Assembly: GCF_020832325.1 (NCBI RefSeq)
Contig: NZ_JAFIEU010000031.1
Location: 1-64,000, forward strand
Length of the DNA stretch: 64,000 bases
DNA from: Lunatimonas sp.
GTDB lineage: Bacteria; Bacteroidota; Bacteroidia; Cytophagales; Cyclobacteriaceae
Reading direction: 5' to 3'
Below the pieces are notes generated by a model. The model worked only from the letters and a program-made list of their open reading frames with translations. It was not told the origin of the DNA and did not search any database. Below, one piece after another: positions 1-64,000 of the stretch. Numbering within the stretch: the stretch's first letter is position 1; each line of letters starts with the position of its first letter. The position numbers and the translations under genes are program-made.

Positions 1-1484
1 GCTATCGGCAGTTAAGCAGGTTGACAGAGGTATTCCAAGCACGGGAAGGCAAGATCCCAGGGCTGGAGTTGGTCTTGCGAATTTTCAGGCAGCTTTTTCG
101 GCAAATTCGCATTCCCTTTGAAGGGGAGCCTTTGCGGGGGCTGCAGGTGATGGGAGTGTTGGAATCTCGTAATTTGGATTTCAAGCGGGTGATCATTTGC
201 CATATGAATGAAGGCAATTTCCCTCCTTCGGGGGCGTTGAGTTCCATGATTCCTTATAATCTTCGTTCTGCTTTTGGACTACCGGTTCAAGAGCAAAACG
301 ATGCGGTATATTCCTATACCTTCTACCGCCTTTTTCATCGGGCGGAAGAAATACACCTTATTTATACCACTTCAGGGAGCGAAGGTAAGCCCGGTGAAAA
401 GAGCCGCTACTTGCTCCAGTTGACGGAGGAGTTGGAGGCATTGCCCGTTACAAAGCAAGAGGAGGTCGTATTCGTTCCAGTGGATGTTCGGAAGGCAACA
501 GAAATAGCCATTCCAAAAAATGCCGCTATTAGGGATCTGCTGGACCGGTACGTCTTTTCCCCAAAACGGGAAAGCCCTGTGGCATTTTCACCCTCTGCTC
601 TGAGTAGTTGGCTGGATTGTCGTTTGAAGTTTTATTTTAAGTATATCGCCGAAATGGCCGAGCCGGAGGAAGTAAAAGAAGAGGTGGATGCGGCGGTTTT
701 TGGGAATCTGGTGCATGGCGCACTCGAAAACCTTTACCTGGGCTTTATAGCGAGAAAGAAGCGTAAGACACTGGAGAAGGCTGATTTTCCGGGATTAAAG
801 CCCTTTGTGGGACCTGCGATCGAGCAGGCCGTCCGAAAGCAGTATTTTTTGGATGAAACCCAGCCCATCAAGTTTGAAGGACAAATGGCGATCGTACGAG
901 ATGTACTGCATAAGTACATCATCCAAGTGTTGAAATGGGACGAGCTATCCGCTCCCTTTCAGATTATCTCGTTGGAGGCAGGTAGGAAATACCGGGCTCA
1001 GATGGAAATCGAAGTGGATGGAGTTACTAGCCAAGTGGCTTTGGGGGGGATTATAGACCGGGTAGATCTGCACGAGGAGGTGATTCGCTTGATGGACTAC
1101 AAATCGGGGAAGGATGAAAAGCAGTTCCCATCCATAGCAAGCCTGTTTGACCGATCTGATAAAAAGCGAAATAAGGCGGCGATGCAGACGTTATTTTATG
1201 GATTTCTATTCCGACAAAATTTCCCGGATAACCAAAGGCCACTCAAGCCGGCTATCCTAAACCTGAGGGAGATCTTCAAAGAGGATTTCAATCCTTATTT
1301 GGTCCATGTGGAGGCTCGTGGCAAGCGGCAGGAAGTACAAGACTACGAGGATTACCGAGAGGAATTCGAGCAGGGTTTGAAGGGAGTTATCGAGGAAATC
1401 TTCGATCCGAGGATACCCTTTGATCAGACCGATGACCTGCAAAAATGTGCCTACTGCCCCTATAACAAGCTTTGTGGTCGATAG
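1..1484 (+). CDS. AddB-like helicase/nuclease subunit, C-terminal part (5' end outside window)
   Basis: The reading frame is open from base 3, so this is the 3' portion of a longer gene. A segment typical of UvrD/AddB-like proteins (GVLESRNLDFKRVIICHMNE) comes first. A PD-(D/E)XK nuclease core follows (GGIIDRVDLHEE, then LMDYKSGK). A cysteine in WLDCRLKFYF and a C-terminal C-x2-C-x5-C (CAYCPYNKLC) match the four-cysteine iron-sulfur staple of AddB/Cas4-type nucleases. By family knowledge such proteins work with an AddA-like helicase in double-strand break end processing. The partner is not visible and may lie upstream. The family call is secure; the exact AddB orthology is less so. Confidence 0.85.
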   Translation, partial: YRQLSRLTEVFQAREGKIPGLELVLRIFRQLFRQIRIPFEGEPLRGLQVMGVLESRNLDFKRVIICHMNEGNFPPSGALSSMIPYNLRSAFGLPVQEQNDAVYSYTFYRLFHRAEEIHLIYTTSGSEGKPGEKSRYLLQLTEELEALPVTKQEEVVFVPVDVRKATEIAIPKNAAIRDLLDRYVFSPKRESPVAFSPSALSSWLDCRLKFYFKYIAEMAEPEEVKEEVDAAVFGNLVHGALENLYLGFIARKKRKTLEKADFPGLKPFVGPAIEQAVRKQYFLDETQPIKFEGQMAIVRDVLHKYIIQVLKWDELSAPFQIISLEAGRKYRAQMEIEVDGVTSQVALGGIIDRVDLHEEVIRLMDYKSGKDEKQFPSIASLFDRSDKKRNKAAMQTLFYGFLFRQNFPDNQRPLKPAILNLREIFKEDFNPYLVHVEARGKRQEVQDYEDYREEFEQGLKGVIEEIFDPRIPFDQTDDLQKCAYCPYNKLCGR

Positions 1485-1571
1485 AAATGGCCGGAGGAGA
1501 GGTGCGAGTCTGTCTTTTTTATGGGCTTTATCCAATTATTATTTTTATCTTCATGGCGCTAATTGGTAATT

Positions 1572-2744
1572 ATGAGGCCTGAGATCAAATGTACCCTACA
1601 GTATGGGATCTTGGCAGGGGTTTTCTTTTTGCTCCCGGCCTTATTTTATACACCTATTAATTTGTATTTCGATTTACCTGAAGGATTGCTGGCTATTGCG
1701 ATGGCAGGTTTAATTACTGTTTTTGTAGTTTTCCACGCCTATTTCACCTCCAAGCGGTATAGGGTCTTAGAGGAACAGCTCAGCAAGCAGTACAGGATGA
1801 TTTTTGAGAAACTTCCCAATTCCGTTTGGATTTTGTCTACGGACAATGGGGAGATTCTGCTTGCCAACGAGATGGCTACGCGGTACTACGGAGGACTTGG
1901 TGTGGACGAGGCCACAGGAGGCAATTTCTGTTTGCTATTTCAGGATCCCGGTCAGGTTAGGCTCAAGGGGGTCACCCGGCCGCTTACCGTTCGCAATTTG
2001 GTGATGGTAGATCGCTTTTATGAACCTAGGCAAGTAGACTTGTTTATGATGCCAATTGAGTATGAAAACAGGCCCTGTACGTTGGCCTTGGTGGTAGATC
2101 ATTCCAATGTGCACCGTTCGCTGGAAGAAAATGTGCAGCTCAACAACTCCCTGATAGCGCAAAATGAGCGGTTGAAAAATTTTTCGTTTCTACACTCACA
2201 TCACATACGCAGTCACTTGGCAAATATCCTTGGGATTATCCATCTGATGGGAGATCAGCAGTCGCCTTCGGGCGATGTGTTGCAAATGCTAAAGAAGTCC
2301 GCAAAAAATTTGGACAAAGAAGTCAAGAAAGTAAACAGAATTCTAATGGAAAACAGTGGAGTCAGTAGGTTTTCAGAAAAAAGTGACAATCCAGCGAAGG
2401 TCATAATATTTGTGGACGACGACAAGGTTCAGCATATGATCAATAAGCGGGTACTGATGAGGATCAACCCCCATTTGGATCTTGTGTTTTTTGAAGACCC
2501 TTACGAGGCATTAAGCTGGCTGGAGCGAAATGTGGCCGATATTTTGTTATTGGATATCAATATGCCTATGATGGAGGGCTGGGACTTTCTAAACCTTATG
2601 AAGGAGCGTGGAATTAATATGGAAGTAAAAATGTTAACTTCCTCGCTGGACCCACGTGATATTGAAAAAAGCCAACACTTTGAAATGGTAAGTGGGTTTC
2701 TGGTCAAGCCACTGCGAAAAGAAGTAATTGATGAGTTTTTATAG
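1572..2744 (+). CDS. Membrane PAS / DHp-like / receiver hybrid protein without an ATPase domain
   Basis: About 390 residues. Two hydrophobic segments (about residues 8-27 and 35-58) are followed by a PAS-like region (about 75-190). A histidine phosphotransfer-like motif then appears (SHHIRSHLANILG, candidate phospho-His at 210), and a complete receiver domain closes the protein (acidic pair VDDD, phospho-acceptor Asp328 in LLLDINMP, MLTSS, VKPL). No HATPase_c domain lies between the His motif and the receiver, and the protein ends with the receiver. It may be phosphorylated by a separate kinase, or act as a phosphorelay or dimerisation partner. ATG at 1572 is chosen over an in-frame TTG at 1563. 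Confidence 0.75.
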   Translation: MRPEIKCTLQYGILAGVFFLLPALFYTPINLYFDLPEGLLAIAMAGLITVFVVFHAYFTSKRYRVLEEQLSKQYRMIFEKLPNSVWILSTDNGEILLANEMATRYYGGLGVDEATGGNFCLLFQDPGQVRLKGVTRPLTVRNLVMVDRFYEPRQVDLFMMPIEYENRPCTLALVVDHSNVHRSLEENVQLNNSLIAQNERLKNFSFLHSHHIRSHLANILGIIHLMGDQQSPSGDVLQMLKKSAKNLDKEVKKVNRILMENSGVSRFSEKSDNPAKVIIFVDDDKVQHMINKRVLMRINPHLDLVFFEDPYEALSWLERNVADILLLDINMPMMEGWDFLNLMKERGINMEVKMLTSSLDPRDIEKSQHFEMVSGFLVKPLRKEVIDEFL

Positions 2745-2793
2745 TTCTTCTTTTTGATTTTACGTTAATACATAAAGAAAATTAAAACCGGTA

Positions 2794-3591
2794 ATGTCTA
2801 AAGAAAAAGCTAACGAAAAATTATTTCTTGGCAAGAGACTAAATAAATTCTTTGTGGGCATGGCGAGTGCCTTCGATTTTGTGAAGAGGTTTTTTGTAGA
2901 AGTATGGCTTCCCCCTTACGAGTTTAAGGAGTTTATCCGCCAATGCTACCAAATCGGTTACAATTCCCTTCCCTTGATATCACTTACTGGGTTTATTGTT
3001 GGAATTGTCTTTACCAACCAATCCCGCCCTTCTCTGTCAGAGTTCGGAGCCACCTCTTGGTTGCCAGCACTGATTTCCATCGCCGTGGTGCGGGCTATGG
3101 GCCCTTTGGTAACCGCACTGATTGCCGCAGGAAAGGTAGGTTCCAGCATTGGTGCCGAGATAGGTTCCATGAAAGTGACCGAGCAAATCGATGCAATGGA
3201 GGTTTCTGCCACCAACCCGTTCAAATTTTTGGTGGTCAGCCGGGTATTAGCCAGCACCTTCATGATCCCGATACTAGTGATGTACACGGATTTTGTGGCG
3301 TTGATAGGTTCTTTTATCAATGTGAACCAAAATGAGTTGGTAAGTTTAAGTACCTTCTTCGTACAGGTGTTTGACGCATTATCGTTTTTGGATATCACAT
3401 CTTCCATACTCAAGTCGTTGGTGTTTGGGTTTACCATCGGGATAGTGGGTTGCTACAAGGGGTATAATTCAACCAAGGGAACAGAGGGCGTGGGAAAGGC
3501 GGCCAATGCGGCGGTAGTGATGGCCATGTTTTTGATCTTTATCGAAGAACTACTGGCATTGCAGATTACCAACTTCTTTAGACAACTATAG
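2794..3591 (+). CDS. mlaE: MlaE-family ABC transporter permease
   Basis: This 265-residue inner-membrane permease has about five hydrophobic segments and the conserved family core around VRAMGPLVTALIAAGKVGSS and GAEIGSMKVTEQIDAMEV. It is the first gene of a compact three-gene operon with an ATPase (3 bp downstream) and an MCE protein. In Gram-negative bacteria the MlaEFD complex moves phospholipids between the inner and outer membranes. No mlaB or mlaC is visible here, so the complex may use other partners. Direction and substrate cannot be read from sequence. Confidence 0.92.
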   Translation: MSKEKANEKLFLGKRLNKFFVGMASAFDFVKRFFVEVWLPPYEFKEFIRQCYQIGYNSLPLISLTGFIVGIVFTNQSRPSLSEFGATSWLPALISIAVVRAMGPLVTALIAAGKVGSSIGAEIGSMKVTEQIDAMEVSATNPFKFLVVSRVLASTFMIPILVMYTDFVALIGSFINVNQNELVSLSTFFVQVFDALSFLDITSSILKSLVFGFTIGIVGCYKGYNSTKGTEGVGKAANAAVVMAMFLIFIEELLALQITNFFRQL

Positions 3592-3594
3592 GCC

Positions 3595-4341
3595 ATGCGG
3601 GAAAAGGTAATTGAAATAGCAAACTTAAAGAAATCCTTCGGCGATCTTCATGTACTGAGGGGTGTGGATTTAGAGCTATATAAAAGTGAGAATCTGGTGG
3701 TCTTGGGGAAATCCGGCAGTGGAAAATCCGTCTTGATCAAGATCATGGTGGGGTTGCTTTACCAGGATGAGGGGAGTTGTAGGGTATTGGGTCAGGAGGT
3801 GGAGAATCTTTCCCCCAAGGACTTAAACAAGCTTCGTCTAAAAATCGGTTTCTCCTTTCAAAACAGTGCGCTGTACGACAGTATGACCGTGCGGGAAAAC
3901 TTGGAGTTTCCCTTGATCAGAAACGTGAAAAACCTTACCAAAGCCGAAAAAGATCAGCGGGTGGAGGATGTGCTGGATGGCGTAGGACTATTATCCACGA
4001 TCAATCAGATGCCTTCGGAACTGTCCGGTGGTCAACGGAAGCGGATCGGTATCGCAAGAACCTTGATTTTGAATCCTGAAATTATGCTCTACGACGAGCC
4101 AACCGCAGGATTGGATCCGATCACCTGCGTGGAAATCAACAACCTGATCAACGAAGTAAACGACCGATACCATACGTCTTCCATCATCATTACACACGAC
4201 CTGACTTGCGCAAAAATGACGGGGGATCGAGTGGTAATTCTGTTGGACGGCGTTTTCAGTGCTCAAGGGACTTTCGAGGAGGTTTTTAAGACCGAAGATC
4301 CTCGCATTAAATCATTTTATGACTATAACTTTATTCAGTGA
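3595..4341 (+). CDS. mlaF: MlaF-family ABC transporter ATP-binding protein
   Basis: A 248-residue ABC ATPase with Walker A (GKSGSGKS, about residue 38), the signature LSGGQRKRIGIARTL, Walker B followed by the catalytic Glu (IMLYDEPTAGLDP) and an H-loop (IITHDL). It sits 3 bp after the MlaE-type permease, and its stop overlaps the ATG of the MCE gene (TGATG at 4339-4343), which suggests translational coupling. It is inferred to power the lipid transporter formed with its two neighbours. Confidence 0.93.
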   Translation: MREKVIEIANLKKSFGDLHVLRGVDLELYKSENLVVLGKSGSGKSVLIKIMVGLLYQDEGSCRVLGQEVENLSPKDLNKLRLKIGFSFQNSALYDSMTVRENLEFPLIRNVKNLTKAEKDQRVEDVLDGVGLLSTINQMPSELSGGQRKRIGIARTLILNPEIMLYDEPTAGLDPITCVEINNLINEVNDRYHTSSIIITHDLTCAKMTGDRVVILLDGVFSAQGTFEEVFKTEDPRIKSFYDYNFIQ

Positions 4342-5321
4342 TGAAGGACGATAATAAGAAAACCGTAACGGTGGGGATTTTTGTGCTGATAGGTATCATC
4401 ATCTTGGTGGTAGGTGTGATGACGCTGGGTGCACAGCAAAAGGCTTTTGTCAAAAGTTACCGCGTTTTTGCGGTTTTTGACGATATAGCAGGTCTTCAGA
4501 CAGGAAATAATGTGTGGTTTTCCGGTGTGAAAATCGGGACCGTAAAGAAGATCAATTTTTACGGAGACTCACAAGTTGAGATTGAGATGAACCTGGAATC
4601 CAATACCAGGGATTTTATCCGCAAAAACTCAAAGGCAACCATCAGCTCGGATGGTTTAATTGGAAACAAGATAATCGTCATTTATGGAGGGACCAATGAA
4701 GCCCCTATAATCGACCCAGGAGATAGGCTGGAAGCGGTGATGCCACTAGACACGGATAAGATGATGGAAACCCTTCAGGAGAACAACAACAATTTGGTTT
4801 CTATAACCAATGACCTGAAGGTATTGACTGGGAAAATAGCCGCAGGAGACGGGATCGTTGGGGCACTTTTGACAGATTCAACGCTGGCATTGGGTTTTCG
4901 GCAGTTGCTGGAGGACTTGGACAGATCGGCACAGAATAGCCGGGTGATGACGGGGGAACTGGCAAACTTTTCCCGAAAACTAAACCAAAAAGGAACCCCA
5001 ATAGATCAGTTTTTGTCAGACACGATATTGGTCAAATCGTTACAATCTTCTACTACAGGGTTGGAACAGACGATACAGCAGGCGAATGCCGCAGCAGAGA
5101 ATTTGAAAGTAGCTACAGACAAGCTTAATGCAAGTGACAACGCTGCCGGTATGTTGCTTTCCGACGTGGAGTTTGCCGAATACCTGAAGGGTACCATGCA
5201 AAACTTGGATTCGGGTACAGAGTCTTTTAACGAGACCTTGGAAGCACTGCGTTATCATTGGTTTTTCCGGCGCTCCTTCCGTAAGAGTGAGAGAGCCAAA
5301 GAGGAGGCGCAAGATCAGTAA
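4341..5321 (+). CDS. mlaD: MlaD/MCE-family membrane-anchored lipid-binding protein
   Basis: About 326 residues. One N-terminal membrane helix (GIFVLIGIIILVVGVMTL) is followed by an MCE domain (about residues 35-115, with YRVFAVFDDIAGLQTGNNVWFS split across it) and a long helical, coiled-coil-like tail rich in Asn and Gln. MCE proteins bind lipid on the periplasmic side of MlaE-type permeases. ATG at 4341 overlaps the mlaF stop and is preferred over GTG at 4338. A terminator follows 6 bp after the stop, so this is the last gene of the operon. Confidence 0.88.
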   Translation: MKDDNKKTVTVGIFVLIGIIILVVGVMTLGAQQKAFVKSYRVFAVFDDIAGLQTGNNVWFSGVKIGTVKKINFYGDSQVEIEMNLESNTRDFIRKNSKATISSDGLIGNKIIVIYGGTNEAPIIDPGDRLEAVMPLDTDKMMETLQENNNNLVSITNDLKVLTGKIAAGDGIVGALLTDSTLALGFRQLLEDLDRSAQNSRVMTGELANFSRKLNQKGTPIDQFLSDTILVKSLQSSTTGLEQTIQQANAAAENLKVATDKLNASDNAAGMLLSDVEFAEYLKGTMQNLDSGTESFNETLEALRYHWFFRRSFRKSERAKEEAQDQ

Positions 5322-5327
5322 ATAAAG

Positions 5328-5356
5328 AGCGGATTTTTTTCCGCTTTTTTTATTTT
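5328..5356 (+). terminator. Rho-independent terminator after mlaD
   Basis: The hexamer AGCGGA (5328-5333) pairs with TCCGCT (5340-5345) across a T-only loop, and a near-continuous T run follows. It lies directly after the mlaD stop and separates the mla operon from acnA. Confidence 0.85.
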
Positions 5357-5484
5357 TAGTGATCTGGAATCTATTTTTAGTTTGGTTTTTGCTGGAATTA
5401 AGCGTATACTAAAGGAATCAAACCCATGGGTTTTGGGTTACTATTACTGTACCTTTTTTTTAATTCACATAAACCATTTTCACT

Positions 5485-8265
5485 ATGTCGCACGACCCTT
5501 TCCATATCAAACGAACATTAGAATCATCCACCGGCACATTGACCTATTGGAGTCTTGCAGAGTTGCAGAAGCAGGGGTATGCAGTCGAAAAATTACCTTT
5601 TTCGATCCGAATCCTGTTAGAGAATGCGTGTAGAAATTTTGACGATTTTGGGATAACAACGGAAAATCTGGAAACCTTGCTGCATTGGACGCCAAAACCA
5701 TCGGATAAGGACATTCCCTTCAAGCCGGCACGGGTGCTGATGCAGGATTTTACGGGCGTGCCTGCGGTGGTAGACATCGCCTCGCTTCGGGCAGAGGCCG
5801 TGCGCAAGGGAAAGGATCCCAATCAAATCAACCCGCTGATTCCTGTAGATTTGGTGGTGGATCATTCGGTACAGGTCGATTTTTTCGGGACCAATTATGC
5901 TTACAAGAAAAATGTAGATGTAGAATACGAACGTAACGGCGAGCGCTACGAGTTTTTGAAATGGGCGCAGAAATCCTTTGATAACTTTTCCGTGGTGCCC
6001 CCGGGCATGGGGATCTGTCATCAGGTAAACTTGGAGTACCTGGCCCAGGGTGTCATCGCCCTGGACGGAATGGTATTCCCGGATACCCTTGTGGGAACAG
6101 ATTCACACACGCCGATGGTGAATGGGATCGGCGTGGTGGGCTGGGGTGTGGGCGGCATTGAGGCTGAGGCAGCTATCTTGGGTCAGCCTATTTACTTCAT
6201 CATGCCGGAGGTAGTTGGACTGAGGTTGTCTGGTCAACTTCCGTTGGGTACCACCGCGACGGATATGGTGCTGACAATCACCAAGCTGCTCCGCGACCAT
6301 GGGGTCGTTGGTAAATTTGTGGAGGTTTTTGGCCCTGGATTGGATAGTCTATCTGTGCCAGACCGGGCCACCATCTCCAATATGTCCCCCGAGTTTGGCT
6401 GTACCGTGACCTATTTTCCGATCGACGATCGCACACTGGACTACATGGAGAAAACCAACCGACCTTCCAATCAGGTTAAGCTGGTAGAGTCTTATGCAAA
6501 GGCGAACCTCCTTTGGCGTGAAAACGAAGACGAGATCACCTACTCAAGTGTCGTAGAATTGGATCTTTCTACTGTGGAACCAACGGTCTCCGGGCCAAAG
6601 AGGCCTCAGGACAAGATCCTGCTTAGAAACTTCAAAAAGAAATTTGGGGAGCTGCTGCACGAAGTGCACGGGCGTGCGTACATACCGATCGATCAACGGG
6701 ACGAAAGCCGCTGGTATGCAGAAGGTGGAGGAGGGCAGCCCATGAGTTCTGGAGAAGGGGCCGGCTCCGAGGAAATCGAGATTGAAACCAAGATTAAAGA
6801 CGGTCTGAAAACGGTGGTGGTGAAGCATCAAAACGAAAAGTTTGCGCTGCACGACGGGTCAGTGGTGATAGCCGCCATTACTTCCTGTACGAACACCTCT
6901 AATCCGAGTGTGATGGTAGGTGCTGGGTTGATGGCTAAAAAAGCAAGGCAGCGGGGGCTCGATGTAAAGCCCTGGGTAAAGACCTCATTGGCACCGGGTT
7001 CTAAAGTGGTGACAGACTACCTGGAAAATGCCGGTCTGCTGGATGATCTGGAGGCGCTGCGCTTTCATGTGGTGGGGTATGGTTGTACATCCTGTATTGG
7101 TAATTCCGGACCGCTGCCCAAGCACATTGCCCAAGCAGTGGAGGAAAATGACCTCGTCGTCGCGTCGGTGCTTTCCGGCAACAGGAATTTTGAAGCTCGG
7201 GTGCACCCGCAGGTAAAGATGAACTACCTGATGTCACCCATGCTGGTGGTTGCCTATGCGCTTGCTGGCCGGGTAGACGTAGATTTAAATGAGGAGCCCC
7301 TCGGTTACGATCCCAACTTGGAACCGGTATATCTCAAGGATATTTGGCCCACCCAGGAAGAGATTATGGGCGTAATTAACTCGGTATTGTCTCCAATGGA
7401 CTTTGAGAAAAATTACGGGGAGATTTTTGCGGGAAACGAGCAGTGGCAGGCGTTGACTGCACCCGCGGATGAGGTGTATCAGTGGTCCGAAGAGTCCACG
7501 TATATCAAGGAAGCCCCCTTTTTTCAGGGCATCACCGAAGAGGTACTGGAGCCTAAGGATATTTTAGATGCACAGGTTTTGTTGAAGGTAGGTGACTCTA
7601 TCACCACAGATCATATTTCTCCGGCTGGATCATTTAAGGCTGATTCAGCGGCAGGAAGGTACCTGACAGAACGTGGAGTTCCTGTAGACCAATTTAATTC
7701 ATATGGTTCCCGTCGGGGCAATGACGAGGTGATGGTCCGGGGTACCTTTGCCAACGTGCGCATTAAGAACCAACTTGCCCAGCGGGAAGGTGGCTACACG
7801 ATTCATCTTCCAAGTGGGGAGGAAATGTCGGTTTTTGATGCGTCTTTGAAGTATCAAAAAGACCACACGCCTCTTCTTGTATTGGCGGGGAAGGAGTACG
7901 GCAGTGGAAGCTCCCGCGATTGGGCGGCCAAGGGAACCAGTTTGTTGGGGATAAAGGCGGTGTTGGCAGAAAGCTATGAGCGCATACACCGTAGTAATCT
8001 GGTAGGTATGGGCGTGTTGCCATTGCAGTATGCGGCTGGGCAAAATGCAGATTCCTTGGGTCTTACGGGTAAAGAGGTGTACTCCATAGAGGGCATTTCT
8101 GACGGATTGACCCCGCTTAAAACGTTGAAGGTGTCTGCTACGAGGAGTGACGGTTCGAAGGTAGCCTTCGAGGCCATCGCTAGGCTGGATTCAGCTATAG
8201 AGATTGCCTATTACAAGAATGGAGGGATACTCCATTACGTGTTGAGACAGTTCTTGGCGAGGTGA
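5485..8265 (+). CDS. acnA: Aconitate hydratase AcnA
   Basis: A full-length 926-residue aconitase of the AcnA/IRP1 type, catalysing citrate to isocitrate conversion in the TCA cycle. The three 4Fe-4S ligands are visible as Cys468 (SCTNTSNPSV) and Cys534/Cys537 (GCTSCIGNSG). The swivel-domain motifs GDSITTDHISPAG and GSGSSRDWAAKG are present. It stands alone between a terminator upstream and the convergent tmRNA gene downstream. Its iron-sulfur cluster would be a target of nitrosative damage, which Ric (encoded at 33 kb) is expected to repair; that link is general knowledge, not shown here. Confidence 0.97.
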   Translation: MSHDPFHIKRTLESSTGTLTYWSLAELQKQGYAVEKLPFSIRILLENACRNFDDFGITTENLETLLHWTPKPSDKDIPFKPARVLMQDFTGVPAVVDIASLRAEAVRKGKDPNQINPLIPVDLVVDHSVQVDFFGTNYAYKKNVDVEYERNGERYEFLKWAQKSFDNFSVVPPGMGICHQVNLEYLAQGVIALDGMVFPDTLVGTDSHTPMVNGIGVVGWGVGGIEAEAAILGQPIYFIMPEVVGLRLSGQLPLGTTATDMVLTITKLLRDHGVVGKFVEVFGPGLDSLSVPDRATISNMSPEFGCTVTYFPIDDRTLDYMEKTNRPSNQVKLVESYAKANLLWRENEDEITYSSVVELDLSTVEPTVSGPKRPQDKILLRNFKKKFGELLHEVHGRAYIPIDQRDESRWYAEGGGGQPMSSGEGAGSEEIEIETKIKDGLKTVVVKHQNEKFALHDGSVVIAAITSCTNTSNPSVMVGAGLMAKKARQRGLDVKPWVKTSLAPGSKVVTDYLENAGLLDDLEALRFHVVGYGCTSCIGNSGPLPKHIAQAVEENDLVVASVLSGNRNFEARVHPQVKMNYLMSPMLVVAYALAGRVDVDLNEEPLGYDPNLEPVYLKDIWPTQEEIMGVINSVLSPMDFEKNYGEIFAGNEQWQALTAPADEVYQWSEESTYIKEAPFFQGITEEVLEPKDILDAQVLLKVGDSITTDHISPAGSFKADSAAGRYLTERGVPVDQFNSYGSRRGNDEVMVRGTFANVRIKNQLAQREGGYTIHLPSGEEMSVFDASLKYQKDHTPLLVLAGKEYGSGSSRDWAAKGTSLLGIKAVLAESYERIHRSNLVGMGVLPLQYAAGQNADSLGLTGKEVYSIEGISDGLTPLKTLKVSATRSDGSKVAFEAIARLDSAIEIAYYKNGGILHYVLRQFLAR

Positions 8266-8430
8266 TTTCGAAGTTATCCATCCGTTTGTTTCCAATTACG
8301 GGATTATGGATGGGGCACACGGTTCTTTTTCCGTAAGGTTCGAAACGGGTGACATCATTTTCGGGATTGGCAAGATTAACTCAAATTCGCTAAATCGGAT
8401 GTTGTTCCGATGCCACCAAAAATTGGCTAA

Positions 8431-8484
8431 AAACCAAAAAACTCCTACTCTTCTGAAACGCTTGGTTTTCATTAAGAGTAGGAG
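8431..8484 (-). terminator. Rho-independent terminator of the tmRNA gene
   Basis: A perfect 11-bp inverted repeat (CTCCTACTCTT at 8442-8452, AAGAGTAGGAG at 8474-8484) encloses a 21-nt loop. On the minus strand it is followed by T6-GG-T5. It begins 10 bp past the mature 3' end of the tmRNA. Confidence 0.85.
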
Positions 8485-8493
8485 CCATTTAAG

Positions 8494-8895
8494 TGGAGCT
8501 GGCGAGATTCGAACTCGCGTCCAGATAGGGAAACACCGTACCTTCTACATGCTTAGTCACCTGTTGGGTTTTCGTCTATTGTTTGCTGGGTGACACACCG
8601 GACAATAGCTTAGCCACTGATCTTAGTCCCACTTAGTAGCCTCGCGGGAAGCAGCCCTGTCAAGTCGACACCCCAACTCCACCCGGACAGCGCAACGGAC
8701 GGTGGGATGTGGCCGGGGAGCATCTCTCGAAACTCAACCCTTTAAGCGTATCTAAATCCCCGAAGGGTAAGATTAGGCAGCCATGGCGTAATTAGATTCG
8801 CCAATTATGGTTCGTATGAATGATTCAAGGCCGTACATACTCCAGCCTGCATGCGAGCCCGATCCTTACACCTACTGTCAAAACCGGTCAGCCCC
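8494..8895 (-). ncRNA. ssrA: Transfer-messenger RNA (tmRNA, ssrA)
   Basis: On the minus strand the 5' end reads GGGGCTGACCGGTTTTGACA and the 3' end carries a T-arm (GAGTTCGAATCTC) and acceptor AGCTCCA. GGGGCT pairs with AGCTCC, with one G-U pair. The 3' CCA is not encoded. The total is about 402 nt. The tag frame lies at 8773-8802. The RNA rescues stalled ribosomes with SmpB and tags the nascent peptide for proteolysis. An open frame on the plus strand overlapping the 3' half is only its antisense. Confidence 0.95.
8773..8802 (-). other. tmRNA tag-peptide reading frame
   Basis: On the minus strand the frame GGC-GAA-TCT-AAT-TAC-GCC-ATG-GCT-GCC-TAA encodes GESNYAMAA. This fits the usual tag pattern (acidic/polar start, ending in two alanines read by ClpXP-type proteases). 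The exact resume codon is inferred from that pattern. Confidence 0.85.
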
Positions 8896-8911
8896 ATTTG
8901 AACAAGGTAGA

Positions 8912-8919
8912 CAAAAGTA
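8912..8919 (-). promoter_or_regulatory. Possible -7 promoter element of ssrA
   Basis: The minus strand reads TACTTTTG, matching the Bacteroidota -7 consensus TAnnTTTG, 17 bp upstream of the tmRNA 5' end. The nearest upstream TTG is 24 bp away, outside the usual 19-21 bp, so only the -7 half is supported. Confidence 0.4.
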
Positions 8920-9015
8920 AAGCAAATTAAGTTCCTGATGAACCAAAAACGTGATTGTCTGCTACCTTTTTTTTAAGGCTCCTCGATCTATATACTTAAT
9001 TGTCAGATTTTTATC

Positions 9016-9654
9016 CTACTCGGCCTCAAGCCTACATTTTTCTAGGGTTTCCACAAACAGCTCCTTAGGTTGAGCACCTGAAATGGCATATTGCCTATTG
9101 AACACAAAGAAAGGAACCCCGCGAACACCCAACTCTTGGGATTCGCGGATGTCGTTGTGAATGGACTCGGTAAAGGCTTGTTCCGAGAGGCAGGCCGCGG
9201 CGTTTTCGTTGGGAATGCCCACCTCCTCTGCTAGCCGGATTAGCGTGACATGATCGGCGATGTTGGCCCCTTCGGTAAAGTAGGCCCGAAACAGCCGCTC
9301 TTCCATTTCGTTGCCCAGATTGTGCCTTTTAGCCAGTTGGATGATGCGGTGTGCATCCATGGCATTGGCCACCTTGGTATCCTCCATTCGGTAGTCAAGT
9401 CCTTCCGCAGCAGCAATTCCGGCTACCTGTTCGGTCATTTGGATAACCTGTTCCATGGACCATCCTTTGATCTCGGCGAGGTAGTCCAGACTGTTTTTTG
9501 AAGGGTCAGTTTTCATCTCTGGGTTCAGCAAAAAGCTTTTCCAGGTTATTTCTACCTCGTTCTGCAAGCCTACATCCTTCAATGCGGACTCAAGGCGCCG
9601 CTTTCCAATATAACAGAATGGACACATCACGTCCGACCAGATTTCAATCTGCAT
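9016..9654 (-). CDS. DsbA-family (FrnE-like) thioredoxin-fold oxidoreductase
   Basis: A 212-residue protein with the active-site CXXC near the N-terminus (CPFCYIGKRR, Cys11 and Cys14) and the helical insert and C-terminal GVRGVPFFVFN segment typical of FrnE/DsbA-like proteins, including the cis-Pro loop (GVP). There is no signal peptide, so a cytoplasmic thiol oxidoreductase or isomerase is likely. It lies 32 bp downstream of a lipoprotein gene on the same strand. The physiological substrate is unknown. Confidence 0.9.
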   Translation of the reverse strand: MQIEIWSDVMCPFCYIGKRRLESALKDVGLQNEVEITWKSFLLNPEMKTDPSKNSLDYLAEIKGWSMEQVIQMTEQVAGIAAAEGLDYRMEDTKVANAMDAHRIIQLAKRHNLGNEMEERLFRAYFTEGANIADHVTLIRLAEEVGIPNENAAACLSEQAFTESIHNDIRESQELGVRGVPFFVFNRQYAISGAQPKELFVETLEKCRLEAE

Positions 9655-9686
9655 AGGTTTTTGGTTGATTTGAGAAAGTAAGATGA

Positions 9687-10148
9687 TTATTTTTTGATGC
9701 GAAAAACATCGCTTCTCAGCACGGTATGATCCCCGGTAAATTGAACGTTCGGATTGTTTTCGGCCGTCACGATGATCTGCGTAGGTTTTTCCGGTACGGT
9801 ACCTAAAAAGCTTGCTTTTCCCGTGTTTGCGAGCATACCGCGACGGTTTTTCAACTCACCGATATTCCGCACACCTTGGGTTTCGGTGTTGACCCATACC
9901 ACGTAGTTTCGTTTGGGCGGGGAAAGGCGCTCTGGAAGGGCCAGATTGTTTACGTCCAGTTTGACTCGGTATGCCCCTTCTTTGGTTTTCTTAATGTCGG
10001 CTTTGGGTTCTGCCGCGGGGACCACAGCGGAAACCGGGAAGTAGATTTTCGGACCGCAACTGCTTGCTAGAAAGCCTACAGCCACGGCTAACAGACAGGA
10101 GAAAGTCAGCTGTCGAAAAAGAGAAGTTTGGTTCATCATTGCATTCAT
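9687..10148 (-). CDS. Small hypothetical lipoprotein
   Basis: A 153-residue protein with an N-terminal hydrophobic stretch and a lipobox (LASSC), so export and lipidation are expected. The mature part is basic and beta-rich (VKLDVNNLALPERL, NYVVWVNTE, IIVTAENNPNV), resembling a small immunoglobulin-like or anti-sigma-type sandwich. I do not recognise the family. In-frame ATGs at 10139 and 10136 could also be the start. It is likely cotranscribed with the downstream DsbA-like gene (32 bp gap). Confidence 0.7.
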   Translation of the reverse strand: MNAMMNQTSLFRQLTFSCLLAVAVGFLASSCGPKIYFPVSAVVPAAEPKADIKKTKEGAYRVKLDVNNLALPERLSPPKRNYVVWVNTETQGVRNIGELKNRRGMLANTGKASFLGTVPEKPTQIIVTAENNPNVQFTGDHTVLRSDVFRIKK

Positions 10149-10304
10149 TTAGGTAAAAATCTTTGAAGTATTATCATAAGGAATGGATCGAAAGTCTATT
10201 CCATACTGGACGTATAACACAAATATGAGTAGATAAGTTTTGGGTAGTTTGCCTTGGTGCGTAAATTGCCATGGTGAAAACCTTCCCAAAATGACCCAGC
10301 TGAA

Positions 10305-11693
10305 ATGCGCTATTTCCATACCTTCCCACTTGTATTTTTTCTTATGATCGCCTGTGACAATCCTACCGGCTTTTGGCCAGAGCGTCAGTTGACGCATGCC
10401 GAACAAAACCATGAACTAGACCATAATGAGAATTTCTCTCCCGACGACGCGTGGATTGTATACGATACCCGACCTGATCCGGCAGGAATACAGCAAAACG
10501 CGAAGATAGAGAAAGTCCATGTGCAGACTGGAGAAACGCAAGCCCTTTACACGGTCACCAATCCGGGTCCCTATGGTCCGGGAGTAGGCGCGGTCAGCTA
10601 TCACCCCTTCTTAAACCAAGTAGTATTTATTCACGGTCCAGATAGTGCCGATCAGGATAGGCCGTACGCAGGCCACTGGCGCACCGGGCTGATCATCGAC
10701 GAAAGCCGGCCAGGAGAGCGGATATGGATGGACTCCAGAGATGTTGTGCCTCCTTATACCCCAGGTGCACTGCGCGGAGGTACCCACCGGCATCAATGGA
10801 GCGTAGATGGGGAGTGGATTGGGTTTACCTATAACGACGCCGTGATGGTGGCTTTGGAAAGGGCATCAGGCAAAAAGTGTGACCTGCGAACCGTAGGGGT
10901 ATCCAAGCGGTTGGGGCCGCCTGTTACTGTTCGATCGGATTCGACGGGAAAACAGATCCAAGGAGCGTGGTTTTCGGTATTGCTCGTTCCGGTAGTGCCA
11001 AACCCCAAACCGGGTACGGATGAAATCAGCAAGGCCTACGAAGATTGGTGGGTGGGCACTTCGGGATATCGCAAGCCAAATGGCACCCTGCAGCGGGCAA
11101 GGGCTTTTATGGGGGATTTGATCACCCAAGAGGGCGAGCACATTACAGAGGTGTTTATCGTAGATGTCCCGGACAGTATTCACCTTGCGGGGGAATTGGG
11201 CCCTTTGGAAGGGACAGAAACACAATTGCCGGCGCCTCCAAGGGGTGCGGTGGTAAGAAGGCTAACGCGGACAGAGGGGCGAAGGTATCCGGGTATATCT
11301 ACGGAGCCCCGCCATTGGCTTAGCTCCTCGGCAGATGGTGGTTTTATCAGTTACTTAGCCAAAGACGACGATGGTGTGGTTCAGGTTTTTTTGGTTTCAC
11401 CGTTGGGTGATGAGCCCGTGCAGGCTACCAACCACAAGACGTCCGTTCAGAGTATGGTGCGGTGGCATCCCCGAGAAAGGGTGTTTTCTTACGTGTGTGA
11501 CAACAGCTTATTCTTGGCAAGTATATCGCTAGATGGCAATGTGTCGGAGCCGGTGCGTATCACGGAGCGATCGGAAGAAGCTCCCTTTGCGCATTGTTGG
11601 TCCCGCAATGGGGAGCATATTGCATTTAACCGGTACGTGCCATCGGGGCAGGGTTCGTTTATTCAAGTGTTTTTGGTTGCGCAACCTCATTAA
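10305..11693 (+). CDS. DUF3748 (YidR-like) lipoprotein with WD40/TolB-type beta-propeller
   Basis: A 462-residue protein with a lipobox (FLMIAC). The segments RQLTHAEQNHELDHN, SPDDAWIVYDTRPDPAGI and GTHRHQWSVDGEWIGFTYND resemble E. coli YidR (DUF3748) and TolB-like propeller blades. No catalytic residues are evident, and the function of YidR-type proteins is unknown. It is transcribed alone, divergent from the lipoprotein/DsbA-like pair. Confidence 0.75.
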   Translation: MRYFHTFPLVFFLMIACDNPTGFWPERQLTHAEQNHELDHNENFSPDDAWIVYDTRPDPAGIQQNAKIEKVHVQTGETQALYTVTNPGPYGPGVGAVSYHPFLNQVVFIHGPDSADQDRPYAGHWRTGLIIDESRPGERIWMDSRDVVPPYTPGALRGGTHRHQWSVDGEWIGFTYNDAVMVALERASGKKCDLRTVGVSKRLGPPVTVRSDSTGKQIQGAWFSVLLVPVVPNPKPGTDEISKAYEDWWVGTSGYRKPNGTLQRARAFMGDLITQEGEHITEVFIVDVPDSIHLAGELGPLEGTETQLPAPPRGAVVRRLTRTEGRRYPGISTEPRHWLSSSADGGFISYLAKDDDGVVQVFLVSPLGDEPVQATNHKTSVQSMVRWHPRERVFSYVCDNSLFLASISLDGNVSEPVRITERSEEAPFAHCWSRNGEHIAFNRYVPSGQGSFIQVFLVAQPH

Positions 11694-11953
11694 TTGTTTT
11701 TTGTGCAAGGTGCACATGGGGAAAGCAGAGCCGATTTAAAGATTTTTTTACTGGAGAAGTTGGTTTTCAACGACTCGGCCTAGTGCATCATGATCAGGTT
11801 GAAACACTTGAGGGGTTGGGTAGGTGCTTGCTTTTTGTACCCGGTTTCTTCCGTAAAGTAGTCGTTTTTGTGCAAGAATTTGTCGGAAATGTTCAGGTGT
11901 TTCCCTTGCCTAAAGTGATAGCTTTAACAAATAATAAATCCACCTGACCATTT

Positions 11954-14900
11954 ATGAAAACTTATCTGAGAAGAGTACCCATCCAAAAATTGTGGCATTT
12001 GGCGATGCTGGCAATGATTTTATCCGTGCCCATCGGTATGTCCCACGCGGCTGACCGGGCAGACGCGGATATCGTGATCCGTGGCGTTGTAAAGGACGTA
12101 GGAGGTGTCCCGCTACCGGGAGTGATTGTAGTCGCCTTAGGGACCAATATCGGCACGGTGACCGACGGCGACGGATCCTATGCGATTACGGTACCAGACA
12201 ATGCAACCCTTTCCTTTTCCTTCATTGGATTTAAATCGCAGGCAGTTGTAGTAGGCAATCGTAGCGTAATTGATGTCGTCTTGGAGGAAGACCTCGCAAG
12301 CCTCGATGAAGTAGTTGTTGTAGGCTACGGTACCCAGAAAAAGGCAAACCTGACGGGTTCCGTAGCTACCTTGGCAGCTGACGAGATAATAAAAAGACCC
12401 GGAACAAATGTAGCCAACCTGCTACAGGGAAAAGTCGCTGGGCTTCAGGTATCTTCTCACTCCGGCAAGCCCGGTACAGAAAACAACACATTGCGGATTC
12501 GTGGGATTGGTACCTTTAGTGCTGCCGGCAGTGACCCCTTGGTACTGATAAATGGTATCGCAGGTGACATGACCAATTTGGATCCCAATGACATTGAGAG
12601 TATTTCAGTACTCAAGGATGCTGCTTCCAGTGCGATTTACGGCGCCAGGGCGGCAAATGGTGTGATCTTGATCACGACCAAAAAGGGAAGAGTAGGAGAT
12701 TTGTACGTAGATATTCATAGCAACGTACAAGTACAGCAGGCTACGCGACTTCCTAGGCTACTGAGTAATTCAGCGGACTACATGATGTACTGGAATCAGG
12801 GAAGAGAGCGCTCAGGTCAGACACCCTACTTTACCCAACAGGAGATTGACGCCTTTCGAAACAATCCGAATGACCCGGTAAATTATCCAAATTTCGATTG
12901 GATTGATCATTCCTTTCGGACCGCTGTCACCCATAACCAGTCTATCAATATCGGTGGAGGTAATGAGAAAACAACGTTTAACGTATCCTTGGGCTACTTT
13001 GACCAGCCTGGTATTACCAGTTTGTACGAGTTCAAAAAGCTGAACTCCCGGGTAGTAATTGAATCCACACTAAAGGATTGGATAAAAATCGGTGGCGACA
13101 TTCAATTTGTGCAGAAGGATATTCAACGCAGTAATTGGGACAATGGGGACGTTGATTACCAGATTTTGGCCATCTACGGTGCAGGTCCCAATTATACTCC
13201 AACCATGACATTGCCCAACGGAGCTACCGGTTACGTGGCCAGATACAGCTCGGCCATTGGGGAGTGGACCGTTAGAAATCCAGATGCCCAAGATGCAAGT
13301 GGTGTGCAAACCGATATTCAATACAACGTGCTACCACAGTTCTATACAGAGATCAAGCCCCACAAGAACCTGACGTGGTTTTCAAAAGGCGCGATATCCT
13401 ACGACACCCGGGCATATAAAAACCACGAAATCCCTGTGGATAATTACTTTTTTAAAGATGGCTCTTACGCCCACAACAACTCTACTTGGCAGTTAGGGGT
13501 GAGGGAAAACTGGAGTACGCAGATGCTGACTACGTTTTACTCGACCCTGAACTACCACAAGCTGTTTAACAACGAGCATGATTTAAATATTTTGGCGGGA
13601 TACAATCAAGAGTATTTTTTGAGCCGCGCACTAGGTGGATCCAAGGTTTTTTTCCCGACCGATGAACTCAAGGAGCTTGATGCAGGTGCACCTCTCAATC
13701 AGAGTACTAGCGGAAGCTCGGGAGAGTGGGCAATTCAATCCCTTTTTTCCAGGGCCATGTATAACTTCCGGGGCAAGTACCTCTTCGAAGCAAACTTACG
13801 GTACGATGGAACCTCGCGGATTTCTGCAGATACCAGATGGGGCGTATTTCCTTCCTTATCGGGTGGTTGGAGAGTGTCGCAGGAGTCTTTTCTACAGCAA
13901 AGCACCTGGATGGACGATCTGAAGCTACGAGCATCCTGGGGACAGCTTGGAAATCAAAATGTAGGTCTCTATCCCTATCAGGAAGTATTGGCCACCACCT
14001 CGTATCCCTTTGCGACTGCCGTCCCGGGTGCCGTAATGAACCGTATGGTTGATCCCACTTTGCGGTGGGAAACCACTACCATGACCGATATAGGTTTTGA
14101 CCTCAGTATTAAGGAGGGTCGTCTGAATGTTACCTTTGACTGGTTTGATAAAGTGACGGACGATATTCTGTATAATATCCCCATTCCTGCCAGCGTGGGC
14201 CTTGCCTCGCCAACTGTCAACTACGGTAAAATGAGGAACCGGGGCATAGACTTGGAGGTGGGGTCAAGAGGGAGCGTAGGAGAGCTGAATTACAATTTCA
14301 GTTTGAATTTCTCCACCTACAGAAATGAGGTCCTACGTATCCTGGCACCCATCTATGGCAATTACACCGTTCAGGAGGGGCTGCCGTTTAATTCCCACTT
14401 TATGGTGGAGTGGACCGGTATATTCCAAAATGAACAGGAAATCGCCGAGGGTCCCTTACATCCTTTCAACCCAAAACCTGGTGATTTGAAATTTAAAGAT
14501 CAGAACGGAGACGGGGTGATCAATGCCGCCGACCGAGTCGTGATGCCGGGTGCATATCCGGACTTTATCTACGGAAGTACGATCAACCTTTCCTGGCGAA
14601 ATTTTGATCTAAATGCATTCTTCCAGGGGGTAGAGGGCGTTGCGCAAAGCACACAGGGATTATCTTGGGGCTTGGTGCCTTATATTCAAGGATCTCCCCC
14701 GCCGGTAGATTTTATCAATAACATGTGGACCGGTGAGGGATCAACCAACAGTCACCCGGCAATGTATATTTCCGGCTACGGTCCGGTTACAGGTACACGA
14801 AACTCCTACTGGCTGTTAGATGCCTCCTACCTACGGCTGAAAAACCTCATGATTGGATACAATGTGCCTAGGGTGCTGGCTAACAAAGTGGGTCTACAAA

Positions 14901-15043
14901 ACGCCAGGTTCTATGTTTCGGGGGATAATTTACTGACGTTCACTAACTGGCCGGGATCGGATCCGGAGCGGGCTGCCACCAACTGGTTTCAAGCCTATCC
15001 TCAGATTACCTCCTACACGCTAGGCTTAAAAGTTCGTCTCTAG
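11954..15043 (+). CDS. SusC/RagA-family TonB-linked outer membrane transporter
   Basis: A 1029-residue protein with a signal peptide, a carboxypeptidase-regulatory-like domain (about residues 40-125), the SusC hallmark before the plug (VVVGYGTQKKANLTGSVA), and a plug domain with LRIRGIGTFS and ISVLKDAASSAIYGARAANG. A 22-strand-type barrel completes it. It imports oligomeric nutrients together with the SusD lipoprotein encoded 34 bp downstream. There is no N-terminal STN domain, so direct anti-sigma signalling is not expected. The substrate is unknown; no glycosidase or peptidase gene is adjacent. Confidence 0.95.
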   Translation: MKTYLRRVPIQKLWHLAMLAMILSVPIGMSHAADRADADIVIRGVVKDVGGVPLPGVIVVALGTNIGTVTDGDGSYAITVPDNATLSFSFIGFKSQAVVVGNRSVIDVVLEEDLASLDEVVVVGYGTQKKANLTGSVATLAADEIIKRPGTNVANLLQGKVAGLQVSSHSGKPGTENNTLRIRGIGTFSAAGSDPLVLINGIAGDMTNLDPNDIESISVLKDAASSAIYGARAANGVILITTKKGRVGDLYVDIHSNVQVQQATRLPRLLSNSADYMMYWNQGRERSGQTPYFTQQEIDAFRNNPNDPVNYPNFDWIDHSFRTAVTHNQSINIGGGNEKTTFNVSLGYFDQPGITSLYEFKKLNSRVVIESTLKDWIKIGGDIQFVQKDIQRSNWDNGDVDYQILAIYGAGPNYTPTMTLPNGATGYVARYSSAIGEWTVRNPDAQDASGVQTDIQYNVLPQFYTEIKPHKNLTWFSKGAISYDTRAYKNHEIPVDNYFFKDGSYAHNNSTWQLGVRENWSTQMLTTFYSTLNYHKLFNNEHDLNILAGYNQEYFLSRALGGSKVFFPTDELKELDAGAPLNQSTSGSSGEWAIQSLFSRAMYNFRGKYLFEANLRYDGTSRISADTRWGVFPSLSGGWRVSQESFLQQSTWMDDLKLRASWGQLGNQNVGLYPYQEVLATTSYPFATAVPGAVMNRMVDPTLRWETTTMTDIGFDLSIKEGRLNVTFDWFDKVTDDILYNIPIPASVGLASPTVNYGKMRNRGIDLEVGSRGSVGELNYNFSLNFSTYRNEVLRILAPIYGNYTVQEGLPFNSHFMVEWTGIFQNEQEIAEGPLHPFNPKPGDLKFKDQNGDGVINAADRVVMPGAYPDFIYGSTINLSWRNFDLNAFFQGVEGVAQSTQGLSWGLVPYIQGSPPPVDFINNMWTGEGSTNSHPAMYISGYGPVTGTRNSYWLLDASYLRLKNLMIGYNVPRVLANKVGLQNARFYVSGDNLLTFTNWPGSDPERAATNWFQAYPQITSYTLGLKVRL

Positions 15044-15077
15044 CCTAACCTTTCACCTACTATTAAAAGCAGAAAAC

Positions 15078-16613
15078 ATGGATTTTAAGAAATATATCAA
15101 GCTGTCGTTCAGACTGGCATTCCTGATCGTCGTTGCGGTGATCAGCCAATCGTGTGAAGAGTTTCTCGAGAGGAACCCCACCACGCAAATCTCTAGCCCC
15201 ACCTTTTGGAAAAACCAAAAGGATGCCGATTTAGCGCTCGCTGGCGTGTATTCACGGCTTAATGCAAACACCTTCAACTTCGAGGGGGTGTATTCACTGG
15301 ACATCATGGCGGGAGATGCCAATGAAGGAGCCCAAAGCTTGGGCGCTAGTTCTGTGGGCTCTTTTGCACTAGGAAATATCGAAGCAGTTTCTGGTGGTTT
15401 GCTGGCCAATATTTACAATGAGTGCTATCGTGGTATTGGATCTTGCAATTTTTTCTTGGAGAATATCGATCGGGTTGACATGCCTGAAAGTCTACGAACG
15501 GTTTACAAGGCAGAGGTGCAGTTTCTTAGGGCATTGTTTTATTTTAACTTGGTCGATTTCTACGGAGGTGTTCCGCTTTACACCCGACCAGTTAGCATAG
15601 AGGAGGCCTCGGTTCAGCAAAGTACCAAGGAACAGGTGATACAGCAGGTGATTGCAGATTTGGATTTCGCCATTGGCAACCTTCCGAACACCGACTACAG
15701 CAGCAGTGGTCATGCGGTGAAGGGATCGGCATTGGCACTGAAGAGCCGCGTCCTTTTGTTTATGTCGGATTGGACGGGCGCAGCCGCCGCTGCCAAGCAG
15801 GTCATGGACGAAGGGAAATTTAGCATCTTTGATAACTTCAAGACGATGTTCCTTGCCGAAGGGCAAAATAACAATCCAGAGATCATGTTTTCCACCAGAT
15901 ACCTAAATCCAGATAACTCCAGTCAGCAGGATATTCGACTGCTTTGGCATGGTATCTGGAATCCCCGGGCAGAGTTACGGGATGCATTTGAATGTGTGGA
16001 TGGCTTGCCGATCAGCCAGTCTCCGCTTTATGATCCTACCGACTGGAAGAAAAACCGTGATCCCAGACTGTTGGAGACTGTCCGGGCATTTACCGACCCG
16101 GCAGTGAAAGCATCCGGCGAAGTAGTGCCCTTCGCGTGGAACGGCATCTCTCAAACAGGGCTATCGCCAGTCAAAGGTGGGAATGTAGAAACACTTCCTA
16201 TAGACTACTCAACCAGGAGTGAGCAGGATTGGGTGTTGTTGAGGTACGCGGAGGTTCTCTTAAATTACGCAGAGGCCTTAAACGAGGCCCAAGGTCCCGT
16301 TCAGGGAGTGTATGACGCAATCAATGAGGTTCGGGCTAGGCCAGGCGTGAACATGCCACCTCTGCCATCCGGACTTTCACAAGAACAAATGCGTGCGCGC
16401 ATCCGAAACGAGCGACGGGTGGAGTTTGCCTTTGAGGGAATGCGTTACCGAGATATCAGGAGGTGGCGGACAGCCGAGCAGTACATCAATACCTTGGTGG
16501 AACCAGGATCAAATATCCGCAGGGTATTTGATCCTTCGAAGCACTACCTCTTCCCATTTCCCCAATCTGAGATTGATATCAATCCGAACTTGGTACAAAA
16601 TCCCGGCTACTAA
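15078..16613 (+). CDS. SusD/RagB-family nutrient-binding outer membrane lipoprotein
   Basis: A 511-residue protein with a signal peptide and lipobox (VISQSC), the N-terminal family motif FLERNPTTQIS, TPR-like helices, and the C-terminal RagB/SusD signature NERRVEFAFEGMRYRDIRRW. It caps the SusC-type transporter encoded just upstream and delivers ligand to it. A strong bidirectional-looking terminator follows 11 bp after the stop, so susC-susD is a two-gene unit. Confidence 0.95.
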   Translation: MDFKKYIKLSFRLAFLIVVAVISQSCEEFLERNPTTQISSPTFWKNQKDADLALAGVYSRLNANTFNFEGVYSLDIMAGDANEGAQSLGASSVGSFALGNIEAVSGGLLANIYNECYRGIGSCNFFLENIDRVDMPESLRTVYKAEVQFLRALFYFNLVDFYGGVPLYTRPVSIEEASVQQSTKEQVIQQVIADLDFAIGNLPNTDYSSSGHAVKGSALALKSRVLLFMSDWTGAAAAAKQVMDEGKFSIFDNFKTMFLAEGQNNNPEIMFSTRYLNPDNSSQQDIRLLWHGIWNPRAELRDAFECVDGLPISQSPLYDPTDWKKNRDPRLLETVRAFTDPAVKASGEVVPFAWNGISQTGLSPVKGGNVETLPIDYSTRSEQDWVLLRYAEVLLNYAEALNEAQGPVQGVYDAINEVRARPGVNMPPLPSGLSQEQMRARIRNERRVEFAFEGMRYRDIRRWRTAEQYINTLVEPGSNIRRVFDPSKHYLFPFPQSEIDINPNLVQNPGY

Positions 16614-16624
16614 GCCAGTAAAGG

Positions 16625-16658
16625 AAAAGGCTGTTTCAGGAATGAAGCAGCCTTTTTT
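16625..16658 (+). terminator. Terminator between susD and the convergent AraC gene
   Basis: A 12-bp stem (AAAGGCTGTTTC with GAAGCAGCCTTT, one G-U pair) around a 6-nt loop, then a T run. The complementary A-rich side upstream means it can also serve the minus-strand araC-type gene that ends at 16691. Confidence 0.85.
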
Positions 16659-16690
16659 AGTGAATCTATAAATTGCTAAATCAGAATGGA

Positions 16691-17551
16691 TTACCAATGC
16701 ATTTTCCGGAATTCAGAAGGAGTTAATTTGGTGTGCTTTTTGAAAATTCTGGTGAAATAAGAGATATTTTTGATTCCAGCCTCCTCCATAATCTCTGCTT
16801 GAGACAAGTCGGTTGTAAGCAGCAGCGCTTGTGCCTTTTCAATCCGTTTGGCGATGATGTATTCGTTGGGGCACATGCCTAGGATGGACTTAAATGTGCG
16901 CGAAAAATGATCGGTAGAAAGACAGGCCATTGCCGCTAGGTTTTCCACCGAAATCTCCTGGTCTAAATGGGTTCGGATATAGTGTAAAATCGGCTGTAAC
17001 TTGTACCGAAACAACTTGGCTGGAGAGATGGAGTTCTCCACCTGAATAAAATTCGAAAGCAATTGCCCTAGTAACGATGTGGTCTCCAAATGGTGTTTTA
17101 GCGATTCGTAACAGATGGTCTCGTTATTCCAAGGCTTGTTTTGGTATACCTCGGGGTCGTGATGGGGGATTTCCCGATTGGGATTGATTTCGTTCAATCT
17201 TTTAAAAAGGAACTTCATAAAGTCCGTAGCGTTTATCTCCGAGTGGCAGGTCAAGAGATTAAATACATCCAGGCCATCCTTCATCGTAAGTGCAAAATGG
17301 ACGTAAATCATTTGTAGACCCGGGTGAAAAAAATAGGAACAAGTGGTGTAGCTGGGGATTAAGTACATTCGGTCCTCCAGCAGACTGCGTGTTCCTTCGC
17401 TAGTCATCAGCTGACCGGTTCCGGTCAATACCAAATACATGCGCGAAAACGGGCTGGTCACCTTCTGGAAGGATTCGTGGTTTAGGAAGTTGTTTGTGCC
17501 TACATGCTTCAGATTGAACTGCATGGAACTACCAATCTTTTCAGAATACAT
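16691..17551 (-). CDS. AraC-family transcriptional regulator
   Basis: A 286-residue protein with an N-terminal cupin-like sensing region and a C-terminal pair of helix-turn-helix motifs (about residues 180-285), including LAAMACLSTDHFSRTFKS and AGIKNISYFTRIFKKH followed by the conserved P-S-E-F-R. It converges on the susC/susD pair and is the closest regulator candidate for it, although position alone does not prove that. Confidence 0.9.
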   Translation of the reverse strand: MYSEKIGSSMQFNLKHVGTNNFLNHESFQKVTSPFSRMYLVLTGTGQLMTSEGTRSLLEDRMYLIPSYTTCSYFFHPGLQMIYVHFALTMKDGLDVFNLLTCHSEINATDFMKFLFKRLNEINPNREIPHHDPEVYQNKPWNNETICYESLKHHLETTSLLGQLLSNFIQVENSISPAKLFRYKLQPILHYIRTHLDQEISVENLAAMACLSTDHFSRTFKSILGMCPNEYIIAKRIEKAQALLLTTDLSQAEIMEEAGIKNISYFTRIFKKHTKLTPSEFRKMHW

Positions 17552-17910
17552 AATCGATTAGCTTGGTTGAGTAGCAGAATATTTTGCGTAATTATTATTC
17601 TTAAAAATAAACAATAATAGGTATAGGTTATCTACCGATTATGTAATTATAAGATTTAATTTAGCAATAGAAAGTTGAGGCTACGCGAACGCGGTCGGTT
17701 CATCTCTTTCGGGGAATATTTTGAGTAGTATCCGTGCTTTTATGTCCCAACGAAATTGTCGGTCGATTAAAAAATTAAGCTTTTTTGGGTTTCTAGAAGT
17801 GCGCAAATGCCTAAAGCTATCCGTTTGATGCGGTCCAACCGCTACACCCACGGGCTTTGTAATAGGAAAAAAACATGCCACTGTTCGCTTTGGTTGAAAC
17901 GGACGGTCAC
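17552..17910. other. AT-rich intergenic region, no supported gene
   Basis: About 360 bp separate the start of the AraC gene from the 3' end of the cytochrome c gene. The first 100 bp are strongly AT-rich and probably hold the araC promoter, but no clear TTG/TAnnTTTG pair was found. A 66-codon minus-strand frame (17681-17881) has no recognisable domain and I do not support it as a gene. Confidence 0.5.
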
Positions 17911-18375
17911 CTAGTCCCGCAACTCATACCACTCTATATCTTGCAGGGGTACCCTTCGGAAATTAGCTGCTCCTTTTGGGTCTTCGGGTGCATAGTAGGT
18001 GGCCAGGTAATCCAGGATTATTTCCTCCTGCGTACCCAATTCCCACAGGTTTTGGGTTTCCTGCATCCAACGGATCATTTTTTTCCAACCAGCTTTGTCT
18101 GCGCGGTTTTGTGTAATCAGCTGCGCGGAATGGCAGGCAGTACAGTGGGCTATCACCAAATGTAACCCTTCTCCGTCGAGTAGCCCGGTGGTCACATGCA
18201 TTCCGTCCTCGACTCGATCCTCAATCTGATCTAGTGGAATGGGGGCATCTGCTTCGATAAACTCACCCTGCTCAGATACCGATGAGTCAAACAAAAAGTA
18301 TCCGGCAAATACGATAATAAGGATTCCCACTCCGATTAGGATGGGTTGATACCTGGTTTGAAGTCTTCGTCTCAT
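17911..18375 (-). CDS. Membrane-anchored monoheme cytochrome c, partner of the sulfite oxidase-type enzyme
   Basis: A 154-residue protein with one N-terminal membrane helix (GVGILIIVFAGYFLF) and a single heme c site, C78-T-A-C81-H82. The downstream segment GWKKMIRWMQ may supply the axial Met. The gene begins 4 bp after the molybdoenzyme gene upstream on the same strand, so the two are translationally linked. It is inferred to pass electrons from the molybdopterin enzyme to the respiratory chain, as SorB/SoxD-like subunits do. Confidence 0.88.
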   Translation of the reverse strand: MRRRLQTRYQPILIGVGILIIVFAGYFLFDSSVSEQGEFIEADAPIPLDQIEDRVEDGMHVTTGLLDGEGLHLVIAHCTACHSAQLITQNRADKAGWKKMIRWMQETQNLWELGTQEEIILDYLATYYAPEDPKGAANFRRVPLQDIEWYELRD

Positions 18376-18379
18376 TGGG

Positions 18380-19609
18380 CTAGGATACTTTTACGGCGAT
18401 ACGGTGACAGGCATTATTGAGATACCCCTTGGGGTTCCACCCCGGGGTCAACATGGGTTGGGTTTTACCCGAATTATCCGTTGCCCTGGCCCACACCTCG
18501 TAATAACCCTTCCGCGGGAAATCGACCTTTGCTTGAAAATGCTGCCAAGAATAGCGGTTTTTACCTTTCTCCAACTGGCAGGGTTTCCATGTAGCACCAA
18601 AGTCAATGGAATACTCCACTTTGGTAACTGTGTTTTCTCCGGTCCACGCATGACCCCGGATAGCAAGCGGGGTTCTTTCTTTGATGATGGCGCCTGACTT
18701 GGGGTAGGTTAGCAGGGATTTCACTGGCATCTTCTCGATGATGCACATATTTTCTTTGGCAACATCCTCTCCCGGCTGTACCGGGTCGCAGGGTATGGAG
18801 TAGGAGGGCGGGGCCATTTTCTCCCCATCGTGTACTCTGTCTCTTACCGACAGCGCCGTGAGCCACTTGCCGGAGACCGAAGCGGGATAGCCCGAGGCGA
18901 TCAACCGAAGGGGATGCCCATGCACCAAAGGGATATCCGTTCCGTTCATTTGATAGGCAATAAGGGTTTCCTCTTCCATGGCCTTGGCAATGGGAATCCC
19001 GCGAGAGATCACTTCTTTGTTTGCGTCTCGGCTTAAATGAAGGTCAGCTGCATGAAAGCCTACGTACACCGCATTGCTTTTGATCCCAACGTCTGCAAGT
19101 AGGTCTCTCAGGCGCAGACCGCTCCACTCGGCACAAGATACCGCTCCAACCTCCCATTGGTTGCCCTCCGTGGGAGGATAGTAGTCCGCTCGGCCATTTC
19201 CACCGCATTCCAGCACGAGTTGGTAGCTGTGTTTGGTAAATTTACGCTTCAGTTCTTCGAGGCTATAGGTGTTATCTTGGTTCACAGACTCACCACGAAT
19301 CGTCAGTGTCCAATTATCCAGATCGATCTGTTCGGGCACTAGTCCATTGTTCCGGATAAACATTTTATCGGCGGGGGTAGTGCGATCATCGAGTAGATGG
19401 GCCGGTGATTCCACGTTCCAGGGCTGATTGTTTCGCACAATGAGATCCTGGTGTTTGCCAAAAAGTGTTTGGGGATCATTCTCCAGTACCAAGGGTGTAT
19501 AGTCCTTGGGCAGCGCATAGACGATTTCGGCACCGATCAGTGCAACGAGGGATCCGAGACCGGTTTTTTTAAGAAAATGCCTTCGGTCTTGGTTTTTTTT
19601 ATGGTTCAT
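18380..19609 (-). CDS. Sulfite oxidase-family molybdopterin enzyme (SorA/SoxC-like)
   Basis: A 409-residue protein with a twin-arginine signal (RRHFLKK at residues 9-15), so it is exported folded. The Mo-coordinating cysteine is Cys135 in LECGGNGRADYY. The dimerisation domain (about residues 290-405) has the typical IRGHAWTGE and VEYSIDFGATW motifs. No heme b5 domain is fused, and the electron acceptor is the cytochrome c encoded 4 bp downstream. Sulfite oxidation to sulfate is the most likely reaction. Whether it is SorA-type or SoxC-type cannot be settled, though no other sox genes are visible. Confidence 0.88.
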   Translation of the reverse strand: MNHKKNQDRRHFLKKTGLGSLVALIGAEIVYALPKDYTPLVLENDPQTLFGKHQDLIVRNNQPWNVESPAHLLDDRTTPADKMFIRNNGLVPEQIDLDNWTLTIRGESVNQDNTYSLEELKRKFTKHSYQLVLECGGNGRADYYPPTEGNQWEVGAVSCAEWSGLRLRDLLADVGIKSNAVYVGFHAADLHLSRDANKEVISRGIPIAKAMEEETLIAYQMNGTDIPLVHGHPLRLIASGYPASVSGKWLTALSVRDRVHDGEKMAPPSYSIPCDPVQPGEDVAKENMCIIEKMPVKSLLTYPKSGAIIKERTPLAIRGHAWTGENTVTKVEYSIDFGATWKPCQLEKGKNRYSWQHFQAKVDFPRKGYYEVWARATDNSGKTQPMLTPGWNPKGYLNNACHRIAVKVS

Positions 19610-19715
19610 TTCAGTGGTCGTTACGTCTCATTAAAATCGATTTCAAATTAGGACTTTTTTCGATTTCAATCAATGAAAAAACTACCGGCGGTGACCACGG
19701 AACGGTTAAATCGGT

Positions 19716-20414
19716 TTACCCTACTTGAAAGTACGCGTCCAACTCCCGCTCCATCTCCGATTTTTCTCTTAGGTCTTTGAGTATCTTTCCTTTTTCCAGC
19801 AGTATGATACGGTCGCAGATTTCGGTGACGTGGTTAAGGTCGTGACTGGATAGCAGAAACGTAATGTTTTGCGCTTCTTTTTCGGATAATATGAGTTTTT
19901 TCAGCCGTATCTGGGAGCTGGGGTCCAGGTTTTGAAAGGGTTCATCCAGCAGCACAGCTTCGGGATGTCCCATCATAGCGGCGGCAATTCCCACCTTTTT
20001 TAGGTTACCCTTTGATAGATCCCGTATGTATTTTTTCTTTTGGACAATTTCTCCATTAAACAAGTCGGCAAACTTTTCAAGGTGATGGTTGAGGTCTTCT
20101 TTTGACAGCCGGTATATTTTTCTCAAAGCTTCAAAGTATTCGTCCGGCGTGAGGTAGGAAAGCAGCATGTGTTCATCCAAAAATGCGCCCACCTTGTATT
20201 TCCAGTTTTCCGACTGTGCCACGACCTCTCCATCGATGGTGACCTCTCCTTTTGTGGCACGCACCAGGTCAAGGATGATTCTGAAAAAGGTGGTCTTACC
20301 TGCCCCGTTATTGCCAACCAGCCCAAAGCATTCGGACTTGGGAATGGTCAATTCCGGTATATCCAATACAGTGGCGTCTTTGTAGGCCTTAATCAGCGAG
20401 TGTATTTGTATCAT
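19716..20414 (-). CDS. ABC transporter ATP-binding protein paired with a DUF5687 permease
   Basis: A 232-residue ABC ATPase with Walker A GNNGAGKTT, signature LSKGNLKKVGIAAA (a K-G-N variant of LSGGQ), Walker B VLLDEPFQNLDP and H-loop SSHDL. Its start overlaps the stop of the membrane gene upstream by 4 bp (20411-20414), so they form one transporter. The class resembles the ABC-2 type (BcrA/CcmA-like) exporters. The substrate is unknown. Confidence 0.92.
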   Translation of the reverse strand: MIQIHSLIKAYKDATVLDIPELTIPKSECFGLVGNNGAGKTTFFRIILDLVRATKGEVTIDGEVVAQSENWKYKVGAFLDEHMLLSYLTPDEYFEALRKIYRLSKEDLNHHLEKFADLFNGEIVQKKKYIRDLSKGNLKKVGIAAAMMGHPEAVLLDEPFQNLDPSSQIRLKKLILSEKEAQNITFLLSSHDLNHVTEICDRIILLEKGKILKDLREKSEMERELDAYFQVG

Positions 20415-21898
20415 ACTTCCTGTCTAAATGAGGATGAAATTTCGTAACGGTTTGCCAATGTTTTTTTGATTGAGATATGTGAGAGCTTGGGAAATGCGAG
20501 AATACCTAGAATGCCACAGACCCCCAGTGCTACGAGCCCCAAGTAATCGCCACCGAAATAAGCTGCCGGTACAAATATCAGGTAAGGAGCCAACACCATC
20601 GGAATGATCATCAGAAACTGTGCTATTCCAACCCCCTCGTAGTTAAACATAGCGCCTTTGTTAAGATCCATGGGTTTTGGCTTCCAAAGTGCCAAATAGA
20701 TCACCAAGTGGATGGTGACTCCCAGATTGAACAGGAAAGTGGCAAGGTGAATCCATAGGATTTCCCAGCCAAAGTAGGCATACGGCACAGATAATAAGAA
20801 ACAAATGCAAGATATTCCGGCAAAGAGCAGATATTTGCCCCTGATTAGGGATTCTAAGCCCTTGGGTTGGTGCAGAAAGAAGTCAAAAAACGCAGAGTTC
20901 CAACTCAAGAAAAGCTGACCGTATTGCAGCATAAATATGCCGGTGATGAACATCCCAACGAAGATGAATAAGTACGAGAACCCTTCATCTTGGTAATAGG
21001 CAGGGTTCACGTAAAAAATCAATCCATACAGCAGAAAGAAAACGCAGAGGGTTAGGTAGGTTCTGCTCTTTTTATGCCTTAGAATCAGTTTCCATTCCAA
21101 ATCTGCCATCTCGCCGGCCAAGCCAAACCGGGATAGGAATCCCAGTGAACTGCCTTGAATCTGAAAGGGTTCCTCTTCAGCGAGGTCCTCTAGGTAAGCA
21201 TTTTGGCGGTAATAGGCGAAGCATAGGAAATAGCTGCAAACCATTACCACGGCGAGAAGAACCACAGGTACGGCATGTTCCAGCGCAAAGGTAAATACCG
21301 GTTCAAAGAAGGCACCGATGTCAAACCATCCCCAATAAGCACCTCCTGACCCTAGTAGCATGATTCCTGCTAAGACAAAAACTACCGAAAGACTGTCTTC
21401 AAAACGCTGCTTGAACCAAAGCATGACCCAATGGATAGACCAACTGGTAAATAAGACCGATCCCAGCCAAACCAGCGCGGCAGTGGTTCCATAGTTAGGT
21501 ACAATCTCCATAATGGTAAAAGGGCCAAACAGGAGGATGGGTATCAGCGTCAGTGGGGAAACAAAGGAGGAAACAAGCAGGTAATGAATGATCCGTGACT
21601 TTGGAATCGGTAGATGTAGAAAGCTCTCCAACGAAAATACCGGCAATTGCTGAATAAAGTACCGGAAGATGATTTCAATGATAAAATAATACACCAGGTA
21701 ACTGTTCAGAAATACCGTATTGGATACCGGAGCAAAAATGGTTTCGATGATGTATTTCAGACCAACTCCCAACAGCAGGAGGTAAGTCATTAATAAAATG
21801 CCCAATAAACCAATAAATATTCCAATGGCGATACTCCGAGCGAAAGAAGTCGAACGGATCCGTTTGAGAAATTCCAGTTGGACAAATAGGTTTATCAT
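20411..21898 (-). CDS. DUF5687-type ABC permease (about 12 membrane segments)
   Basis: A 495-residue, strongly hydrophobic protein with many membrane helices and a cytoplasmic loop (residues about 235-275, EEEPFQIQGSSLGFL then EMADLEWKLILRHKKSRTYL). It resembles the DUF5687 family found in Bacteroidota beside ABC ATPase genes. It overlaps the ATPase gene by 4 bp and is inferred to be the membrane half of that transporter. Nothing in the sequence shows the cargo. Confidence 0.8.
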   Translation of the reverse strand: MINLFVQLEFLKRIRSTSFARSIAIGIFIGLLGILLMTYLLLLGVGLKYIIETIFAPVSNTVFLNSYLVYYFIIEIIFRYFIQQLPVFSLESFLHLPIPKSRIIHYLLVSSFVSPLTLIPILLFGPFTIMEIVPNYGTTAALVWLGSVLFTSWSIHWVMLWFKQRFEDSLSVVFVLAGIMLLGSGGAYWGWFDIGAFFEPVFTFALEHAVPVVLLAVVMVCSYFLCFAYYRQNAYLEDLAEEEPFQIQGSSLGFLSRFGLAGEMADLEWKLILRHKKSRTYLTLCVFFLLYGLIFYVNPAYYQDEGFSYLFIFVGMFITGIFMLQYGQLFLSWNSAFFDFFLHQPKGLESLIRGKYLLFAGISCICFLLSVPYAYFGWEILWIHLATFLFNLGVTIHLVIYLALWKPKPMDLNKGAMFNYEGVGIAQFLMIIPMVLAPYLIFVPAAYFGGDYLGLVALGVCGILGILAFPKLSHISIKKTLANRYEISSSFRQEV

Positions 21899-22136
21899 CT
21901 AGTCGGCAGTTAAGTGCATTGCCCGGTATCCTTCGGGGAAGGCGGGTAATGGATGGCTTAAATTAAGAAAAAAATCCGCCCATGTGAAATTTTTCTTTGC
22001 TGTCGAGACAACTATGCCTAGAAATCAAAACCGCATCTGAAACGAAAAGGACATCACTTATTCAGTGGGATTTTCCAATTGCTCATTGGTACTGGCTCTT
22101 TGGGGGAAATTTGAATAATTTGGCCAAAAAAACACC

Positions 22137-22700
22137 ATGGATAAACTATTGAGATTTGTCGCTATAGTACTATGCTGTTTCGCCTGTTCCCAAAATGAGC
22201 AATCCCCTCAAGAGGGGGATTTTTACATTCGATTTAAGGTGGATGGGCAGTTTTATGAGTACGAAGTTTCGTCACATCCTGCCGTATTTTTTTATGACGC
22301 CAACCTATCCATGTATCATGGTTCAGTACTAGTACCGAGGCCCGGAAGTGATGGAACCAAAGATTTTATACAAATTATAGTTCGAAACGAGTCGGAGATC
22401 AAGGTCGGGGAAACCTATCATATGCAGGATGCGATCTTGGCTAATTCCGTTCCTTTGCCCCGGATTAATTTAACTTGGGCGAACCCGGAAGGTCTTGTTT
22501 ACAATGCTGTGTTGCTCAAAAGTTCCTACCCAGGGCTTTCCATTGCGAACGACGCCCAAGTGAAATATACCGAAATTGGCCCACAAATTATTCGAGGTGA
22601 ATTTTCCGGCATTGTCATTGGCCCAAATCTGGCATCTTCTTCAAACCCTCAATTACACATCACAGACGGTGAGTTTAAATTGAAAAGAGGGGGTGCCTGA
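22137..22700 (+). CDS. Hypothetical lipoprotein
   Basis: A 187-residue protein with a signal peptide and a lipobox (CCFAC), so an envelope lipoprotein is predicted. The mature part is beta-rich and begins FYIRFKVDGQFYEY, a pattern shared by small Bacteroidota lipoproteins of the DUF6252 kind; I am not certain of the family. It stands alone and converges with the outer membrane protein gene downstream. Confidence 0.7.
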   Translation: MDKLLRFVAIVLCCFACSQNEQSPQEGDFYIRFKVDGQFYEYEVSSHPAVFFYDANLSMYHGSVLVPRPGSDGTKDFIQIIVRNESEIKVGETYHMQDAILANSVPLPRINLTWANPEGLVYNAVLLKSSYPGLSIANDAQVKYTEIGPQIIRGEFSGIVIGPNLASSSNPQLHITDGEFKLKRGGA

Positions 22701-22749
22701 TGCAAGGGCAAAATACATCTGCCATGACGAAGGCCAGATGAAGATTCAG

Positions 22750-23322
22750 CTAAAGTCGAAAGGCGAGTCCAAGGTTTAAATAGGACACGCCATACCCCAG
22801 TTCTGCAAACGCTGCAACATTTTCCATGAAATAGTACCTTCCTCCAACATAGATTGTCATTCCAGCAGAACTTCCAAAGTTGCCGGAGGAAACGGCGGAA
22901 GAACCAGTGTTGTCTTCGTACGAATAGTTCAAGATGTTGTAGCTAAACATAAGTCCTCCAAAAAGGTCTAGACGGTCATTTTCTATGCCTTGGTAGTGGA
23001 AGGCGCTACGTAACCCCAGGATCGTATAGTTCCATTTGGAGGTGGCCTCAAAGTTTCCTGAAGATGTTTTATAGGAAAACCCTTTGTATCCAGCGTAGCC
23101 ACCTAAGCTAATTACGCCGACATCTCCAGCCTGCCAAACACCCCGCTCATACTGTAGGCTGATAGCAGGGATTTGGGAGGAATAATTAAAGCTGCCAAGG
23201 GAACTCCCGATCCCGACGCCCACGGCAATCACCTGCGTGCCCTGATCAAAAGCCTGTCCCGCGGCTTTTGGCACATAAATCAATAAACCGGCGAGGAAAA
23301 GAATCGATAAAATTGTCTTCAT
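22750..23322 (-). CDS. Small outer membrane beta-barrel protein
   Basis: A 190-residue protein with a signal peptide (ILFLAGLLIYVPKAAGQA) and alternating hydrophobic strands rich in Gly, Tyr and Phe (AISLQYERGVWQAG, YTILGLRSAFHYQG, MTIYVGGRYYFMEN). It ends in a terminal strand LNLGLAFRL. This is the OmpW/OmpX-like eight-strand barrel pattern. Function unknown. Confidence 0.8.
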   Translation of the reverse strand: MKTILSILFLAGLLIYVPKAAGQAFDQGTQVIAVGVGIGSSLGSFNYSSQIPAISLQYERGVWQAGDVGVISLGGYAGYKGFSYKTSSGNFEATSKWNYTILGLRSAFHYQGIENDRLDLFGGLMFSYNILNYSYEDNTGSSAVSSGNFGSSAGMTIYVGGRYYFMENVAAFAELGYGVSYLNLGLAFRL

Positions 23323-23675
23323 ATTGGTTATAGTTGTTTTTAAATTAGTCCTAATGTAAGTGTATCAAAGGCAGGGGCCGCCAGTTAGGGTTTTGAGGAC
23401 CTGCCAAGCCGAAGTGAACTAGTGAAGGAGATCAGTCATTTTTTCGTGTAGAGGATGCATACCCCATAAGTTCATAATTTGGATTCAAGCTACGTATTTG
23501 GCTCCACACCCACCACCTCCAATGAGCAGTTGGGGTGTACGGGCTATTAAATGTAATGACTAGCTGGATTTCTGTAATTATTGGTTAAATTGACCAAGGA
23601 AATTCTTGGACATTCCCCGTCCGGCTGGTGTCATTCGTGCGGGTATTTGGCGTTTGAAAAAACAAGTATAGACAC
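23323..23675. other. Intergenic region upstream of the LytS-type kinase, nothing recognised
   Basis: About 350 bp between divergent genes. It must contain promoters for the outer membrane protein and the kinase. I found no TTG-N19/21-TAnnTTTG match, RNA gene or repeat. Confidence 0.5.
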
Positions 23676-25748
23676 ATGAAGCATGCGGGTATTTTAGTGT
23701 TGCTGTATTTTCTAGGCTGTATACCGGTGGTTTCTCAGCGGTTGGACTCCATGAAGGTGAAACTATTGCAACGAGACCTAGTGGATAGTGCTCGGGTGGA
23801 TATTTGGAACGAGCTGTCGTTTGATTACGCAGGCAGGGATCCTGAGATAGGCCTCATGTATGCAGATTCGGCGCTTCGGTTGGCGGAGCAGATGAACGAT
23901 GCTGGAAAAATTGCCAGCTCCCACAACAGCTTCGGCGTTAACTATTGGTATCAGGGTAAGGATTCCCTGGCATTGTTTCATTATTCACAGGTTTTGACAT
24001 ACCATCATCAAACAGGTAACGAGGCAGGGCAGGCAAGGGCCTTTAACAACATGGCGTTGCTCTCGTATAACAAAGCGGCTTACTTGGACGCACTTCGCTA
24101 CCACACACAAGCCAATGAGGTTTTTCGCAAGTTGGGCATGACACAAAATCTAGTCAACAGCCTTTCAAATACGGGAGTGGTTTTTTTGGCAATCAACGAT
24201 TATCCACGGGCGTTGGAATATTTCTTGGACGCACTGACTCATACCGACTCGCTTCAATACTACGAATTGGGTAATTTGAACACGAATATAGGGCTGGTTT
24301 ACAAAAACGTACAAGACGTGCAGAAGGCAGTCCTGCATCACGAGAAAGCATTAAAGTACCATGAGCGCTCAGGCAATCTGCACCTACAGGCCCAGGCTAA
24401 AGGAAACCTGGCTGCAGTTTATCAGGAAGAAGGCAGATTCGCCGAGGCTGAAGAATTGCTGAATCAGGCGTTAGAATTAAACGAGTCGTTGGGGAACCCT
24501 AGGAGAATTGCGTCTGATTTAGCAAATTTAGGAGTGCTGTATACCGGGATGGGGGAAATCACAAAAGCAATAGCGTTTTTTAGGAGATCCGCAGATTTGT
24601 ACAAGGAAACCCAAGATCATCTAAACCTTTCGCTAACACTTTACAGGTGGGCAGATGCCGTATTGCAGGAGAGGCATAAGGGTAAATCCCGTGCAGTAGA
24701 GGCGGCTGCACTGCAATCAAGGTCTCTCCAGTCGGCATGGCAGGCCAATTCCCTGTTACATCAAATGAATGCGTGGCATGGATTGGCAAGTTCTTATAGG
24801 CTGTTGGGTCGATACAGTGAGGCGTTGGAGGCACTTGAAGCCTATGTAGCACTAAAGGACAGCGTGTTCAGTACAGAGACTGACAAAAAGCTAGTTCGTG
24901 CACAGGCAGCTTTCGATTTGCAGCAACGTGAACGAGAGCTTGATGCGGCCCACCAATTGGAAAAGAGTGAATTGGAGGCAATGCAGCGACAGGATGCTTT
25001 TGTTTTGAAGGCAACAATAGGGGTCCTGTTGTTTTTTTTCGTTCTTTTTGGCGTTTTGGCATACAGCATTTACCGAAGGAAGGAGGCAGAACAGGCGCGA
25101 CTACGCTCTGAGTTTCAATCTAAGAAAACTGCTTTGGAATTGAAAGCACTCAGGGCGCAAATGGACCCGCACTTTATTTTCAACGCACTGAGTTCTATCA
25201 GTAGTTTTCTGTTGCATAACGATGCGGTAAAAGCAGATTACTACCTTACCCAGTTTGCAAAGCTTACCCGGCATATTTTGGAATCGTCTGACCAATCATT
25301 AGTGACATTGAAGAATGAAGTGGAGGTATTGCGCTATTATATTGAAATAGAGTCCATGCGAATGGCCAAGCCCATCCATTTTCAGGTGCTATGTGCAGAA
25401 GACCTCGATCTAGCAACTCTTCTTTTACCTCCCATGCTACTGCAGCCATTGGTTGAAAATGCCATTTGGCATGGAATCTCTAAAGTGGATAGAGCTGGTT
25501 TGGTGGAATTGGAAGTATCCCGAACGCAGGAGGGGGTGTATCTACAAATTCGAGACAATGGAGGCGGAGTCCAATCTGGGCCCTCTATCGTACAGTCCGA
25601 ACCTCATAAACGCTCTATGGCTCTTCAGCTAGTTCAAAGTCGGCTGGAGCTATTATCGGAAAACAAAGGCAGCCTTAAAAATGAAATCAGTTGGAAGCAG
25701 CTTCCACAGGGAACCGAGGTGGCCATTTCTATACCCGCTTATGGCTGA
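23676..25748 (+). CDS. TPR-containing LytS-type sensor histidine kinase
   Basis: A 690-residue protein with a signal peptide (to VVSQ, residue 21), about seven tetratricopeptide repeats (residues 50-390) placed outside the membrane, a coiled coil, and a membrane helix (about 447-466). A His_kinase (LytS-type) domain follows with phospho-acceptor His499 in QMDPHFIFNALSS. The ATPase has N-box NAIWHGIS and G-box IRDNGGGV. It overlaps the LytTR regulator gene by 8 bp, making a clear two-component pair. The stimulus sensed by the TPR region is unknown. Confidence 0.93.
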   Translation: MKHAGILVLLYFLGCIPVVSQRLDSMKVKLLQRDLVDSARVDIWNELSFDYAGRDPEIGLMYADSALRLAEQMNDAGKIASSHNSFGVNYWYQGKDSLALFHYSQVLTYHHQTGNEAGQARAFNNMALLSYNKAAYLDALRYHTQANEVFRKLGMTQNLVNSLSNTGVVFLAINDYPRALEYFLDALTHTDSLQYYELGNLNTNIGLVYKNVQDVQKAVLHHEKALKYHERSGNLHLQAQAKGNLAAVYQEEGRFAEAEELLNQALELNESLGNPRRIASDLANLGVLYTGMGEITKAIAFFRRSADLYKETQDHLNLSLTLYRWADAVLQERHKGKSRAVEAAALQSRSLQSAWQANSLLHQMNAWHGLASSYRLLGRYSEALEALEAYVALKDSVFSTETDKKLVRAQAAFDLQQRERELDAAHQLEKSELEAMQRQDAFVLKATIGVLLFFFVLFGVLAYSIYRRKEAEQARLRSEFQSKKTALELKALRAQMDPHFIFNALSSISSFLLHNDAVKADYYLTQFAKLTRHILESSDQSLVTLKNEVEVLRYYIEIESMRMAKPIHFQVLCAEDLDLATLLLPPMLLQPLVENAIWHGISKVDRAGLVELEVSRTQEGVYLQIRDNGGGVQSGPSIVQSEPHKRSMALQLVQSRLELLSENKGSLKNEISWKQLPQGTEVAISIPAYG

Positions 25749-26502
25749 AAACACCAAAACCAAATGTATAATTGTTGAGGACGAGCCTCTTAGCGCTGCC
25801 AGATTGGCCAAACTGTTGGAATTGGCCCACGCTGATGAGTTTGAGATTGCAGAGGTTGTGTTGACAGCAGACCGGGTAAGTGAATCCATTCAATTCCACT
25901 TACCGGAGTTGGTATTTTTGGATGTGAAGCTAAATGATACCGATGCGTTTTCCCTGTTAAAGGAGTTGGGAACTTTCTCCTTTCAGGTGGTTTTTACTTC
26001 GGGCCACAGGGAGTATGCACCCAATGCGTTCCGAATCGATGCCGTCGATTACCTGCTCAAACCAATCGACGCAAGGGAGCTCGCGCAAGCGATAGAAAAG
26101 TTCAGGCGTCGCCGGCATAACCAACGGGACCACTACGAGGCAGGACTACTCGAACAACTAACCGTTGTTTCTGGAGACAAGAAGATTCCCATTCATACGT
26201 TTACGGGCATTGAAATGGTTCCGGTACGGGAAATTGTACACTGTGCCGCCGACGCCAACTACACCCACCTGTTTTTGCGCAGTGGTGAAAAGCTAACGGT
26301 GTCACGTACATTGAAGGAGTTTGAGTCATTGCTAGGCAAGATGGGTTTTTTCAGGGTGCACCACTCTCATTTGGTCAATTTGCGGGAAGTGAAGGCTTAC
26401 AATCGTGGCAAGGGTGGGGTATTGGTGCTTTCTGACAAATCTGAAATTGAAGTTTCCGTTCGACGAAGAGAAGCACTTTTACAGGCGCTGAAGGGGATGT
26501 GA
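25741..26502 (+). CDS. LytTR-family response regulator
   Basis: A 253-residue protein with a receiver domain (VEDEP, phospho-acceptor Asp61 in VFLDVKL, FTSGH, LLKPID) and a LytTR DNA-binding domain (about 150-250, VREIVHCAADANYT, FFRVHHSHLVNL). ATG at 25741 overlaps the kinase stop by 8 bp and is preferred over an upstream in-frame ATG at 25681, which would lie well inside the kinase gene. It is inferred to be phosphorylated by the TPR-LytS kinase encoded upstream. Confidence 0.93.
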   Translation: MAENTKTKCIIVEDEPLSAARLAKLLELAHADEFEIAEVVLTADRVSESIQFHLPELVFLDVKLNDTDAFSLLKELGTFSFQVVFTSGHREYAPNAFRIDAVDYLLKPIDARELAQAIEKFRRRRHNQRDHYEAGLLEQLTVVSGDKKIPIHTFTGIEMVPVREIVHCAADANYTHLFLRSGEKLTVSRTLKEFESLLGKMGFFRVHHSHLVNLREVKAYNRGKGGVLVLSDKSEIEVSVRRREALLQALKGM

Positions 26503-26676
26503 ATGAGGAATAATAATGATTAGGAAATCATCTTTTAAGGATTTAGTATTTGCAACCCAATTATTTCGGTTAGATATGAAATTTAGTTATCTTTTGCCCC
26601 TAGCAGGTGGGAAATAATAAGAATTAAGTTTACTTTAAGCGCGTAACTGATTTGATAACCTCTCACCATTCTGCCT

Positions 26677-28209
26677 ATGAATCTTGCAGCCATTGACATC
26701 GGTACCAATTCCATTCACATGATCATTGTGAAAGTTACCTCTAAGCAGACCTTTGAGGTGCTGGTGCAGGAGAAGGAAATGGTTAAATTGGGAGTGGGAG
26801 TGTTTGCAAACAAGATGCTCAGCGAGGAAGCGTTTCAACGTGGCGTGGAAACCATCAAACGCTACGTGCAGCTAGCCGATGAGTATGGGGTAGAGAACAT
26901 CATTACAGCCGCCACTTCTGCCACTAGAGAGGCTAAAAATGGCCGGGATTTTTTGGATCGCCTCATACAGGAAGTGGGACTTTCTCCTCAGTTGATATCG
27001 GGCAAGGAAGAGTCCCGGTTGATTTTTCTCGCCGTGCGAAAGGCAATTGATTTGGGAAAGGAAAATGCACTCGTGATTGATATCGGTGGAGGCAGCACGG
27101 AGGCCGTGGTGGGCAATAAGGAAGAGGTGCTGTTTAAGAGCTCCATGAAATTGGGAGTACTGCGACTTTTGGACCGAGTGGGTTCACAGGGCCCTATGTC
27201 CAAGTCGGAGCGGAAGGACTTACAAACTCATATCAAGGATTCGGCCCAAAAAATCTTAGCCGAAGCCAGATCGGTAGGCTTTTCGAAGGTCATCGGTACC
27301 TCCGGCAGCATTCGGTCCTTAGGAGAGGCTGCTATGCTTCTAAACGGAAAGGAGATCATCCAGTCGGTCAACGCAGAGGTGGTCCGTTTGAGTGACCTGG
27401 AGGACGTTACCGGCCGTTTGTTGGATCTGGAGGCGGGGAAGCGCAGTGAAGTGCCAGGAATCAGTGATAGCCGGGCGGATGCCATTCACTTAGGAGGGTT
27501 GTTGTTGGTGGAGTTGCTTCACCTAGCGGGGGTAGACGAACTTACCTTATCAGATGCCTCGCTGCGGGACGGGCTTATAATAGACTACATTGAAAAGAAT
27601 GGACAAAAGCTTCAAGATTCGGTTACGGGAAAGAATCTCCGGGAGCGCAGCAGCTTGCTATTGGCTAAGCGATACGAAACCGATGTGGACCAAAAACGGC
27701 ACGTTGCCAGATTAGCGCTACAGCTATTCGATCAGCTGAAGGACTTTCATGGCATGGATGAATCGGCGAGAGATCTGCTCTACCATGCCAGTTTGATTTT
27801 TGACATCGGAGCTTTTGTGAACTTTAAAGATTACCACAAGCATTCCAAATACCTCATAGTACATGGAGGCCTACGTGGATTTAACAATTCAGAAATCTAT
27901 ATCCTAGCCCAGCTAGCCAGATATCACCGCAAGGCTGGTCCCAAAAAGAAGCATAAATCTTTCCGAAATATGATCAAAGTGGATAAACGGACCGTCAAAG
28001 GACTAGCGGGGATTCTGCGTATTGCCGTTGCCCTGGACAAAACCAAAAATCAGTGGGTGGAAAATGTTTACTGTCTTCCACAAAGAGATAGGCTTAGCAT
28101 CCGGCTGTTTGGAGAGGGCGGTATGGAATTGGAGCTTTGGGAGGCCCAGCGTTTTTCCAATGTACTGGAGCAGTTTTTGCGCCTTCCCATTCAGTTTGAA
28201 CTTGGATGA
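26677..28209 (+). CDS. Ppx/GppA-family exopolyphosphatase / pppGpp phosphatase
   Basis: A 510-residue protein with the actin-like ATPase fold of the family: IDIGTNSIHMIIV at the start, TSATREAKNG, the phosphate-binding loop DIGGGSTE, and GTSGSIRSLGEA. A C-terminal HD-like helical domain runs from about residue 315. Such enzymes hydrolyse polyphosphate or pppGpp. A diverged second copy of its last 22 codons lies about 1.1 kb downstream beyond the transposase, which suggests rearrangement at this gene end. The two activities cannot be told apart from sequence. Confidence 0.9.
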   Translation: MNLAAIDIGTNSIHMIIVKVTSKQTFEVLVQEKEMVKLGVGVFANKMLSEEAFQRGVETIKRYVQLADEYGVENIITAATSATREAKNGRDFLDRLIQEVGLSPQLISGKEESRLIFLAVRKAIDLGKENALVIDIGGGSTEAVVGNKEEVLFKSSMKLGVLRLLDRVGSQGPMSKSERKDLQTHIKDSAQKILAEARSVGFSKVIGTSGSIRSLGEAAMLLNGKEIIQSVNAEVVRLSDLEDVTGRLLDLEAGKRSEVPGISDSRADAIHLGGLLLVELLHLAGVDELTLSDASLRDGLIIDYIEKNGQKLQDSVTGKNLRERSSLLLAKRYETDVDQKRHVARLALQLFDQLKDFHGMDESARDLLYHASLIFDIGAFVNFKDYHKHSKYLIVHGGLRGFNNSEIYILAQLARYHRKAGPKKKHKSFRNMIKVDKRTVKGLAGILRIAVALDKTKNQWVENVYCLPQRDRLSIRLFGEGGMELELWEAQRFSNVLEQFLRLPIQFELG

Positions 28210-28218
28210 CGTATGTTT

Positions 28219-28310
28219 TTAGCGGTTCATGTACTCGGCATAGAGACCTAACTGCAAGCCCATCATCGGAAGGTCAGAGATTTGCTTGGAATTCTTCGCC
28301 TCAGCGAGAC
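28219..28310 (-). pseudogene. Possible C-terminal remnant of an unknown minus-strand gene
   Basis: Read on the minus strand, this segment gives an open, natural-looking C-terminal peptide ending DLPMMGLQLGLYAEYMNR and TAA (28219-28221). Its upstream side is cut off by the 56-bp ric copy at 28311. It has no start codon. I do not recognise the parent gene. The plus-strand frame across the same bases looks less natural. This is a weak call. Confidence 0.25.
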
Positions 28311-28366
28311 TTGGCAAAAAGAAAAGTTGGCGGTATGGTGGCGGATAATTTCCGCACAGCAAAGGT
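28311..28366 (+). pseudogene. 56-bp copy of the 5' coding end of ric
   Basis: These 56 bases match 33140-33195 (codons 4-21 of ric plus two bases) at 54 positions. The two changes are TTA to TTG (silent) and ATT to ATG (Ile to Met). Similarity stops sharply on both sides, and the first REP-like hairpin begins 7 bp later. There is no start codon of its own, so it is a fragment and not a working gene. Confidence 0.85.
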
Positions 28367-28372
28367 TAAGGG

Positions 28373-28506
28373 GGAATTGGAAATTCCTTTTATCTGCCCT
28401 CAAAATTGCAAATTTCGAGGAGCGTGCGAAGCGTGCTGTTTGGGATTTGCAATCCCGAACCTTAGATAAACAGGATTTGCAATCCTATTATCTGCCCTCG
28501 AGGAGC
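28373..28506 (+). repeat. Left REP-like hairpin block flanking the transposase
   Basis: Four short palindromes with 3-nt loops: GGAATT/AATTCC (28373-28387), CCTCAAAATT/AATTTCGAGG (28398-28420, one mismatch), GGGATT/AATCCC (28442-28456) and AGGATT/AATCCT (28472-28486). The spacer TATCTGCCCTC...GAGGAGC occurs twice, the second time (28489-28506) without the inner palindrome. The same units recur in the same orientation to the right of the transposase. They are the likely target or mobile repeats of the RAYT-like enzyme. Confidence 0.85.
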
Positions 28507-28511
28507 GGGGG

Positions 28512-29039
28512 TTATAACGGACTTAACTCAATCTTACTCTTCCTTAAACCATAAAACTCACCGCAACTGCTGTTGATATACTCCTCTTCTTTTTCAACTA
28601 TTCCTGCTCTCACTGGATTCATGTGGATATAGCGGATTTTGGATGCTAAAAAATCTTTCGAATAAATTTCCTCGCCATGGTAGCCATGCTCCCAAAACCA
28701 AATATTCTCCTCTTTCTTGAGCAGCCACAATAGCCACCGCTTTCTACTTTCCCTAGGGTTGTTCTCAATAGCCTTATAAATTGCTTTAGAAGTGAATTTT
28801 CTCAAATCTCTGATGATATCACTTAAGGGTATTTTATCACTGCCTAGTATTAAGTGGCAATGGTTGGTCATAATTACCCAACAGTAGATTTTTAACCCTT
28901 TATTTTCTTGACAATATTGGATGCTATTGATCAATATGTCAACATATTCCTCGCGGGTAAAAACATCCACCCACTGATGAACGGTAAATGTGACATAATG
29001 CATGGCAAACTGATCTCTGATAGTATATGAAAAAGCCAT
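28512..29039 (-). mobile_element. REP-associated (RAYT-like) HUH transposase
   Basis: About 175 residues, of the Y1/IS200-like transposase superfamily. The HUH metal-binding motif is H60-C61-H62 in MTNHCHLIL. The family segments DIIRDLRKFTSKAI and IRYIHMNPVRAGIV are present, and FWEHGYHGEEI occupies the usual WQ..NHP.E position. I cannot place the catalytic tyrosine with certainty. ATG at 29039 is preferred over the in-frame ATG at 29069, which lies inside a TTGACA/TGTCAA palindrome (29059-29074). Hairpin blocks on both sides match the arrangement of RAYT genes with REP sequences. The gene looks intact. Confidence 0.85.
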
Positions 29040-29131
29040 ATTCGAAAATTTTAAAGTATTGACAATCATGTCAATTTACGTAATAGAAAAGAAAAAATAA
29101 AACAATTATAGCGGTTGGATTTTCGGCATGC

Positions 29132-29255
29132 GCTGTTTGGGATTTGCAATCCCGAACCTCAGATAAACAGGATTTGCAATCCTATTATCTAAGACAGGGC
29201 AAGGAGGGGAATTGGAAATTCCTTTTATCTGCCCTCGAAATTGCAAATTTCGAGG
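29132..29255 (+). repeat. Right REP-like hairpin block flanking the transposase
   Basis: The same four palindromes as on the left and in the same orientation, but in the order GGGATT/AATCCC (29139-29153), AGGATT/AATCCT (29169-29183), GGAATT/AATTCC (29208-29222), then CCTCGAAATT/AATTTCGAGG (29233-29255, a perfect 10-bp stem with loop GCA). Left order is A-B and right order is B-A, so this is not a simple direct duplication. Confidence 0.85.
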
Positions 29256-29329
29256 AGCTTGTAGCACAGCGTTTTGCCGATGTGCTGGAGCAGTTTCTCA
29301 CGATTCCGGTGCACATTACGAGGGGATAA
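29256..29329 (+). pseudogene. Diverged duplicate of the 3' end of the ppx/gppA gene
   Basis: The frame reads AQRFADVLEQFLTIPVHITRG and stops at 29327-29329, against AQRFSNVLEQFLRLPIQFELG at the end of the intact gene. By hand count, 29 of 33 bases match over the first 11 codons and 44 of 66 over 22 codons. It abuts the last hairpin directly. The divergence argues for an older or foreign allele tail and against a recent local duplication. Confidence 0.7.
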
Positions 29330-29336
29330 TTTGCTC

Positions 29337-32300
29337 CTATTGGCTAGTAGCCAAATGCGGTTTCTTCGAAATTGTGAAGTAAAAGGTAGTTCCTTTTCCT
29401 TCTTCCGACTCAAGCCACACTTTTCCTCCTAACAGTTCGACCGTCTTTTTGACGATGGCAAGACCAATACCGTTACCGGAGTATTCGTCTTTGTTATGAA
29501 GGCGCTGAAACAGGATAAATATTTTTTCGAAATATTCGGATGAGATACCAATGCCATTATCGGTCACACTGAAAAACCATTCCGAGTCTAACTCTTCCCC
29601 GGTGATTCGGATAATCGGCTGGATTCCTGCGCGTCTGTATTTCACCGCATTTCCAATTAGGTTTTGGAAGATCTGCAAAACGGGCGTTTCATATGAGTAG
29701 ATTTTCGGCATTGGGTCCAATTTTATGCTTCCACCTAATTCTTGTAATTTCTTATTAACCGGCTTTACCAAGTCGCCAATCAGTTGGTTTAGGTCTATCT
29801 CTTCGAGATTTCCTAGCTCCCGGCCTACTCTTGAAAACTCCAATAGGTCAATAATAATATGCTTCATCCTACTGGCACCATCAATGGCAAAATGAATGTA
29901 TTGGTTTGCTTTGTCATCCAGCTTGTCACTGTATCGCTTTTTTAGCAGGCCCATAAATCCGGTGATCATCCGAAGGGGTTCCTGTAGGTCATGAGAAGCA
30001 ATGAACGCAAATTGCTCTAGTTCTTGATTGGATAGCTCCAATTTGTGGACGTTATTTTTCAGTTCATTGTTTATGCGTTGTAGCTCTGTTTCAGCCAGCT
30101 TTTTTTTGTGGATATCCTGAATGCTTCCATAGATTCGCGTGCATTTTCCATCCTCAAAAACTGGGATTCCGATGGATTGTACCCATTTTTCCCGTCCATT
30201 CTTTGTCACTGCCAACGATTCTATGGTATACCTTTTGTTTTGTTCAATTGCCGTTTGAAATGCACGCTGAACTTCCTCTAGGCTTTCAGAACGATAAAAC
30301 GTCATCACATTCTCCAAATTTGGTTTGAAGTCATAGGGTACCTCAAAGATGTCGCAGGTGGTAGGTGTCCAGTGTATGGTATTTTGGATGAAATTGATCT
30401 CCCATCCCCCCACTTTGGACAGATTCGAGGCCGAATCAAGTAGTTCTTTTATCTTTCTAATTTCGGAAATATCCTTTACGGTGCCTACCACTCGAATCGC
30501 TTCTCCTTGCTCACCCCGGATTATCACCCCGGAATCCTCTACCCATCGGTATTCTCCACTGCCATCGCGAAGACGATAGCTATAGTTCCACGCGGTAGAG
30601 TCGCTCTCATGGATGATTTTTCCGAATACAGCGAGGGTTTCTTCTTTGTCCTGTCCATGCATCAGTCGTTGGTACCAGGTCGTAGTGAGGGGTTCGTCAT
30701 CCGCAATTGAATGGCCAAATATGCGGGAGAAGTTTTTACCTAGGAAAAGTTCTCCGGTTGACGGAGTTACTTCGTAGATAACCTCCGAACTGGCATCCGC
30801 AAGTACCTCGTACCGTTCGTTGATTTCTTTGATCTGCTTTTCCATTTGACTCCGGTTGGTGATGTCAATGCCCGAGCATTGAATTTCTATCGGTTCACTG
30901 TCGGAATCAAGCAGGCAAACAAAATCCCATAGGGTTGTAATGACTTTCCCCGGTATTTTAGTCGGCTTATCCATCTCAACCTGAAATGCACGGCCTGGCT
31001 CCTTTAAGCATTTCTGCACTACTTCGACAACGTTGGCGTGGTGGTAATCACAGATTGATGTTAAACACGTTTCACCCAAAAGCCCTTCGGTATGCATCCA
31101 TCCAAAGGCATCTATAAATTTCTTGTTGGCAAAGGTATACCTACCCTCAAGATCGGTTTTGATCACATAATTGCTATGGGATTCAAAAAATAGGCGGTAT
31201 CTGGCTTCACTCTGCTCCAGCTTTAACTGAAATTCCTTTTGTTTTGTGACATCACGGGAATTAGTCAGAATACCCTTAAAGGCTTCATCGTCAATGAAAT
31301 TTGTCGAGATAGTCTCCAACCATCGCCAGTTTCCGGAAAAATCTAAAAACCGATAAGGACTTAGTTCTACCCGCTTTGTCTTTTTAATTTCTAAAAAACC
31401 TTCAAAAACTTGTGGCAGATCGTCTGGGTGAACCAATTCAAAGGCATTTTTTCCTAACATCGTATTCGGATCATACCCCATGATATTCCATGCAGTATTC
31501 CCAATAAATGTGAAGTTACCCGAAAGGTCAAGGACAGTAATGATGTCGCCGCCTTCTTCTACAATGGCTCTGAATTTCCGTTCACTGGCGGCCATGGCCT
31601 GTTCTGCCTGTCTTGTAGCCGTAATGTCTAATCCAATGCCGATGATGCAGTTTTTTCCGTCATACGTGAACTGAGACCCCTTAAATAAAAAAATGAACTG
31701 CTTTCCAGTTTTACTAATAAGCGTTGCTTCTACGGTTGCCTCACCTTCTGAAAAAGCAGTTTGTATAACATTTCTGACTTTTTCCTTTTCTTCGTCTCTA
31801 AAAAAATCCAGTGGATACATGCTTTTGTATTCTTCTGGTGAATATTCCGAATAGTGGGTCATGGCATTATTCACCAATAGGTGGTTGCCATTTTCGTCAA
31901 ACAAAAAAAATGGAATAGGGAGTTTATCGATCACTTCCTGCAGTTGACTCGCTTTTTCGTTTAGCTCCTGTTCTAACTTTTCCCGGTGGGAAAGCTCGAT
32001 TAATTGAGCAGCTTGGTCTGCCAATAAACTGAGGGCACATTCTTGGTCTTTTTTTAGTACGCGGGGTTGATAGTCCCAGATGGACAATGCACCGAGCAGT
32101 TCGCCGGTTTTGGACAGGAGCGGGTATCCTGCGTAGAAGTGAAGATCTAAGTCGCCAGCGCGCGGGCCAAGTTCCTGGTATCGTAAGTCCGTTGCTACTT
32201 CACTTACAATGACCGGACCCTGATCAAACGGAACAGAACCAGCGCAAATCGGACACGAAATTGGTGCTGGCTGATCCATTCCAGTGGAAAAAAACAAATC

Positions 32301-32414
32301 ACCACCCTGCAGTACCGATAAAAGGGCTATGGGCACCTCACCGATATAGGCAGCTAATTTGGCATTTTTTTGAAAGTCAACAGGTGAATCTTGGGGCGAT
32401 TTATCTGGGTGCAT
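29337..32414 (-). CDS. GAF/multi-PAS sensor histidine kinase
   Basis: A 1025-residue soluble kinase with no membrane segments. An N-terminal GAF-like domain (about residues 20-150) contains several cysteines (CPICAG). It is followed by about five PAS/PAC modules (about 155-785) and a HisKA domain with phospho-His in FIASHDLQEPLRM. The ATPase domain has N-box NLIGNAVKYR, DNGIGIS and GNGIGLAIVKKTVE. No receiver domain and no adjacent regulator gene are seen. It sits between the transposase region and the NO-related rrf2-ric genes, divergent from them. Whether it senses redox, NO or another cue is unknown. Confidence 0.93.
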   Translation of the reverse strand: MHPDKSPQDSPVDFQKNAKLAAYIGEVPIALLSVLQGGDLFFSTGMDQPAPISCPICAGSVPFDQGPVIVSEVATDLRYQELGPRAGDLDLHFYAGYPLLSKTGELLGALSIWDYQPRVLKKDQECALSLLADQAAQLIELSHREKLEQELNEKASQLQEVIDKLPIPFFLFDENGNHLLVNNAMTHYSEYSPEEYKSMYPLDFFRDEEKEKVRNVIQTAFSEGEATVEATLISKTGKQFIFLFKGSQFTYDGKNCIIGIGLDITATRQAEQAMAASERKFRAIVEEGGDIITVLDLSGNFTFIGNTAWNIMGYDPNTMLGKNAFELVHPDDLPQVFEGFLEIKKTKRVELSPYRFLDFSGNWRWLETISTNFIDDEAFKGILTNSRDVTKQKEFQLKLEQSEARYRLFFESHSNYVIKTDLEGRYTFANKKFIDAFGWMHTEGLLGETCLTSICDYHHANVVEVVQKCLKEPGRAFQVEMDKPTKIPGKVITTLWDFVCLLDSDSEPIEIQCSGIDITNRSQMEKQIKEINERYEVLADASSEVIYEVTPSTGELFLGKNFSRIFGHSIADDEPLTTTWYQRLMHGQDKEETLAVFGKIIHESDSTAWNYSYRLRDGSGEYRWVEDSGVIIRGEQGEAIRVVGTVKDISEIRKIKELLDSASNLSKVGGWEINFIQNTIHWTPTTCDIFEVPYDFKPNLENVMTFYRSESLEEVQRAFQTAIEQNKRYTIESLAVTKNGREKWVQSIGIPVFEDGKCTRIYGSIQDIHKKKLAETELQRINNELKNNVHKLELSNQELEQFAFIASHDLQEPLRMITGFMGLLKKRYSDKLDDKANQYIHFAIDGASRMKHIIIDLLEFSRVGRELGNLEEIDLNQLIGDLVKPVNKKLQELGGSIKLDPMPKIYSYETPVLQIFQNLIGNAVKYRRAGIQPIIRITGEELDSEWFFSVTDNGIGISSEYFEKIFILFQRLHNKDEYSGNGIGLAIVKKTVELLGGKVWLESEEGKGTTFYFTISKKPHLATSQ

Positions 32415-32602
32415 ACGGGGGATTGTATTCGATCAGTCTAGTACTGATTGCTACAGCAATAGGCTATCGAATACCCTAGTAAATATCACCATAAATTAAA
32501 TCTAGAGCAACTTGTAAGAAGGCTAAGCGAAAAAATAATGGCGTTTTATTTTTGAAAAATCGAGAATAAGGAATTTTAGTAGAAAATAAATAAAGGATAA
32601 AA

Positions 32603-32632
32603 TTGTCGTTAAATAAATAAAAGATATATTTG
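32603..32632 (+). promoter_or_regulatory. Promoter of the rrf2-ric operon
   Basis: TTG at 32603-32605, a 19-bp spacer, then TATATTTG at 32625-32632. This matches the Bacteroidota sigma-A consensus TTG-N19/21-TAnnTTTG and ends 20 bp before the rrf2 ATG. An A/T-rich, partly symmetric context (GGATAAAATTGTC against GATATATTTGTCC) could hold an Rrf2 operator, but that is a guess. Confidence 0.7.
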
Positions 32633-32652
32633 TCCTGTAATGGTTGTTTCCC

Positions 32653-33084
32653 ATGTTTTCAAAAGCGTGTAAATATGCCATAAATGCCATGATCTACGTT
32701 GCCACCCTGCAATCCGAAAAAAAGCGTGCAGGATTGAAAGATATTGCGTTGGCCATAAGCTCTCCAGAAGCTTTTACGGGCAAGATTTTGCATGCACTGG
32801 TCAAGAGTGAGCTTCTGGTGTCCACAAAGGGGCCAAATGGGGGATTTGCGCTGAAGAATAGCCCCGATGAAATTGTTCTCGCTGAAATCGTCGTCAGTGT
32901 AGACGGGGAAATGCGCCTTAAGGCCTGTGCAATCGGTATAGAAAAGTGCTCCAAGCAATATCCGTGTCCGGTGCATTTTAAGTTTAAGGCTGTGCGCGAA
33001 CACCTGTTTGGTATGTTGCTGACCACCAATTTGAAGGAAGTCGCAGAGCGGGTAAATACCGGCTTGAGCTTTCTAAAGCAGTAA
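32653..33084 (+). CDS. Rrf2-family (NsrR-like) iron-sulfur transcriptional regulator
   Basis: A 143-residue winged-helix protein of the Rrf2 family (MFSKACKYAINAMIYVA; recognition-helix region about 28-60; wing KGPNGGFAL). Three cysteines, C92-x6-C99-x5-C105, match the cluster-binding arrangement of NsrR/IscR-type members. ATG at 32653 is chosen over TTG at 32644. It lies 46 bp before ric, so sensing NO or iron-sulfur status and controlling ric is the simplest reading. Confidence 0.9.
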   Translation: MFSKACKYAINAMIYVATLQSEKKRAGLKDIALAISSPEAFTGKILHALVKSELLVSTKGPNGGFALKNSPDEIVLAEIVVSVDGEMRLKACAIGIEKCSKQYPCPVHFKFKAVREHLFGMLLTTNLKEVAERVNTGLSFLKQ

Positions 33085-33130
33085 AAGGAATTACCAAAAT
33101 AAAAGATAAAAACATCCCTAATAAACAACT

Positions 33131-33856
33131 ATGGAAGCATTAGCAAAAAGAAAAGTTGGCGGTATTGTGGCGGATAATTTCCGCACAGCAAAGGTATTTA
33201 CAGCATATGGCATAGACTTTTGCTGCAAAGGTGGTATTACCTTAGAGGCAGCATGTGAAAAAAACGACGTGGCCCTTGATTCACTGATTCGTAAGCTAAC
33301 GGAGGTAGCGGCATTGCCTGAGGAGCTGGTGTATACCAGCCAGCCAATGAATGAGTTGATCGACCACATTGTATCCACACACCATGCTTATGTGGAGAAC
33401 ACCATCCCACCATTAAGGGCCTATCTGCAAAAGTTGGCGCAGGTACATGGTGATCGACATCCGGAGCTACACGAGATCAAGGACTTGTTTCTCGAGGCGG
33501 CGGACGGCTTGACGGTTCACATGAAAAAGGAGGAATTGATTTTGTTTCCTTATATTAAAGCCATGCAATCTGCTATTGACAACGGATTTACCCTTTCGCA
33601 GCCGCATTTTGGGCATATCGATAACCCCATAAGCATGATGGAAGATGAACACGATGCAGAGGGGGAGCGTTTTCGCCGAATTTCCGAACTTAGCGACAGC
33701 TACACCACTCCGTCGGACGGGTGTCAGACTTACCGTGTCGCTTATGCCATGCTGAAAGAGTTTGAGGAGGATTTGCATACGCATATCCATTTGGAAAACA
33801 ATATCTTGTTTCCGAAAGCAAAAGACCAATTCGCACGGTTGATTCAGCCTGCTTAG
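33131..33856 (+). CDS. ric: Iron-sulfur cluster repair di-iron protein (Ric/ScdA/YtfE family)
   Basis: A 241-residue protein with an N-terminal ScdA_N (DUF542) domain carrying the C31-C32 pair in YGIDFCCKGG. A hemerythrin-like four-helix bundle (about 75-235) follows, with His and Glu ligands in HHAYVENTIPPL, HMKKEELILFPYI, EDEHDAEGE and HIHLENNILFP. Family members release iron to rebuild clusters damaged by NO or peroxide. It is cotranscribed with the Rrf2 regulator. A 56-bp copy of codons 4-21 exists at 28311-28366. Confidence 0.95.
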   Translation: MEALAKRKVGGIVADNFRTAKVFTAYGIDFCCKGGITLEAACEKNDVALDSLIRKLTEVAALPEELVYTSQPMNELIDHIVSTHHAYVENTIPPLRAYLQKLAQVHGDRHPELHEIKDLFLEAADGLTVHMKKEELILFPYIKAMQSAIDNGFTLSQPHFGHIDNPISMMEDEHDAEGERFRRISELSDSYTTPSDGCQTYRVAYAMLKEFEEDLHTHIHLENNILFPKAKDQFARLIQPA

Positions 33857-34071
33857 TATCATGGAAACCTTCCAATACCCAACAGCTGTTGATTTGCACC
33901 TGAGTGACTAATTAGTAAATTAATAGATAAAAAAATCTTTTACTAAAAAGTTTTACGATATTAACCTCTGTGCCTTTCAAACCTTTCGGGATGGAATGCT
34001 TATTTTCCATAGAATCAACGTAAACACTTCCAGTATTTCAAGAGTCTTTCACAGCTGGTGGTGATCGGTCG

Positions 34072-35032
34072 AAACTAGATGAAATTTCAGTGGCATTGGA
34101 TTTAGATGAATGGGTCTATGGAAAATTAGTCCGTTACTTCAAACGGAGCAGCCTACTAGCGGAACAGGAGATGTCGCACAAGGTGGACTTGGAAACCATA
34201 CGTCCAAGATTGACCTTGCTGGCCAGGGCCATTATCGGGATGGCCATTACGATTTTTCCTACGGAGCGGGAGGGAGGGTATAAGAGTACCAATCATTTCC
34301 TCCCGATTTCGTTTTCCGCCATGCCGACTTGAGAAGAAAACCTATACTTCTTTTTCTATAGACTCCTTTATATAAGCGCCCAGCAAGAGCTAGGACGATG
34401 CTGGATCACGGAATACGACGATGTTGCACGCCAAGGCGGTAGAGGAGGTCAAATCCCTTACAATTGATAAGCAGCAACTGGAAGACTACGTGCTGTTACA
34501 CAACTTCAAAAATATATACCTATCGAACCGAAAAATGGAAAAAGGCCTTTCCAAATTGCTTCTTCTGGATATCAGTCTTTCCAGTGATGGGTATGCGGCA
34601 AACAACCGGGTGATCGATGTGGAAAAGGAGGTTTCCTTTCTTTTTGGAGAAATTCTCAATGAATACGCCATTGATTTTTCCATCGATTCATTTTATTCCA
34701 AAACCCGGAATAATTCCACCTACCTTACTTTCAAGGAGTTTGAAGAAAGCTGGAAAGTGGGCAGGCAGCGAATCGGGGCGGTGGAGCCTTAGGGATATAC
34801 CCGCGCCGGTGCCGCTCTGCGCCATGCCGGGGCTCGATTGGATCAGCGACCTACGAAAAACAAATGGGGGATTCTGATTTCTGACGGAAAACCCAATGAC
34901 TACAACCGCGATGTAGGGAAATATGGCATTCAAGATATCAAGCAAGCCCTGCGGGAACTCAACGAACGTCAGATTCATTCCTACGCCTTGGCGATTAAGC
35001 CTGCGAAAAATCGGAAATTAGGGAGATGTTGA
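34072..35032 (+). pseudogene. norD: Decayed norD (nitric oxide reductase activation protein) gene
   Basis: Three stretches together read like NorD: an N-terminal part (34081-34329) with RPRLTLLARAIIG and FPTEREGGYKSTNHFLP, then an in-frame TGA at 34330-34332 with clear continuation (EENLYFFFYRLLYISAQQEL). A frame change near 34410 follows, then the VWA/MIDAS segment LLLLDISLSSDGYAANNRVI, an in-frame TAG at 34790-34792, and continuation GYTRAGAALRHAGARLDQ and ISDGKPNDY up to 35032. At about 320 codons it is well short of usual NorD length, so an internal deletion is likely too. No norB or norC lies next to it. Confidence 0.85.
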
Positions 35033-35177
35033 GCTGAGGATTCGCCCTGAAAGAACACCTTTTCCATAAAATTTTGTACCAGTAACGTCATGTCGACTGG
35101 TGTGAGGGGACAAAATGTTTAACGTTTCTGTTACCAAAGGAAGATTTAGGCGACAACGTTTTTATTCAAATCAAGCA

Positions 35178-35759
35178 ATGAACCACCTGCTAAATCAAAT
35201 CCGAAACTGTACGCTTTGTACTGAAGTGCTCCCCCTCGGGCCAAGGCCGGTGGTATGTCTGAGTGCCCGTAGTCGCATCCTGATCGTGGGGCAGGCGCCG
35301 GGAACCAAGGTGCATGCTTCCGGTATTCCCTGGGATGACCAAAGCGGCAAGGAACTCCGGCGATGGTTAGATGTGGACTCCGAGACCTTTTATGATACGG
35401 AGCTATTCGGTATCATGCCCATGGGGTTTTGCTATCCGGGCAGGGGAAAGGGTGGCGACCTGCCCCCACGCAAAGAATGTGCACCTTTGTGGCATAGCCA
35501 AGCGCTTGCGCAGATGCCTCAAATCAAACTGGTGTTGTTGATTGGTCAATACGCCCAGCAATATTATTTGGACGATAGGCGAATGGCCTCCCTGACGGAA
35601 ACTGTAAAGTCCTTTCGGGAATACCTTCCGAAATTTTTCCCGTTGGTACATCCCTCGCCGCGGAACAAATTATGGCAGCGGCGCAATCCGTGGTTTGAGG
35701 ACGAAGTGGTTCCAGAGCTTCGCAAGGTGGTTTTTGAAGTGCTTCGGCAGGGTGGTTAA
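35178..35759 (+). CDS. Uracil-DNA glycosylase superfamily protein
   Basis: About 193 residues with the superfamily motifs GQAPG (about residues 38-42), WDDQSGKELRRWL and the C-terminal HPSPRN, so DNA base-excision activity on uracil is plausible. A CTLC pair near the N-terminus recalls the iron-sulfur families, but a full four-cysteine set is not seen. ATG at 35178 is chosen over an in-frame ATG at 35115 because the conserved part begins here. It is the first intact gene after the norD remnant. Confidence 0.85.
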   Translation: MNHLLNQIRNCTLCTEVLPLGPRPVVCLSARSRILIVGQAPGTKVHASGIPWDDQSGKELRRWLDVDSETFYDTELFGIMPMGFCYPGRGKGGDLPPRKECAPLWHSQALAQMPQIKLVLLIGQYAQQYYLDDRRMASLTETVKSFREYLPKFFPLVHPSPRNKLWQRRNPWFEDEVVPELRKVVFEVLRQGG

Positions 35760-35930
35760 TGTGCACTAAACTCGGTAATTATCAAGTAGTGCGGTGTTAC
35801 ATTTAATGCCGTTTTGCCTTAAAGGACCGTTGGTGTATATCTCTTGGGTGATGGTTTCCATTTTTGGAATAAGCAGGGGATTTATGGGTTTTATTTCCGA
35901 TTTTTGCACCCGAAAACAAATCCAACGGGA

Positions 35931-36950
35931 ATGAAATACAGAGGAGCAGTGTACACCTGGTTGATGACGGGTTGCGTGATGGTTCTGATGATGGTGGTGG
36001 TCGGCGGCATTACCCGCCTTACCCAGTCAGGCCTTTCCATGGTACGGTGGGAGCCCATTATTGGTACGCTGCCACCCTTGACAGAACAAAAGTGGCAGCA
36101 GGAGTTTGAAGCCTACCAAGCGACCCCGGAATTTGAAGTTTACAATAGCCATTTTTCACTAGAGGATTTCAAGAAGATTTATTTTTGGGAATATGTCCAC
36201 CGTTTATTGGGACGCATTGTGGGCTTGGTGTTTATCTTTCCGGCGATTTACTTCTGGGTAAAGGGAGCCTTTGACGCCCGGATGAAAAAACAGGTGGTGA
36301 TCATCTTTTTCGGAGGCTTGTTTCAAGGAGTCTTGGGCTGGTACATGGTTAAGAGTGGCTTGGTGGATCAGCCGCATGTAAGTCATTTTCGACTGGCAGC
36401 GCATTTGTCCACCGCACTGACACTTGCTGCCTACATCTTTTGGGTATCTTTGGAATGGAAGCCCTTCAACACCGTGGAGGCCGATGGCATACGCCGTTTG
36501 GGAGTTGGTTTAATGGTCGTTTTGGGCATTCAAATAGTCTACGGGGCCTTTGTGGCGGGATTGAAAGCAGGTAAGATGTACAACACCTTTCCGAAGATGG
36601 GAAGAAATTGGTTTCCAGCTGAAATGGGAACAGCCTTTGACATCCATGGCGTATTGGCCGTGGTAGAAAACGGCATCCCTATCCAATTTATCCACCGGTA
36701 TTTGGCGTATGCAGTGTTGCTCGGTGTGGTTTGGATTTGGTGGAAGATCCGTAGCAATTTTCCCAAGCTCCGGTTTGCGGGTAATCTCTTACTAGGGTTA
36801 GTATCCTTACAGTTCCTGCTCGGTGTATTTACACTTATATATGCAGTACCTGTTTCCCTTGGGGTGCTGCATCAGTTGGGAGCGACGTTGCTTCTGCTCG
36901 GTCTTGTTTATTTGATCAAAAAAACGTCTACACCGAAACCTGTGGGCTGA
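35931..36950 (+). CDS. ctaA: COX15/CtaA-family heme A synthase
   Basis: A 339-residue membrane protein with about eight helices and the conserved heme-ligand motifs: GGITRLTQSGLSM, EYVHRLLGRIVG, HFRLAAHLSTAL, FIHRYLAY and LHQLGAT. It oxidises the methyl group of heme O to make heme A for cytochrome c oxidase. ATG at 35931 is chosen over the in-frame start at 35844 because the first helix and the GGxTRLT motif follow directly. No ctaB is adjacent. Confidence 0.93.
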   Translation: MKYRGAVYTWLMTGCVMVLMMVVVGGITRLTQSGLSMVRWEPIIGTLPPLTEQKWQQEFEAYQATPEFEVYNSHFSLEDFKKIYFWEYVHRLLGRIVGLVFIFPAIYFWVKGAFDARMKKQVVIIFFGGLFQGVLGWYMVKSGLVDQPHVSHFRLAAHLSTALTLAAYIFWVSLEWKPFNTVEADGIRRLGVGLMVVLGIQIVYGAFVAGLKAGKMYNTFPKMGRNWFPAEMGTAFDIHGVLAVVENGIPIQFIHRYLAYAVLLGVVWIWWKIRSNFPKLRFAGNLLLGLVSLQFLLGVFTLIYAVPVSLGVLHQLGATLLLLGLVYLIKKTSTPKPVG

Positions 36951-37024
36951 CACCATAGGGGCTTGGTAGAAAGTATTTAACGGAGGAAATACGTTGATTG
37001 GAATATCCTTTCCACATGGGTATT

Positions 37025-37666
37025 TCAATAGCGGTCTGATTTCTCCGGGTCAGGCTGTTTCCAAAAGGCCAATTTTTCGAGGTAACTCATCTTGCGGATT
37101 TTAACCTCACGATAGGGATAGATACGGTTCTTGGAGATGTTATTGAAAAGTAGGGCAACCACAAACAGAATGGCAATACCGGTAAATACTGGATTTACCA
37201 CGTAAAAATAACCCATTCCTTTAATCTCTTCGGAGCCGATATTGGAGATTAGTGCTATGGCACCTCCAGGAGGATGTAGGGTCTTGGTATATAACATAGC
37301 CAAAATGGACAGTGACACGGCGAGTGCCGGCGAGAGCCAAATGTAGGCTTCCATGTAAAACAGTTTATAGACGGTCACCCCGATGACGGCTGATAGTAAA
37401 CTGCCAAAGATTAGGTTACGGGGCTGGGCAAGGGGGCTGTTGGTCGCGCCAAAAAGTAACACCGAGGTGGCACCGAAGGCTCCGATTAGGAATAGGATGT
37501 CTTGGTTGTCGGTTTGGTGAAACAACTCCTGGAGAAGTCCGATGGATGCGATACCCAGAAATGAACCGGATACTGCCCATAGGTTGTCGATCGGATTGTG
37601 ACTCGTTTCTTTGTACACAATCAATCTTGCTTTCCGGAAACCTCGTTTGATTTTTTTGGTAGCCAT
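37025..37666 (-). CDS. HPP-family membrane protein
   Basis: A 213-residue protein with about five membrane helices and the motifs SPLAQPRN and TLHPPGGAIAL that name the family. Some HPP proteins have been linked to nitrite transport in plastids and cyanobacteria, but that role cannot be assumed here. It converges on the heme A synthase gene and is transcribed alone. A TAnnTTTG-like sequence (TAATTTTG, 37692-37699, minus strand) lies upstream without a matching TTG. Confidence 0.85.
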   Translation of the reverse strand: MATKKIKRGFRKARLIVYKETSHNPIDNLWAVSGSFLGIASIGLLQELFHQTDNQDILFLIGAFGATSVLLFGATNSPLAQPRNLIFGSLLSAVIGVTVYKLFYMEAYIWLSPALAVSLSILAMLYTKTLHPPGGAIALISNIGSEEIKGMGYFYVVNPVFTGIAILFVVALLFNNISKNRIYPYREVKIRKMSYLEKLAFWKQPDPEKSDRY

Positions 37667-37822
37667 GGTTTAGCTTCTCTTCATTCAGCAACAAAATTAT
37701 AAAACAATAAAAGTATTCCCTATAGAAATTATAGACTGGTGGTTCATCATTTTTTGGTGCCTCCTGCCTACTTCCAAATTAGGATTGGTGTATTTCTTCA
37801 CGAAAATACAGATATTGGCCCG

Positions 37823-38506
37823 ATGAACCGATTAATCAACCCATATGCCTGTAAACTACTCCTGATGTGCCTTTTGACGGGAGTGAGTTGTTTGTTTGGT
37901 CCCCTATGTGCACAAGAGGGGCCTCCCAAGCCGCCCACACCGGTGGAGTGGATGTTCGGACACGAGCGGATGTTTTTTCAGATGGTGGTGAATAAAAAAT
38001 TCACCCCTACAAGCCGGTTTGGATTGTTAAGTGTGTCCTCTTTTTCGGCAAAATACACCAACGAATCGGTAGATCTGGATATGGTGGCGCCGGTTTTGCT
38101 GAATTATAGCCTGAAAAAGGGTATTGCCTTGGTAGGTGGTAGTACCGTAAATAATGAAATAGGGTTCTCTCCCGTAGTGGGGGCACAGCACAGTTTTGCC
38201 AACAAAGATTGGTTGGCGGTGTCTATACTGACTTTTTTTCTGAATAAATCCCAAAATGCGGAGCTCTTCGGGATATACGAATACAAGCCATCGTTGACCC
38301 CCGAAATCGGTCTATATACCCGGCTGCAATTCATGTATGTACACGGCATCGCAAATGGTGACCATGCACGGAGTTTTCTACAGCTTCGCACAGGCGTCAA
38401 ACGGCAGGCGCTAACGTTTGGCTTGGGTGCTAACCTGGACCAATATGGTCCATCGAGGCAGTTTAAGCCCAATTATGGACTATTCGTTGGCTGGCTATTT
38501 CAATGA
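37823..38506 (+). CDS. Exported outer membrane protein, unknown function
   Basis: About 227 residues. A signal peptide ends near LCAQ, and the mature part consists of alternating strands (IALVGGSTVNNEIGF, DWLAVSILTFFLNK, ALTFGLGANLDQYG) and ends NYGLFVGWLFQ, typical of a beta-barrel terminus. ATG at 37823 is chosen over an upstream start at 37739 because the signal peptide begins there. I do not recognise the family. It lies just upstream of the copper-receptor genes but is separated from them by a possible operator. Confidence 0.65.
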   Translation: MNRLINPYACKLLLMCLLTGVSCLFGPLCAQEGPPKPPTPVEWMFGHERMFFQMVVNKKFTPTSRFGLLSVSSFSAKYTNESVDLDMVAPVLLNYSLKKGIALVGGSTVNNEIGFSPVVGAQHSFANKDWLAVSILTFFLNKSQNAELFGIYEYKPSLTPEIGLYTRLQFMYVHGIANGDHARSFLQLRTGVKRQALTFGLGANLDQYGPSRQFKPNYGLFVGWLFQ

Positions 38507-38556
38507 GGCGTATGCTAGAAGTTAAGCGTTAAATTTGTTCACATAACCCAAATAAC

Positions 38557-38570
38557 GTGATCAATGTCAC
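38557..38570 (+). promoter_or_regulatory. Crp/Fnr-like palindrome upstream of the copper-uptake genes
   Basis: GTGA-TCAATG-TCAC is a perfect 4+4 palindrome with a 6-bp spacer, close to the Crp/Fnr-family site shape. It ends 44 bp before the small cysteine-motif gene at 38615. Regulators of this family often control denitrification and copper genes, but one site by eye is weak evidence. Confidence 0.35.
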
Positions 38571-38614
38571 TATAGCTAGCTGTAGGATTGAGTATATTCG
38601 CCTCTCAATAGTAC

Positions 38615-38992
38615 ATGCATAAATCGTTAATTCATATCGCTCTCGTTTTCAACTTATTACTTTCCGGGATGAGTTATTCGGTGATTCAAACCCATTTTTA
38701 CATGAATAGGGCGCAGATTGCGGCAGCATTTTGTGAAAACAAAGACCTACCGGAATTGGCCTGTAATGGGAGTTGCGAGTTGGGCAGACGACTTTCAGAT
38801 GCGAAAGAGAAAGAATCCGAGAAAGAAAAGATGTTTCTGGAGGAAATTCTCCTACATTATATCCTGACGGAACCGCAAATGTTGGAGCCGGTTTGTTACA
38901 GCATCGGGAGCTTGGTATATGCCAGCCCTAGGGTATCATTGGCTACGTTTGAAATAGGGTTGGATTTTTTTCACCCCCCACGGAGGGCTTGA
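38615..38992 (+). CDS. Small exported cysteine-motif protein next to the copper receptor
   Basis: A 125-residue protein with an N-terminal hydrophobic segment (IHIALVFNLLLSGM) and a three-cysteine motif C-x10-C-x3-C in FCENKDLPELACNGSCEL, then a charged coiled-coil-like stretch. Proteins of this shape occur in Bacteroidota beside metal-receptor genes. A copper-binding or sensing role is my inference. It probably shares a transcript with the receptor gene 112 bp downstream. Confidence 0.7.
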   Translation: MHKSLIHIALVFNLLLSGMSYSVIQTHFYMNRAQIAAAFCENKDLPELACNGSCELGRRLSDAKEKESEKEKMFLEEILLHYILTEPQMLEPVCYSIGSLVYASPRVSLATFEIGLDFFHPPRRA

Positions 38993-39104
38993 TCGGTTAC
39001 GGATGGGTCGCTGAAGCTGCGATTTGTGCCGGAATTGCCGGTACTTCATTTGGAATCTCCAAATGCCGGTTGGTCTATATCCTAGTTTAAACAACCTTTC
39101 AATT

Positions 39105-41357
39105 ATGCATACTTTCAAAATCAGCTATTGGCTGTTTGTGCTCCTATGTCTAATGGGAGCGCAAGGACAATCATTTGCACAACATTTCCGCGTGCTCGAC
39201 CAACACAGTCGGGAACCCATCTTGGGCCTTAGCTTCCAGTATGGGAATCAGCAGGGCGTTTCGGATGCTGAGGGTCACATTCGGATTTCGGTGATGCCGG
39301 GTGAGCCCATTCACTTGAGCCACATCAACTACGGAAAATGGGCCTTATCGGCCGACGAGTTGAAGCAGGTGCTGGACCGGGGCATCCTTTACCGGGCCGA
39401 AGTGTCTGTTACATTGCAGCCTATCACCGTTATTTCCCTCAAGCAAAGCGCAGAAAAGGATCAGGGTATTGTGATTTCAGATCAGGAGCGACTGCACCAC
39501 GATGCAGGAGCAGTACTCAACCTCAATCCCGTTGTTGGGGGTATCCGAAAGAGTGGTGCCTTTGGGTTTGACCCCGTCATGAGAGGTTTCAAGTACGACC
39601 AACTCAACGTGGTTATAGACGGATTCCATGCCGCCAATGCTGCCTGCCCCAACCGGATGGATCCGCCAACTTCCCAAGTGGCCTTAAACCGCATCAAACA
39701 AGTGGAGATATTAAAGGGACCGCATGCACTACGTTATGGTATCGGGTTGGGTGGCACGATCAATTACATTCAGGAGGACCCAGACTTCACCTCTTCGGGC
39801 GTGTATGGCAGGTTGTCTACCATGTACGAGAGTAACGGCAACGTGTTTCGTAACGAAGGAAGAGTCGGTATTTCCGGAGAAGGACATGATATAGGAGTCA
39901 TGGGTTCTTGGTCCAGCGGTGGAGATTACCAAGATGGGAACGGCGTCATCGTTCCCGCAAATTTCACTCGCGGCACGGTGGGAATGTACGGGGATTTTCG
40001 GTTAGGTGAGGCTGATTTGATTCAAGCGACGATCAATCGAAATTTTGCTCGGGATGTAGATTTTCCTACGCTGCCGATGGACCTCCGCACGGATGATACC
40101 TGGATGGCCTCCTTGAGGCATACCCGTACCTTTAAAAACAAGAAGCTGCTGCGTTGGACCAATTCCGGATATTTTACGGCAGTAGACCACTTGATGGATA
40201 ACCTACTTAGAGACCTAGACCCCCGTATGATGAATGCCCGAACACCCGCTACCACCCGGAATCAGGGATTTAGGACGGAAGGTCAGTGGAAGCTAGGGGA
40301 GGGGAGGTTATTTGCCGGTGCGGATTACCGATCGGAAGCTGCTCGGGGTGTGCGGCAGCGGGAATTTTTAATGGGACCCATGGCAGGAACATCCCTGTTC
40401 GACAATGCCTGGCAGGATGCGCAGATCCAGAAATACGGTGTTTTTACGACCTATACGTTGCCGGTAGGCGCGTATCTGTTATCCGCTGCTGCGAGGGTGG
40501 ATTTAAACCATTCAGAGGCCCGCGACACCACACCGGAGTTTGGAGATGCCAATGAGGTGGCAGCAGTGACCCAGCTAAATCCCGGTCTTTCGGTTGGGTT
40601 ACAGCGGGATTTTGCCGAACACTTTACCATGGGGGTTTGGGTGGCAGGTGTGCAGCGAAGTGGTAGTATCCTAGAGCGTTTTATCAACTATTTCCCGGTA
40701 GGAGTGGACCCTTTTGAAATGGTAGGCAATCCGAACCTCAAAGCAGAAACAAACCGGCAGTTGGATGTTTTATTGGGCTATGGTAAGGGGAATCTGCAGG
40801 TAGAGTTTAGCCCTTTTGTTGCGTTTCTTACGGACTATATTACCGCTGAGCGCACGGCCCTCACGCCAAGGATTGCCACCTCTCCTGGAGTTCGGCAATT
40901 CGTTCAGGTCGATAGGGCGCTCAAAAGCGGCTTTGAGCTGAGCGTTGCCCATGAGATGGGTGCAGGGATTCGACAACAATGGGCGATGGCTTACACCCGG
41001 GGGCAAAACATGGTCTTAGGGGAGGCCTTGCCGGAGATAGCCCCTTTGGATATACGCTATACGTTGACAGGAACGCACTTGGATGACAAGCTGCAATCAG
41101 CCATTCGGTTGCGGCATGTGGCCGGTCAGAACCGCGTTTCCACCCAATTTGGGGAATTGCCAACCCCCAGGTTTACCCTGTTAGATGTGGATGCCTCCTA
41201 TGCACTCAGCTCCCAATTTATGTTGAAGGCCGGCGTACAAAACCTGCTAAACCAAGCTTATTACGAACACCTAAACCGACCTATCGGTGGGGATCGTAGG
41301 CCGCTTTTTTCTCCAGGTAGGAATTTCTTTGTGATGGTTGGTATCAAGCTTCCATAA
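39105..41357 (+). CDS. TonB-dependent copper receptor (OprC/NosA-like)
   Basis: A 750-residue protein with a signal peptide (GQSFAQ), a short regulatory-like domain, a plug (GVRxFG-like region, VEILKGPHALRYGIG) and a barrel ending FFVMVGIKLP. The plug contains C181-P-N-R-M185 followed by DPPT, matching the CxxxM copper site of OprC/NosA receptors. ATG at 39105 is chosen over an in-frame start at 39024 because the signal peptide starts there. Copper import for cytochrome oxidase or a lost nitrous-oxide pathway is a reasonable inference; the neighbouring heme A synthase fits the first. Confidence 0.85.
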   Translation: MHTFKISYWLFVLLCLMGAQGQSFAQHFRVLDQHSREPILGLSFQYGNQQGVSDAEGHIRISVMPGEPIHLSHINYGKWALSADELKQVLDRGILYRAEVSVTLQPITVISLKQSAEKDQGIVISDQERLHHDAGAVLNLNPVVGGIRKSGAFGFDPVMRGFKYDQLNVVIDGFHAANAACPNRMDPPTSQVALNRIKQVEILKGPHALRYGIGLGGTINYIQEDPDFTSSGVYGRLSTMYESNGNVFRNEGRVGISGEGHDIGVMGSWSSGGDYQDGNGVIVPANFTRGTVGMYGDFRLGEADLIQATINRNFARDVDFPTLPMDLRTDDTWMASLRHTRTFKNKKLLRWTNSGYFTAVDHLMDNLLRDLDPRMMNARTPATTRNQGFRTEGQWKLGEGRLFAGADYRSEAARGVRQREFLMGPMAGTSLFDNAWQDAQIQKYGVFTTYTLPVGAYLLSAAARVDLNHSEARDTTPEFGDANEVAAVTQLNPGLSVGLQRDFAEHFTMGVWVAGVQRSGSILERFINYFPVGVDPFEMVGNPNLKAETNRQLDVLLGYGKGNLQVEFSPFVAFLTDYITAERTALTPRIATSPGVRQFVQVDRALKSGFELSVAHEMGAGIRQQWAMAYTRGQNMVLGEALPEIAPLDIRYTLTGTHLDDKLQSAIRLRHVAGQNRVSTQFGELPTPRFTLLDVDASYALSSQFMLKAGVQNLLNQAYYEHLNRPIGGDRRPLFSPGRNFFVMVGIKLP

Positions 41358-41451
41358 GTTGATCGGGTTTAAAATCCCGAAGCTGCCGTGCTGTTGCGGT
41401 GTTGCGGGAAAAAGTTTCAAGTCATGGAGCTGCCTATATTGGACTGATTCA

Positions 41452-41486
41452 ACAAAAAAACCCTGATCGTTTTTTAGATCGGGGTT
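41452..41486 (-). terminator. Terminator of the dps gene (usable by both strands)
   Basis: AACCCTGATC (41459-41468) pairs with GATCGGGGTT (41477-41486) with one G-U pair. On the minus strand a T7 run follows. It lies 28 bp past the dps stop and also faces the copper-receptor gene. Confidence 0.8.
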
Positions 41487-41513
41487 CTTTGATAAGAATG
41501 GAATGGCTATTTT

Positions 41514-42002
41514 TTACTTGAGAAACGAGGTAAGCATCCAGTGATGCATTTCCAAGCTTTTGATAAAGGAAATAAGCATGTCTTCGGTCGCCGTATCACC
41601 CAAGTCGCTCACTTTTTCTGCGCAATCGTTCATATTGTCTACCAACACTTGGAAATCACGCAGCACCTCTTCCACCATTTCTCTTGATTTCAGGTCAGTA
41701 CTTACCTCCTTGATGTCGGCATGTTCTAAATAGTCTTTCATGAGGCTATAGGGCTTCATGCCGAATACACGAATACGTTCCGCAATCAAGTCGATATTGG
41801 CGAAAGCTTCATTATACAACTCCTCGAATTGGTTATGAAGTTCGAAGAAATCACCACCTGTCACGTTCCAGTGGAAGTTGCGCAGCTTTTGGTAATGCAC
41901 GTGGTAGTTGGCTAGCAACTTATTTAAGGAAGAAACAATTTTCTCCGATTCGTCTTTGTTATAACCTAGTTTTTTAAACACTCTTTTTTCTGAAACTCCC
42001 AT
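41514..42002 (-). CDS. dps: Dps-family ferritin-like DNA protection protein
   Basis: A 162-residue protein with the Dps ferroxidase motif across the dimer (HVHYQKLRNFHWNVTG then LHNQFEELYNEAFANIDLIAERI) and the four-helix ferritin-like length. Dps oxidises and stores iron with peroxide and shields DNA. It is monocistronic with its own terminator. The 5' region (42003-42150) carries an ATCCCG/CGGGAT hairpin of unknown use. Confidence 0.93.
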   Translation of the reverse strand: MGVSEKRVFKKLGYNKDESEKIVSSLNKLLANYHVHYQKLRNFHWNVTGGDFFELHNQFEELYNEAFANIDLIAERIRVFGMKPYSLMKDYLEHADIKEVSTDLKSREMVEEVLRDFQVLVDNMNDCAEKVSDLGDTATEDMLISFIKSLEMHHWMLTSFLK

Positions 42003-42152
42003 ATTGATAATAGATTAAAATGGTTTTTTGTTTAATAAAAAAAGACTCCACAGATCCCGTGTTACCGGGATGTCAGAGCCAGCCGAGGCCTTCGCCTAGC
42101 TTGTATTTATAACAAAATAGTATCATAAATGGTGCCAAAGTAATACACTATT

Positions 42153-43175
42153 TTAGCGCTGTAATACGAGATTTAAGCTGGTTCGTAGGATCTGTCCCAT
42201 ATTCCTACATTGATAAAACTGCATGTTTTTATAATGCCTTGCGAGCTCGTTTTTTAGAGAATCTGTATTTTCTTCGGTAGAAATGGTATCGGATTCCATG
42301 CTGCTGAGGATATCTTCGATTTCCTTGGGGGAGGATTTGAGCCGAGTGGCGATCAGTGCCCTTTCTTCCCGCTGGTATTGCACCATAGATTCTGGGGTGA
42401 TGTGTGCAATACCCAATTGAATCAATACGTTGTTTTGTTTGAAATACTGGGGCAGGTAGATGGATTTTTTACCTTCATAGGATTGCTGGTCAAAGTCGAT
42501 CGCACGAATTCGATAATGGATTTCCTCAAAGTCGGGAGTCACGTCGATGACGAAATTGGAGGAATGCATGTCTCCCAGTAATCGTACAAAGCAGCGCTCG
42601 TTAAATTTGACAAACTCTTTAGACAGCCTGATGGGATTTAAGAGATCGTCTGGCATATACTGTTTCATAAACTGCTCACCCGGTATGCCGGCGATGTGTT
42701 CTTCGATCAGTGAATCTTGGTATACCAGGTAGCTGATACGGTTAGGCGACAGTAGATGCTCCAGCTCCAGCCCATAAACCCGCGACGCATCTGCATGTTT
42801 GATGTAAAAGTAATCAAAGTTGTCATTGATCCTGTTGACTATTCTCACCCGAAACGGCTGGGTATTTCCGTAAATGCAGAGATCGATTCGATCTACATAT
42901 AGGTGCTGCATAACCGACATGTCTCCGTCAGCTTTTAGTAATGCATAGATTTTTTTGACTTTATAGTGAATTTCGCTCCGATCGGTCTCATCGTAGAAAA
43001 CAGTCTCCCACAAGGTGTCGTTCCCCTTGGAATCGTACAGGGCGATCGATCCGCTATAACGCAGCAGTTCCTTATAGTGAATGGGAATGTCCACCTCCCT
43101 GCCGTATTTGATCAGGTAATTGCGAAGTCCCTCACTGATGGGGTATACGATCTTTTTTTTGCTGATGACTGCCAT
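42153..43175 (-). CDS. Uncharacterised protein with protein-kinase-like motifs
   Basis: A 340-residue protein I cannot name. It shows a kinase-like order of motifs: a candidate ATP Lys126 (FYIKHAD), Glu137/139 (LELEHLL), a hinge-like LIEEHIAGIPGE, a catalytic-loop-like G-D202-x-H-x-x-N207 (LGDMHSSNFVID), and D227-F-D (IRAIDFDQQ) in place of DFG. This resembles APH/HipA-like or atypical kinases. No membrane segment is present. It is the last gene of a five-gene operon starting with pcm, 12 bp after a DUF3817 gene. The substrate is unknown. Confidence 0.65.
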   Translation of the reverse strand: MAVISKKKIVYPISEGLRNYLIKYGREVDIPIHYKELLRYSGSIALYDSKGNDTLWETVFYDETDRSEIHYKVKKIYALLKADGDMSVMQHLYVDRIDLCIYGNTQPFRVRIVNRINDNFDYFYIKHADASRVYGLELEHLLSPNRISYLVYQDSLIEEHIAGIPGEQFMKQYMPDDLLNPIRLSKEFVKFNERCFVRLLGDMHSSNFVIDVTPDFEEIHYRIRAIDFDQQSYEGKKSIYLPQYFKQNNVLIQLGIAHITPESMVQYQREERALIATRLKSSPKEIEDILSSMESDTISTEENTDSLKNELARHYKNMQFYQCRNMGQILRTSLNLVLQR

Positions 43176-43187
43176 GGCCGCAAAGGG

Positions 43188-43511
43188 TTAGGAAGCAGAC
43201 TCGATTAGGTGTTCCTGTTTTTTCAGTTTTCGGTCAAATAGAAACGGGCCAAACGGCAGGATGGCTGCTATCAGTCCCATCACAGCGGTCCTAAAAGGCC
43301 ATCGAAGTTTCCGGCTAGTCGGAAACAAGACCAGCATGTAAACCACAAAGAGCACACCGTGGATCCAGCCTACGTAGGTAACCATCAATGGCAATTCAAA
43401 GATATACTTCAATGGCATGGCCAAAAACACCAGGACCAACATGGAGATACCTTCCGTGATGCTCACCATCCGAAATTGCGACAGGACTTTTAACTTTTCT
43501 TCTTTCGTCAT
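43188..43511 (-). CDS. DUF3817 membrane protein
   Basis: A 107-residue protein with three membrane helices and the DUF3817 features: FRMVSITEGISMLVL at the start, MPLKY, YVGWIHGVLFVVYM and a basic C-terminus. Function unknown. Its ATG shares one base with the stop of the upstream gene (TAATG at 43509-43513), which suggests coupling. Confidence 0.88.
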   Translation of the reverse strand: MTKEEKLKVLSQFRMVSITEGISMLVLVFLAMPLKYIFELPLMVTYVGWIHGVLFVVYMLVLFPTSRKLRWPFRTAVMGLIAAILPFGPFLFDRKLKKQEHLIESAS

Positions 43512-44086
43512 TATTTTTTGATGGTAAATAAAGTCTGCAGACTAGTCCACAGCTTTCGTTTAAGATCTGTATTTTCATTCAGCTCTTCCAAGGAATCCGC
43601 AAACAGCAGATCTTTTCCCTCTTCGTAGATTATTTCGTATAGGTTTTTTCTGGAGAGTTGAATAGGTAGGTTAATTTTTCCGAACAAAATAATTTTTTCA
43701 GGATCTAACGACTGAATTCCAGCACTTCCGGCAACGTGGATGGCATGTTCGGAAGTCAGGGCAATGTCTTGGGGTGTGCATTCCACCGCTCCCAAGATCT
43801 TGAATAGAAAGTTCTTTAACTCTGCTTCCAGCGCTGTGCCCGAAAAGACTACCAAGATTTTCTTCTTAAAGGCTCCCTCGTAACTCAGTCGGTATGCTTC
43901 TTCTTCGTAATCTTCCACCGGTTCATTCACTTGGCTTTGCTCGTTGGTGGGCGTTGGCATACGCTTTTTCACGCGCTCCGCGAAGAGCAACTTTTCCTGT
44001 TCCCCGGCGATGACGAACAGTTCCTCACGCAAAAAGAGTGCCCGTTCATGTAGCGTCATAGGCTCTTGGTTGGCTGATCTTGTCAT
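43511..44086 (-). CDS. Hypothetical protein, possibly related to DNA polymerase III psi-like proteins
   Basis: About 191 residues. A charged N-terminal half with Pro and Glu is followed by a compact domain (ILVVFSGTALEAELKNFL, ILGAVECTPQDIAL, EKIILFGKINLP) and a C-terminal helix (DLKRKLWTSLQTLF). The layout weakly recalls HolD (psi) or uracil-glycosylase-like folds, but this is an impression, not an identification. ATG at 44086 is chosen, 4 bp after the thioesterase stop, over a TTG at 44119 inside that gene. Confidence 0.65.
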   Translation of the reverse strand: MTRSANQEPMTLHERALFLREELFVIAGEQEKLLFAERVKKRMPTPTNEQSQVNEPVEDYEEEAYRLSYEGAFKKKILVVFSGTALEAELKNFLFKILGAVECTPQDIALTSEHAIHVAGSAGIQSLDPEKIILFGKINLPIQLSRKNLYEIIYEEGKDLLFADSLEELNENTDLKRKLWTSLQTLFTIKK

Positions 44087-44090
44087 TTGG

Positions 44091-44624
44091 CTAGTCGTTA
44101 TCTGTTTTTTCCAGGTCAAATAGGGACTTCAACTCGGTAGCGTCTTGCGGGTCCATGCGTTTGGCGAGCACCAGGCGTAGTTGCCTTCTCCTGAGTGCAC
44201 CTTCGTATAGTTCATTCTCTGCCGGGCCGCTGGGAATCAGTTCGGGTACCTTTACAGGTCTACCTGATTTATCGACTGCGACAAATGTAAAAAACGCACG
44301 GTGGGTCAGAAGCTTGCTATTTGCGGGGATATCTTCTGCATATACCTCCAAAAAGATCTCCATAGATGTAGTAAATGCCCGAGTCACTTGGGCATTCAGT
44401 GTGACCACGTTACCCAAAGCAATTGGGTTTTTGAATGAGATGTTGTCCACAGAGGCGGTTACCACGATGTTATTGCAGTGCCGCTGCGCACAAATGGCCG
44501 CTACAATGTCCATCCAGTGCATGAGTTTCCCACCCATCAGGTTGTTTAGCGTGTTGGTGTCGTTTGGCAGCACCATTTCCGTCATGGTGGCCCGGGAGTC
44601 TTGCACGTACTTGCTTGATGTCAT
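44091..44624 (-). CDS. Acyl-CoA thioesterase (hotdog fold, YciA-like)
   Basis: About 177 residues with the hotdog thioesterase core (NTLNNLMGGKLMHWMDIVAA, TASVDNISFKNPIALG) and a C-terminal helical tail of about 40 residues. It hydrolyses acyl-CoA thioesters in the cytoplasm. ATG at 44624 is preferred to ATG at 44648, which overlaps pcm. It is the second gene of the pcm operon. Confidence 0.92.
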   Translation of the reverse strand: MTSSKYVQDSRATMTEMVLPNDTNTLNNLMGGKLMHWMDIVAAICAQRHCNNIVVTASVDNISFKNPIALGNVVTLNAQVTRAFTTSMEIFLEVYAEDIPANSKLLTHRAFFTFVAVDKSGRPVKVPELIPSGPAENELYEGALRRRQLRLVLAKRMDPQDATELKSLFDLEKTDND

Positions 44625-44634
44625 GTGTTGTCGG

Positions 44635-45300
44635 TTATTGGGAAGCATTCCACCCTTCGTTTCCTAGGAGAGGAACAAATGAAAAGCTGTCAAAAGATTC
44701 CTGAAGAATGTTTTTTTCTGTTTTTTTTGTCAGTCGAAGCATCTGCTGATTATCCCGGTTTCCTACAGGTATCACCAATAAACCTCCGATTTGAAGTTGA
44801 TGGAGCAATGCTTTGGGTACCACCGGGGCACCGGCGGTGACCAGTATCTTGTCGTAGGGGGCGTGGGCTTCCAGTCCCAGGCTACCGTCTCCGTGAAAGT
44901 GTTTGAACCGAATGCCTAGTTTTGGCAAAAACTTTTTGGTGTGCTCGTACAGCTTGGCGTTGTATTCGATGGAATAGACCTTCGCTCCCATCAGGTGTAA
45001 TATCCCTCCCTGATACCCTGACCCAGTGCCAATCTCTAGTACTTTGTCTCCGGTCTGTACGTTCAGTAACGAGGTTTGAAACGCTACCGTATAGGGCTGT
45101 GAAATGGTTTGTCCTTCACCGATGGGAAAAGCCTTGTCTTCGTACGCGTGGCTTGTAAGTGCGCTGTCAAAGAAAAAGTGCCTTGGAAGGGTGTTCATCG
45201 CCGCCAGTACCCGTTCATCGGTGATGCCTTTTTTTCTCAGTGTCTCAATGAGGACCCTACGCTTCCCTTTGTGTATGTATGAGTCTTCCAGTTTCAACAT
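44635..45300 (-). CDS. pcm: Protein-L-isoaspartate O-methyltransferase
   Basis: A 221-residue enzyme with the family motifs GEGQTISQPYTVAFQTSLL, the SAM-binding VLEIGTGSGYQGG, KILVTAGAP and LVIPVGNRDNQQML. It methylates isoaspartyl residues so that aged proteins can be repaired. It is the first gene of the five-gene minus-strand operon and is divergent from ribE with a 121-bp promoter region. Confidence 0.95.
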   Translation of the reverse strand: MLKLEDSYIHKGKRRVLIETLRKKGITDERVLAAMNTLPRHFFFDSALTSHAYEDKAFPIGEGQTISQPYTVAFQTSLLNVQTGDKVLEIGTGSGYQGGILHLMGAKVYSIEYNAKLYEHTKKFLPKLGIRFKHFHGDGSLGLEAHAPYDKILVTAGAPVVPKALLHQLQIGGLLVIPVGNRDNQQMLRLTKKTEKNILQESFDSFSFVPLLGNEGWNASQ

Positions 45301-45421
45301 ATATTCGAAAACATCTGATCAAATAAACCTACGATTTTACTAAGTTAAGGGTAATTTTAGGTTTCAGGTAAATTAAATTTACAATTCTAAACTAAGTTGT
45401 ACGCAATTCGCTTATTCAAAC

Positions 45422-46015
45422 ATGTTTACAGGAATCGTAGAAACACTGGCTGAAATTAGCCAAATAAGCCAAGATGGAACCAATGTACATTTTGACCTCA
45501 CTAGCCCAATTCAGTCGGATCTTAGAGTCGATCAGTCGGTCAGCCATAATGGCGTATGCCTAACAGTGGTAGAAGTGACTCCGGACTATTATCGGGTTAC
45601 TGCGGTGCAAGAAACACTCGATAAGACCAACTTGGGAGGCTGGCAGATAGGCGACAAAGTAAATATTGAGCGCTGCATGCCGGCAAACGGCAGGTTTGAT
45701 GGACATATCGTCCAAGGTCATGTGGATCAGATCGGCACGGTAACCCGTATCGTGGACAAGGGGGGAAGTTGGGAATTCGACTTTTCGTACGATCCCTCTA
45801 TGGGCAACGTTACGGTGGAAAAAGGCTCTATCTGTGTCAATGGCACCAGTCTGACATGTTTCAATTCCAGGGAGGGAGGATTTTCGGTAGCGATCATACC
45901 CTACACATATGACCATACCGTTTTTCACCAACTAAGAGTAGGAGACCGAGTAAACCTTGAGTTTGATGTTGTGGGCAAATACATCCAACGCATTCTAAAA
46001 GGATACCTCGGCTAA
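45422..46015 (+). CDS. ribE: Riboflavin synthase, alpha subunit
   Basis: A 197-residue protein with two lumazine-binding repeats. The first starts MFTGIVET and has VSHNGVCLTV; the second has GHIVQGHVDQIG and VEKGSICVNGTSLT. It converts two lumazines to riboflavin. Its 3' end overlaps the convergent PAP2 gene by 4 bp. No FMN riboswitch was recognised upstream. Confidence 0.96.
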   Translation: MFTGIVETLAEISQISQDGTNVHFDLTSPIQSDLRVDQSVSHNGVCLTVVEVTPDYYRVTAVQETLDKTNLGGWQIGDKVNIERCMPANGRFDGHIVQGHVDQIGTVTRIVDKGGSWEFDFSYDPSMGNVTVEKGSICVNGTSLTCFNSREGGFSVAIIPYTYDHTVFHQLRVGDRVNLEFDVVGKYIQRILKGYLG

Positions 46016-46599
46016 TCGGTTGGTTTTCCTGGGTTAGAAGCTTCATCGCGTCGGAGACGGCGGAGAAAGCCCACTAGGTAGTATAAGAAGTACCCTGAAA
46101 ACAATCCTACTAGTGCTCCCACCAAGATATCCGCAGGATAGTGCACACCCAAGTATACACGGGTGTAGGAGATGATGGCAGCCCAAACGAAGAGCCACTT
46201 GGAAGCCTTAGACCGGAATATCAACCAGAAGTAGGTCGCCAGAGCAAATGTGTTAGACGCATGGCTGGAGGCAAAGCCATATCGCCCGCCGCATCCCGAA
46301 TAGTTGAATATGATACCTTCCCACCGGGGATCGTGGCAGGGACGTAGCCTCTCGAAATACGGCTTCATAAACCCCGAAGTGAACTGGTCGGCCAACAAGA
46401 TTAGCCCTACGAGCCCAACCATATACCAGATAGCTTCCATTCTGAATTGCCGAATTAGGAAATACACCAGCAAAAGGTAAAACGGAATCCAGATTGCAGT
46501 GCCCGTAAGGGCATTCATGACTGGGTCTAGCCAATCCGCCCTCAGGGCATTCAACCACAGGAAAAGAGATTCGTCCCAGGATGCAATGATCTCAATCAT
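46012..46599 (-). CDS. PAP2-family membrane phosphatase
   Basis: A 195-residue protein with five to six membrane helices and the three catalytic motifs of type-2 phosphatidic acid phosphatases: K-x6-RP (KPYFERLRPCHDP), SSHAS (FASSHASNTFA) and R-x5-H-x3-D (RVYLGVHYPADIL). Undecaprenyl-pyrophosphate or lipid phosphatase activity is likely. It overlaps the hemF gene by 4 bp. Confidence 0.92.
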   Translation of the reverse strand: MIEIIASWDESLFLWLNALRADWLDPVMNALTGTAIWIPFYLLLVYFLIRQFRMEAIWYMVGLVGLILLADQFTSGFMKPYFERLRPCHDPRWEGIIFNYSGCGGRYGFASSHASNTFALATYFWLIFRSKASKWLFVWAAIISYTRVYLGVHYPADILVGALVGLFSGYFLYYLVGFLRRLRRDEASNPGKPTD

Positions 46600-47504
46600 A
46601 TGCTGAAATTAATCCAGTCAATGCCTTTTTTTAGGTGGTCGACCGTGAATTTTTCTGCCGATCCTTCGGATGGTTTCTGGTTGTATTGCCAAGTGGCGAG
46701 TGGGGGCATGCTCATGAGAATGCTCTCCGTGCGACCGTTGGTATCCAAGCCAAATTTGGTGCCGGCATCCCATACCAGGTTGAACTCCACGTAACGGCCT
46801 CGGCGTAGCGATTGCCAGGCACGTTCTGAATCGCCATAGGGCAGAGCTGCATTTTTTTCCATAAAGTGGGTGTAAATTTTTGGAAACAGGTAGCCGACTT
46901 CCTTTACAAACTCAAAGATATTTTCGGCGGATTGCTCGTTTGTCTCCGTCAGTCGATCAAAGAAAATGCCTCCTATCCCACGGGTTTCTTGGCGGTGGGG
47001 GAGGTAAAAGTAATCGTCCGCCCATTTTTTGAATGTAGGATAATAGGTGGGATCAAAGCGGTCGCAGAGCGTCTTCAGTGCCTTGTGAAAAAATACCGCA
47101 TCTTCTGGTGCTAAATAATGGGGTGTAAGGTCGATACCTCCACCAAACCAGTAGACACCATTACTCATTTCAAAATACCGAATATTCATGTGAATGATCG
47201 GTACGCGGGGGCTTACAGGATGAATGACGATGGAAACTCCGGTGGCGAAGAAGTCAGCTTTTTCCAGTTGGAGTTTTTTTAGGATCTTATCCGGAGTGGG
47301 TCCGTGAACGGCCGAAAAGGCTACCCCGCCCTTAGCAATTACTTGGCCCTCCGTCAATACACGGGTCATTCCGCCTCCTCCCTCGGGACGTTCCCAAGCA
47401 TCCCGAATGAACGTTCCTTTGCCGTCCGCCTTTTGCAGTTCTTCGCAGATGTGGCTCTGAATCTGCTTAAAGTCTTCGCTGATTGTATTTTTATCTAAGG
47501 TCAT
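46596..47504 (-). CDS. hemF: Oxygen-dependent coproporphyrinogen III oxidase
   Basis: A 302-residue enzyme of heme synthesis with the hallmark segments YWFGGGIDLTPHYL, LPHRQETRGIGGIFFD and RRGRYVEFNLVWDAGTKFGL. It needs O2, so an aerobic life style fits. It lies 16 bp after tamL and overlaps the PAP2 gene, forming a tamL-hemF-PAP2 transcription unit. Confidence 0.97.
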   Translation of the reverse strand: MTLDKNTISEDFKQIQSHICEELQKADGKGTFIRDAWERPEGGGGMTRVLTEGQVIAKGGVAFSAVHGPTPDKILKKLQLEKADFFATGVSIVIHPVSPRVPIIHMNIRYFEMSNGVYWFGGGIDLTPHYLAPEDAVFFHKALKTLCDRFDPTYYPTFKKWADDYFYLPHRQETRGIGGIFFDRLTETNEQSAENIFEFVKEVGYLFPKIYTHFMEKNAALPYGDSERAWQSLRRGRYVEFNLVWDAGTKFGLDTNGRTESILMSMPPLATWQYNQKPSEGSAEKFTVDHLKKGIDWINFSI

Positions 47505-47520
47505 ATGCTGTTCGGTTGTA

Positions 47521-49938
47521 TCAGAACGGGTATCCTATTCCGATATTAAATACTTGTTGGCCGCGTTCACCTAGAGGCCGGTTGAATGAAAGCTTGTCGA
47601 GTATAAACCGCTCACCCTCCGGTCGGGCGGGGTCAAAGGCCTTGATTCCCATATCCAAGCGCAATACTAGAAAGTCAAAATCCATGCGTAGTCCGACCCC
47701 GGTTCCAATGGCGATTTCCTTGTAAAACCGGTCTACCCGAAAATCAGCGCCCTCTCTGGATGGGTCTTCCTGAAAGTTCCATGTATTGCCGGCATCGATA
47801 AAAAAGGCCCCATCGAAATAGCCGAACAGCTTTCTCCGAAATTCAAACATGGCTTCAAAAAGAATCTCACCGGGCTGTTCAAACCGGTAGTCGAAGGTTC
47901 CGTCCTCTCGGACTTCGGGGGTAAAGGAACCAGGTCCCAATCGTCTGGGCTGCCAGGCCCGAATACTGGTACTACCCCCGGCAAAGAAATACTTCTCGTA
48001 GGGCAGTACTCCCTCACTGATTCCGTAGGGTTTGGCAAGGCCTACATTTAGTCGATAGGCCAGGGTGCTTCGGTTGCTAAGCGGCAGGTAGCGCCTAAAG
48101 TCCGATTGAAATTTCAGAAACTGGAAATACCTCAGGCTGCGGTCTTGGGTTAGGGATGACCCCAGCAGATTAATGGTGGAGCCCCCACTTTCAAAAAACA
48201 GTCTCCAAAGGGATGCTGCCCTGCGTTGGTAAAGCCCATATTGGTTGAAATTGATAATGACCTGTCCGGAAATGCTACTAACGTAGGAGGGAAGGAAGGA
48301 ATTGATTAGGTTATTTCCCTGATCTTGCAGTTCCTCCAATCGTTCTTGGAAGAAGGGGTTGAGAGAAGATCGGATTAGATTGGCATCCAGTAGATTAATT
48401 GAGAACTGTTGGCGAAGATTCCGTGTAGCCCAATTGTAGGCTAAGATGGTGTTGAGTGCCTCCCGAACGTATTCGGGCCGGTTTACATAGGAATATCCCA
48501 AAAGGGCCCTGGTCCGAGGATTGTAACGCCCGAATTTCTCCAACGTTCCAAAGTTAAACGGAATCAGAAATTGCGGGAAGATTACGGAACCGGAGGCACT
48601 GAGTTCGCGGCTTCGGTATACACCGCCCTCCGTGGTGGCTGAGGCTACCCCTTCCAAGCCTGCCCTGAAGTTGAACTCGAAGATTTCCAGTCCTCTAAAT
48701 AGGTTACGGTTCCGCAGCGAGTGGCTAAAGAAGGGTCCAGGCAGCTGTTCTGTCACACTAGCTCCCAGTTGGTTGGTTACCTGGTACTTCTGGTTCGGCA
48801 TGGTGTAAATGTTCGCGGTAAGCGAGTTAGCAAGCGTATCAAAGGAGATGTTGACAAAGCGAAACATATCCAAGTTTGCAAGCTGTCGTTGGGTTTCGAT
48901 CACATCCGTTCGGTTGTATCGGTCACCGTTGTTTAGAAATATCCGCGACCGGATGATCTTCTCTGCATACCGGTCTTGATACATTTGAAAATATAGTCCG
49001 TCGTATTTTGTGGATTGTTTTTCGTCTTGGATTGCATCTGAGGGGCTGGAAATGATAAAGCGTATGGAGTCAATGGTATATACAGGGTGGAACCCACTAC
49101 TTGAAGGTACCCGAACTACCTGTTCGATAGCCACTGTTTTATCTATCGTGTCTTTGTAGACAATGTACTCCACGTAGGATTTGGAAAACGTATAATACCC
49201 ATGGTCTTTTAAGACATCCTCTACTCGCTGTCTTTCCCGTGACAGATCGTTTTGATTGTACCGTACGTTTAATTGAAGGTGGGTATTTTGGGTGCTGCTC
49301 TTCAGAAGCTGCTCGATGGCCTCGTCAGAAGTAGATGTGAAGAGGCTGTCTATTAGGTAAGGGCGGTTTTCACGAACTTCGTAGTTAACAAATGCCTTTT
49401 TCTTTTTCTTCTCGGTCTGGGTTGCTACTTCTGCATCGAAAAACCCGTTATTTATCAAGTAGGCCTTCATCTGTCGCTGCGATTCCAGTGTTTTTAAGCT
49501 GTCGTAGACGATGACAGGGTTACCGGTCCGCATGAACCAATTTCCGTATTCCAGTTTCTTGTCCAACGCAGCAATTTGTGAGGTAACTTTAGCATACCGC
49601 CTGGAAAATTTACGGTTAGCAGCATCCTTTTCCAACTGGGATTCCAATAGTACGGCTTCTTCCCGCCACGCTATCTTTCGCTTGGCCAGCTGTGCGCTAT
49701 CATAGGTCAGTTCTCCGATTCGAAATAAAAAAACGCCGGGCGAAAAATTGAAAATCGGAATGCGTGTATTTGGTTTCTGGCTAACCAAGTTTCGGAGAGC
49801 GTCAGGATCACTGTTTTCCACCCCTTTAACTTCGGCGTTAAAAACCACGAATTGATTTTCCTTCAGACCTTTCGTCACCGAGCAGCCACCAAGGTAAATG
49901 ATGAAAAATATAAAATGTATATATTTGGATCTGTTCAC
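47521..49938 (-). CDS. TamL-type Omp85 lipoprotein (BamA/TamA family)
   Basis: An 805-residue protein with a signal peptide and lipobox (YLGGCS), POTRA-like domains (about residues 30-400) and a C-terminal 16-strand-type surface-antigen barrel. A lid-loop-like GGSTSIRAWQPRRLGPG segment is the family VRGF/IRGY region. Lipidated TamA (TamL) is characteristic of Bacteroidota and works with TamB in outer membrane assembly. No tamB is adjacent. Its start is 17 bp from the divergent TrmH-type gene, so each promoter must lie inside the other gene or the short gap. Confidence 0.9.
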   Translation of the reverse strand: MNRSKYIHFIFFIIYLGGCSVTKGLKENQFVVFNAEVKGVENSDPDALRNLVSQKPNTRIPIFNFSPGVFLFRIGELTYDSAQLAKRKIAWREEAVLLESQLEKDAANRKFSRRYAKVTSQIAALDKKLEYGNWFMRTGNPVIVYDSLKTLESQRQMKAYLINNGFFDAEVATQTEKKKKKAFVNYEVRENRPYLIDSLFTSTSDEAIEQLLKSSTQNTHLQLNVRYNQNDLSRERQRVEDVLKDHGYYTFSKSYVEYIVYKDTIDKTVAIEQVVRVPSSSGFHPVYTIDSIRFIISSPSDAIQDEKQSTKYDGLYFQMYQDRYAEKIIRSRIFLNNGDRYNRTDVIETQRQLANLDMFRFVNISFDTLANSLTANIYTMPNQKYQVTNQLGASVTEQLPGPFFSHSLRNRNLFRGLEIFEFNFRAGLEGVASATTEGGVYRSRELSASGSVIFPQFLIPFNFGTLEKFGRYNPRTRALLGYSYVNRPEYVREALNTILAYNWATRNLRQQFSINLLDANLIRSSLNPFFQERLEELQDQGNNLINSFLPSYVSSISGQVIINFNQYGLYQRRAASLWRLFFESGGSTINLLGSSLTQDRSLRYFQFLKFQSDFRRYLPLSNRSTLAYRLNVGLAKPYGISEGVLPYEKYFFAGGSTSIRAWQPRRLGPGSFTPEVREDGTFDYRFEQPGEILFEAMFEFRRKLFGYFDGAFFIDAGNTWNFQEDPSREGADFRVDRFYKEIAIGTGVGLRMDFDFLVLRLDMGIKAFDPARPEGERFILDKLSFNRPLGERGQQVFNIGIGYPF

Positions 49939-49955
49939 TACAACATTCCCGACTA

Positions 49956-50702
49956 ATGCTAAGCAAAAATACGCTTAAGTTTATTAAATCCTTGCACCAA
50001 AAGAAATTCCGCAAGCAGGCGGACTCTTTTTTTGTGGAAGGTTCCAAGAATGTAACGGAGCTATTGGTTTCAGATTTTGAAGTCACCCACCTTTTGTTTA
50101 CCAGTGGTTTTGGAAGGCATAATCAGACGTTGATCTCCACATTTTCGGGCGAGTGCTATGAGGTGGGGGAGAACGTGCTGGAGGGATTGGGTTCGTTTCA
50201 GACCAACAATTCCGCGTTAGCTGTTGCCCGGATGAAGAAGCCACACACGATTATTCCGCAAAAGGGGGAGTTTGTGCTGGCCCTCGATGACGTTCGAGAC
50301 CCCGGAAACCTCGGGACTATCCTGCGAATAGCCGATTGGTATGGGATCAAAAAGGTGCTTTTGTCGGTTCAGAGTGCCGACTTTTACAATCCAAAAGTAC
50401 TCCACGCCAGTATGGGGTCTTTTACGCGGATTGACTTTGCTTATGTAGATCTGGCTGCGGTCTTGGCACAAACGGATGTACCTACCTATGGGGCTTTTTT
50501 GGATGGAGAGAACATCCACTCTCTAAACCTATCCATGGAGGGAATTTTGGTGATGGGCAATGAGTCCCATGGGATTTCTCCAAATGTAGCCCAGTGCATC
50601 CATCACCGAATCACCATTCCATCCTTTGGCGCTGCGGAGTCACTCAACGTGGCCATAGCTACTGCGGTCATTTGTGATAATTTCCGTAGGTTTGGCCGCT
50701 GA
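49956..50702 (+). CDS. TrmH/SpoU-family RNA 2'-O-methyltransferase
   Basis: A 248-residue protein with an N-terminal substrate-binding L30e-like domain (about 1-95) and the SPOUT knot motifs DDVRDPGNLGTILRIADW, VMGNESHGIS and IPSFGAAESLNVAIATAV. It methylates a ribose in rRNA or tRNA; the target cannot be told. It is divergent from tamL. Confidence 0.94.
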   Translation: MLSKNTLKFIKSLHQKKFRKQADSFFVEGSKNVTELLVSDFEVTHLLFTSGFGRHNQTLISTFSGECYEVGENVLEGLGSFQTNNSALAVARMKKPHTIIPQKGEFVLALDDVRDPGNLGTILRIADWYGIKKVLLSVQSADFYNPKVLHASMGSFTRIDFAYVDLAAVLAQTDVPTYGAFLDGENIHSLNLSMEGILVMGNESHGISPNVAQCIHHRITIPSFGAAESLNVAIATAVICDNFRRFGR

Positions 50703-50735
50703 TGATGTATTTTGCCCATTTCGAAAGTTCCGTAC

Positions 50736-51731
50736 ATGAGATCGATAAAAACCACCTTGGCCAAAGCGGGAATAAACACGTTTTTCTTTTTGTTGGTGTT
50801 AAGTATCCTACTTGCCTACCTTTTTCCGGAAATCGGCAGCACAGGGTCTTGGATACCGCTAGACGGAATCACCTATTACGGGGTGGCCATCATCTTTTTC
50901 TTCTACGGTGTCAAGATCAGTCCCGGAGCGCTTAAAGCTGGACTGGCCAATTGGAAGTTACACCTCTTGGTGCAAGTCTCCACCTTCCTTTTTTTTCCCG
51001 CAGTAATCCTTACGCTGCTGGCTATATGGGGAAATGAGCAGTCTCCACTTTGGATAGGTACCTTTTACCTTGCAGCACTTCCCTCTACGGTTTCCTCTTC
51101 CGTGGTAATGGTATCTATTGCCAAGGGAAACCTACCTGCCGCGATTTTCAATGCCAGTGTCTCCAGCATTTTGGGTATTTTCATTACGCCTATTTGGATG
51201 AGCCTTTATTTGACGGGTGCAGACGGCGATTATCAGCTGACCGATACCATCTATAAGCTGATTGTTCAAGTGCTTATCCCGGTACTTGTCGGTTTTTCGT
51301 TGCATAGGTACCTCGGGGAATGGGTGGCCGCGCAGCAGAAATGGCTAAAAAACTTTGATCAATCCATCATTTTACTGATCGTATTTTCTGCCTTTGCCAA
51401 TTCTTTTGCCGAGAAGATGTTTGAGGGGCAGTCCCTTCAGGCGTTGGTCGTGTTGAGTGCCCTAATGTTACTTTTCTTCCTGGCAATGATGGGTTTGATG
51501 TATGGGCTGTCACGCCTCATGTCATTTTCGTATGCAGATCGAGTTACTGTCCTGTTTTGTGGATCGAAGAAATCGCTTGTACAGGGTGCCGTGATGGGGA
51601 AAATTCTATTTCCTGACCCAGTGGTATTTGGTGTGGTGTTATTGCCCCTGATGATATACCATACCCAGCAATTAATTGTGGGCAGTGCGTTGGCCGAACG
51701 GCTCGGGGCCAGGCACCAATCACATAAATGA
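50736..51731 (+). CDS. Bile acid:sodium symporter (BASS) family transporter
   Basis: A 331-residue membrane protein with about ten helices. The family segments GVAIIFFFYGVKISPGAL, ALPSTVSSSVVMVSIAKGN and NASVSSILGIFITP correspond to the Na+-binding crossover region. Substrates in this family range from organic anions to keto acids; none can be assigned. ATG at 50736 is chosen over TTG at 50712. Its 3' end overlaps the convergent transporter gene by 12 bp. Confidence 0.9.
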   Translation: MRSIKTTLAKAGINTFFFLLVLSILLAYLFPEIGSTGSWIPLDGITYYGVAIIFFFYGVKISPGALKAGLANWKLHLLVQVSTFLFFPAVILTLLAIWGNEQSPLWIGTFYLAALPSTVSSSVVMVSIAKGNLPAAIFNASVSSILGIFITPIWMSLYLTGADGDYQLTDTIYKLIVQVLIPVLVGFSLHRYLGEWVAAQQKWLKNFDQSIILLIVFSAFANSFAEKMFEGQSLQALVVLSALMLLFFLAMMGLMYGLSRLMSFSYADRVTVLFCGSKKSLVQGAVMGKILFPDPVVFGVVLLPLMIYHTQQLIVGSALAERLGARHQSHK

Positions 51732-52523
51732 CGTATCTTCGGCGGCTTCTTCGGTCATTTTTAATGCCGCCTCTTCGCCGAGGTATCGATCTATCAGCCC
51801 GTGTCCCACATAGAGCAAAGGAGTAAGCACGATGGCAACTGTAAATTTATAGATGTAGTTGATAATCCCTACCGCAATGATCTGCGCCAACGACCAGTTT
51901 CCGAATATATAGAAGGCGATGCCGAGCACTACAAAGGAGTCGATAAACTGCGATACAAGGGTGGATCCGGTAGCCCGTAGCCAGATCATTTTGGCTCCGG
52001 TGATTTTTCGTAGTTTCTGAAAGACGTACACATCCAGTAACTGTCCGATCAGGAACGCTACCAAGGAACCAATGATAATCCCCAAACCCTGACGGAAGAT
52101 GGTGTTGAAGGCGTAATCGATATTGAATGGATTACCTTCGTTGTCTGTGGCATTTACTTCCAGCCAAAAGGGCGCCGGTGGGAGCTTGGTTACCAACACA
52201 ATGATCACGAATATATAGAGAATGAACCCGGCGGTGATAAAACTGATTTTACGCACACCTTTTTTTCCAAAATATTCGTTGATGATATCCGTAGTGATAA
52301 ACACAATCGGCCAAATGACTGCACCGGCAGTAAGGTTGAAGTCCAATACATACTCGTCAAAAAAAGTCCAGCCAACGGGTGTGATGCCAAGCGTCATCTC
52401 GCCCGAAAATATCTTTACACCGATGATTTCGGCGAGTATAGCATTTGTCAGGAAAATTCCTGAAAGGATGATGAACAAGTTGGTCTTTTTGGTCTGGAAG
52501 ACCTTGTTTTGCAGATCGCTCAT
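51720..52523 (-). CDS. Queuosine precursor transporter (YhhQ-like)
   Basis: A 267-residue protein with six to seven membrane helices and the family motifs AVIWPIVFITTDIINEYFGKKGVR and ATGSTLVSQFIDSFVVLGIAF (shown in part). It imports 7-deazaguanine precursors for tRNA queuosine. A loop between helices (about residues 115-140) is longer than in E. coli YhhQ. Its start overlaps the rnz stop by 4 bp. Confidence 0.92.
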   Translation of the reverse strand: MSDLQNKVFQTKKTNLFIILSGIFLTNAILAEIIGVKIFSGEMTLGITPVGWTFFDEYVLDFNLTAGAVIWPIVFITTDIINEYFGKKGVRKISFITAGFILYIFVIIVLVTKLPPAPFWLEVNATDNEGNPFNIDYAFNTIFRQGLGIIIGSLVAFLIGQLLDVYVFQKLRKITGAKMIWLRATGSTLVSQFIDSFVVLGIAFYIFGNWSLAQIIAVGIINYIYKFTVAIVLTPLLYVGHGLIDRYLGEEAALKMTEEAAEDTSFM

Positions 52524-53437
52524 TTGATCACATACGTTTTGCCCTCTTCACTCAAGTGGGTGGCGTCAAAGATGGCTTTGGCCTCCCAAAGCAACGGGTA
52601 CAGGTCTACATACCTTATTGAATAATGTCCAAGTAGCAATTCTTTCACCTTCGCGGTTTTGGCGATGGTTGCAGCCTCCTCGGTAGTACTGTGCAAGGTT
52701 AGTTTGGCACGCTCTTTATCTGCAGCCATAAACGTAGATTCGTGATAAAGTAGGTCAACCCCTTGTATGTAAGGGATTAGCGTGGGATCAAATACGGTGT
52801 CGGAACAGAAGGCATACCTTCTAGGTGGGACAGGCTGGTGGGTGAACTCGCTCGCAACGTATTTCAATTTGCCATCTGCTTCTACCACGTCTTTGCCCTG
52901 CAACAGCGATTGGATTTCAGCTACCGACATGCCTGTCCCTACGATTTTTTCCTTAATCAGTTTTTGCTGCCTATAGGTTTCCTCAAAGGAAAAACCGGTA
53001 CAGGGAATTCGGTGTTTCAACGGAAAGCTGAACACTCGGATATTTCCCTGCTCTAAAAGTAAGTTCTTTCCCTCCGTGGAGGTTTCGGTGAAATGGAGGG
53101 GAAATTTTAGCTGGGTATGAGAATACTTCAGGTGTAGTGTGATGATCTCGTCCAGACCTTTGGGTCCGAAAATGTGCAATGGGCTGGTTCGACTGTTGAG
53201 GTGAAAAGTGGAAATAAGTCCCATCAACCCGAGGTAGTGGTCTCCATGAAGGTGTGAAATGAAAATATGGTCGATTTTGGAGGATTTCACCCGGTGCAAC
53301 TTTAATTGGTGCTGGGTGCCTTCTCCGCAATCGACCATAAATTGGCTCCTACCATAGGAAACTACTTGCGACGTTTGGTTGCGACCATGTGCCGGCGCAG
53401 CAGAGTTTGATCCTAAAATAGTTACCTGAAATTCCAA
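52520..53437 (-). CDS. rnz: Ribonuclease Z
   Basis: A 305-residue metallo-beta-lactamase-fold nuclease with the metal motif SHLHGDHYLGL, the N-terminal GSNSAAPAHGRNQTSQ, an exosite-type insert, DTVFDP and a late HST. It matures tRNA 3' ends. It is in an operon after the STAS gene (10 bp gap) and before the queuosine-precursor transporter (4-bp overlap), both of the latter linked to tRNA biology. Confidence 0.96.
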   Translation of the reverse strand: MEFQVTILGSNSAAPAHGRNQTSQVVSYGRSQFMVDCGEGTQHQLKLHRVKSSKIDHIFISHLHGDHYLGLMGLISTFHLNSRTSPLHIFGPKGLDEIITLHLKYSHTQLKFPLHFTETSTEGKNLLLEQGNIRVFSFPLKHRIPCTGFSFEETYRQQKLIKEKIVGTGMSVAEIQSLLQGKDVVEADGKLKYVASEFTHQPVPPRRYAFCSDTVFDPTLIPYIQGVDLLYHESTFMAADKERAKLTLHSTTEEAATIAKTAKVKELLLGHYSIRYVDLYPLLWEAKAIFDATHLSEEGKTYVIK

Positions 53438-53447
53438 TTTCGATCAA

Positions 53448-53825
53448 TTAATCTGCTTCTTCGTCCTCCCCATTGTCAATCTCGTGGATAAAGATCGCCT
53501 CTGCGGCGGCCTCTGGGCCATCGACTATTTTGAGTACTTTATCCAACATGGATATTTTGATCAATTTCAGTACATGCTCTTGGGGGGCAGCGATTACAAA
53601 GATGCCGCCATCTTCACCAAAAGTTCTGTTGCCGACTAGAAGGGCACTGAGTCCGCTGGAGTCGGTGTATTTGACTTGACTCATATCCAACACCAAATTC
53701 CGATACCCCTCAGCATTTACAGTGAGTAGTTCAGACTTGAGTTGAGGCGAAATGGAAGTGTCCAACTTCTCCTCGAGTAGGGTGAATATGACGTATTGCT
53801 CTTTTTTATCTACCGTGTATTTCAT
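53448..53825 (-). CDS. STAS-domain anti-sigma factor antagonist-like protein
   Basis: About 125 residues. A STAS domain (residues 1-105) contains the phospho-acceptor region YTDSSGLSALL, where the second serine is the usual target. A very acidic tail (NGEDEEAD) follows. Such proteins switch partner kinases or anti-sigma factors; none is adjacent. ATG at 53825 is chosen over an in-frame ATG at 53846. Confidence 0.9.
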   Translation of the reverse strand: MKYTVDKKEQYVIFTLLEEKLDTSISPQLKSELLTVNAEGYRNLVLDMSQVKYTDSSGLSALLVGNRTFGEDGGIFVIAAPQEHVLKLIKISMLDKVLKIVDGPEAAAEAIFIHEIDNGEDEEAD

Positions 53826-53959
53826 GTGTCTATAATTGTTTTTCAAAGGTCACATGGAATCTCGCATGGTTTGTAGTCATCCCTGTGTGTGACGGGTACG
53901 TCATGCTCGATTTCATCTGCTCAATTTTACCGTTAGTTCGTTTTCAAAGGTACAAAAAA

Positions 53960-54895
53960 TTAGATTTGTGAGATAATGGAATTTTTTATCCGATCCTCAA
54001 CATCTTCTAGGCTTTGTTTAACAAAGGACTTGCCCGTAATGTTTTCAAATAATTCGATATACCGTCCGGAAATATCCGCAATGATTTCAGGTGTCATTTC
54101 CGGTATCTGCTGCCCTTCCAAGCCTTGAAACCCATTGGAGATCAACCATTGTCTGACGAATTCCTTGGAGAGTTGCTTTTGCGCCTCCCCCCGCTGCTGC
54201 CGCTCTTGATAGCCATCTGCATAGAAATACCGAGAAGAGTCTGGCGTGTGAATCTCATCTATCAAAAGGATTTGATCGCCTCGTTTGCCAAACTCGTATT
54301 TGGTGTCTACTAAAATCAAACCTTTCTCTTTTGCCATTTTGCTACCTTCGGCAAACAAGGCGTAAGTATACGCTTCCAGTTTTTCGTAGTCGGAAGGTGA
54401 AACGATGCCTTTTCCCAATATGTCTGCTTTGGAAATGTCCTCATCGTGTCCTTCGTCTGCTTTGGTAGTCGGTGTAATGATGGGGAAAGGCAGTGGGTCA
54501 TTTTCCTTTAAGCCTTCGGGCAGGGTCACTCCGCACAATTCCCTTTTGCCGGAACGGTAAGTTCTCCATGCGTGTCCTGCCAGGTATCCTCGGATCACCA
54601 TTTCTACTTTAAACGGTTCACAGCGGTGTCCAATTGTGACGTTGGGGTCTGGAGAGCTCAACACCCAATTTGGTACCACCTCTTTGGTGGCCTCCAAAAA
54701 GTGAAACGCGATCTGATTGAGGACCTGTCCTTTGTAGGGTATAGGTTCAGGAAGAACTACGTCAAAGGCAGAAATACGATCGGAGGCCACAACGGCCAAT
54801 TTATCGGCGAAAATGTACACATCCCGAACCTTGCCTCTGTAAAAACCTACCTGACCGGGAAATTGAAAATGGGTTTCTCTGATGCCTTTACTCAT
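53960..54895 (-). CDS. purC: Phosphoribosylaminoimidazole-succinocarboxamide synthase
   Basis: A 311-residue SAICAR synthetase of the longer type, with [64 protein letters not shown] and [11 protein letters not shown]. It catalyses an ATP-dependent step of purine synthesis. It follows the YwqK-repeat gene by 64 bp. A TAnnTTTG-like element (TATTTTTG, 54916-54923, minus strand) lies 20 bp upstream without a well-spaced TTG. Confidence 0.97.
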
Positions 54896-54959
54896 GTTTT
54901 CTCAAATAAGAATGACAAAAATAGATACTACAATACGTTAAATTGGCAAGGAAAGGGAA

Positions 54960-56114
54960 TTAATTGTAGATTTTTTCCTTGGTCTTTCTGCCTCGGAGGT
55001 AGTTTCGCTCTATTCGCAGCTCTCCCTCTGCCGAAAAGCTCACATACTGTCCATGCAGTTCTCCATAGCTGTAGGGTATACGTTCTTTGACCTGTCCGTC
55101 GGGGTAGTAATTGACCGTTTCCCCGTGCAGCAATCCATCACTATAAGGAGCTTCCTGGATCTTATTCCCTAACTCGTCAAAGGTCTCAGTAAGCAGGGTG
55201 TACCCTTTTGCGCTATGGTGGCGAATTACTGCAACCGCACCATTTTCATGGTAAGAAATAATTTGCCCTCTGGGACGGCCATTTTTGAATTTGGACTGTT
55301 CCTCCAAGCTACCATCCTCCCAATACGTCAAGAAGGTCCCATGTGGCAGACCTCTCTTAAATGTTCCCGTTTTTTCTAGGCTTCCATCCGGATAGTAGCT
55401 TCTGGATAAACCGTGCTTGACTCCCTTTCGGTAATGAATTTCCGTAGCCAGCTCACCATCCTCGTAGTAAGTATGCTGAGGCCCGGAAAGCAACCCGGCA
55501 ATAAAGGTATTCTTCTCCGAGAGGTTTCCGTTTTCATCGAATTTTAGTTGTTCCCCATGGAGTTTCCCCATGAGGTATAGGGAGCGTTCTGACGGGTTTC
55601 CATTTGGGTGGAAGGCTTCGAAGGTCCCATGAGGAAGGTTTTCGCGGAACTGCGTCCGGTTTTTTATTGCACCGTCTTCAAAATAGCTAGTGCTTGGGCC
55701 GGTTAATTGATCTGCGGTAAACGAAGCCCGCTGGGCGATGGCGCCACTCTTGTAGAAAGTGATGGCTTCTCCCACCCGTTGATTGCGCTCATAGTTTAAC
55801 AACCGGAGGGTGTCGGTTGTTCCGGGGAAAAAGTGTACAAACACACCCTGTTTTTCACCATGTACCAATAAGCCCTTTTGAATCAAGGCACCCTGTTCAT
55901 CGTAAAATTCATACGGTCCATGGGGAGTGCCATTCTCGATTAAGTAGACCTCTTTTACCAAGGTTTCCTCCTCGTCGTAATAAGTGAATCCTTTGGTTTG
56001 AGCGTTTACCGATGCCATTAGTAGGCCGGCTCCGATAAATAGCAAACCAACTGTGCGAAAAGCGGTCTTGCAAAAAAGACAGGCTGAATAGGGTCGGCTA
56101 TACATCGGCTGCAC
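54960..56114 (-). CDS. Exported MORN-2/YwqK-repeat protein
   Basis: A 384-residue protein with a hydrophobic export signal (VGLLFIGAGLLMASVNAQ) and a mature part built almost wholly from about 13 repeats of roughly 23-25 residues with the pattern G-x2-H/x-G-x5-Y/F-x2-G (for example GVKHGLSRSYYPDG, GLPHGTFLTYWEDG, GLLHGETVNYYPDG). These are MORN-2 repeats as in YwqK-type proteins, whose binding partners are generally unknown. The antitoxin label often given to this family has no support here because no toxin gene is adjacent. It is the last gene of the Bat/thiolase unit. Confidence 0.85.
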   Translation of the reverse strand: MQPMYSRPYSACLFCKTAFRTVGLLFIGAGLLMASVNAQTKGFTYYDEEETLVKEVYLIENGTPHGPYEFYDEQGALIQKGLLVHGEKQGVFVHFFPGTTDTLRLLNYERNQRVGEAITFYKSGAIAQRASFTADQLTGPSTSYFEDGAIKNRTQFRENLPHGTFEAFHPNGNPSERSLYLMGKLHGEQLKFDENGNLSEKNTFIAGLLSGPQHTYYEDGELATEIHYRKGVKHGLSRSYYPDGSLEKTGTFKRGLPHGTFLTYWEDGSLEEQSKFKNGRPRGQIISYHENGAVAVIRHHSAKGYTLLTETFDELGNKIQEAPYSDGLLHGETVNYYPDGQVKERIPYSYGELHGQYVSFSAEGELRIERNYLRGRKTKEKIYN

Positions 56115-56123
56115 AGGAATCTA

Positions 56124-57317
56124 TCAAGTTATACATCGCTCGATGACAATGGCCGAGGCCCCTCCGCCGCCATTGCAAATTCCAGCTACTCCAATCGAGG
56201 CTTCCTTATGCTTCAATACACTTGTGAGCGTGCATAGGATACGTGCTCCTGAACATCCCAGCGGATGCCCCATGGCTACAGCACCTCCAAAAATGTTAAG
56301 CTGGTCTGTGTCGATAGAAAGTATGCGCTGATTAGCAACTGCCACTGCCGCAAAGGCTTCGTTAATTTCGTAGTAATCCACCTCTTCGCTACGGAGACCT
56401 GCGTTTTTCAAGGCTTTCGGGATTGCTAGGGCAGGGGCAGTCGTAAACCAAAGCGGATCCTGTGCAGCATCGGCAAATGCCCTAATCCTTGCTATAGGCG
56501 ATATGCCCCATTCTGCCACCTTCTCCTCACTCATTAAGACCAGTGCTGCAGCGCCATCGTTGAGTGTAGAGGCATTTGCTGCGGTAACCGTTCCATTGTC
56601 TGACGTGAATACTGTTCTAAGAGACCGGATTTTATCTAAGTGTACGTTTTTATATTCTTCATCCTCCGATATCACACGGGTTTCTCCTTTTCTGCCGGCA
56701 ATATCCACGGGTACTACTTCATTGTAAAAATAACCTGCTTTCCAAGCTTCGGCAGCTCGCTGATAGGATAGGATTGCGTAGTCGTCTTGTTCCTCTCTGG
56801 AGATGCTCATTTCTTTGGCGGTATTTTCGGCACAGTTGCCCATCGGAAAATGATGATATGCTTCCAATAGTCCATCTTTCACCAAGCCATCGACAAACTC
56901 ACCGTTTCCAAATTTATAGCCGAATCGGGCTTTTGGAACGTAAAAGGGAACATTGCTCATGCTTTCCATGCCTCCCGCCACGACGACATCCTGCATTCCC
57001 GTCATGATAGACTGAGCACCGAGCATCACGGCTTTCATGCCAGATGCACACACTTTGTTGATCGTGGTGCATGGCACCTCGTTCCCCAGTCCGGCGCCCA
57101 GCGCTGCTTGCCTAGCTGGTGCCTGACCTAGATTGGCAGAAAGTACATTGCCCATGAACACCTCGTCAACATGATCTGCTGCGAGGTTGATTTTCTCCAA
57201 GGCACCTCGGATAGCCACACTGCCCAACTCCACAGCACTGAGCGAAGAAAGCGCTCCACCGAAACTGCCGAGTGGTGTGCGTGCCAACGATACGATATAT
57301 ACGTTTTTAAGGTTCAT
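56124..57317 (-). CDS. Acetyl-CoA C-acyltransferase (thiolase)
   Basis: A 397-residue thiolase with the nucleophile Cys90 (INKVCASGMKA), the NEAFA motif, the GHPLGCSGAR histidine region and the second catalytic Cys in ICNGGGGASA. It either condenses two acetyl-CoA or cleaves 3-ketoacyl-CoA; the sequence fits acetyl-CoA acetyltransferases well. It lies 10 bp after the Bat-type gene, an unusual neighbour. Confidence 0.95.
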   Translation of the reverse strand: MNLKNVYIVSLARTPLGSFGGALSSLSAVELGSVAIRGALEKINLAADHVDEVFMGNVLSANLGQAPARQAALGAGLGNEVPCTTINKVCASGMKAVMLGAQSIMTGMQDVVVAGGMESMSNVPFYVPKARFGYKFGNGEFVDGLVKDGLLEAYHHFPMGNCAENTAKEMSISREEQDDYAILSYQRAAEAWKAGYFYNEVVPVDIAGRKGETRVISEDEEYKNVHLDKIRSLRTVFTSDNGTVTAANASTLNDGAAALVLMSEEKVAEWGISPIARIRAFADAAQDPLWFTTAPALAIPKALKNAGLRSEEVDYYEINEAFAAVAVANQRILSIDTDQLNIFGGAVAMGHPLGCSGARILCTLTSVLKHKEASIGVAGICNGGGGASAIVIERCIT

Positions 57318-57327
57318 GGAGTGGTTT

Positions 57328-57951
57328 TTACCAGTCTGGTAGTCCTCGCTGAGGCCGTTGGGTGGGCTTTCTGCGGTTTTGTTGGATAAATTGGAGTTCG
57401 TTGCTGTTCATGGCGTCCAGAATTTGGGCCGCCTGCTCGGGAGAGATGTTCATTTCCTCCAAACGCTGGCGTAAGTCTTCCAGTTGTTGTTCCCTTTCGC
57501 TTAGGTCGCTGTCCATGCTGCTGGGATCTTCTGTAGGTTCTTCTCGGCTGGATTTTTCCCCCTGCTGATCTTCCATCTCGTCTGATTCCTCGGCACCATC
57601 TTCCGAGGTTTGCTCCTCACCTTCTCCGTCCTTTTTGTCCTGGCTTTCCTGATCTTGGTTCTCCTGGTTTTGTTGGTCCTCCTGATCTTGGTTTTGCTGC
57701 TGTTGATCTTTTTTCTGTTGATCTTGCTGGTCCTTCTGAAGCTTTTCCAGCAGCGCGTTCAATTTCCGGTCATTGGGGTATTTTTGTAGCCCCTCCGCCA
57801 GAATCTGCCCAGTACCTGGCAGGTCTTCATTCACGTACTGCTTGGCAGCGCGATTGAAATAGTCCGCTTCCGACTGGGAATGCGCTTGGGTGATCGCCAT
57901 TAAAACAGCCATCACGGCCCCCAATAGTGTCCTAGTTTTCATCGATTTCAT
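57328..57951 (-). CDS. BatC-like exported protein with acidic Gln-rich linker
   Basis: A 207-residue protein with a signal peptide (to AHSQ), one short TPR-like pair, then about 90 residues made almost only of Q, D, E, N and K. A C-terminal helix (LEDLRQRLEEMNISPEQAAQILDAMNSNE) follows, given here in spirit as positions 155-185. This is the layout of BatC-type proteins of the Bacteroides aerotolerance operon. It overlaps the upstream TPR gene by 20 bp; ATG at 57942 is an alternative start. Confidence 0.75.
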   Translation of the reverse strand: MKSMKTRTLLGAVMAVLMAITQAHSQSEADYFNRAAKQYVNEDLPGTGQILAEGLQKYPNDRKLNALLEKLQKDQQDQQKKDQQQQNQDQEDQQNQENQDQESQDKKDGEGEEQTSEDGAEESDEMEDQQGEKSSREEPTEDPSSMDSDLSEREQQLEDLRQRLEEMNISPEQAAQILDAMNSNELQFIQQNRRKPTQRPQRGLPDW

Positions 57952-58594
57952 TGATGTCGTTTAGGTTGTTGATATACCCTTGATAATACCGCACCGTCTC
58001 GTCTATTTCCATGGCTTTTTGCATCGTCTCCAGGGCTTCTTTGAATCGGAATTGGTCCAAAAAGCTATCAGCCTGCGCTTTCATGCGTTTGGCGTAATTG
58101 GAAGGTTCCAGTTTTTCTTCGTTTTCCTGGTCCTGCTGTTCTTTTTCCTCTTCCTCATTTTCTTCGAGCCACCTGCTTAGCAGCTCATAGTTGTATCGAG
58201 CGACCTCATTATAGGGATTTTTTAGCAATGCTGTCTTAAAGTACGCAAGCGCTTCCTTATAGTTACTTTCCCGACCTTCCAATACACCAGCCTGATTGGC
58301 ACCGAAGGAAGCGATCACTGACTGCCGAGACAAGGAGATCTCCGAGTAGGTCTTTAGAGCTTCTTCTTCCTGACCATTGTTTTGGTAACTCAGGGCCAAG
58401 TTAAATTTCACTTGCGGGTCTGAAAGTTGCTGTTCGCTGATCAACGCCAAATGCCTGCGAACAGATTCCTCAAAGTCTGTGGAGGTATACGCCTGTTCTG
58501 CCGCCTCCAGTGCACGGTTGCGTTCACCGATTTTCTTCCAAGACGAAGGAATCAAAAGGAATGTGAAAAGCAGCATCCGTATAGTTAGGGTCAT
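57932..58594 (-). CDS. TPR protein of the Bat-like operon
   Basis: A 220-residue protein with a signal peptide (MLLFTFLLIPSSW), three to four TPR-like helix pairs (about residues 30-130, with NLALSYQNNGQEEEALKTY) and a Glu/Gln-rich stretch before a last helical pair. It lies 16 bp after the VWA gene and overlaps the BatC-like gene by 20 bp. A scaffold role in the periplasm is inferred. Confidence 0.75.
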   Translation of the reverse strand: MTLTIRMLLFTFLLIPSSWKKIGERNRALEAAEQAYTSTDFEESVRRHLALISEQQLSDPQVKFNLALSYQNNGQEEEALKTYSEISLSRQSVIASFGANQAGVLEGRESNYKEALAYFKTALLKNPYNEVARYNYELLSRWLEENEEEEKEQQDQENEEKLEPSNYAKRMKAQADSFLDQFRFKEALETMQKAMEIDETVRYYQGYINNLNDINEIDEN

Positions 58595-58610
58595 GGTTTA
58601 AATGGTTTAA

Positions 58611-59576
58611 TTAGATCGAAATCGTTCGAAGCGGAAGCATCAAGTCAATCAAGGCCAAAACCAGCGCCGCCGCAAGAAAATAGAAATACTTATTAGCGGA
58701 GGCCTCTACCATTCGGCTGGCCATTACCGTGCCCTCCAAGCGCTCCACTGCGTTGATCAATTGAGGTATCTCCATGGCGAGATCACTGATTTCGAAATAG
58801 GCACCATCTGTGCGTGTAGCAATGGTTTTTAGGTTGGTAGCATCCAATCGGGTAATAGCGGGGCGGTTTACCTGCGGATCCATCACCACACTGTTGCCTC
58901 TGGGAATCGTAGACCCCTCTTCCGTTCCTACGCCAAGGGCGAAAACACGGATACCTTGCTCTGCCAGTTTATCCAAAATAGGTGGTAGGTTTTCGCCAAA
59001 ATCCTCTCCATCACTGATCAGGATAATGGCCTTTGAGGTATTCTCCTGATCATTTTCGTTTTGGAATTTCTGGTAAGCCATATTAAGTGGCGCAGCGATA
59101 TCTGTGCCATAGTTAGGCACGAGGTTTGTATTCAGTCCGTCCAAATGAAGCTGAATAACATTTTGATCAAAGGTTAGGGGGCACTGTATAAATGCCTCTG
59201 ACGAAAAAATAATGATTCCGATCCGGTCTGAACTGAAATTTTTTACCAGATTTTTCATCTCAAACTTTACACGCTGTAGACGACTGGGGTTGATGTCTTG
59301 GGCATTCATGGATTGGGATAAATCTATTGCCAGAAAGATGTCTTTTCCTTCCTGCTTGATCTCTTTCAGCGCACTTCCTATGGAAGGACCGGCTAACGCT
59401 ATCAAAAATAAGGCGAAATACAGCGTTCTGAGCACGCATTTCCATACCAAGCTGCGTTTTTTCACCTGCAAGCGTTGGTTGATGCGCCAAAAACGGTAAA
59501 GGTAAATACCGTACAAAAACGTGAATAAACCGATCAATAATATAGAAAGTTCACTACTAGGATATGCCCAAATCAT
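58611..59576 (-). CDS. Membrane-anchored VWA-domain protein (BatB/BatA-like)
   Basis: A 321-residue protein with two N-terminal membrane helices, a VWA domain (about 85-290) with an intact MIDAS (DLSQSMNAQD, later ISDGEDFGE) and a C-terminal helix (YFYFLAAALVLALIDLML). This is the standard BatA/BatB layout. It is the first gene of a five-gene unit (VWA, TPR, BatC-like, thiolase, YwqK). Only one VWA gene is present, and no MoxR ATPase, DUF58 or BatD gene is in view. Confidence 0.9.
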   Translation of the reverse strand: MIWAYPSSELSILLIGLFTFLYGIYLYRFWRINQRLQVKKRSLVWKCVLRTLYFALFLIALAGPSIGSALKEIKQEGKDIFLAIDLSQSMNAQDINPSRLQRVKFEMKNLVKNFSSDRIGIIIFSSEAFIQCPLTFDQNVIQLHLDGLNTNLVPNYGTDIAAPLNMAYQKFQNENDQENTSKAIILISDGEDFGENLPPILDKLAEQGIRVFALGVGTEEGSTIPRGNSVVMDPQVNRPAITRLDATNLKTIATRTDGAYFEISDLAMEIPQLINAVERLEGTVMASRMVEASANKYFYFLAAALVLALIDLMLPLRTISI

Positions 59577-59636
59577 GCCCTGAAATTACGTAATTATATG
59601 TAAAACGAAAGTTGCCCGCGTTAATTATTCCAAATT

Positions 59637-59667
59637 CAAATTTACCTCAGGCGAATTGGTGGCGCAA
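59637..59667 (-). promoter_or_regulatory. Promoter of the Bat-like operon
   Basis: On the minus strand, TTG (59665-59667), a 20-bp spacer, then TAAATTTG (59637-59644). This is a full match to the Bacteroidota TTG-N19/21-TAnnTTTG consensus, about 60 bp upstream of the VWA start codon. Confidence 0.7.
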
Positions 59668-59822
59668 CCGTTTCCGGGGTCTGCCACAAAAAAACCAGTG
59701 AGGGTGAACTTCCTGCAAATTCTATCGTTTACAATTCAGTCAATAAAAATTAAACCAACACCGGTGCCTTTACAATGGATGTTTGATCTGCTCGTTTCAG
59801 GCCAAAATTTAGCTGCTTATAC

Positions 59823-62216
59823 ATGAAGGTTATTCACGTACTCTTTTTGGGTGTTCTTTTTCAACTTGCGTTTACCGGTGCGATCTACGCACAAAACCCG
59901 GGGGTCTTAAGAGGGGTGGTAATGGATAAGTCCGCTAACGAAGTATTGCCCGGAGCGAATGTGTATTGGACGCAGGCAGTAAGCAGGGGGGTGGTCAGTG
60001 AGCTTGACGGCACCTTCGTTTTACCCTCAGTATCCCTTCCCGCAGAGCTTGTTGTATCCTTTATAGGCTACGAGCCGGTCAGGCGAACTATCACAGATAA
60101 AGACTTCGACAGGGAATTAAAGATTTTCCTGAGTGCGGAGGAAATGTCCCTTGCGGAGGTGGTGGTGAGTGAAATACGGGAGAACAACAACGTAATCGGG
60201 GTGGAAATGGGTAAAACGAGCCTTCCAGCCTCGGTCATAAAAAGTATTCCAGCGCTATTTGGAGAGGTAGATCTACTTCGTAGTTTGCAGTTTTTACCTG
60301 GTGTAAATACCGCAGGTGAAGGGACCACTGGGCTATTTGTGCGCGGGGGTTCGGCAGACCAAAACCTGGTCCAATTGGATGGTGCACCTATATACAATCC
60401 ATCCCATTTCTTCGGGTTTTTCTCAGTTTTTAATCCCGACGCGTTGGACGATGTGTCTCTTAGCAAAGGACATATTCCCGCGCGCTTTGGGGGTAGGTTA
60501 TCATCCCTTATCGATATTTCCTTAAAGGAAGGCAATACACAGCGCGTTCGGGGAGAGGGGGGTGTTGGTAGCATCAGTTCCCGGCTTACCGTAGACGGAC
60601 CGCTTTTTTCAAACAACTCTTCGTTTATTGTTTCTGGCCGAAGGACGTATGCGGATCTTTTTCTGAAGCTTTCTCCCAATGAGAACGTGAGAAATAACCA
60701 ATTGTATTTTTACGACACCAGCGGAAAGTTCATGTGGCGAATAAAGGACCGGGATAAGATAACTTTAGCCACCTATTACGGAGCAGATTTCTTAGGGGCT
60801 GGAGGGCAGTTTGGGTTGGGCTGGACCAATTGGGTTTCTTCAGTTAATTGGACGCGTACCATTCAGGAAAACCTATTTCTCGATGTCAAGGCCTATCACA
60901 GTTTTTATAACTACCAGATTGCTTTTACCGATCCGGATATTGGGTTTGACTGGACGAACAGCCTTTCGGAATCGGGCTTGAGGGGGGAGCTTCATTATAT
61001 ACCGGGAGAGGGAAAGGATCTTTACGTGGGATTGCACAGTCAAGTATACAATTTCTCTCCAGTTAGACTAGAACCTCGACCGGAAAGCGTAATAGACGCG
61101 CTTAGAACCAATCCCAAGAACGGTTTTCAGAGTAATCTCTTCATTAACTGGACCCAAGAAGTGTCTGAGCTTTTTTCAGTGGAAGGGGGGCTACGCTGGA
61201 GCCACTATCAGCAGATCGGACCGGGTACAGACTACCTCTATGAGGACGAAGATCCTGTTAATGGGGCTGTGATCGATACCGTCGCCTTTCGATTCGGACA
61301 GCACATGAAGACCTATCAGGGGTGGGAACCTCGATTGGCGCTGCGCTATCTATTGGGAGAAAGCACGTCATTAAAGGCGGCCTACAACCGTAACTTCCAG
61401 TACGTGCAGATTGCCACCAATAATTCAGCAGGCCTACCCATAGACCGATGGACGCCGGCCGGGACATACATCAGACCGGTAAGGAGCGATCAAGTCTCCC
61501 TAGGAGTCTTTAAAAACTTGGATAATAACCGATTTGAGCTTTCCGTTGAGGGCTATTACAAGGATTTCGACCAGGTGATCGACTTGAAGCAGGGGGCGAA
61601 TATTTTATTTAGCGATAATTTGGAAACAGAGATCCTTTCAGGAAGAGGTTGGGCCTACGGCGTGGAGTTTTTGCTGCGTAAAAACATGGGGAATACCACC
61701 GGATGGCTAGGATATACGTGGTCCCGCGTCTTTCGTCAGATCGACGGAATCAACGAAAATCGCCCCTTCAATCCCAGATTTGATCGCCCCCATGATGTAA
61801 GCCTCGTCATGAACCACCGGCTCAACAAACGCATGGAGCTGTCCGGGACCTTTGTATACAGCAGTGGGGTTGCAGTTACCTTCCCAGTAGGTTCTTATAT
61901 GGTGGACAACCAACGTGTACCTCTTTACAGCCCACGCAGGAATGAGGATCGATTTCCAGACTACCACCGTATGGATATCTCCTTGAACCTTAAGAACAAG
62001 GATAAAGGGAGATGGTGGAAAGGAAGCTGGAACTTTAGTGTGTACAATGTGTATAATCGCAAGAACCCGTTTTCTTATCAGTTTACGGATATTTACAACG
62101 ATGATTTCAGAGTCAGCCCTTCTTCTGGAGAGGAAATCTCCTCTGTTAGACCTGGAGTGGTCATGACTTACCTGTTCGGAATTCTCCCGTCAATAACCTA
62201 TAATTTTGAGTTTTAA
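59823..62216 (+). CDS. TonB-dependent receptor with N-terminal carboxypeptidase-regulatory-like domain
   Basis: A 797-residue protein with a signal peptide (to IYAQ), a carboxypeptidase D regulatory-like domain (about 28-110), a plug (TTGLFVRGGSADQNLVQLDG then HIPARFGGRLSSLIDIS, quoted in part) and a beta-barrel ending SITYNFEF. It is not SusC-type. It pairs with the DUF4249 lipoprotein gene that starts 1 bp after its stop, a common pairing in Bacteroidota. The ligand is unknown. Confidence 0.92.
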   Translation: MKVIHVLFLGVLFQLAFTGAIYAQNPGVLRGVVMDKSANEVLPGANVYWTQAVSRGVVSELDGTFVLPSVSLPAELVVSFIGYEPVRRTITDKDFDRELKIFLSAEEMSLAEVVVSEIRENNNVIGVEMGKTSLPASVIKSIPALFGEVDLLRSLQFLPGVNTAGEGTTGLFVRGGSADQNLVQLDGAPIYNPSHFFGFFSVFNPDALDDVSLSKGHIPARFGGRLSSLIDISLKEGNTQRVRGEGGVGSISSRLTVDGPLFSNNSSFIVSGRRTYADLFLKLSPNENVRNNQLYFYDTSGKFMWRIKDRDKITLATYYGADFLGAGGQFGLGWTNWVSSVNWTRTIQENLFLDVKAYHSFYNYQIAFTDPDIGFDWTNSLSESGLRGELHYIPGEGKDLYVGLHSQVYNFSPVRLEPRPESVIDALRTNPKNGFQSNLFINWTQEVSELFSVEGGLRWSHYQQIGPGTDYLYEDEDPVNGAVIDTVAFRFGQHMKTYQGWEPRLALRYLLGESTSLKAAYNRNFQYVQIATNNSAGLPIDRWTPAGTYIRPVRSDQVSLGVFKNLDNNRFELSVEGYYKDFDQVIDLKQGANILFSDNLETEILSGRGWAYGVEFLLRKNMGNTTGWLGYTWSRVFRQIDGINENRPFNPRFDRPHDVSLVMNHRLNKRMELSGTFVYSSGVAVTFPVGSYMVDNQRVPLYSPRRNEDRFPDYHRMDISLNLKNKDKGRWWKGSWNFSVYNVYNRKNPFSYQFTDIYNDDFRVSPSSGEEISSVRPGVVMTYLFGILPSITYNFEF

Positions 62217-62217
62217 G

Positions 62218-63045
62218 ATGAAGAACTTTTTTTTTCTTTTTGGATTGGTAGCGCTTTTTTCCTGTCAGGAGGAAGTTTACCTGGACCTTCGAAATCAGGA
62301 ACGCGTACCGGTCATCGAGGCCTTCTGGACCGATAACCCCGCGTTAAATCGCGTGAAGATAAGCTATAGCAGAGATTATTACGATACCGCCTCCAACGAG
62401 TTAGAGAAAGAGGCGATGGTTACGATCACCAACCTTTCAACCGGGGAAGAGATCCCTTTTGGTTTTTCAGAGGATTTTCAACGATACCTTCCCAGAAGGT
62501 ATTTTTCCGGAAGGAGGGGAGATATGTATAGGCTTGAGGTGCTTCTCGGTGACCAAGTATATGAATCGGAGGGCATGCTTTTAGAACCACCGGTGCTGGA
62601 TAGCATTGTCTATCAGTTTAGGGAAGAAAGGTTGTTTTCAGAGGAAGGGTATTACCTGACAGTCTATGGTAAAATCCCCTTTGATACCGATAATTACTAC
62701 CGTGTAAGGATTACCCGAAACGACACCCTTCTTAGCGGAAGGCAGGATTACTTATTGTTCGATGACACCTTTGGGACCTCCATTTTGGACAATGGTTTTG
62801 AGCTGGGGGGATTTGCATTCAAGGCGGGAGATAAGGTCAAGCTCGAGCTCTTTCGGCTAAACCGATCCGCCTACAATTACCTGAACGATCTGGTCAACTT
62901 ACTTTTCAACGACGGAGGACTATTCAGTCCTCCACCCCAAAATCCCCGCTCGAACATTCGGTTGGTGCAAGGGACCGGGCGCGTAGAAGGGTACTTCGTA
63001 GTAGCTCCCGTACTTACCGAGACATTGACCATTCCGCTAGAATGA
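62218..63045 (+). CDS. DUF4249 lipoprotein, partner of the TonB receptor
   Basis: About 275 residues with a lipobox (ALFSC) followed by QEEVYLDL, typical of DUF4249 proteins, and a beta-sandwich-like mature part. ATG at 62218 lies 1 bp after the receptor stop, so cotranslation is likely; an upstream ATG at 62206 is inside the receptor gene. It probably forms an outer-membrane complex with that receptor. Its stop directly abuts the stop of the convergent RND gene (no gap at 63045/63046). Confidence 0.85.
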   Translation: MKNFFFLFGLVALFSCQEEVYLDLRNQERVPVIEAFWTDNPALNRVKISYSRDYYDTASNELEKEAMVTITNLSTGEEIPFGFSEDFQRYLPRRYFSGRRGDMYRLEVLLGDQVYESEGMLLEPPVLDSIVYQFREERLFSEEGYYLTVYGKIPFDTDNYYRVRITRNDTLLSGRQDYLLFDDTFGTSILDNGFELGGFAFKAGDKVKLELFRLNRSAYNYLNDLVNLLFNDGGLFSPPPQNPRSNIRLVQGTGRVEGYFVVAPVLTETLTIPLE

Positions 63046-64000
63046 CTAGGAAATACCCTCTCCTTGGTTGGCGGATTTCAATTGCCGAAGTTCTTCTTTC
63101 GAGTAGGCCATTTTGGTGATCAAAACAAATAAGATCGGCACTAGGGTAATGGTGAAGAATGTAGCTGTAAGCATCCCGCCGAGAACCGTCCATCCAATAG
63201 TTTGTCTGGCTACAGATCCTGCACCACCTGCAAAAGCCAAAGGCACTACGCCCAATATAAAAGCAAATGAGGTCATCAAGATGGGCCTTAACCGGAGTTT
63301 TGCGGCAATGGTAGCGGCTTTCTTGATAGGCACACCCCTGTCCACCCGTTCCTTGGCGTATTCCACGATGAGAATGGCATTTTTGGCCGCTAGCGCCACT
63401 AGGGTAAGTAGACCGATCTGCGCATAGACGTTGTTGGTCAACGAAGGGAATAACGAAAGGGTTACCATTGCTCCAAAGACCCCCGATGGTACAGCCAGTA
63501 ACACCGAGAAGGGTACAGACCAACTTTCATACAAAGCAGTGAGGCATAGAAAAACAAACACGATGGATAATAGAAAAATGATCAGCGTACTGCTACCGGA
63601 TTTAATTTCCTCACGACTGATTCCTGAGAAATCAATGTCAAAGCCTCCTGGTAGGGTGGAGGCTACGTCCCTGATTTGTTGGATCGCCTGACCGGAACTA
63701 TAGCCACTTGCGGCATCCCCATTGATGGTGGCCGATCGGAACAAGTTAAAATGACTGATCAAGGGCGCGTTTTCCACTAGTTCTGTTTCCACCAAATTAC
63801 TAATAGGTGTCATTTGTCCTTGATTGTTTTTTACAAAAAAGCTGCTAAGCGATTGAAGACTTTCACGGTACATGGTGTCTGCTTGGGCCACCACGCGGTA
63901 ATTCCGTCCGTACAAGATAAAGTCGTTGACATAGATGCTACCAAGGTAGGTTTGGAGGGTCATAAAGGCTTCTCCGATATTTACTCCTTGACGGGCGGCC
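63046..64000 (-). CDS. RND-family (HAE1/AcrB-like) efflux pump, C-terminal part (5' end outside window)
   Basis: The minus-strand frame is open to the window edge. The visible 318 residues carry AcrB-like segments: NIGEAFMTLQTYLGSIYVND, then LVALAAKNAILIVEYAKE, LRPILMTSFAFILGVVPLA and GWTVLGGMLTATFF. These are the second porter and transmembrane halves of HAE1-type pumps. The rest of the gene, and probably its membrane-fusion and outer-membrane partners, lie beyond base 64000. Confidence 0.93.
   Translation of the reverse strand, partial: AARQGVNIGEAFMTLQTYLGSIYVNDFILYGRNYRVVAQADTMYRESLQSLSSFFVKNNQGQMTPISNLVETELVENAPLISHFNLFRSATINGDAASGYSSGQAIQQIRDVASTLPGGFDIDFSGISREEIKSGSSTLIIFLLSIVFVFLCLTALYESWSVPFSVLLAVPSGVFGAMVTLSLFPSLTNNVYAQIGLLTLVALAAKNAILIVEYAKERVDRGVPIKKAATIAAKLRLRPILMTSFAFILGVVPLAFAGGAGSVARQTIGWTVLGGMLTATFFTITLVPILFVLITKMAYSKEELRQLKSANQGEGIS

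What the first reader, a model, noticed from the sequence alone, without database searches (positions are those of the whole stretch)
28311..28366. 56-bp near-identical copy of the ric start region beside the transposase
Seen directly: 54 of 56 bases equal ric codons 4-21, 4.8 kb away, with sharp edges. Two bold readings are possible. First, it marks a recent transposition or template-switch event by the RAYT. Second, if transcription from the minus-strand transposase gene runs on, the RNA would be antisense to the ric mRNA just after its start codon, a possible trans-acting control of NO repair. On the plus strand, read-through from the phosphatase gene would give a sense decoy.
Basis: partly seen in the sequence, partly recalled or inferred. 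Interest (0 to 1): 0.7.

Follow-up and report, generated by a model that had tools for sequence, protein, structure and literature searches.

The report
Gene-fragment scar beside a REP transposase
A 56-base stray copy of the start of a nitric-oxide-damage repair gene, glued to the end of a small transposase element, is most likely a leftover of a local DNA rearrangement rather than a regulator, and similar leftovers sit at the same kind of element in several related bacteria.

Summary
The copy is real: 28311-28366 equals 33140-33195 at 54 of 56 bases. It is ric codons 4-21 plus two bases, direct, ending 6 bases before a REP/RAYT element. The spot is a patchwork: intact ppx, about 100 bp of orphan DNA, the ric piece, the element, then a 66-bp remnant of a second ppx tail that abuts a histidine kinase gene, as in a congener. 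Neither congener held has the copy. No Bacteroidota-type promoter core or Rfam match was found, so antisense or decoy control is unsupported, though not excluded.

The RAYT link holds up. Of 99 RAYT-like centres (window excluded), 8 carry a short direct copy of a gene lying across the element, against 2 of 1035 control centres (p about 1e-7). By eye, 5 of the 8 loci have real gene pieces, from five genera, placed and ending at the element as in the window. Best reading: a duplication joint at a REP/RAYT element, later eroded to a scar. REP hot spots and a duplication-IS-duplication event are documented, so this looks like a natural variant of a known kind.

The parts
26677..28209 (+). intact ppx/gppA-type phosphatase gene, tail IQFELG*
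   Evidence: Pfam PF02541, PF21447; 80.8% DNA identity over 1592 bp to G035, another genus
28210..28310 (.). orphan DNA with no relative found
   Evidence: 30-aa minus-strand reading matched 1 of 98 genomes, its own, at E up to 0.1; no other match to this part in the own genome
28311..28366 (+). the finding: copy of ric codons 4-21 plus 2 nt
   Evidence: 54 of 56 identical to 33140-33195
28371..28426 (+). REP-like palindromic module A (left)
   Evidence: 96% to 29206-29261; related copies elsewhere in the genome
28435..28493 (+). REP-like module B (left)
   Evidence: 98% to 29132-29190
28512..29069 (-). RAYT, REP-associated tyrosine transposase, with NHCH and YIHMNP motifs
   Evidence: NF047646 101.1 bits, cut-off 80; PF01797; motifs; 93% aa identity to G063, 90.6% DNA
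29132..29190 (+). REP-like module B (right)
29206..29261 (+). REP-like module A (right)
29264..29329 (+). 66-bp remnant of a second ppx 3' end, tail VHITRG*
   Evidence: 44 of 66 bases equal the intact gene's end; joins the kinase gene as the broken ppx of congener G001 does
29337..32414 (-). PAS-domain histidine kinase gene
   Evidence: PF08447, PF00512, PF02518
32644..33084 (+). Rrf2-family regulator upstream of ric
   Evidence: PF02082, TIGR00738
33131..33856 (+). ric, iron-sulfur cluster repair di-iron protein; source gene of the copy
   Evidence: TIGR03652 237.1 bits, cut-off 204.7
33140..33195 (+). source stretch of the copy

Best explanation
The 56-bp copy is a scar, not a working part. 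The most likely course: a local tandem duplication of the block that runs from beside the element to the ric start was joined at the REP/RAYT element, giving [block]-element-[block]. One copy of the block was then deleted except for 56 bp of ric that remain flush with the element. Shown: the copy, its flush edge, the direct orientation, the source on the far side of the element, and the same geometry at five other RAYT loci in five genera. Inferred: the tandem-duplication intermediate and the later erosion. Not known: whether RAYT cleavage of REP DNA started it or the palindromes alone made the hot spot.
For: (1) Recurrence: 8 of 99 RAYT centres against 2 of 1035 control centres (ORFs of 400-900 bp not next to a RAYT) hold a short direct copy of a gene lying on the other side (Fisher p 1.0e-7, window excluded). 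By gaps: 11 of 193 against 10 of 1364 (p 9e-6), and 6 of 140 against 4 of 613 (p 0.004) for gaps of 150-900 bp (window excluded). (2) By eye 5 of those 8 loci have pieces of real genes (GreA/GreB C-terminal domain, Met-zincin, DEAD-box helicase, putative glucoamylase, ROK kinase). With the window, all six are direct, on the opposite side from the source, and end at the element: 6 nt away (window); 17-19 nt (L180), 1-2 nt (L240) and a 4-nt overlap (L272) by alignment with related elements elsewhere; 9 nt by hairpin (L194); directly at REP-like sequence by eye (L251). (3) L180 and L194 come from single-contig genomes (G134, G029), which speaks against assembly error there. (4) The three recent repeats at the spot have like divergence: 2/56, 1/59, 2/56. 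(5) No Ku match in this genome (0 of 1), against NHEJ filler. (6) Precedent: 22 of 90 sequenced novel junctions at REP sequences in E. coli (PMC3161906, passages); a duplication with a new IS copy between its two copies, at a REP cluster, in P. fluorescens (PMC11708052, sections 8 and 9).
Against: No intermediate with the whole block doubled was seen. In PMC11708052 all eight tested losses removed the IS together with the duplication, so an IS-retaining scar is not the common outcome. L240's repeated block also contains RAYT leader sequence, and against two other relatives (L216, L233) its copy lies inside the element between leader and gene, so that case is more complex. The two ppx tails differ at 22 of 66 bases, so the window has had at least one further replacement. 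RAYT gaps are longer (median 260 against 135.5) and richer in repeats. Three of the eight automatic hits (L247, L250, L265) are REP or RAYT fragments or lie in a doubtful ORF by eye, and the L251 hit printed is REP-like too (its gene piece is a separate hit). Curation was not blinded; with curated cases against uncurated controls p is only 0.03. REP-like gaps without an adjacent RAYT gave 1 of 50, too few to separate RAYT from REP.
Confidence: 0.5

Rival explanations
1. Templated filler in one step: a fork or break at the edge of the REP palindromes was repaired by a template switch that copied 56 bp of ric and returned (MMBIR-like). Also a scar, but with no tandem-duplication stage.
For: Sharp edges, short length and nearby source; template switching at microhomology, with REP sequences as a junction hot spot, is proposed for E. 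coli (PMC3161906 passages); no Ku match.
Against: A free template switch should take either side and either orientation; all six curated cases are direct and across the element. If side and orientation were even chances this has probability about (1/4)^6.
Confidence: 0.28
2. RAYT capture: the RAYT moved the element together with a stretch of flanking host DNA, after an insertion at the end of the copied piece or by using a false left end.
For: In the window, L180 and L272 the piece begins about where the alignment to a related element at another place stops; RAYTs are relatives of IS200/IS605 transposases (PMC2817692 passages).
Against: No shared target motif is visible at the six junctions by eye; in the window the junction falls in the spacer of a REP array, not clearly at a defined element end (by eye); the source genes read as open frames.
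Confidence: 0.12
3. Regulatory copy: read-through RNA across 28311-28366 acts as antisense (from the RAYT strand) or sense decoy (from ppx) for ric mRNA.
For: An antisense RNA would pair strongly with ric codons 4-21 (computed duplex -96.7 kcal/mol); no terminator-like site was found between RAYT and copy on the minus strand, and a weak sigma-70-like match (9 of 12) lies inside the copy on the plus strand.
Against: Not found in either congener; copy drifted at a conserved codon; no TAnnTTTG core in 28100-29400 on either strand; no Rfam match; pieces of unrelated genes at other RAYT loci make a ric-specific role unneeded.
Confidence: 0.04
4. Remnant of a former second ric gene, reduced on both sides.
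For: A congener has two full ric genes and another a ric remnant.
Against: The copy is 96% identical in DNA to this genome's own ric, while the ric genes of congener G002 are 76% and 65% identical to it in protein; the second gene would have to be very recent and lose all but 56 bp ending beside the REP.
Confidence: 0.06

Closest known systems
REP-associated amplification and rearrangement junctions in E. coli (PMC3161906, passages; Shyamala 1990, seen only as a reference entry)
   Same: Novel joints form at REP palindromes
   Different: Those are fresh amplifications and rearrangements found after selection; here only eroded short pieces remain, next to a RAYT gene, in Cyclobacteriaceae
Dup-IS-Dup in P. 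fluorescens SBW25 (PMC11708052, sections 8 and 9)
   Same: A mobile element stands between two direct copies of one block, at a REP cluster
   Different: IS481 rather than RAYT; 60-kb block, whole and unstable; here the near copy is only 25-299 bp
RAYT / TnpA_REP, Bacteroidetes subclass 2.6 (PMC6006769, passages)
   Same: Y1 transposase of about 180 aa, NHxH and YIHxNP-like motifs, flanked by unusual palindromes with copies elsewhere in the genome
   Different: No gene-piece copies at its ends appear in the passages seen; subclass placement is inferred from motifs only

Membership tests
RAYT (REP-associated tyrosine transposase) | Y1 HUH transposase of the RAYT equivalog | tested here: met
   NF047646 101.1 bits, cut-off 80; NHCH at 69 and YIH at 147 of the 185-aa ORF
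RAYT (REP-associated tyrosine transposase) | gene flanked by REPs in inverted orientation (PMC2817692, abstract passage) | tested here: inconclusive
   Flanked on both sides by palindromic modules, in order A-B and B-A, but the paired modules are direct copies
RAYT (REP-associated tyrosine transposase) | REPs abundant elsewhere in the genome | tested here: inconclusive
   The exact core GGATTTGCAATCC occurs 4 times, all at this locus; related modules at 3 further places. Variant cores were not counted
REP/IS-associated duplication junction (Dup-element-Dup) | direct copies on both sides of the element | tested here: met
   56 bp only: 28311-28366 and 33140-33195, element between
REP/IS-associated duplication junction (Dup-element-Dup) | full-length duplicated block on both sides | tested here: not met
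   Only 56 bp of the supposed block of about 3.9 kb is present on the left; so it is not filed as a member, only read as an eroded remnant of such an event
trans-acting antisense or decoy RNA | copy kept in relatives, with a transcription signal | tested here: not met
   Not found in G001 and G002; no TAnnTTTG core; one weak sigma-70-like match inside the copy
trans-acting antisense or decoy RNA | a transcript that changes target expression | not testable with these tools
   needs RNA-seq and deletion

The most novel reading that the evidence does not exclude
RAYT/REP elements in Bacteroidota actively generate duplications: RAYT cleavage at its REP ends, perhaps while the element moves, triggers local tandem duplications whose eroded ends leave short gene pieces flush with the element. 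A supposedly quiet transposase would then be a steady source of gene fragments and rearrangements.
Probability: 0.18. Interest if true: 0.6.

Novelty: new variant of a known kind. Interest (0 to 1): 0.36.

Why it matters
As a single case it is a harmless scar. As a recurrent pattern it gives a readable fossil record of duplications at REP/RAYT loci, turns 'are RAYT elements rearrangement hot spots in nature?' into a countable question, and warns against reading such short copies as regulators or genes.

Tried and rejected
Chance match: rejected (E 3.5e-19). Copy as part of the element proper: rejected, because the closest RAYT relative (L178, G063) has no ric piece beside it. Orphan 28210-28310 as a gene end: its 30-aa minus-strand reading has no Pfam match and no match in 97 other genomes. 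NHEJ filler: no Ku match (of 14 control genomes the search rang in Bacillus subtilis only). Known RNA: no Rfam match at E up to 1 in 28000-33400.

Stages of the gene-piece test. A crude first version gave 8 of 42 RAYT loci (window included) against 9 of 186 control positions, with many REP-like hits; two of the nine control hits were the window's own pair. The gap version on the first 40 RAYT-set loci plus the ric loci gave RAYT gaps 5 of 81 (window included; 3 of 79 without its two gaps) against 8 of 1009. As that rested partly on the window, 60 more loci were fetched before the final tests. Curated counts 5 of 193 against 2 of 1364 give p 4.7e-4; 5 curated against 10 uncurated controls gives p 0.03. 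REP-like gaps not next to a RAYT: 1 of 50; that hit (L258) is in a RAYT locus and by eye looks like a gene end plus REP present on both sides of the RAYT. Placing the other five cases by an empty site was not achieved: alignments to related elements cover the element, not the flanks. Some fetched loci overlap (L049 and L178 share 5.7 kb), so a few control gaps may count twice.

Full report
Observation. The copy is exactly where stated. 28311-28366 and 33140-33195 agree at 54 of 56 bases, in direct orientation. ric (TIGR03652) starts at 33131, so the piece is codons 4-21 plus two bases. In the copy, codon 12 reads Met; all 16 ric starts printed have Ile there, so at least that change arose in the copy. 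In the window self-comparison the four strongest repeat pairs of 64 kb all have a copy in 28144-29296.

Anatomy of the spot. From left to right: an intact ppx (26677-28209), about 100 bp of orphan DNA, the ric piece, palindromic modules A and B, a minus-strand RAYT (NF047646), modules B and A again, and then 66 bp that are a second ppx 3' end joined to a PAS histidine kinase gene (Pfam). In congener G001 a broken ppx tail (stops inside) abuts the same kinase gene with no element between, so the kinase-side remnant is taken as the resident tail. The intact ppx has a tail like that of another genus, G035 (IQFE.G against VxITxG, translated by eye), and is 80.8% identical to it in DNA over 1592 bp. 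I infer that the resident ppx was lost and a related one took its place. The genome shares a genus with Lunatimonas lonarensis: the G002 contig that carries ric has the length of the named record NZ_AQHR01000114.1. The species itself is not named by any search.

Relatives. G002 has two full ric genes, 76% and 65% identical in protein, and no extra ric piece. G001 keeps only a 5' remnant of this ric, beside an Rrf2-like gene (the Rrf2 reading there is by eye). All three genomes also have a distant paralog (26-27%). Neither congener showed the copy, in a search that did find it in this genome. A DNA search of 59 genomes, own included, with the surrounding 1441 bp showed one other match to the ric stretch, in G022, not examined further; only up to six candidates per genome were scored.

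Expression. No TAnnTTTG promoter core lies in 28100-29400 on either strand, while one with a TTG box 17-23 bases upstream lies before rrf2-ric at 32603-32632 (the motif is recalled). Sigma-70-like sites number 5 against 2.6 (sd 1.4) expected, one of them (9 of 12) inside the copy on the plus strand; terminator-like sites 3 against 1.6 (sd 1.5), none between RAYT and copy on the minus strand. No Rfam family matches. An antisense RNA could pair well if it existed, so regulation is unsupported rather than impossible.

Is the RAYT neighbour a coincidence? I fetched 100 loci of 8.6 to 18 kb, 99 of them at places listed and one a REP locus. One search found RAYT matches in 103 of 148 family genomes, and not all listed matches were fetched. 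With 79 ric-centred loci as further background, I searched each locus against itself for short copies (22 nt or more, 85% or more, E up to 0.001, at most two partners, no long hairpin) that lie in an intergenic gap and match inside another ORF. Four of the 100 loci gave no RAYT-adjacent gap (L217, L226, L256, L257). With the window excluded, gaps beside a RAYT-like ORF gave 11 of 193 and other gaps 10 of 1364 (p 9e-6). Restricted to gaps of 150-900 bp it is 6 of 140 against 4 of 613 (p 0.004). Asking for the window's geometry, a direct copy with its source across the central gene, gave 8 of 99 RAYT centres and 2 of 1035 control centres, the controls being ORFs of 400-900 bp not next to a RAYT (p 1.0e-7).

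Curation. Of those eight loci, five have pieces of real genes by eye and Pfam: L180 (299 bp, 99%, GreA/GreB-type C-terminus), L194 (26 bp, 100%, Met-zincin), L240 (298 bp, 96%, DEAD-box helicase end), L251 (79-bp match, putative glucoamylase interior, 6.6 kb away; the hit printed for L251 is a different, REP-like one on its right) and L272 (25 bp, 96%, ROK kinase end). L247, L250 and L265 are REP or RAYT fragments or lie in a doubtful ORF. Of the ten control hits I judge two to be real gene pieces (L038, L270). The five good cases come from five genera, and L180 and L194 from single-contig genomes. In all six, window included, the copy is direct, lies across the element from its source and ends at the element. 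L240 is more complex: its repeated block also includes RAYT leader sequence. Curation was by one reader and not blinded.

Mechanism. The layout is left flank - piece - element - block - source. A tandem duplication with the element at its joint gives block-element-block; losing most of the first block leaves the piece. This explains the direct orientation and the opposite side, which a free template switch does not. PMC11708052 (sections 8 and 9) describes a fresh block-IS-block event at a REP cluster, although there the eight losses tested removed the IS as well. PMC3161906 (passages) reports 22 of 90 junctions at REP sequences and suggests that secondary structure, rather than homology, makes the hot spot. 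The three recent repeats at the window spot have like divergence (2/56, 1/59, 2/56), which fits one event but does not prove it. Whether the RAYT protein is needed is open: REP-like gaps not next to a RAYT gave 1 of 50.

Novelty. REP hot spots and an element-separated duplication are in print. Gene-piece scars at RAYT ends in Cyclobacteriaceae did not appear in the listings of five paper searches or in the passages seen of five papers; the library holds open-licence papers only. I file this as a new variant of a known kind with modest interest. The regulatory reading should be dropped unless RNA data say otherwise.

Noticed in passing
26677-28209 and 29264-29329: Two ppx 3' ends of different ancestry: the intact gene resembles that of another genus (G035), the 66-bp remnant resembles the broken ppx of congener G001; suggests replacement of ppx by a relative's gene.
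   Followed up: partly
L122:1501-1602 (G001): In congener G001 this ric is reduced to a short 5' remnant beside an Rrf2-like regulator gene; only a distant paralog (27%) remains there.
   Followed up: partly
28512-29069; L178:7798-8325: RAYT gene 90.6% identical in DNA to one in Belliella pelovolcani (L178 is identical over 5.7 kb to the named locus L049), far above the rrf2-ric stretch (66%), which points to recent transfer; there too it lies about 12 kb from ric.
   Followed up: partly
28210-28310: About 100 bp with no detectable relative between ppx and the ric piece.
   Followed up: yes
28311-28339: A weak sigma-70-like match (9 of 12) starts at the first base of the copy on the plus strand; probably chance.
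   Followed up: no
L210:7504-8605: A RAYT locus with several near-identical repeats around it that include part of the RAYT's own end.
   Followed up: no
L193:1396-1451 and 6759-6814: A 56-bp inverted copy at 98% identity 5.4 kb apart in a RAYT locus, more than 1 kb from the RAYT gene; unexplained.
   Followed up: no
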